IMG/VR virus record: IMGVR_UViG_3300036885_000420 | Location: 1 to 26,755 of that record | Direction: 5' to 3' (one strand) | Source of the DNA: a virus | DNA: 26,755 nt | Shown here: positions 1 through 26,755 of the stretch, piece by piece | Layout of the letters: each line of letters begins with the position of its first letter | Numbering within the stretch: the stretch's first letter is position 1 | The notes under the pieces: generated by a model | Told to the model about the DNA's origin: nothing | The model's database searches: none | What the model saw: the letters and a program-made list of their open reading frames with translations, nothing else | Translations under genes and position numbers: made by a program

Positions 1-52
1 CTTTTTTAAATTAATCATGTCATTTATATTTAAAAAAAGTATAACGGTATTA

Positions 53-415
53 TTAATTATTAGTTCTTTCATATATTTTATTAATTAATCTTAAAGTTCT
101 TTTTGAGGGATATTGTGTTAAAAACGCACAATTTTTAGCCGCAGCATAATCTAATTCAAAATTAAATTGAGACTTGGTTATGTCTATGATAGTATTATTT
201 ATTTTGTTTTTTAAAAACCAATGTGTAATATTATCAATTTTTAAAACTGCTGGCCTATATATTAATTTATCATCATCAGATAATAAATAATACAATGCTT
301 CCGTGGCAACATAACAATGGCCCGTAAGTTTAGACCTGTTCGGAATTTTTAAAAAAATTGGCTTTAAAAACGTATCATCTAAGCTATCTAGAATAACATC
401 TATAATTTCGTCCAT
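53..415 (-). CDS. Small conserved phage protein with possible Cys-His-Asp (papain-like) site
   Basis: This 120-residue protein has three conserved-looking blocks in order: GHCYVATEALYYLL (Cys at about residue 34), THWFL (His at about 66) and IDIT (Asp at about 78). A Cys-His-Asp order of this kind is seen in papain-like/transglutaminase folds, and I recall small phage proteins with the same GHCYVA...THWFL pattern, but no function is established that I know of. There is no signal peptide or membrane segment. It lies downstream of the capsid gene but behind a terminator and its own host-like promoter (448-478), so it is probably expressed separately from the head genes. The catalytic reading is an inference. 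Confidence 0.75.
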   Translation of the reverse strand: MDEIIDVILDSLDDTFLKPIFLKIPNRSKLTGHCYVATEALYYLLSDDDKLIYRPAVLKIDNITHWFLKNKINNTIIDITKSQFNFELDYAAAKNCAFLTQYPSKRTLRLINKIYERTNN

Positions 416-447
416 AATTAATATACGCCATATTTATGTATGCAAGA

Positions 448-478
448 CAAAGATAAAAAAAAGGGTCAGAATATCCAA
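448..478 (-). promoter_or_regulatory. Putative Bacteroidota-type promoter for the 53-415 gene
   Basis: On the minus strand a -7 element TATCTTTG (455 down to 448, fits TAnnTTTG) is preceded by TTG at 478-476 with a 20-nt spacer. This fits the TTG/TAnnTTTG promoter known from Bacteroidota. It begins inside the terminator hairpin of the capsid gene and lies 33 nt upstream of the ATG at 415. Confidence 0.5.
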
Positions 479-485
479 CCCTTTT
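459..485 (-). terminator. Rho-independent terminator after the capsid gene
   Basis: On the minus strand an AAAAGGGT/ACCCTTTT stem with an 11-nt loop is followed by a run of T (the A run at 455-462 on the plus strand). It lies 18 nt after the capsid stop codon and closes the protease-scaffold-capsid gene set. Confidence 0.8.
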
Positions 486-503
486 AAGTATTTATTTTAT
501 TGG

Positions 504-2174
504 TTATTGAAGTAAACCAATTCCGAAAGTATATAAACCGTCGCAATAAATCCTACCGAAATAACGGTTAAGAACCATTTTCTTTGCATAACGAGTTATG
601 ATACCACGTATGGGTGTAAAATCGAACGGATTATACATTACTGGCGTTAACTGCATTGGCACGTATGGCGCGTATATGTAACCGGTTTCTAATATTGATG
701 TTCCCTTATGGCCGATCAAAACAGTATTTGCGGGAGCGTATGGGTCACGATATACTAAATAACGTCCACTAAGTGTACCCACTTTTTCAATACCCATATT
801 GTATTTGTCTTCTTCTGGAGCAGCAGTACTAACATGGAAATACTCAAGGTCGTCCATTACAGCACTAACTTCAGGAGAAACAACTACCCAAGAAGCACCA
901 CCACGAAGGGTAGATTTATGGATCTGAGCAGAAATCTGGTTGATCCTAGTTAATAAGGTCTGGTTCCAGTCTTTCTGAGTTCCCATATAGGCCGTGCTTT
1001 GTCTACGAAGACCATTATAGTCCCAACGAGTAGTCCAAGCAGCACCTCTACGCAAATCACGTAAAATTTCACGGTCAATCTCAGCAGCCATCTGTTCTGA
1101 TAACAAAGCGGTTAACTCGGCTTCAGCATCGATGTTGTGGAAAGCACTAACGTCTTGTGCAAGCTCAGGAGTCCATTGTGATCTCATTTTACGAGTTTCA
1201 ACAGAGACAGTTACTTGGTCAAGAACAAAAGTTACCTCAGCCATACGGCTATCTTCTTCAAGACTGCTATATGTGTTGTAACTGTAGTTAAATGTTAAAC
1301 CAGTTGTTGCGCCAGTTAAAGGCTGATAACCATCAGTTCCAGGATAGCTTAAATCAACGATAAGATTAACGTTTCCGTTAACATCAACAATTGAATTACC
1401 ATAGGTTTGAACCTTTACGTTAAACGGAACAGGATTACCCGCTGTAATAGACGCAGTTGTAAATGGCGATGGAGCATTAAGATTTACATTCGCGGTGATT
1501 GTTAAACCAGCCAAGAATGTTTCAGTGTCCATCGGAGAACCTTGTGGGCCTAATAATTTGCCATCATGTCCAGTGGTTATACCACCAACGATTACATAAG
1601 CAATTTTATCCCCAGTAGTATATGAACTTGCAAAAGATGTCACACCAGTTACTGCTGTAATCTGACCTCTTGAATTGTCGAACAACGATGTGCCTTCATT
1701 GTCGTATGATGTTGCATAAAATGCGTCATACAATGAATTTGTTTGGAACGATGGTCGATCGCCAGCAGGAGCTGCTGCTTGATGTTCAGCTGCATTTTCA
1801 TATGCGCCAGCAGGAGATTTCTTTCCATAAATGTCATTGGTGCTGGTTTTTGGATTGATGTAGTACAATTTACCAATAGGTAAGTTAAGTGCTTGGATAG
1901 AGACGATGTCGTTTGCAAGCAATTTAGCGAATACCCTACGAATAACAGGGAACGCTACGGTTTCGAACTGACCAGACGATGAAGACTCTGTGGCTTCATT
2001 AATCATATAAGATAACTGATTCTCAAATAACTGAGCGCAGTTTTCTTTAAGATTGCCAGTCAATCCTTTTAACAAACCGATTTTTTCCCAACGGTTTGTT
2101 GTAATTTCTCTTTGTTCGCGAAGCTGTTTTAAACCAATATTACCAACTTCGGTACTTTCTGTTAAAAATCCCAT
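504..2174 (-). CDS. 23: Major capsid protein, T4 gp23-like
   Basis: This 556-residue protein is slightly longer than T4 gp23 (521). It forms the hexamers of the head shell. The N-terminal part has the gp23-type stretch FPVIRRVFAKLLANDIVS (about residues 75-92), and the C-terminal end has FDFTPIRGIITRYAKKM and a final GLYTFGIGLLQ. A likely prohead-protease site, I-N-E followed by A, is at residues 58-61; T4 gp23 is cut after Glu65 at a similar (I/L)-X-E site. The gene is the last of the protease-scaffold-capsid set, 44 nt after the scaffold stop. The leader is A/T-rich with no Shine-Dalgarno sequence, and I found no copy of the TATTTATA element directly upstream, so it is probably read from upstream promoters. 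Confidence 0.95.
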   Translation of the reverse strand: MGFLTESTEVGNIGLKQLREQREITTNRWEKIGLLKGLTGNLKENCAQLFENQLSYMINEATESSSSGQFETVAFPVIRRVFAKLLANDIVSIQALNLPIGKLYYINPKTSTNDIYGKKSPAGAYENAAEHQAAAPAGDRPSFQTNSLYDAFYATSYDNEGTSLFDNSRGQITAVTGVTSFASSYTTGDKIAYVIVGGITTGHDGKLLGPQGSPMDTETFLAGLTITANVNLNAPSPFTTASITAGNPVPFNVKVQTYGNSIVDVNGNVNLIVDLSYPGTDGYQPLTGATTGLTFNYSYNTYSSLEEDSRMAEVTFVLDQVTVSVETRKMRSQWTPELAQDVSAFHNIDAEAELTALLSEQMAAEIDREILRDLRRGAAWTTRWDYNGLRRQSTAYMGTQKDWNQTLLTRINQISAQIHKSTLRGGASWVVVSPEVSAVMDDLEYFHVSTAAPEEDKYNMGIEKVGTLSGRYLVYRDPYAPANTVLIGHKGTSILETGYIYAPYVPMQLTPVMYNPFDFTPIRGIITRYAKKMVLNRYFGRIYCDGLYTFGIGLLQ

Positions 2175-2218
2175 AATTTTTTTTAAATTTTAATATCTTT
2201 ATTTTTTATTTTTGCCTC

Positions 2219-3559
2219 TTATTTTCTTCCTCTATTTTCGACATAATCGATGTTCTTTAGTATTTTAGCTAAATGGTCATCATTTGTGTACGATGTTCTT
2301 TCCACTACCTCATCCAATTTTTGTTTTGAAGATGGTGTTATCGAGGCTGACAGCCTGTCTTCAAACGATTCAGAAACAAGCTTTTTCGGGTTCTTCATTT
2401 CCGCAAGAACTGATTTGTACTTTTTCTGCGATTCGGTAATATCATCAATACCCTTAAAGTCGTTGATGATTTTAATTTTATCTTGTTGAGTCAATGCCAA
2501 TTCTTCGTTAATCAAAATATTGTTAACATGTGCCAGATTAGTATTGAATACTGCCATTTCTTTCAACTGCACCCTATATTTGGAAAGTGCTGTTTTATAT
2601 TGGTCAATAAGGGATGTTGCTGATTCACTAAGTTTTTTTGCGTCGTTTAACTTTTTTGTTAACTCTTTATTTTCCTTAATGAGTGCTTTTAATTTTATTT
2701 TAGATTCCTTCACGTAATTCGGGGATTGATCCTGTTCGCCAGTACTCAAATTATCATAACTTGGAAGATGTCTTCCAGTGTTATTTCTTCGAGCGCTATA
2801 AGATAAACCGTGCCCTTCATCAACTTCAGGCTCATTGTCAAATTTAAGGATTTCGTCGATTTCATCATCAGATGGAAGATTTGTATCATCTTCAAAATTA
2901 TCATCGGATAAATTTAATTCAGAAACATCAAATTCGCCATCAGCAACTTTTTCGCCGTCTTCAGCACCTAAATCATCAACCTCACCAGCATTGTCGTCGG
3001 AACCACTAAGACTACCGATAATTATATCTAACCTGTCTCTAAGTTCTTTTAATTCTTGCTCAATATTTTCTCCGCCTTCTACTTCGCCATCTACTTCACC
3101 CGTATCAACATCGGAATCAACATCGACATTACTAAGGTCATCATCAAAAGATGATAATTCTTTGTCGATTTCTTCCATAGTCATATACGGATCAGTTTCT
3201 TCACGATCAACGGTGTAATCGCCATTGTCATTTCTTTCTGTTTCATAAGCGCCTTCGCTGATAACTTTTCTATCAGTTACTTTCGTCTTTTCTTTTGTAC
3301 CATCGGTTTCTTTTTTCATAACAGAATTTTTTGTTTTGTCATTGTCTGAATTAACAGACTCTTTAATATTTTCAACATTATCTGAAGTTTCAGATTCTTT
3401 TGTTGGCTTTTTATTTTTATGTATTTCTTCTTTGATCAATTCATTAAATCTACCCGAAAATTCTTCAGCCAATTTATTCTTAGCATTTTTATCGGAAGCC
3501 TCTTTTAAGCTTTCATAATCAGCCAACGCTTCTTTTAATATAGATTTGTCGTTTTTCAT
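2219..3559 (-). CDS. 22: Prohead scaffold/core protein, T4 gp22-like
   Basis: This 446-residue protein is highly charged. Residues about 1-70 are Lys/Glu-rich and helical. Residues about 110-250 are very acidic, with many Asp/Glu. A long coiled-coil segment follows at about 280-390, with repeated Lys/Glu/Leu and the stretch LAHVNNILINEELALT. It ends in a basic tail, YVENRGRK. Composition, length and position between the prohead protease and the capsid gene match the T4 gp22 scaffold family, which forms the prohead core and is digested by the protease during maturation. The assignment rests mostly on gene order and composition, since this family diverges quickly. It starts 71 nt after the protease stop. 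Confidence 0.85.
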   Translation of the reverse strand: MKNDKSILKEALADYESLKEASDKNAKNKLAEEFSGRFNELIKEEIHKNKKPTKESETSDNVENIKESVNSDNDKTKNSVMKKETDGTKEKTKVTDRKVISEGAYETERNDNGDYTVDREETDPYMTMEEIDKELSSFDDDLSNVDVDSDVDTGEVDGEVEGGENIEQELKELRDRLDIIIGSLSGSDDNAGEVDDLGAEDGEKVADGEFDVSELNLSDDNFEDDTNLPSDDEIDEILKFDNEPEVDEGHGLSYSARRNNTGRHLPSYDNLSTGEQDQSPNYVKESKIKLKALIKENKELTKKLNDAKKLSESATSLIDQYKTALSKYRVQLKEMAVFNTNLAHVNNILINEELALTQQDKIKIINDFKGIDDITESQKKYKSVLAEMKNPKKLVSESFEDRLSASITPSSKQKLDEVVERTSYTNDDHLAKILKNIDYVENRGRK

Positions 3560-3593
3560 ATTTTCTATTTATCTTAATTATTTAATAATTTAC

Positions 3594-3603
3594 TAATAAA
3601 TAC
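3594..3603 (-). promoter_or_regulatory. Copy of the A[C/G]TATTTAT[A/T]-type element upstream of the scaffold gene
   Basis: The minus strand reads GTATTTATTA, a weaker match to the element found upstream of many genes here. It lies 35 nt before the scaffold ATG. It is the least convincing member of the set. Confidence 0.3.
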
Positions 3604-3630
3604 ACAACAATTCTAAAAAGTGTATAAATT

Positions 3631-4329
3631 CTATAAAATATTTTTCCATTCTAAAAATTTATTCATAGCTTTTAATAGCTTATTTTCACTTTCTGCTAAG
3701 GTTGTACTATCAATAGATACTTTTTTTGAATCGTGTTTTGGGAATAAATAACCGCCAGGGGTACTCGGAGATTCAACCAAGTCGAATCCAATTAATTCAA
3801 AATCGTTTTGAACATAATTTTCGCCCTGCATTTCTTTTAATGTTCCAACACCTCTTGAAGAAATTCCTATTTTTATTTTATTTTGAATGTAAAACAAAAT
3901 TTTATCGCCTGGCATAGAAACTATACCAAGTTTAATAAATCCTGGAGTAACCAATAATTTTATTTCGCCATATAAAACATTTTCATCATCGCCCTTTCCC
4001 CACCACATTTTTGTTATCATATGTGAGAGATTTGCTAATGAAATGGTGGAATTTTCTGGGTGATCTGTCTCACCCACAGCACTATTAGCTTGAACTTTAT
4101 TTTGGTATTCTTCTACTTGTGGAACTAATATTTCTTTAGGGTATATTCTACCATTTTTATTTTTTACGCCCCATTTTTGTAAAATACATGTTATTAATAT
4201 GGGTTCATTTTCTTTAAACTGAAAATTTTCTGATAGATATTCTTTATTTAAATCGTGTGAAATATAGCCAGCGTCGTGCTCAACAAGTATGCCAAATCCG
4301 CTTTCACCTTTTCTTAATATTTTGCTCAT
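3631..4329 (-). CDS. 21: Prohead core protease, T4 gp21-like (peptidase U9/S77 type)
   Basis: This 232-residue serine-type protease cuts scaffold, capsid and internal proteins during head maturation. Family motifs are visible: KNGRIYP (about 58-64), GETDHPE with the probable catalytic His90, GISSRGVGT with the probable catalytic Ser at 157 or 158, and ELIGFDLVESPSTPGG (178-193), which contains conserved Asp183. The length is close to that of T4 gp21 (212). It is the first gene of the minus-strand protease-scaffold-capsid set and is divergent from the baseplate gene at 4415. In T4-like maturation it would cut after Glu in (I/L)-X-E sites; such sites occur in the capsid protein and in the 788-residue protein at 21146-23512. 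Confidence 0.95.
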   Translation of the reverse strand: MSKILRKGESGFGILVEHDAGYISHDLNKEYLSENFQFKENEPILITCILQKWGVKNKNGRIYPKEILVPQVEEYQNKVQANSAVGETDHPENSTISLANLSHMITKMWWGKGDDENVLYGEIKLLVTPGFIKLGIVSMPGDKILFYIQNKIKIGISSRGVGTLKEMQGENYVQNDFELIGFDLVESPSTPGGYLFPKHDSKKVSIDSTTLAESENKLLKAMNKFLEWKNIL

Positions 4330-4344
4330 TAATATACTATTTCA

Positions 4345-4354
4345 ATATAAATAG
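4345..4354 (-). promoter_or_regulatory. Candidate late promoter element for the protease gene
   Basis: The minus strand reads ACTATTTATAT, ending about 16 nt before the protease ATG. It matches the A[C/G]TATTTAT[A/T] element shared with nine other genes in the window. The reverse strand of the same site reads TATAAATAG, identical to the T4 late -10 box, but pointing towards the divergent gene. Confidence 0.5.
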
Positions 4355-4391
4355 TATAGAATAGAATTAAAGTTATAATTTAGATAAAAAA

Positions 4392-4401
4392 CTATTTATT
4401 T
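4392..4401 (+). promoter_or_regulatory. Candidate late promoter element for the baseplate gene
   Basis: The plus strand reads ACTATTTATTT, ending 13 nt before the ATG at 4415. It is the same element as at 4345-4354, but in the orientation of this gene, so each of the two divergent genes has its own copy close to its start. Confidence 0.5.
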
Positions 4402-4414
4402 AAAAAGACGCCAA

Positions 4415-7400
4415 ATGAATACAGTTAATCTAGCAACGGTAAATATGGTTGATCCAAACAATTTAAAGGGTAGTTTGGGGCCAAACAATGCAACACCCCA
4501 ATATGAAAATATGCACATATTTGCTGAATTAACAGCACAAGGCAGGGATAGATCCGTTGTAACTACAGGACAATTTGATAGAGTAACTAATTTAGTCACC
4601 ACTAATGGCTCCAAAACAAAAGTAAATTTTATGGGGGCAAATGCTGATAATAATTTTACAACTAATTGGTATTTTGGAAGTACGCCATCAAATATATCAA
4701 ATAGAGAAGCTTTTGGAATATCGTCAATAAAAACGGAAATAAATGCATCTTTTATACCACAAATAAGTATTAAATTTGTAGATATTCGTGGATTATCTTT
4801 TTTTAATAATCAAGATTCACCATATAGAATTTTATTTGATTTTCCTCCGCCAATATTTAATTTAACGATAAAGGGTTTCTACGGAAAAGCTTTAACATAT
4901 CAAATACATTTAGTTAAATATACTTCTGAATTTGAATCCGATTCAGGCAATTTTGTTATTGATGCAGAATTTGTTGCGATGACATATGCTCCGCTAACAG
5001 ATGTTTTGTTTCAATATTCAATGAAATTTAGATTATTAGATCTCAATGCAACGGTTGATGCTAACCGTGCAACAGCTCCATTAAATACAATCTCTTTGAT
5101 AAAACGTGTGGAAATGTTGAATAGCGCACTTCCTAATACCGTATCGGCATCCACAAAGAAAGTTGATGCTTTAACAAAAAAGGCACAACAAATTAATAAT
5201 GCCATTTCTCTCTTAAATGAATATAAAGACGAGACAATTTCATATTTTAAATCCACTGGAAGAGCATATTTGTATATTAATAATGACCCATCGATTTTAA
5301 ATGTGCCTGGGTCAACAGTTGGATTGGGAGGTTTATATAATTATGTTAATAGCACAGATATAAAATTTTCAATTTTACAAGACATTAATCAATATAAAAG
5401 TGGTTTATTAGTAAACAATAAAACACGGTTGTATATTGGATTTGAAGTCGGTTTAGGCTCTAATTTGGAAATTACAAATGATCCAAGCAACCCAAACGAT
5501 TATAGGTATAAATGGTATAATGCATTATCTGGATTTAGTTCGTATTTGAATGGAAAATTATCACAGACTTATGGAGTAACAATTCAACAACCAATATATG
5601 TTACGGCACCCAGTATTAATTTTAAAAATGTTTATCAGGCATATTACATTGTTATTGATATAACAGACATGTATAATAAATTAATTGCCGCACAAAATAC
5701 AACGAATAATGATTTAATTGATGCAAAAAAATCATTAAGAACATTGATTAATTCAACAACACAATCTATGCTAGGAATGATTCCTACAATATATAATGTT
5801 TTTAAAATTTTAATGGATGATGTTGATTTCTTTTTTACAACAATGAGAAAATGTGCTAATTCTGCTCAAGGCAACTATAAAAAAACAGGAGTAAAAAATA
5901 TAATACTTGGTTCCTCAAACGAAGATAAAAATAAGGATATATATCCTTTCCCTTTAATTTATGACGGAGCAAAAAAAATAAGAACATCACCAATAGCCCT
6001 AAATAAAACATTGCCAAACGATTCAAAACTGCCAGAATTACAATTAGTTTATGATTTCATAGAAACATATAAAAAATTAAAAGATTATGAAAAAACTCTT
6101 TTGGGAAAAACATCGATAAATTCAAATGGTAATAATTTATGGATACCATTCACTTCAGCAGACACTGTTTTAAATCCTAGCGTTACAAGCCCAGCGCCAT
6201 ATAGTGATACGGATATAAACAACATTTTCTCAATATTACTTAGAAGATTCTACGTGTTATCACAAAGTTCAGTAAATGCGAGTATTGCATCAAGCAATAC
6301 TTATATGAAATATTTTGGAGAAGCCGAGGCTGTAAACATAATTAATTTCGTTACAAATACAAATAATATTGATAAATTAACTGCATTTTTTAATGGCAAT
6401 AATATTAGCACAGGCGATGATTTAATAGTATATTTAACCAAAACAAATCCAAATTATGATAAAGAATTTCCAAGTTTATATAACAATAGTACATTACAGC
6501 CAATAAATTTGGGAGGGTATTATGCTTTTTTGGAACGCGACGTTGAAACAAGCCCAATTACTGGTAATTTTATTGGCTTTGACATTTACTTTAATAAAAT
6601 AAATGAAAGAATTGCGGGATCTGATTCATCTACAGATCCGATAGACAATTTATTAAACGAGTTAAAGGGAATTTTTACCAACAATCATTTTCCAGTTCCA
6701 GTAAAATTTACATCGCAAAACCTATTATTTTTTGATGATGATAAAGATTCAACTGAGACTAATTCAAAATTTTTCTTTAGATTGGACAATTTAAATTATG
6801 CCAATCCAACAATTGATCTTGATCCTCAAATAGTATATTCAGATTTTAACAATCAGTGGATTTATAGTTTGACTTATTACGGCTATAATTTATCTCAGAA
6901 CAATTTAATATACTTAAACAATAATTTATTGGTGACCGTATTATTATCTTTTTTCGGCAGAACTCGCTCAATGTTTGATGGCAAAATGAATAATATATTC
7001 ACAAACTCTTCGGTTATTCAAGTGCCCGTTTTTTTTATATATTATATTGGCGCATTGTTATCTTTAAGTGATTCAGATAAAAAAATCATTATAGATTTTT
7101 TAAATAATAATACAAAATACGGATCTAAATCAATATCTGAAGATATTGATAATTGCTATAAATACTTAAGCATAACAGATAAAAATACTTTTATAAATCA
7201 ATACACAGATTTTATGAATCTTAGGGGTATTAATTTAATATTGGAAGTTAAAGCATTAATTGGTGGGGCAACTGAAATTAAAGATGAAGATACTCTAAAA
7301 ACATATTATAAAGACAACATACCATTTAATAATAATATAGGAGAATTATCGACTAGAGTATATTTAATAATATATAACAGTATAGCCTTTAAAATGGCTG

Positions 7401-9478
7401 ACAAAAATAACGATTTACAAACTTATGGGCCATACGCATCAATATCAGCCAGTAAAACATCTTTTTTTACTGGCTTTGTTGGAAAAATGAGATCATTACT
7501 ACCACAAGCTAAAGATGCAAAAAAGAAAGAAGATGAAAAATATGAAAATTATGTAAATTCAGAGAATATTGTTTCCGAAACATATTATTCGTTTAAAAAC
7601 ATAAACGACAGATGGATATCTGGATTAAATTTTACAGCTGAAGGATATCCGTTTAACGAACCAGGGAAAAGCCTTATAGACATGTTTGCCTTTGTTGATC
7701 GAAGCATGAACCCGATAGGAAACACTGTTTTAGACATCAGTTGTTTAAAAGATTTACAAAATAATATGGATGCGTCCATATTTACAGTAATATCAACACT
7801 TTTATCAACAAATGGATTCGAATTTTTTCCAATACAAAACTTTATGACCATAACCGATGATGAATGGGCCAAGGAATGCTTTGGTGTCAGTATTGGAAAT
7901 ATAAAAAATACGAGTCCCGCTTTCGTTTGTATGTATATTGGCGGAACTTCAAACTATTTAACAAATAGTGATAATTACGGCAGTGGCGGAAATGATGGTG
8001 GCGATGGTATTTTAGATTTAACAAAAAATATTTATAACGACACCAATTTGGATAATAATATTCAGGCAAATTCATCTTTTGGCGGATGGAATAAGATAAA
8101 AGCATTCAAGGTTAAATTTGGCACTCAAAATCAAAGTATGTTCACGAGCATAAAAATTGATAGTAAAGAATATCCAGAAACGAATGAATCATTACAAATT
8201 TTAGCGAAAATAGCTGGAGATAACACTGTGCCAGCACCAGTGCCAGTAGGACAAAATCTATTTAATTTATATGAAAATAGAGCGTATAAAATAACTGTAA
8301 ATGGATTAGGCAATGCAATGATTCAGCCAACGCAATATTTTCAATTGGAAAGTGTTCCTATGTATAATGGGGCATATATTATATTAGGGGTAGAACACAA
8401 CATAGCTGAAAATTTTATGACAACACAATTCAATGGAGTGAAAATTTTAAAATATCCAATACCAAGAATTTTAGACCCTTATGCATTATTCGGATATACT
8501 GGAGATGTTTTATCAAATTCTGATTTAAATGCTGGATTATCAGTTAGTCCAGCAAATGTACCATTAACAAATTATATTAAACATAATTCAATGTATTCAT
8601 ACAAAATTAATCCCAAAACAACAGAAATATCCGATATGGGAAAAAATTTTATAAGAGATAAATGTGCACAAAATGCATCGAGCGGTAAATTATTTACTTA
8701 TAAATACGCCGATATAAATCCAACTCCTTTATATCCAAATGATCCAAATCCTATATCAACAATAACCGCAATTCCTTATTATTATAGAGACGGCATAGCA
8801 ACCCATATACCAATAACAAACGCAAAAGAAGCCGCTGATGCTTTAATATATTTATATACTAAATACAGCGTTAAGTATAATTTAGACCCTAATATTATTG
8901 CAGCCCAAGGAGCTTGGGAATCTGTATTTTATCGCTTTGCCGCCTTTAATGTTTCCGATGGATATTTAAATGCTGTAGGAATATCTCAAATCGTTAGATC
9001 AACACTCCAAGATTTAATTAATAACGTTTATAACATAAGTCCAATAATAACTTCGGACGAAAGACAGTTAATATTAAATGGATTAAAAACTCCATTGCGA
9101 ATAAATAATGCTGATAAAACGCATAAAAATAATCAACAAACAAGTCTTCATGATGATACTGACAATATATTAATACTTCAAAACGCAATAAATAATCCAG
9201 AACTTATGATAAAGACGCAATGTATGTATATGAGATATTTAGCTGATCAATGTGGATATTTATTATCATCTACTCTTGCGGCATATTATCGACCAGCATC
9301 TAAATCAACAAACTACAATACAACAATAAGTAAAATTATATCAAAAAATGTAGATCCTAAAAATGCTGAAGAGTATGTTTATAATATATTTACTATTCTG
9401 GATAATAATTTTTTTAGAGATAAATCAATTTTGGCAATGACTAAACCCTTTGATCCTAGTAAAACAAATTTAGCATAA
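4415..9478 (+). CDS. Giant baseplate/tail structural protein with hub-like part and C-terminal lytic transglycosylase-like domain
   Basis: This 1687-residue protein is the only plus-strand gene within the head cluster. Residues about 153-210 contain KGFYGKALTYQIHLVKY and FVAMTYAPLTDVLF, blocks I associate with large phage baseplate proteins. Residues about 1308-1335 (FQLESVPMYNG, YIILGVEHNI) resemble the beta-domain of baseplate hub proteins of the gp27/gpD kind. Residues about 1465-1630 look like a soluble lytic transglycosylase/muramidase: NIIAAQGAWES with probable catalytic Glu1502, then AVGISQI, and later LAAYYRPAS. The protein would therefore combine a structural role in the baseplate with peptidoglycan cutting during injection, as T4 gp5 does. 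No signal peptide or membrane segment is visible. A strong hairpin terminator follows directly after the stop. The structural role is fairly sure; the exact T4 equivalent is not. Confidence 0.8.
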   Translation: MNTVNLATVNMVDPNNLKGSLGPNNATPQYENMHIFAELTAQGRDRSVVTTGQFDRVTNLVTTNGSKTKVNFMGANADNNFTTNWYFGSTPSNISNREAFGISSIKTEINASFIPQISIKFVDIRGLSFFNNQDSPYRILFDFPPPIFNLTIKGFYGKALTYQIHLVKYTSEFESDSGNFVIDAEFVAMTYAPLTDVLFQYSMKFRLLDLNATVDANRATAPLNTISLIKRVEMLNSALPNTVSASTKKVDALTKKAQQINNAISLLNEYKDETISYFKSTGRAYLYINNDPSILNVPGSTVGLGGLYNYVNSTDIKFSILQDINQYKSGLLVNNKTRLYIGFEVGLGSNLEITNDPSNPNDYRYKWYNALSGFSSYLNGKLSQTYGVTIQQPIYVTAPSINFKNVYQAYYIVIDITDMYNKLIAAQNTTNNDLIDAKKSLRTLINSTTQSMLGMIPTIYNVFKILMDDVDFFFTTMRKCANSAQGNYKKTGVKNIILGSSNEDKNKDIYPFPLIYDGAKKIRTSPIALNKTLPNDSKLPELQLVYDFIETYKKLKDYEKTLLGKTSINSNGNNLWIPFTSADTVLNPSVTSPAPYSDTDINNIFSILLRRFYVLSQSSVNASIASSNTYMKYFGEAEAVNIINFVTNTNNIDKLTAFFNGNNISTGDDLIVYLTKTNPNYDKEFPSLYNNSTLQPINLGGYYAFLERDVETSPITGNFIGFDIYFNKINERIAGSDSSTDPIDNLLNELKGIFTNNHFPVPVKFTSQNLLFFDDDKDSTETNSKFFFRLDNLNYANPTIDLDPQIVYSDFNNQWIYSLTYYGYNLSQNNLIYLNNNLLVTVLLSFFGRTRSMFDGKMNNIFTNSSVIQVPVFFIYYIGALLSLSDSDKKIIIDFLNNNTKYGSKSISEDIDNCYKYLSITDKNTFINQYTDFMNLRGINLILEVKALIGGATEIKDEDTLKTYYKDNIPFNNNIGELSTRVYLIIYNSIAFKMADKNNDLQTYGPYASISASKTSFFTGFVGKMRSLLPQAKDAKKKEDEKYENYVNSENIVSETYYSFKNINDRWISGLNFTAEGYPFNEPGKSLIDMFAFVDRSMNPIGNTVLDISCLKDLQNNMDASIFTVISTLLSTNGFEFFPIQNFMTITDDEWAKECFGVSIGNIKNTSPAFVCMYIGGTSNYLTNSDNYGSGGNDGGDGILDLTKNIYNDTNLDNNIQANSSFGGWNKIKAFKVKFGTQNQSMFTSIKIDSKEYPETNESLQILAKIAGDNTVPAPVPVGQNLFNLYENRAYKITVNGLGNAMIQPTQYFQLESVPMYNGAYIILGVEHNIAENFMTTQFNGVKILKYPIPRILDPYALFGYTGDVLSNSDLNAGLSVSPANVPLTNYIKHNSMYSYKINPKTTEISDMGKNFIRDKCAQNASSGKLFTYKYADINPTPLYPNDPNPISTITAIPYYYRDGIATHIPITNAKEAADALIYLYTKYSVKYNLDPNIIAAQGAWESVFYRFAAFNVSDGYLNAVGISQIVRSTLQDLINNVYNISPIITSDERQLILNGLKTPLRINNADKTHKNNQQTSLHDDTDNILILQNAINNPELMIKTQCMYMRYLADQCGYLLSSTLAAYYRPASKSTNYNTTISKIISKNVDPKNAEEYVYNIFTILDNNFFRDKSILAMTKPFDPSKTNLA

Positions 9479-9507
9479 AAAATGCCCCTCATCTTAAGGG
9501 GCATTTT
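9479..9507. terminator. Bidirectional rho-independent terminator
   Basis: A perfect 11-bp stem, AAAATGCCCCT with AGGGGCATTTT, has a 7-nt loop. It starts at the base after the baseplate stop codon. The A/T ends allow termination for the baseplate gene (+) and for the gene ending at 9553 (-). Confidence 0.9.
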
Positions 9508-9552
9508 ACAAAAATTAAACCATGAAAAGCGCATGCAAATTTTCGCGCAAAA

Positions 9553-10308
9553 TTAAAGTATATCAGTTTTTAGTTCATATAGCCTTACAATATCGTCATT
9601 AAATGTTTTTTCCGAGTATTTCATTTCGGAAAGCTTATTTATGGTTATGGCTATTTTGTCACTGATTTTATCATCAGAAGCATTTTTCAACATTGCTATA
9701 TTTTCATTGATCATTTCTTTAAACAGCTCTTTCTTGTCTTCGCAGTGTATTACTCTTTTTAAAAATTCATTATCAGACTCATTTAAGTCCGAGTATTTCT
9801 CATTGAACTTGTTTATGGCTATTTCAATAACCTCATCAACGTATTGTTCTTCAATAACATTCGCGTTGTTTTTCTCCTTTTTTACGTGGTTTATGACGAA
9901 ATCTAATGATTCGTGTATTAAATTAACATCAACGTCGGAACTAACCTTTAACGATTCTTGGATTAGATTACCAATAGCTTCATATAAATTCAGCCTATAT
10001 TTATCAACGTTTTTTATATCGTCTTTTTTTACAAACTTTTTTAATTTATTATGAACTTCGTTCAACTCTTGAACGGTAAATGTTTCAAATAATTTTATAT
10101 TATTATCAATATATCTGATTGCTTTTATATCTTCGGAGATATATTTATTTTCTATGTTTTCAAAAACGTTAAATTCCAATTGTAATAGGTCAGATTCATT
10201 AAGAATATTGAAAATATCAGCAATAACATCCTTATTTTCATTTAAATTGTTTTTCACAATTTTATTTGATACGACCAAATTGGCAATTCCGATATTAATA
10301 TTGTTCAT
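9553..10308 (-). CDS. Unknown head-cluster protein at the T4 67/68 position
   Basis: This 251-residue protein is mostly predicted helical and acidic, rich in Asn, Asp, Glu, Lys and Ile. It has no cysteine-rich motif (one Cys), no signal peptide and no membrane segment. Blocks such as LLQLEFNVFENIENKYI (about 41-57) and IRYIDNNIKLFETFTV (about 63-78) look conserved in style, but I cannot name the family with confidence. It lies between portal and protease, where T4 has the prohead core genes 67 and 68, so a prohead core or portal-associated role is a reasonable guess from position only. A copy of the shared TATTTATA element lies 18 nt upstream of its start. Confidence 0.85.
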   Translation of the reverse strand: MNNINIGIANLVVSNKIVKNNLNENKDVIADIFNILNESDLLQLEFNVFENIENKYISEDIKAIRYIDNNIKLFETFTVQELNEVHNKLKKFVKKDDIKNVDKYRLNLYEAIGNLIQESLKVSSDVDVNLIHESLDFVINHVKKEKNNANVIEEQYVDEVIEIAINKFNEKYSDLNESDNEFLKRVIHCEDKKELFKEMINENIAMLKNASDDKISDKIAITINKLSEMKYSEKTFNDDIVRLYELKTDIL

Positions 10309-10326
10309 ATTTGATATTTAATTTTT

Positions 10327-10336
10327 ATATAAATAC
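10327..10336 (-). promoter_or_regulatory. Candidate late promoter element for the 9553-10308 gene
   Basis: The minus strand reads GTATTTATAT, 18 nt before the ATG. No gene starts on the plus strand here, so this copy supports reading the element as [C/G]TATTTAT[A/T] in gene direction rather than as the T4-type TATAAATA box. Confidence 0.5.
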
Positions 10337-10364
10337 AGTCGAGATTTCAATTGTTATTAAATGT

Positions 10365-10424
10365 TTATTTTTTTGTAGGGATAAAGACATCATCTTCTTG
10401 GAATTTATAATCAAAATCATCCAT
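10365..10424 (-). CDS. Possible 19-residue micro-ORF, in-frame remnant of the portal-like mini-gene
   Basis: After the TAA of the upstream 40-codon ORF, the same frame stays open for 24 codons and ends EDDVFIPTKK, which resembles the portal's DEDYFLPMRN. Its only ATG is at 10424. GAGG lies 8 nt upstream of that ATG, a rare Shine-Dalgarno-like sequence in this window, although it may only reflect Lys-Glu-Asp codons. It could be independently started, reached by readthrough, or be the dead tail of a broken gene. Confidence 0.35.
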   Translation of the reverse strand: MDDFDYKFQEDDVFIPTKK

Positions 10425-10439
10425 ATCTTTATCCTCTTT

Positions 10440-10562
10440 TTAAAACTTTTCAGCAATCTTTTTAAGATATGTATCAAGTTCATCGTCAGGAATATTGATA
10501 AAATTAATTGTAAATATCCTTTTTTCTCCATTGTTTTCAATAATATTATAAAAATTATCCAT
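10440..10562 (-). CDS. Mini-protein (40 residues) resembling an internal segment of the portal
   Basis: The ORF starts 4 nt after the portal stop, so it is coupled to the portal. Its residues from EKRIFTINFIN to LKKIAEKF align without gaps to portal residues 495-522 (EKKVFKIDVGN to YKVATKF): 11 of 28 are identical by eye and most others are conservative. The ORF then meets TAA exactly where the portal has Lys. The frame remains open beyond it and continues to match the portal (DYKF against DYRF, EDDVFIP against DEDYFLP). The intact ancestor would have been about 65 residues. Whether it is a small regulator or assembly partner of the portal, or a decaying duplication, cannot be told from sequence. 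Confidence 0.6.
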   Translation of the reverse strand: MDNFYNIIENNGEKRIFTINFINIPDDELDTYLKKIAEKF

Positions 10563-10566
10563 AGTT

Positions 10567-13500
10567 TTATTCCATTAATTTTTTTACAAATTCAGTAACA
10601 TCATCATTCCCATCATTAATTAATTCATCGATTTCTTTAATCATGCTTTCTGTGGCGCCATTAACTTTGTTCAGTTCTGTTTCTGTTATGATCTTCACTC
10701 TAGAATCGGCTTTAATTTTTTCGCCGTACACCAATTCATTAACATAACTATCAAATTCTTCATCAGTTAATGGTGGTTTATTTCTAAAATTCTTTTTGCC
10801 TTTTCTTAAATATCCTTCAGCAGTCATTGGTGGTAATTCACCACCACCTCCAGCTGGTGCTCCGCCACCGCCAATTGGCGCTCCACCCATTGGTGCTTCG
10901 CCACCCACTGGAGCGCCACCCATTGGTGCTCCGCCCATAGGTGCCTGTGGAAGAGTTGACCCACTGGCAGGAACAGTTCCGCCACTACCATAACGTGCAT
11001 CGATATCTGCAAATAATCCACTTTTCTTTATAAGAACTGGAGCGTCTGCAAATTCTTGCATAACAACCTTTTCCATTTTCTGTTGTTTAAGGTCTTCAAC
11101 AATTTGTTTATCGCTCATGTTGAATATTAATCTTTTTGCCCCAGTATGTGACATAGCAGCAATACCATTTTCAGAACGTGTTAATTCTGTGTAGGTTTGT
11201 GCCTTATTCCTCATTGTTTCAGCGTTTTGTATTTCCAATTGGCTGGAAGGATTGGATAATGCCAATGTAAAATCATTCCAATCTTCGGTGCCATAACCCA
11301 TAAGGTATAAATGAATCATGCCCATTTTGGTCAATTCCTGAACCATTGATTTTTGAACTCTATTTACCTTTTTAGCAAATCTTACGTCAAACTGTGCAAC
11401 GTTTTTTCCACCACCAGTAGCATCCTGAAATGATAAAAATGGTTTTGGGATTCCAAGACCGACAAATAAATTATCACGCAGATACTCAATATCATGGATG
11501 TCATTTAGGTTCGAATTTTTAGTAAAAACACCGCAAGTTAAAGCAAAATTATGATAATTGTGGAACTCTTCATTACCGTCGATAGTGATGGTTCCTGTAT
11601 CTTGTTTTTCGGTTAAATATTCGATTGAAACAATAGTATGATTGTAGCATGGCACATTTTCAATAAAATGAGACCAATCATTATAATTATAATATCTTAT
11701 TAATTTTAAAACATTTTTCCTTGTAAATTTTGTAAACGATTTATAAAATGGCTTATTTTTATTTAATTCGATAAATATTGTTTTAAAGGCATTAAATTCG
11801 GTGTTTATATGATTAACAAAGGATTCTAATCGATCATCATTTTCTTTTACAAACTCAATTAAATACTTTAATAATTCCTGATTATATACATAGGATTGTG
11901 AAATTTTAATTCTGTTGTTAATTTCTTTATTTGCTCTTATTCTCTTACCCTGAATTCTTTTTATTTCTCTATAGGTATCTGTCTTCATTACTTCTTTAAG
12001 AGTATTTCTAGATTTTTCTGAGGTAACATTTTTTGTACCACAGGCTAAAAATTTAATTGCTTGTTCAGGAGTAAAGTTTTTTATGGCTTTTTTACGCTTA
12101 TTACTTATATTTGTATTTCTGAGTATTTTTTGATCTTCGCTTAAATTATTTAAATAGTTTATAAATCCAGCATTTAACTTTTTAACTCTTTCGGCCATAT
12201 CAACATCAGACATATTAGAAATTCCAAGGTTTGAGTGATATTTAAAATGGTCTACATAACCCATAGAAACTAAATTGTCAGGGCTATTATCATATCTGTT
12301 CAGATTTGAATGATGTATAACTGTTTTTTTATCATTAACATGCTTTTCATCAAAAACAAACACATTATTAATTCCTTGTGACTCTAAATAATCTTTAACG
12401 AGTCTATGTGTATATACATATTCTTGTTTTGAATGATCATAAACCATTTCATAATCTTTATCATATTTGCCATTATTTTTACTGTTTTTAATTGTTTCAA
12501 ATTTCTTGTTAAAAGACCACAAAGATTCACCAACAATTAAATCTTTAGCTTCTTTAGTATTTCCTAATCTCGTGTTAAACTTATGATCAGGAGTACATAT
12601 AATAGATTTACCGTTGTCTAATGTTAGTTTTAAAACTTCTGTATTTTTACGAGTCACACCCGCCCATGTTATTTTCGCAGGGACAATCAATCCAGTTTGA
12701 GGATTTATAGAATACGACCACAATTTTTTCCCAGCCTCATATTCGTTTATAATTTGCTGTAATTCAAGGCTTCTACCATCCAATAATTCTATTTGCGTAT
12801 TTAATGCCAAACATGCTCCTGGGAGCGTATCTATTCCAGATTGCGTATTTGCGTTTCTCATTGGTAAGAAATAGTCTTCGTCGTTACCAAGGACATTAAA
12901 TCTATAATCAATTTGTCCACTGTTGGGATTTATTTGTTGGGTTTTTTTAAATTTTGTAGCAACCTTATACATGTATTCTTCAATATCATCTTCGTCCATA
13001 TTTCCGACATCTATTTTGAATACTTTTTTCTCTCCTGCGCGAATAATTCTATATGTTAGCATAGCATCCTCAGCCATTATAAGCTGGCGGAACACGCGCC
13101 TTACTTTATTTAACATACTAGATCCATATGGAATATATTTATCATCGCCAAGTAATCTAAAGTGAGCTATTTCAAAGGTGTTAAATTCATCGCCAGTCAT
13201 TCTTTCTTTAAATTTGATTGTTGGTTTGCCGTTTATAACTCTTTCGGTGCGTTCAATATCGTAATTAACCATTTGTTTTACGGCGGTAATTCCTTTATTT
13301 TTTTCGCCATAAAGCAACACGAAATTATCCCCATATTTACAATTCGATAAAAACACTCCATTTCTAGTATATTCGCCATTTTCATTTTTACTGCAAATGG
13401 GAAAATTATGTCTATCTTGTTCATTATTAGGCCCAACCACCTCCATGCAATATACATCATATTTTTCAGATATTCGTTCTACAGATTTTACCTTATGATT

Positions 13501-14514
13501 TAAAATACAATTTTTATTTCCACGAGTTGCCGAAATAGCCGAAGCACGCCTAAAATTTGGGTGATCAATAAAATTAGGATTTACACTTTTTGCAAAGTCA
13601 CAATTTGCTTTATTTTCATTTTCGGAATTTACAATACATTCTTTAGCAACAAGTCTATGCGTAAATATATGGCGATTTGATGACGGATCATAAACTCTTT
13701 CATATCCAGAAATAAGATTTGATTCATTGCTAGTTAATGTATAAAAGGGCATTAAGCTAACGCCTTCTTTTAATTCATCAGCCCTAACATATGATCCATT
13801 TCTTAACATGTATTCGTGATCTGATGTTGTTTCAACACATGTATCGTCATCGAAAGTAACTCTGATAATTTCACTATCTTTCCTTGTTAAATCACACCAA
13901 ATAATTTTACCAGGCATTACCTTTTTTGTATTATCTTGAATAGAATATGTCCAAATTTCTTTATGCGGATTTTCCTTTAATCTCTCAGATAATTCTTTTA
14001 TTGAGATTATTTCGCCATTCAATAAAGGAATAGCACTGTCATATTTAACAGGCGTGTTCCTCGTCCAAAACGGTAAATTTGTATTAATATTTAAGATATC
14101 GTAATAGAATTCTTCTAATATATTTTTTATTCTTTCTTTATTAGAATATATATTTAATACCTTACCGTCTATTCCCATTGTTGTGGCCTCTTCCATGAAT
14201 AAATCCAAAGCACTTGAAATAATTGGATAATATTCCATACCCTCATAGTCCATGTATGCGGGCAATCTTGCTGCTTCATACTGCAATGCTTTTTGATAAT
14301 TTCTGTCGGTTGTCTTGTTAAATTTATCATAAAGCTTATTTTTTTGTTCAATTTCTAATGCTTTACGAGCAATTTCTTCGGGGGAATTACCCTTAATTAT
14401 AATTTTTTTTGTTGCAGTATCTTTAACGTCATTGCCCGTTACCTGAAAGCCCATTCCATCCAGATTAAACATCTGATTGAGCTGTTGATATATAGTTCCT
14501 TTTTTATTATCCAT
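10567..14514 (-). CDS. 20: Portal protein, T4 gp20-like, interrupted by two inteins
   Basis: The 1315-residue precursor should give about 645 residues after removal of two inteins. The portal forms the dodecameric ring at one head vertex, where terminase docks and the tail later joins. Extein 1 (1-154) ends in NINTNLPFWTRNT. Extein 2 (392-567) holds CKYGDNFVLLYGEK, FNTFEIAHFRLLGDD, YGSSMLNKVRR and DEDYFLPMRN, all typical of gp20. Extein 3 (1001-1315) resumes with SNLNDIHDIEYLRDNL and GIPKPFLSF. A Gly/Ala/Pro/Met-rich repeat (APMGG units, about 1188-1225) lies near the C-terminus and is probably a flexible linker. The start at 14514 follows an A/T-rich leader with a copy of the shared element 22 nt upstream. 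Proper function requires splicing of both inteins. Confidence 0.93.
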   Translation of the reverse strand: MDNKKGTIYQQLNQMFNLDGMGFQVTGNDVKDTATKKIIIKGNSPEEIARKALEIEQKNKLYDKFNKTTDRNYQKALQYEAARLPAYMDYEGMEYYPIISSALDLFMEEATTMGIDGKVLNIYSNKERIKNILEEFYYDILNINTNLPFWTRNTPVKYDSAIPLLNGEIISIKELSERLKENPHKEIWTYSIQDNTKKVMPGKIIWCDLTRKDSEIIRVTFDDDTCVETTSDHEYMLRNGSYVRADELKEGVSLMPFYTLTSNESNLISGYERVYDPSSNRHIFTHRLVAKECIVNSENENKANCDFAKSVNPNFIDHPNFRRASAISATRGNKNCILNHKVKSVERISEKYDVYCMEVVGPNNEQDRHNFPICSKNENGEYTRNGVFLSNCKYGDNFVLLYGEKNKGITAVKQMVNYDIERTERVINGKPTIKFKERMTGDEFNTFEIAHFRLLGDDKYIPYGSSMLNKVRRVFRQLIMAEDAMLTYRIIRAGEKKVFKIDVGNMDEDDIEEYMYKVATKFKKTQQINPNSGQIDYRFNVLGNDEDYFLPMRNANTQSGIDTLPGACLALNTQIELLDGRSLELQQIINEYEAGKKLWSYSINPQTGLIVPAKITWAGVTRKNTEVLKLTLDNGKSIICTPDHKFNTRLGNTKEAKDLIVGESLWSFNKKFETIKNSKNNGKYDKDYEMVYDHSKQEYVYTHRLVKDYLESQGINNVFVFDEKHVNDKKTVIHHSNLNRYDNSPDNLVSMGYVDHFKYHSNLGISNMSDVDMAERVKKLNAGFINYLNNLSEDQKILRNTNISNKRKKAIKNFTPEQAIKFLACGTKNVTSEKSRNTLKEVMKTDTYREIKRIQGKRIRANKEINNRIKISQSYVYNQELLKYLIEFVKENDDRLESFVNHINTEFNAFKTIFIELNKNKPFYKSFTKFTRKNVLKLIRYYNYNDWSHFIENVPCYNHTIVSIEYLTEKQDTGTITIDGNEEFHNYHNFALTCGVFTKNSNLNDIHDIEYLRDNLFVGLGIPKPFLSFQDATGGGKNVAQFDVRFAKKVNRVQKSMVQELTKMGMIHLYLMGYGTEDWNDFTLALSNPSSQLEIQNAETMRNKAQTYTELTRSENGIAAMSHTGAKRLIFNMSDKQIVEDLKQQKMEKVVMQEFADAPVLIKKSGLFADIDARYGSGGTVPASGSTLPQAPMGGAPMGGAPVGGEAPMGGAPIGGGGAPAGGGGELPPMTAEGYLRKGKKNFRNKPPLTDEEFDSYVNELVYGEKIKADSRVKIITETELNKVNGATESMIKEIDELINDGNDDVTEFVKKLME
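11515..12813 (-). mobile_element. Portal intein 2 (433 residues) with HNH endonuclease
   Basis: It comprises portal residues 568-1000. It begins with Cys (CLALNTQIELLDG) after TLPGA and ends GVFTKN before Ser+1 (SNLNDIHD). Removing it restores the expected portal sequence DTLPGASNLND. The splicing block with TPDHKF is at about 661-666. An HNH homing endonuclease core is visible (VIHHSNLNRYDNSPDNLVSM, then DHFKYH), followed by a basic helical, probably DNA-binding region rich in Lys/Arg/Asn. The usual penultimate His is replaced by Lys (TKN); splicing without this His is known for other inteins. Its fold regions resemble portal intein 1. Confidence 0.9.
13342..14052 (-). mobile_element. Portal intein 1 (about 237 residues), unusual: starts with Pro, no endonuclease
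   Basis: It comprises portal residues 155-391. Removing it joins PFWTRNT to CKYGDNF, as expected for a portal. Visible splicing blocks are LLNGEIISIKEL, the TTSDHEYML block-B region, VYCMEV (block F) and GVFLSN before Cys+1. The first residue by this boundary is Pro155 (or Thr154 if shifted by one), not Cys or Ser, and the penultimate residue is Ser rather than His. A Cys sits at the block-F position used by class 3 inteins. The central region (YERVYDPSS, THRLV) resembles intein 2, but the HNH core is missing, so the endonuclease has probably been lost. Boundaries are inferred by splicing to portal motifs. Confidence 0.8.
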
Positions 14515-14536
14515 GTTTATAAAATATTATAATTAA

Positions 14537-14546
14537 ATATAAATAC
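14537..14546 (-). promoter_or_regulatory. Candidate late promoter element for the portal gene
   Basis: The minus strand reads AGTATTTATAT, 22 nt before the portal ATG. The same site read on the plus strand is TATAAATAC. It is one of three overlapping occurrences in the portal/endonuclease divergent region. Confidence 0.5.
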
Positions 14547-14562
14547 TTAAGTATTTTGAAAA

Positions 14563-14580
14563 GTATTTATATATAAATAC
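14563..14580. promoter_or_regulatory. 18-bp perfect palindrome carrying the TATTTATA element in both directions
   Basis: GTATTTATATATAAATAC is its own reverse complement. It lies 50 nt from each of the two divergent starts (portal at 14514, endonuclease at 14631). It could serve as a two-way promoter or as a protein-binding site. A second palindrome, AAATACTTAAGTATTT, lies at 14541-14556. Confidence 0.4.
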
Positions 14581-14589
14581 CTTTTTTTA

Positions 14590-14597
14590 TATATTTG
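14590..14597 (+). promoter_or_regulatory. Possible host-like -7 element for the homing endonuclease gene
   Basis: TATATTTG fits TAnnTTTG and lies 33 nt before the ATG at 14631. I see no TTG at the expected distance upstream, so the call is weak. It would let the endonuclease be expressed apart from late genes. Confidence 0.3.
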
Positions 14598-14630
14598 CAA
14601 TAATATATTAATTTAAATAAGATTTAACAT

Positions 14631-16070
14631 ATGAAATCTAAAGTGTTCGTTGAACGCGCCATATTAAAACATGGTAATAAATATGATTATTCTTTAGTTA
14701 CTGATGCTCAAATTAAAGAAAAATCAAAAATTATTTGCCCAACGCATGGTATTTTTGAACAAAGGGGAGACGCCCATTTAAGTGGTCAGGGGTGTGGGAA
14801 ATGTGGTAATTCAATATTAAAAAGTGCTGACGATTTTATAATAGCAGCTAATAAAATTCATAAAAACAAGTATAATTATGATTTTGTTAATTACATTAAT
14901 TGTAAGATAGCCATAAATATCATATGTCCTATACATGGCTTTTTTAAGCAAACTCCTGATAGTCACTTATCTGGACATGGGTGTAAGCTGTGCTCTTCAG
15001 AAATAAATGCTATAAAAATGGTGGAAATTACCGCAGAACAATTTATTAATAAAGCAATTGTAATTCATAATAATAAATATAAATATCCAAATGTTGAATA
15101 TATCAATGCAAAGACTAAAATAAATATTCATTGCAAAAAACATGGGGAATTCGAACAAACTCCGAATGATCATTTGTCAGGTAAGGGTTGTTCTAAATGT
15201 GGGGTCAACTTATCTATTGGCGAAAATGACGTTAGAGGCTTTATTGAGAACGAATTGAATTTATTTACCGATAAAATAAAAATAGACAACAAAGAAATTG
15301 ATATTTATGTACCCCCCAAAAAAGTTGGTATAGAATATGACGGATTATATTTTCATTCTGTTTTATTTAAGGGTAAAAAATATCATCAACAAAAAACAGA
15401 TTTATGTGAAAAAAATGACATACAATTATTGCATATTTTTGAGGATGAGTGGGCGAATAAAAAAGAAATTGTCAAATCTATTATAAAATCAAAATTGGGA
15501 ATATTTTCTGATAAAATATTTGCTAGAAAATGTACTATAAGAGAAATTAACTCTAAAGAATCTGCAAAATTTTTAGTTGAAAATCACTTGCAGGGAAATA
15601 CTGGTAGTAGTGTAAAAATTGGGTTATATTATAATAATGAATTGGTATCCGTTATGACCCTTGGGAAGAAGAGAATATCTATGGGAGTAAAAACAAGAAT
15701 TGATGGGGAATATGAGTTAATAAGATTTTGCAATAAACAAAATACCTTAGTTATTGGTGGTGCAAGTAAATTATTGAATTATTTTATAAAAACATATAAT
15801 CCCAAATCTATTTTAACTTTTGCAGATAGAAGATACTCTAATGGCAATCTCTATAAACAATTAGGGTTTACACTTATTGGAAATACAGAGCCAAATTATT
15901 TTTATTTTAAACAGCATGACTTAAAAAGAGAATATCGTTTCAAATTTAGAAAAGATATTTTAATAAAAAATGGGTTTGATGCATCAAAAACAGAACATCA
16001 AATCATGGAAGAAAGAGGATATTTCCGAATTTATGATTGCGGTAGCATGAAATTCGAAAAATGCTTTTAA
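14631..16070 (+). CDS. Free-standing homing endonuclease, Hef/VSR-like, with three Cys/His modules
   Basis: This 479-residue protein has three zinc-ribbon-like units in tandem (DUF723-like): C36/H39 with C55/C58, C99/H102 with C118/C121, and C168/H171 with C187/C190, each with an HLSG-G-GC core. These probably bind DNA. A nuclease domain of the VSR/EDxHD (PD-(D/E)xK) kind follows at about 197-285, with Asp224, GIEYDGLYFH (Glu235, Asp237), the Gln/Lys region 253-255 and LHIFEDEW. The C-terminal half (about 310-450, YELIRFCNKQ and FADRRYSNGNLY) is a domain often joined to such phage endonucleases. Free-standing enzymes of this type cut relatives' genomes and spread with their flanks. It is the only plus-strand gene in the packaging module. 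A hairpin terminator follows. Confidence 0.88.
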   Translation: MKSKVFVERAILKHGNKYDYSLVTDAQIKEKSKIICPTHGIFEQRGDAHLSGQGCGKCGNSILKSADDFIIAANKIHKNKYNYDFVNYINCKIAINIICPIHGFFKQTPDSHLSGHGCKLCSSEINAIKMVEITAEQFINKAIVIHNNKYKYPNVEYINAKTKINIHCKKHGEFEQTPNDHLSGKGCSKCGVNLSIGENDVRGFIENELNLFTDKIKIDNKEIDIYVPPKKVGIEYDGLYFHSVLFKGKKYHQQKTDLCEKNDIQLLHIFEDEWANKKEIVKSIIKSKLGIFSDKIFARKCTIREINSKESAKFLVENHLQGNTGSSVKIGLYYNNELVSVMTLGKKRISMGVKTRIDGEYELIRFCNKQNTLVIGGASKLLNYFIKTYNPKSILTFADRRYSNGNLYKQLGFTLIGNTEPNYFYFKQHDLKREYRFKFRKDILIKNGFDASKTEHQIMEERGYFRIYDCGSMKFEKCF

Positions 16071-16083
16071 TTTTTACAAAACA

Positions 16084-16116
16084 AAAAAATCGCTGTAGGA
16101 TATACAGCGATTTTTT
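16084..16116. terminator. Bidirectional rho-independent terminator
   Basis: TCGCTGTA pairs with TACAGCGA over a 5-nt loop, extended by six A-T pairs that give a T run on either strand. It ends the endonuclease gene (+, stop at 16070) and the gene ending at 16161 (-). Confidence 0.9.
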
Positions 16117-16160
16117 GCGGTGTTATTAGATAATTAATCGTTTTTATCAGCGCCCAAATC

Positions 16161-16613
16161 TTAATCATCGAAAGTATTTTCGAGATCATTATCTGAAAAA
16201 GTGACTTCATAAATATAAGAGGTGCCAGAAGAACCCGATGTTCCATGAAAGCCCGATGTGCCAGAATATGACGAATTACTATAAACGGAAGAACGAAATG
16301 ATGACTGCCAATTCCACTCATCGTTAATTAATTGGTTAAATTCATTCATATTTAATTCAACAACTTCATCGACAGACAATTCAAACATACGAACAGCTAA
16401 ATTATAATCCTTTACATGAGACACTGGCTTTTCAGCTTGAATATGTATTGTAAAATCCTCGCCATCAACAACTTTCTGGAGTTCTTTTGCAAACAAATCG
16501 CCGACTTTGACACGATAAGCTTTAATTGCTTCGTTATATTGATCAGCATGTTTTTTACGATTTTTTTTAATTATACTTAAAACATCGTTCTTGTTAACTT
16601 TAACTATATCCAT
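16161..16613 (-). CDS. Small conserved phage protein with a short collagen-like insert
   Basis: This 150-residue protein has a helical charged N-terminus (about 1-50), then VSHVKDYNLAVRMFELSVDE (65-84) and NEFNQLINDEWNWQSSF (90-106). I associate the last two blocks with a widespread phage family of unknown function. After this, residues 118-132 form five Gly-X-Y triplets (GTSGFHGTSGSSGTS), followed by an acidic tail. It is too unlike known small terminases for me to call it one, despite its place next to the large terminase. It is closed by the terminator at 16084-16116 and has its own host-like promoter at 16631-16662, so it is probably not dependent on late transcription. Confidence 0.8.
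   Translation of the reverse strand: MDIVKVNKNDVLSIIKKNRKKHADQYNEAIKAYRVKVGDLFAKELQKVVDGEDFTIHIQAEKPVSHVKDYNLAVRMFELSVDEVVELNMNEFNQLINDEWNWQSSFRSSVYSNSSYSGTSGFHGTSGSSGTSYIYEVTFSDNDLENTFDD
16218..16262 (-). repeat. Five collagen-like Gly-X-Y triplets inside the small protein
   Basis: Residues 118-132 of the 150-residue protein read GTSGFHGTSGSSGTS. Codon choices, such as GGCACATCGGG, are shared with the large collagen-like gene at the right edge, which suggests exchange between the two loci or common biased evolution. Confidence 0.75.
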
Positions 16614-16630
16614 AATATGTATTATTTTTA

Positions 16631-16662
16631 CAAAGATAATATATGTTTATCAATAAAACAAA
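16631..16662 (-). promoter_or_regulatory. Putative Bacteroidota-type promoter for the 16161-16613 gene
   Basis: The minus strand has TTTG (16662-16659), a 20-nt spacer and TATCTTTG (16638-16631, fits TAnnTTTG), 17 nt before the ATG at 16613. It starts right after the terminase stop codon. Confidence 0.55.
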
Positions 16663-19600
16663 TTATTTGGGAACAACACCGTTAAACAGCCAAGAATAAA
16701 CAATATATGGATTTAATGACGAATCACTGTTTGGGGGTATCATTGGTTTACGCTTACCGTCTTCTTTGGATTTAAAGTTTTCAACATCATTTGTTGTTAA
16801 TAATGATTTTAACATGCTTTCTGTTACTCCACTACTTTGTTTATATCTTGCCATGTCAAAATTTATAACATATAAACCAATAGATAAACCCATTATAGAA
16901 TCATCATGAAAAGATCTTTTATGGTCAGCAACTCTATTTCCAGCAACAGTTATAAACGTTTTAAGTTCATTTAAGAGCCTTATGGATCGAATAACGATAT
17001 CTTCCAAGTGTATTGACCTCTGTAACTCTAACAACACTGATGCCCTGTTATTTCCAATAAAAAATCCTGGAATTAAATCAACGGTTATAATACTACCATC
17101 AGACATTGTTTTTTGTCCTTTTTTGATATATCCTTGCAATCTATCTCTTGATGGCTTGTGCGACACCTCGGCATAATGAATATTTTCATATCCAATTTCA
17201 AGTAATTTTTCAACAGTTTGAACACCATATCCACCAGTTATATCAACAACGCAATATGCATTATTATATACTTTACCATATTGATAAACAATTTCGGCAA
17301 GACCTTGGGGAGTTATTTTACCGTAATATTCAGCTACTTGTATTACTTTATGTTTTTTTATTTTTACTTTTTTTTGTTTGCCATTTTTCGTTATTATTTT
17401 TTCTTCAATTAATTCATTTTTTTTCAACACATTTATTGTTGAATTATCTTCACCGTGCCCAGGCGAAGCATCAATTGTTATGATGTATTCCTGTTCGGGT
17501 TCTGGATCTTCAAATATCCACATATTTCTGTCAACATATTCTTGACGGATAGGCGTCATTATTTCATAATCTTGAATTCTTTTTAAATATTCTTCTGATA
17601 TAAAATTGTCGCCAGAACCCAAAAATGAGCAATTATGATTAGATAATCCATTTGCAAAATATTCACAACCCTCAGAATCAACAATATCATAAAATTCGGT
17701 TTCGTTATTTTCTTCAATAGATTTTACAAAAAAATCGCCAAAAACTGTGCTGATATATGTTTCATTTGACACAAGCGATTTTAACGGCATATTTTTTCCA
17801 TTTGCTAAAAAAATATGGTCTTCGCTAACAATTATTGAATGATCGTTTTCTAAGGTAATTTTAAATCCTTTTTCTTTGTATGATTTTTCAATACCGAAAA
17901 ACATAAAAAATCCAGAAATATTTAATATCTCAAAACAATCATTATATTTAATATTTGATTTTATATTAATTAAACTATCATATATATTTGAAATTTTATC
18001 TTTAATTATTTCTTTTGTTTCAATATCTCTAATACAAATTATAGAATCTTTACCAACGCACATTAATTCTTGTGCAATTTTCTTCATATCGCCGTTGGCA
18101 TCACGAATTTGTTCTTCAAACCAAGGCGATGATGCTTCCCACCCATCATCCATTAATTTTATTCGATGTTCGTTTTCCCAATTTTCATCTATTAATCTTA
18201 TTTCTGTTTCTTTGTTTTTATTCTTCAACCAAACAAGATCTTTATTGTATCTGGGGTCATTAAACCACCATAATTCAATTGCTTTAAAATTGTTTTCACC
18301 TCGTCTGGCTCCGTCAAAAGTTTTATAAAAAACGGCGTCCAAACCTGATGGCGTATTGTGAGTAACTATCTGATTATAAACCACTGAGTGGTTAAATTCG
18401 TTTGGCTCTTCTGAAAAATTGGGCAAAGAAAAATCGTATGTGTAATTTTTTGATTTCTGTATTGAATTTATTTTTGTCCAAATTATATTTGGATTAATAA
18501 TATGATCAATAGACATACCAATAATTGACTTTAAATTACTAAGATCCGAAAATGTGCTATTTTTTATATAATTTATTAATCTTAACAGCATTAATCTGTT
18601 AATTGGTTTGCTTTTATATTTTTTTTCAGTGACAAAGGGTTCTATATTGATATTATAATCCAATAATGAATTGTATATGTTTTTTGCCTTTATTTTTGCA
18701 TATAATTCATATAATATTTCTCCGCCATTTGGAATGGTATCATTATTTTTTCCATGACATTGAACATTATTTATTTTGTATTTATTACACATATTCTGTT
18801 TTCTATCAAATCTAAAGCCTATTTCGCTGAAATATTTTTCAGAAAATTTACCAGCCATTGTGATTGAATATGAATTAGATTTTACTTTTACTTTTTTTGT
18901 TGGCTTTGTCACTTTAAAGAAATATCGGGTAATAATTCCCAAATTTCCAAAAAGTATTCTAATTTGATTTATCATTTCTTGGGAAGACAGTCCAATGCCC
19001 ACGCTTAAATTATTATTTTTTTCATTATATATTGCCCAGCCATCGCCATCCATAATTCCCTGAAGCATAGCAACAATATTTTTTCTGCTCATTTCTAATA
19101 ATCTTAATGGTATTATTTTTTCTTTGGCTTTTTTATTTATATCAAACCCTAAAAATTTTAAAAATTCGCCTAAATTTTTTGATGTTATAACATAATGAAT
19201 ACCGTCAAAATAATAATTTAAATTATGCGCTTCAAATATGTGTGATAATGAATCTCCGCATGTTAATACAAATCTTGTTGTTTTTATGTTGTTTTTAAAA
19301 TAAATATCTTTAGCATATCCCTCACTTAAATACAGTCCCAATAAATATGCTATGTCTGTTGTAATTTTTTTGGGAAAAAATACATTCTTTATCAATTTTG
19401 ACTCGGTGGGTTTAAAATTTGAACAATCATCATTATTGCCCCAAATATTCATACCATATTGGATTGATATATAATCGCCAATTTTTAATTCTGATGATTT
19501 ATACCATCCGTATCTTTTATCTTTTATTTTATATGCCCAATATTTATGATTAAGGCTGGATTCCAATTCAGAATATGTTGATTTTATTTTTAAAGTATCA

Positions 19601-20547
19601 ACAAAGCCATTATTGAAAAATAAGTTACCTGTTCTTAATTTATCTTTTCCCAACACATTATAATTATCTATAATATGTGTGCCCAATTTTTCGTTTGATA
19701 TAAAATCTTTTATTTGTTTAACACCATTATTTGTATATATATATGTGTCTTTAGTCACACATGATACCATAATACATCTACCTCCAGTTTGCAACGTGGG
19801 TTTTGCTGCTGTCCAAAATCTATCGCCTTTTTCTGTCCACGCTGTTTCATCCCAAGCTAAAAGCGTGGGAGTTAACCCTCTAAGGCCTTTCGATGAAAAT
19901 GCACCCAAAGTCGATCCGTTATCGTATCTTTTTAATTTTTGAGTATCCTTATATACTTTATCGGAATCTTTACCAGTTTTTGGCCTTAACCACTCTGGAC
20001 AGCCATCAATAAATTCAACAACATCGTTCATTAATTCATCACGGGCAGTTTCCAATTTATCAGCCACAATAGCGACGCTTCTGTTGCTATTAAAAGAAAC
20101 ATACCAAGCAATATACGCACATGTACTTGTAGAGACACCTGCTTGTCTATATTTATTGGCAATACAGAATCTATTTGTTTGATATGAATTTATAAGTTCT
20201 CTTTGGAAAGGAAATAAAATGAAAGGAACAATTAAACCAGATTTTCCTTGTGTTTGGTCAAAAATTGTCAAATAAGTTTCAATAAAATAAATTGGATCTG
20301 CGCTGCATCTTATGATCTCATCTTCTTGCTCCCGAAATGTTAATTCACTAGCTTTTTTTATTTTTCCATCAAGAGTTGTTATTGTGGCTTCTTTTTTATG
20401 GGAAATTTTTAATTTTTTAGCAAGCTCACGAATTTCTTCTTTTTTCTTATGTTCCCCCTCCAAATCTCTAGGGACTAAAGGTACATGCTCTGGGAAAATA
20501 TTTTCGTTTAATTCTGGAATTTCTACTATGTTCTTTTTTGTTACCAT
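16663..20547 (-). CDS. terL: Terminase large subunit, T4 gp17-like, interrupted by two inteins
   Basis: The 1294-residue precursor should leave a protein of about 682 residues. It is the ATPase and nuclease that pumps DNA into the prohead and cuts concatemers. The ATPase domain has Walker A-like KYRQAGVST (132-140) and Walker B LLAWDE (229-234, with Glu234 catalytic). Intein 1 follows at Cys263 within the conserved IMVS-TPSG motif. Intein 2 lies at 830-972, between the ATPase and nuclease parts, at ELM-CSFLGSG. The nuclease domain shows Asp1026 (IITIDASPG), Asp1102 (CVVDITGG) and Asp1215/1216 (FHDDSIMG). It starts 2 nt after the stop of the upstream gene, so the two are cotranscribed. The protein cannot be an active motor until both inteins are removed. 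Confidence 0.95.
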   Translation of the reverse strand: MVTKKNIVEIPELNENIFPEHVPLVPRDLEGEHKKKEEIRELAKKLKISHKKEATITTLDGKIKKASELTFREQEDEIIRCSADPIYFIETYLTIFDQTQGKSGLIVPFILFPFQRELINSYQTNRFCIANKYRQAGVSTSTCAYIAWYVSFNSNRSVAIVADKLETARDELMNDVVEFIDGCPEWLRPKTGKDSDKVYKDTQKLKRYDNGSTLGAFSSKGLRGLTPTLLAWDETAWTEKGDRFWTAAKPTLQTGGRCIMVSCVTKDTYIYTNNGVKQIKDFISNEKLGTHIIDNYNVLGKDKLRTGNLFFNNGFVDTLKIKSTYSELESSLNHKYWAYKIKDKRYGWYKSSELKIGDYISIQYGMNIWGNNDDCSNFKPTESKLIKNVFFPKKITTDIAYLLGLYLSEGYAKDIYFKNNIKTTRFVLTCGDSLSHIFEAHNLNYYFDGIHYVITSKNLGEFLKFLGFDINKKAKEKIIPLRLLEMSRKNIVAMLQGIMDGDGWAIYNEKNNNLSVGIGLSSQEMINQIRILFGNLGIITRYFFKVTKPTKKVKVKSNSYSITMAGKFSEKYFSEIGFRFDRKQNMCNKYKINNVQCHGKNNDTIPNGGEILYELYAKIKAKNIYNSLLDYNINIEPFVTEKKYKSKPINRLMLLRLINYIKNSTFSDLSNLKSIIGMSIDHIINPNIIWTKINSIQKSKNYTYDFSLPNFSEEPNEFNHSVVYNQIVTHNTPSGLDAVFYKTFDGARRGENNFKAIELWWFNDPRYNKDLVWLKNKNKETEIRLIDENWENEHRIKLMDDGWEASSPWFEEQIRDANGDMKKIAQELMCVGKDSIICIRDIETKEIIKDKISNIYDSLINIKSNIKYNDCFEILNISGFFMFFGIEKSYKEKGFKITLENDHSIIVSEDHIFLANGKNMPLKSLVSNETYISTVFGDFFVKSIEENNETEFYDIVDSEGCEYFANGLSNHNCSFLGSGDNFISEEYLKRIQDYEIMTPIRQEYVDRNMWIFEDPEPEQEYIITIDASPGHGEDNSTINVLKKNELIEEKIITKNGKQKKVKIKKHKVIQVAEYYGKITPQGLAEIVYQYGKVYNNAYCVVDITGGYGVQTVEKLLEIGYENIHYAEVSHKPSRDRLQGYIKKGQKTMSDGSIITVDLIPGFFIGNNRASVLLELQRSIHLEDIVIRSIRLLNELKTFITVAGNRVADHKRSFHDDSIMGLSIGLYVINFDMARYKQSSGVTESMLKSLLTTNDVENFKSKEDGKRKPMIPPNSDSSLNPYIVYSWLFNGVVPK
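17632..18060 (-). mobile_element. Terminase intein 2, a 143-residue mini-intein
   Basis: It comprises residues 830-972. It starts CVGKDSIICIRD and ends GLSNHN before Cys+1 (CSFLGSGDNF). Splicing restores AQELMCSFLGSG, the expected terminase motif. Block B is SEDHIFLANG, and the penultimate His and terminal Asn are present. The length leaves no room for an endonuclease domain, so it has all standard splicing residues but probably no mobility of its own. Confidence 0.9.
18355..19761 (-). mobile_element. Terminase intein 1 (469 residues) with LAGLIDADG endonuclease
   Basis: It comprises residues 263-731. It starts CVTKDTYIYTNNG and ends IVTHN before Thr+1 (TPSGLDAVFY). Splicing restores RCIMVSTPSGLD, the conserved terminase motif after Walker B. 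Two LAGLIDADG-like motifs, LLGLYLSEG (402-410) and MLQGIMDGDGW (494-504), mark a DOD homing endonuclease that looks intact. The penultimate His and terminal Asn are present. Confidence 0.93.
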
Positions 20548-20549
20548 GT

Positions 20550-21032
20550 TTAAAATCGTATAGACGATACTTCAATAAACTCGTCATTTTTTAGGATTAT
20601 TTTCCTTCTATTGAAAATTTCTTTTACTCTGGATAATGTCATGCCATAATGAAAAACTAATAATGGTTCATTTTCATTATCCTTTACTAATTTTTCAAAT
20701 TGCTCATATCCATCTGAATTATTTCTATCAATTTCATATGCCAATGCGTGTATGGTATGTACCCCGTGCATATATTCACGGTCAACAGCTTCATGCAAAC
20801 AGAATAAATCAAATGATTTAGTTTTTAAACTGAAAATGGCGTCGACATAATCTTCTGTTGGAGGCTGTGCATTATCACACGCGGGAATTAAATCCCAACA
20901 CCATTCTTCAATATTTATGTTTGATGGATCATTTGAAAATATAAATTCATACATGCCATCGCCACGCGAATTATATCCAATTTTTAAAACATAAATCAGT
21001 TTTAGATTATTTTCATTTTGATCTTTACTCAT
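20550..21032 (-). CDS. Unknown phage protein coupled to the large terminase
   Basis: This 160-residue acidic protein contains VLKIGYNSRGDGMYEFIFS (16-34), EEWCWDLIPACDNAQPPTED (42-61), FDLFCLHEAVDREYMHG (74-90), HTIHALAYE and LLVFHYGMTL (about 124-133). These blocks look strongly conserved, and I recall similar proteins next to terminase in other T4-like phages, but I know no function. No signal or membrane segment is present. The stop lies 2 nt before the terminase start, so the pair is an operon. It has both a host-like promoter (21068-21097) and a copy of the TATTTATA element. A small-terminase role is possible by position only. Confidence 0.85.
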   Translation of the reverse strand: MSKDQNENNLKLIYVLKIGYNSRGDGMYEFIFSNDPSNINIEEWCWDLIPACDNAQPPTEDYVDAIFSLKTKSFDLFCLHEAVDREYMHGVHTIHALAYEIDRNNSDGYEQFEKLVKDNENEPLLVFHYGMTLSRVKEIFNRRKIILKNDEFIEVSSIRF

Positions 21033-21046
21033 GACGTATCGTTTAT

Positions 21047-21056
21047 ATATAAATAG
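21047..21056 (-). promoter_or_regulatory. Candidate late promoter element for the terminase operon
   Basis: The minus strand reads ACTATTTATAT, 14 nt before the ATG at 21032. It lies just downstream of the host-like promoter, giving a possible early/late tandem arrangement. Confidence 0.45.
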
Positions 21057-21067
21057 TATTGTTATAA

Positions 21068-21097
21068 CAAAGGTACATATATTTTAATAACAACAAA
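21068..21097 (-). promoter_or_regulatory. Putative Bacteroidota-type promoter for the terminase operon
   Basis: The minus strand has TTTG (21097-21094), an 18-nt spacer and TACCTTTG (21075-21068, fits TAnnTTTG). The -33 element lies in the T tract of the terminator of the preceding gene. Confidence 0.5.
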
Positions 21098-21114
21098 AGC
21101 CTCTATTAAGAGGC
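21094..21114 (-). terminator. Rho-independent terminator after the 788-residue protein gene
   Basis: On the minus strand a GCCTCT/AGAGGC stem with a 4-nt loop is followed by TTTTGTTG. It lies 31 nt after the stop at 21146. Confidence 0.75.
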
Positions 21115-21145
21115 CTCGGTCATTGAAACAATTTTTGGGTTACGA

Positions 21146-23512
21146 TTACTTTTTTGCAATATTTTTAAATTCGGTATATTGCTTACCAATTAAATTATCC
21201 AGTTGTTTAATCTTTTCAGACTTTGCGCTTTCATTTAAAGGTGCTTTTTTTAGGCCTGAAATTTCCATTAATCTGTTTTTTATATATTTTCTAAGTTTAA
21301 CTTCAGATTCAGACATGTTTTCTTTTAATGCTTTTCCTTTGCGTGGAATATTTTTCCACATAGCGGCGGCGGCAACAGCTTTGGGATCTTTAGCTCCGTT
21401 TTTTTCGGCAGCCTTTTCAACTTTTTCAAATCCTTTGCCCTTTTTACCAATATCTTCACCTTTTTTTGCAGCTTTAATAACTTCGGATTTTTTTTCTTTG
21501 GATAATCCAGCAGACGGTTTTTTCTTTTCGTCATTTGCTTTTGCGGCTTCAGTAAGCTGGGTGATCTTTTTTGTTAGATGATCAATCTGTCTCTTTGCCT
21601 CAGTGATTGCAATATTAATCTTTTTTGACTGAGAATCAACATCAACATTTATATCACCAGTGCTTGTTCCGCCATGAGAAGGAGTTACAATTCCCAATGA
21701 TTGCGTATCGTTAGCAAATGGGCTTTTTTCGGTATCTGGAGTGTCGGTATCAACATCTACGTCAATGTCATCAACATCTTCGATGCCTTCTTTAATTATT
21801 TTATTACCCAATTCACCAGCAATTTTCTTTGTGGTTCCTTTGCCGTAGTTTTTCATAAATTTCTTTACCTTCTTTCCAGCAATTCTTTGAGCTATTGCTT
21901 TTACAGCAATTTTTTTTGTTGAAAGATCTTCATTACCTTCCTCAAGGATTGTATTACCCAATTCACCAGCAATTTTTTTAGCGGTGCCTTTCCCATAATC
22001 TTTCATACATCTTTTTACGGCTTTTTTTGCTAATTTTTGTGCGATTGCTTGCACTTCATTTAGCTCGGCGCCTTCTTCCAAGATTTTATTACCGAATTTT
22101 TTTGCTATTTTTTGAGCGACACCCTGACCGAAATTTTTCATCAATTTCTTAATTTTCCTTTTAACTTCTTCTTTTAGCATCTTTTTATCGCTTTTTTTCT
22201 TTTTGTCTTGTTTATTATTTTTATCCTTATTTTTTGTCCAAGGCAAGTTATTCATTTGGGTTTCAGCATCCTCATCATCTGGATTTGCTTCGAATGATTC
22301 GTTAAGTCTTGCTAATTCGCCAACATATTTTACATGTCCATAATCTTCTTTCAATAATTCGTTGATTTTCATATTAGTAAATAGCCTAACAGTTTTAAAA
22401 TCGCCATCATTTTTACCCTCATTGAATGCATTGACATATCCAGAAATTAAATTGGCTTTTTCTTCATTACCGCTTTCTTTAATAATCTTTTTATTATATC
22501 CCCTAGATTCGGCATATTTAACAAAACTTCCGCATTCATTACAAGTACTACCATTATTGTCTAATACTTCTTGTAAATCGTCGGTTAAAGAAGATTCTAA
22601 GTCTTGCTCTGCATCGTTATTATCAACTTTAAGGATTTTATTTGCAATTTCCTTTCTGTTTGTAACATCAACCTCTTTAAGTTTCTCACTGAAAGAAGCA
22701 ATCAATGATTTTAAATAACTTTCGGATTCTTCTGGTGTTAATTTTGTTTTTCTGATAACATTACCCAATTTACCAATAGCTTTTTCAATTGCTTTTGTTG
22801 GATCACTGTCTAAATTTGCACTTGGTTCACCACCTTCGCCATTATCAGCATTATCTTCTGGAGTACTCTCGGCACTAGTACTATCTAAGCTGTCGTCAGT
22901 GCCCAAACCTTCGCCACTATCAAAATTTTCTGGACTAGCTTGATCGCCAACCCCAGGAGGAGTTGCTGTATCCACGGCAGGTAATTCACCTTGTGGGGAA
23001 GATTCAACGCCAGAATTGGGGTCATTTGTGTTTCCCAAATCTGTCGGAAAATTCTTTTTTGCAGCTGTAGCAACACTTAAATCCTCAAATTTATCTTCAG
23101 ATTTATTAAGTTCATCGGTTGCAGCATCTTCATAGAAATTATTTTCGTTAAGAACAATTTTGCTACCGTTATTGCTTATTTTTACTTTCGATGAGTTGTT
23201 TATTACAGTCAATAGAGCATTTCTTTGTTTATCGGCTTCGCTAATTGTTTTATATTGATAAGACGTGATATTTTCCAATCCATCTAAATAAGTAAAATCT
23301 GAAGCATCCAGATCTTTTTTAAGGCCACCTTTTTTAATGTAATAATGATGATTTTCTTTAACAATTCCAAAGGCAACACCGTCGTCGCTTCTTTTATAAT
23401 CGATTAAAGTACCAATATTTCTTAAACCAGAATTAGCTTTTTTAAATTCATTAACTTCTGCCAATTGTTGAAGCCTATTATAAAACGCTTCTTTCGATGT
23501 ATTTTTTTTCAT
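21146..23512 (-). CDS. Large charged protein with three basic repeats, probable internal head/virion protein
   Basis: This 788-residue protein has several parts. Residues 1-115 are a compact N-terminal part. Residues about 140-240 are an acidic Ser/Asp/Glu/Pro/Gly-rich, probably disordered region. Residues about 245-430 are helical with one CNECG pair. A very basic Lys-rich segment starts near 430, followed by three repeats at 450-481, about 496-526 and about 547-576. The C-terminal block (about 726-788) reads SESEVKLRKYIKNRL, then LNESAKSEKIKQLDNLI. Each repeat ends in LEEG or IKEG, which fits the (I/L)-X-E cleavage rule of T4-type prohead proteases. The mix of acidic and basic parts, plus these sites, suggests a protein packed in the head or prohead core and processed there. 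I cannot name the family. Confidence 0.85.
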   Translation of the reverse strand: MKKNTSKEAFYNRLQQLAEVNEFKKANSGLRNIGTLIDYKRSDDGVAFGIVKENHHYYIKKGGLKKDLDASDFTYLDGLENITSYQYKTISEADKQRNALLTVINNSSKVKISNNGSKIVLNENNFYEDAATDELNKSEDKFEDLSVATAAKKNFPTDLGNTNDPNSGVESSPQGELPAVDTATPPGVGDQASPENFDSGEGLGTDDSLDSTSAESTPEDNADNGEGGEPSANLDSDPTKAIEKAIGKLGNVIRKTKLTPEESESYLKSLIASFSEKLKEVDVTNRKEIANKILKVDNNDAEQDLESSLTDDLQEVLDNNGSTCNECGSFVKYAESRGYNKKIIKESGNEEKANLISGYVNAFNEGKNDGDFKTVRLFTNMKINELLKEDYGHVKYVGELARLNESFEANPDDEDAETQMNNLPWTKNKDKNNKQDKKKKSDKKMLKEEVKRKIKKLMKNFGQGVAQKIAKKFGNKILEEGAELNEVQAIAQKLAKKAVKRCMKDYGKGTAKKIAGELGNTILEEGNEDLSTKKIAVKAIAQRIAGKKVKKFMKNYGKGTTKKIAGELGNKIIKEGIEDVDDIDVDVDTDTPDTEKSPFANDTQSLGIVTPSHGGTSTGDINVDVDSQSKKINIAITEAKRQIDHLTKKITQLTEAAKANDEKKKPSAGLSKEKKSEVIKAAKKGEDIGKKGKGFEKVEKAAEKNGAKDPKAVAAAAMWKNIPRKGKALKENMSESEVKLRKYIKNRLMEISGLKKAPLNESAKSEKIKQLDNLIGKQYTEFKNIAKK
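21785..22165 (-). repeat. Three tandem basic protein repeats of about 45-50 residues
   Basis: The shared core is MK-(N/D)-(Y/F)-G-(K/Q)-G, then KIA, G-(N)-(K/T)-I and LEEG or IKEG. Repeats 2 and 3 are almost identical even in DNA (for example ATTACCCAATTCACCAGCAA on the plus strand in both), so that duplication is recent; repeat 1 has diverged more. Confidence 0.85.
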
Positions 23513-23559
23513 GATAATTAATTTATCTTTAATTTTTTTATGTCTTATTAATAAGTTTC

Positions 23560-23569
23560 ATATAAATAG
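23560..23569 (-). promoter_or_regulatory. Candidate late promoter element for the 788-residue protein gene
   Basis: The minus strand reads ACTATTTATAT, 47 nt before the ATG at 23512. There is no plus-strand gene here, so the orientation is clear. Confidence 0.45.
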
Positions 23570-23613
23570 TTATAATTTTAATAAAAAACAACAATTAAAA
23601 CTTTTTTTTATAG

Positions 23614-24384
23614 CTATTGAGTCAATGTTAACTCAAGATCAAGTCTTTTATTCTTTTCGTCAACCATTTTTTTCAAATATCCATTGTTCCTTAATATTTT
23701 AAAAACCAAATTTTCTATAGAATATTCACCGTTTTTATTTAAACCGCATTGTCGATATTTACTTATTTTGGATTTTAATTGATTATAACAATTAAAAAAT
23801 TCATCATTATTTTTTATTTTATTCAGCTCATCTATATCGCTCATTAACACTCGTGCTTTTGTTCCAATTGAACTGGTATCTATATTTATAATCTTTTTTA
23901 TGGGCATAATAATCCATTTATTTTTTACCAATGAATATATTCCAGTGGACTTAACAAAAGAACTCTGCGAATTTTGAACATAGATTTCTACATCATAATT
24001 TTTGACGGTTATATGATGATTTAAACTCCACAGATTCTTTTTTAACTTGAAATAATCTTCAACAAACTCTTCATTTGTAGATATTTGGCCATAATCAAGT
24101 ATAATATGAACATCAATATCTGAATTTGTGTTGTAATTATAATTAGCCATGCTTCCAGTAAAAATAATGTCCTGATATTTAATTCCTTCAATATCCGAAA
24201 ATTCTATAAATCTTTTCACATTTAATAATAGAATTTTACGTATTTCTGGTTTTAACACATCATTTTCATCCCACAAATTAGAATTTAAATTTTCGTGGAT
24301 ATTTAATGAATATGGCTCTATTTCATTTGGTTCCAAAACCTCTTTGATGATATCAGCCATATTATTTTTATTTATAACGTCCAT
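23614..24384 (-). CDS. Nucleotidyltransferase-fold protein (pol beta superfamily)
   Basis: This 256-residue protein has the nucleotidyltransferase signature FTGSMANYNYNTNSDIDVHI (75-94), with Gly77-Ser78 and metal-binding Asp89 and Asp91, and a third acidic residue in YDVEIYVQ (Glu133). These residues look intact, so transfer of a nucleotide to an unknown acceptor is likely. After about residue 150 the sequence (IGTKARVLMSDIDELNKI, later FKILRNNGYL) is helical. I recall related proteins in marine and other T4-like phage genomes. The substrate is unknown; RNA, protein or small-molecule targets are all possible. It is divergent from the virion gene at 24465. The ATG at 24384 is chosen; a second Met at residue 9 is possible. 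Confidence 0.88.
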   Translation of the reverse strand: MDVINKNNMADIIKEVLEPNEIEPYSLNIHENLNSNLWDENDVLKPEIRKILLLNVKRFIEFSDIEGIKYQDIIFTGSMANYNYNTNSDIDVHIILDYGQISTNEEFVEDYFKLKKNLWSLNHHITVKNYDVEIYVQNSQSSFVKSTGIYSLVKNKWIIMPIKKIINIDTSSIGTKARVLMSDIDELNKIKNNDEFFNCYNQLKSKISKYRQCGLNKNGEYSIENLVFKILRNNGYLKKMVDEKNKRLDLELTLTQ

Positions 24385-24398
24385 TTTATCATTTTTTT

Positions 24399-24408
24399 AA
24401 ATAAATAC
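24399..24408 (-). promoter_or_regulatory. Candidate late promoter element for the nucleotidyltransferase gene
   Basis: The minus strand reads AGTATTTATTT, 14 nt before the ATG at 24384. Confidence 0.45.
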
Positions 24409-24429
24409 TATCATCAAATGATTTAGGAA

Positions 24430-24439
24430 CTATTTATAA
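24430..24439 (+). promoter_or_regulatory. Candidate late promoter element for the virion protein gene
   Basis: The plus strand reads ACTATTTATAA, 25 nt before the ATG at 24465. With the copy at 24399-24408 it repeats the arrangement seen at 4345-4401: each divergent gene has its own element. Confidence 0.45.
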
Positions 24440-24464
24440 AGGAATAATTTTATTAAAAACACAA

Positions 24465-26171
24465 ATGGATATAAATAATGATTTAATTAATAATTTGGGT
24501 GTCAATGTTGATATTAGTGACATTAATTCATGGAACTCTCAAAATGGCTTCGTTCTAAAAAGCATAAACAATTTAAGTAGCGTAACAGTCAGTGATTTAA
24601 ATTTGTTGGACTATGGTTTAACTGCTATAGACAACGGTAGTGCTTCAAGCATGGAAGACATTCTTGTTCTTGATCCGTTTGATAATCTATTAATTCTTAA
24701 TAGAGTTGGCTATTATTCATTAACTGGTAATACCATAACGTATGATAATTACCCATTATCTCCGATGACTGGAACTTCTATCGGGACATATTTTAATTTG
24801 AATGGTGGATATTTTCAAGGATTTTTTAAGCTTGATGGCTATAATTATGAAATAATGCCACCAAGATATAATAATGGTATAACAGTAGAAACTCTTATAG
24901 AACTATTACCTCAAAGTGCGGGAATATTTTTCATGATGGGCATACGTGCCGAAGACAAATACAATCCGTCATATTCGGGCGAAGCCGTTCTTGTAACAGG
25001 AACAACAATATTATATAATGCAAACTTAACAGGAAACACATATACTTATTCTGGAATTACAACATCCAATGGAAATTATTTAATTGCATATAATAATATT
25101 ATAGGAAAATTATCGGCTTTTCAACAACCAGAATATGCTGATATCTCAGTACAATCATCCGTGAATCAAATAGATAACTTAAAAAACAATATTATTGCCT
25201 TTGAGGTTAGAAACGATAAAAAAATGGGGTGTCGATATATTGATGTGAATGGAAACATTATATCGATAGCATCCCCAACAACAATTAATAGATATGGATG
25301 GTCTTTAATTGACATAGTATACACGCCCGATCAAATAATTGATAATTATGATCCAACCATATATGATACATACCCTCAGAGAACAGGAAATTTAGACATA
25401 TATTTAAATGGTGGATTATTTTGGAGTATCGTTGGGTTTGATGAATTTTATTTTAAAAGATTAACAAACGATAGTGATAAACAAATAGGTGTACCATACA
25501 ATATTTGTTGGGGCGGTGGCTCTTTTGGTTTAGAATACTCTTTGCATTATAGCGATATTAATAAAACATCTTTAGTCATAGATCCAGATAAAAGTAATTT
25601 AACTATTGAAAATTATTTTAATAGCTCTTTTATTGGAAATATTCAAAAATTAAGGATGTATGACAAAGCATTACTTAAGCAAGAAATACAACAAAATGTT
25701 GCTTTAATTGCAAATTCAAATATAAATTATGGAATAAGTTCTGCCGATACTGGTATCGGTGGTAGGTTAATAAAGAAATTCAATCAACCAACAACAATAA
25801 CTCAAAATAATTCTGGATCGGATATTAGAAAGTCTATAAAATATAGAAATTCTGATGGTACATATAAGAATCTGTATAATATGATCGATATTATGGTTGT
25901 TGTAAAAAGTAGAAGTAATCCAAATATTGAACTTATTAAATTTAAGAAAATAGCCGAAACTGGTTGGTATGCTTTAATTTATGTCAATAATTATGTTTAT
26001 GACTTCATTGTTCCAAATGAAATAACATCGTTACATCCTTATGAAATTTTGTATGCTGAAATTAAGTTTCAGTGGTCAGACCCAAACGACATTGATGGCA
26101 TATATGATAAAATATTTGTAATAAATATTACAAGTGGAGAACTAAATAATGATACCGTAAAAAATTATTAA
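24465..26171 (+). CDS. Virion structural protein, LamG/concanavalin-like, probable tail fibre or appendage part
   Basis: This 568-residue protein is rich in Asn, Ile, Tyr, Ser and Thr, with a beta-rich style typical of phage fibres. Blocks such as NGGYFQGFFKLDGYNYEIMP (about 113-132) followed by FFMMGIRAEDKYN (about 154-166), and later SLIDIVYTPDQ and NLDIYLNGGLFWS, look like the carbohydrate-binding LamG/concanavalin fold used in tail fibre and neck proteins of T4-like phages. The C-terminal part (about 470-568) contains a separate small beta-domain. No signal peptide is present. The stop lies 6 nt before the collagen-like gene, so the two are cotranscribed. A receptor-binding role is plausible but not shown. 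Confidence 0.8.
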   Translation: MDINNDLINNLGVNVDISDINSWNSQNGFVLKSINNLSSVTVSDLNLLDYGLTAIDNGSASSMEDILVLDPFDNLLILNRVGYYSLTGNTITYDNYPLSPMTGTSIGTYFNLNGGYFQGFFKLDGYNYEIMPPRYNNGITVETLIELLPQSAGIFFMMGIRAEDKYNPSYSGEAVLVTGTTILYNANLTGNTYTYSGITTSNGNYLIAYNNIIGKLSAFQQPEYADISVQSSVNQIDNLKNNIIAFEVRNDKKMGCRYIDVNGNIISIASPTTINRYGWSLIDIVYTPDQIIDNYDPTIYDTYPQRTGNLDIYLNGGLFWSIVGFDEFYFKRLTNDSDKQIGVPYNICWGGGSFGLEYSLHYSDINKTSLVIDPDKSNLTIENYFNSSFIGNIQKLRMYDKALLKQEIQQNVALIANSNINYGISSADTGIGGRLIKKFNQPTTITQNNSGSDIRKSIKYRNSDGTYKNLYNMIDIMVVVKSRSNPNIELIKFKKIAETGWYALIYVNNYVYDFIVPNEITSLHPYEILYAEIKFQWSDPNDIDGIYDKIFVINITSGELNNDTVKNY

Positions 26172-26177
26172 TATATT

Positions 26178-26755
26178 ATGTCAATAATAGAGACAGATAC
26201 GCTTGAGTTTACTGATTATACGCCAGAAAGTCCGAAACAAGATTCAAATGATGAAGTTTTAGAATTTGTTGACATAGTAAATCCATCATCTGGAATGTAT
26301 GATGAGTGTGGAGACTTATTAATAATATCTAACAGATCAAATCCCACAGACTTGATAACCCCAAGTACTAGCGGAACATCAGGAACTAGTGGTAGCTCAG
26401 GTAGTAACGGAAGTTCAGGAATTTCTGGAAGTCATGGCACATCTGGTACTACTGCAACGAGTGGTAGTTCAGGTAGTAACGGGTCTTCAGGCACATCAGG
26501 AATTGATGGTAGTTCAGGCACATCTGGTATATCAGGAAGTAGTGGTAGCTCAGGTATTGCTGGAACGAGTGGTAGCTCAGGTAGTAATGGAAGTTCAGGC
26601 ACATCAGGTACTGCTGGAACAAGTGGTACATCGGGTACTTCTGGAACCAGTGGTAGCTCAGGTAGTAACGGAAGTTCAGGCACATCAGGTACTGCTGGAA
26701 CAAGTGGCACATCGGGTACTTCTGGAACCAGTGGTAGCTCAGGAAGTAACGGAAG
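26178..26755 (+). CDS. Collagen-like Gly-X-Y repeat protein, cut by the right edge
   Basis: ATG at 26178 opens a frame that runs to the window end, 192 full codons. Residues 1-63 are an acidic non-repeat head (MSIIETDTLEFTDY to SNRSNPTDLITPS). From about residue 65 (26370) onwards the protein is made of Gly-X-Y triplets in which X and Y are almost only Ser, Thr, Asn, Ile, Ala, Asp or His; proline is absent from the repeats. One triplet has Ala instead of Gly (GCA at 26454-26456). Collagen-like stretches of this kind form trimers in phage tail fibres. The end of the gene, where a head or receptor-binding domain would lie, is outside the window. Confidence 0.9.
   Translation, partial: MSIIETDTLEFTDYTPESPKQDSNDEVLEFVDIVNPSSGMYDECGDLLIISNRSNPTDLITPSTSGTSGTSGSSGSNGSSGISGSHGTSGTTATSGSSGSNGSSGTSGIDGSSGTSGISGSSGSSGIAGTSGSSGSNGSSGTSGTAGTSGTSGTSGTSGSSGSNGSSGTSGTAGTSGTSGTSGTSGSSGSNG
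26583..26755 (+). repeat. 81-bp tandem repeat in the collagen-like gene
   Basis: Copies start at 26583, 26664 and 26745 (the last cut by the edge). The unit is 81 bp, that is nine Gly-X-Y triplets, with only a few silent differences between the first two copies. The in-frame period means that copy-number change keeps the reading frame. Confidence 0.85.

Follow-up and report, generated by a model that had tools for sequence, protein, structure and literature searches.

Immediately after its portal gene, an uncultured T4-like phage carries a short frame that, on sequence comparison, is truly homologous to the clip segment found in portal proteins of the T4 type. The window, that is the whole stretch of 26,755 nucleotides analysed here (IMG/VR record IMGVR_UViG_3300036885_000420, positions 1-26,755), encodes this mini-clip gene at 10365..10562 (-) in a frame of 65 codons and a final stop, which is broken at codon 41 by an in-frame TAA (10440..10442, -), as established by translation, BLASTP, hhalign and an intact homologue. 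It is best read as a fast-evolving, dispensable clip paralogue that would mimic the terminase-docking surface and is now decaying or truncated. The explanation that we find best, and consider probable, is that the clip domain of a T4-type portal protein gave rise to a small gene, whose intact form would have tempered docking and which a nonsense codon has cut short in the window phage. No free-standing portal-clip gene was found in the literature or in the cultured-phage records searched, the literature gave nothing relevant on portal paralogues or partial portal duplication at title and abstract level, and a free-standing clip mini-gene is apparently undescribed so far.

Homology of the mini-gene to the portal clip

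The portal gene (10567..14514, -), of the T4 gp20 type and carrying two inteins, matched Pfam Portal_T4 with E 9.8e-49, and the ATG of the mini-gene lies 4 nt past its stop. The full frame translates into a first ORF of 40 aa, MDNFYNIIENNGEKRIFTINFINIPDDELDTYLKKIAEKF (10440..10562, -), followed by the TAA and by a tail, KEDKDMDDFDYKFQEDDVFIPTKK (10365..10439, -), closed by a second stop. Based on HMM scores, the phmmer register and the domain limits of PMC4493910, the first ORF is the counterpart of T4 gp20 274-308, comprising clip strand, docking tip and helix alpha6, and the tail that of the last clip strand (ED-Y-FLP in the portal). Downstream of the mini-gene stand the promoter-like TATTTAT element of the next gene (10329..10335, -), within a block conserved in relatives, and that gene itself (251 aa; 9553..10308, -), which is kept after the portal in relatives.

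The search for homologues covered IMG/VR and gave two distinct members of the mini family among the matches listed, those of the window and of record L190. In BLASTP the window mini matched its own portal with 35.4 bits (E 7e-8; 22 of 67 residues identical, portal residues 488-553), placing the corresponding clip segment of the portal gene at 12853..13053 (-; residues 488-554). The 40-aa half reached 25.2 bits with an HMM of the portal segments of relatives (20.9 thousand six-frame fragments; best non-portal fragment, 7.7) and 32.7 bits with a broader portal HMM (best non-portal fragment, 11.7). Taken alone, the tail after the TAA resembled the own portal segment weakly (p 0.002-0.005), with lower values against deeper portals of the own clade (p 0.0002-0.0006) and against the tail of the L190 mini (p 0.0002). 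When the profile of the two minis was compared with the clip segments of 19 portals, hhalign gave a probability of 99.1% (E 4.5e-19), and because the 56 matched columns include the part after the stop, both sides of the TAA are homologous to the clip. Chance similarity was ruled out by the HMM scores together with this profile match. The first-pass annotation had described a miniature portal paralogue behind the portal gene, broken by a TAA at these positions in a frame homologous on both sides, and had proposed a significant profile match to the portal segment as its test; all of this is borne out by the values above.

Curated models were less sensitive: the window mini alone gave no useful match to Pfam or PHROG portal models, and the L190 mini matched PHROG 213 with E 2.9e-4 and Portal_T4 (PF07230) with E 1.3e-3 and 18.0 bits, below the gathering score of 22.9, so that the curated PF07230 cut-off was reached by neither. 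The order of elements in the clip of T4 gp20 (PF07230, PHROG 213), namely strand, docking tip, helix alpha6 and returning strand, was recovered with homologous elements in the alignment and in the AlphaFold model of the L190 mini. Unlike that clip, the mini is free-standing, with 64-65 aa encoded directly behind the portal gene, and unlike the whole portal, with its wing, stem, clip and crown, it lacks wing, stem, crown and channel loop and has a shortened helix-strand loop. With about 65 residues covering the clip segment alone, it is thus a clip paralogue and not a portal protein. The two minis are 44% identical to each other, versus about 75% between their portals. Both lack two Arg and the Ala before the strand, conserved in portal clips, and the window mini also lacks the Gly of VGN; the loss of these near-invariant portal residues indicates that the window mini has of late been free of portal constraint. 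Short ORFs missed by family models can, as this case cautions, be paralogues of large neighbours.

Relatives, the intact copy and coding constraint

A search of IMG/VR with the portal extein gave 80 portals of 75-81% identity, a list biased to intein-free portals because interrupted genes rank lower. No mini-gene was detected in the about 71 of these 80 relatives with a readable place behind the portal stop, where 50-85 nt with a conserved promoter-like block lead to a gene of about 258 aa. An unrelated 60-aa ORF (MKIEEFLRKNGKKYNLRVIGEKNDKLHIEV..), without a clear PHROG match, occupies the place directly behind the portal stop in L036/L038, which suggests that the portal-downstream junction tolerates small inserted genes; with the slot empty in most relatives and filled by this unrelated ORF in L036/L038, the mini-gene is to be regarded as optional. 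A profile search seeded with the window mini and deeper portals recovered L190 (IMGVR_UViG_3300050033_000393), which encodes in the same slot an uninterrupted homologue of 64 aa, MENINMPDHSEKRVFTINVGNIPEDEIEEYIRSIVIKFKKEIRDIDTLNIPDCDIFIPEKREEL (L190:2480-2674), with an ordinary lysine codon aligned with the window TAA. The comparison with small ORFs behind the portal genes of related phages, proposed as a check in the first-pass annotation, gave this homologue in L190, while most relatives have nothing in the slot. The L190 mini starts 14 nt inside the portal end, overlapping the portal stop, and is followed by a 252-aa gene. Given an intact homologue in the same slot with Lys in place of the stop, the window mini is, as far as sequence can tell, a real small gene in an allele interrupted by a nonsense codon. 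No further free mini copy was found in 35 whole records searched. The L190 portal is 95.5% identical to that of L008, 89.9% to that of L012 and 74.5% to that of the window (C-terminal part); the 178 nt of mini-gene in L190 stand against 7 nt in L008, and L012 also lacks the mini-gene. Its absence from L008 and L012 despite their close portals marks it as dispensable.

The position recalls T4 gp67, a prohead core protein likewise encoded by a small gene directly behind portal gene 20. In contrast to the optional mini-gene, that of gp67 regularly belongs to the head cluster of T4-like phages, and gp67 is not known to resemble the portal. Compared by family labels, no gp67-labelled family was among the PHROG or Pfam matches of either mini.

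Codon usage was gene-like in the mini frame both before (0.37 bits per codon) and after the TAA (0.49), against an average of 0.335 for real genes and a 95th percentile of 0.104 out of frame, and was not gene-like in the other five frames of the locus. Between the window mini and its own portal, 58.8% of aligned bases were alike, with 61, 73 and 42% at codon positions 1, 2 and 3; under neutral simulation to equal DNA identity the summed BLOSUM score came to 45 (s.d. 18) versus the 133 observed, which was reached in 0 of 5000 runs. Portal constraint could explain part of this similarity if the mini came from another portal, a confound largely avoided by comparing the two minis, which agreed at 62, 75 and 38% of codon positions 1, 2 and 3 (Fisher p 7e-5). 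These patterns in the sequence indicate that the mini-gene diverged as a protein-coding gene under protein constraint, and the nonsense codon is therefore probably recent. As in a pseudogene, the window frame is interrupted at codon 41 while that of L190 is intact; as to loss of constraint, the sequence on either side of the TAA still has gene-like codon usage and homology in the few copies at hand, so that decay of the window mini, if any, would be recent.

The docking surface and its predicted free form

Aligned by phmmer with 3ja7/6uzc, residue 488 of the window portal corresponds to T4 gp20 Y274, and the whole mini frame in this register to about 274-340, lacking 7 residues between helix alpha6 and the last strand. 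The docking-tip counterpart, NIPDDE (residues N23-E28; 10479..10496, -), aligns with N291 to K296 of gp20 according to this register and PMC4493910. The T4 clip comprises gp20 279-358, and its tip residues N291, M292, R295 and K296 contact gp17 (PMC4493910); a terminase interaction region was mapped to gp20 D279-A316, and a mutation of clip residue 308 suppresses a terminase mutation (PMC10893049). A gp20 288-311 peptide, as cited in PMC4493910, binds gp17 and inhibits packaging. That peptide, as described in the citation, covers the same portal stretch as the core of the mini, although it is an experimental peptide and not a phage gene, and the T4 tip is basic (R295/K296) whereas the tip is acidic here, with DEDD in the window portal and PDDE and PEDE in the minis. 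The contact chemistry of T4 is thus not directly transferable, and the partner surface must differ from that of T4. Since the copied segment is the terminase-docking clip, the decoy role suggested in the first-pass annotation becomes more plausible.

AlphaFold modelled the L190 mini with a strand at 14-18, a helix at 24-43 and a strand at 55-59 (mean pLDDT 71.6; 80-89 over residues 11-40). Named matches to this model in a viral fold library were mostly portal vertex proteins (prob 0.72-0.95, all with E > 0.04), and a fold search of the PDB gave no significant match. The model of the window mini read through the TAA had a pLDDT of 61 and was set aside.

From the T4 data and the model, the intact protein would present the portal docking surface in free form: the 64-aa L190 form is predicted to fold as strand-helix-strand, keeping the docking tip and helix and dropping part of the helix-strand loop. 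Placement at or overlapping the portal stop suggests translational coupling to the portal. By analogy with gp20, the intact protein most likely bound the large terminase (or portal neighbours), so tempering docking. Should it be produced and bind the terminase, docking of the motor to the portal, which has so far been studied through mutants and synthetic peptides, would have a natural regulator. The broader proposal that some T4-like phages of this clade encode a clip microprotein able to bind their own terminase or that of a competitor and to regulate docking, as a natural version of the T4 inhibitory peptide, is put forward only tentatively. Even as a decaying gene, it shows that domains of the portal can be split off and retained in the form of small genes.

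A further conserved family, A8 (L248:577-867, L249-L260), of about 96 aa (VYYIGTAMIPENQIESYVKQI..EIIVIPT..DTRIECINPKYI), occurs in about 15 of 49 records searched, mostly of related large phages. Its N-terminal strand-helix matched the portal clip over 30 columns (hhalign 91.5%, E 8.7e-7) and, more weakly, the minis (40.7%). From its sequence, A8 is possibly another free-standing clip-like protein, of greater age, and the clip microprotein may be one of a larger group of small phage proteins resembling the clip, of which A8 would be an example.

The in-frame stop codon and the origin of the mini-gene

The TAA is most simply explained if a dispensable gene is present as a nonsense allele, most likely a decaying one in the window phage, which would shorten the product to 40 aa, possibly still a peptide carrying the docking element. 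That the 40-aa ORF is itself a functional product, with its strand, docking tip and helix alpha6 competing for the terminase and a dead tail behind it, is unlikely but deserves consideration: the stop directly behind the helix makes such a peptide possible, its ATG lies close behind the portal stop, and the ORF spans 21 of the 24 residues of the inhibitory peptide 288-311, as that peptide is cited. Yet the intact relative is full length, and the tail keeps its homology and gene-like codon usage, by which the truncation looks recent. The same open, homologous and gene-like frame after the TAA would be expected if readthrough or recoding yielded the full 65-aa protein, a reading we consider highly improbable, as no special stop context was identified and TAA terminates other window genes, including the portal gene. 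TAA is the least leaky stop, and decay appears the better account than readthrough. Two split micro-proteins, the second from the internal in-frame ATG (10422-10424) behind A-rich sequence and a GAGG, hardly seem credible: the second product, of 19 aa, would hold the last strand only, L190 encodes a single chain, and the GAGG, given in the first-pass annotation with this option, was rejected as a ribosome site because no window gene has a convincing Shine-Dalgarno sequence. Equally hard to credit is the sequence error that had also been envisaged, with an intact gene in the real phage. No frameshift is involved, and the same TAA stands in a second, separately named contig, 3300037088_000697 (L002/L188), which is the only other carrier of the window form and has 1 SNP against the window over 6.5 kb; the two contigs apparently stem from one viral population, so that the shared TAA argues against an assembly error and is not proof of fixation.

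It has also to be weighed whether the mini was left behind passively by homing or intein traffic, as a piece of the portal that recombination placed there and that never functioned. The two inteins of the portal gene and the adjoining homing-endonuclease gene would fit such an origin, which we nevertheless judge improbable given the coding constraint between the two minis, the intact L190 relative, and the presence of intein 1 without a mini-gene in L246 and L247 and of intein 2 without one in L247. A link to intein 1 had looked perfect until these two records were considered, and a link to intein 2 was rejected because its other carriers lack the mini-gene.

For a clip-derived small gene later cut by a nonsense codon, presence in the window and L190 and absence from L008/L012 imply two losses, two gains or transfer; the mini-gene would have been present at least since the common ancestor of the window phage and the L190/L008 group, or have moved between them. 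In a tree of the 73-column segment, a long branch (1.29) leads to the window mini from the stem of its own portal clade (86/78), and the mini scored highest against deeper members of that clade. Recent tandem duplication of the own portal seems unlikely, with DNA identity of only 59% and sister placement to the own portal borderline rejected (p 0.048); placement within other portal groups (L003 or L115 types) was not rejected (AU p 0.11-0.12; L003-type, p 0.109), and donation by such a group is thus possible. The window portal and the window mini share an MDN start, where the L190 mini starts MEN, and from this common start the window mini is possibly an internally deleted portal copy.

Both packaging genes of the window phage are heavily loaded with inteins. 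Portal intein 1 has Thr as its first residue (TPVKYD), a position usually taken by Cys or Ser, and its WCDLT and VYCMEV motifs recall those of class 3 inteins; an HNH is present in intein 2 (CLALNT..FTKN). L190, L246 and L247 have ends resembling those of intein 1, and L247 has intein 2 as well. The large terminase gene (16663-20547, -) has intein-like insertions too, one with a LAGLIDADG domain. Beside the portal gene, a free-standing homing-endonuclease-like gene (14631-16070, +; PHROG 559, E 3.6e-126) matches the Mom DNA-modification family in its C-terminal part (PF25680, E 2.7e-6).

TATTTAT occurs within 60 nt upstream of 9 of the 14 window genes, often at 22-34 nt, and is conserved upstream of the 258-aa gene of relatives; its reverse complement makes up most of the T4 late promoter TATAAATA. 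TAnnTTTG elements precede the ORFs starting at 415, 16613 and 21032 (-) and at 14631 (+), and their likeness to the Bacteroidota promoter, together with the lack of convincing Shine-Dalgarno sequences, suggests a Bacteroidota host. Near the contig end, frames of Pro-Leu-Val repeats (26432-26712, -) lie opposite a repetitive stretch that is probably collagen-like or tail-fibre coding.
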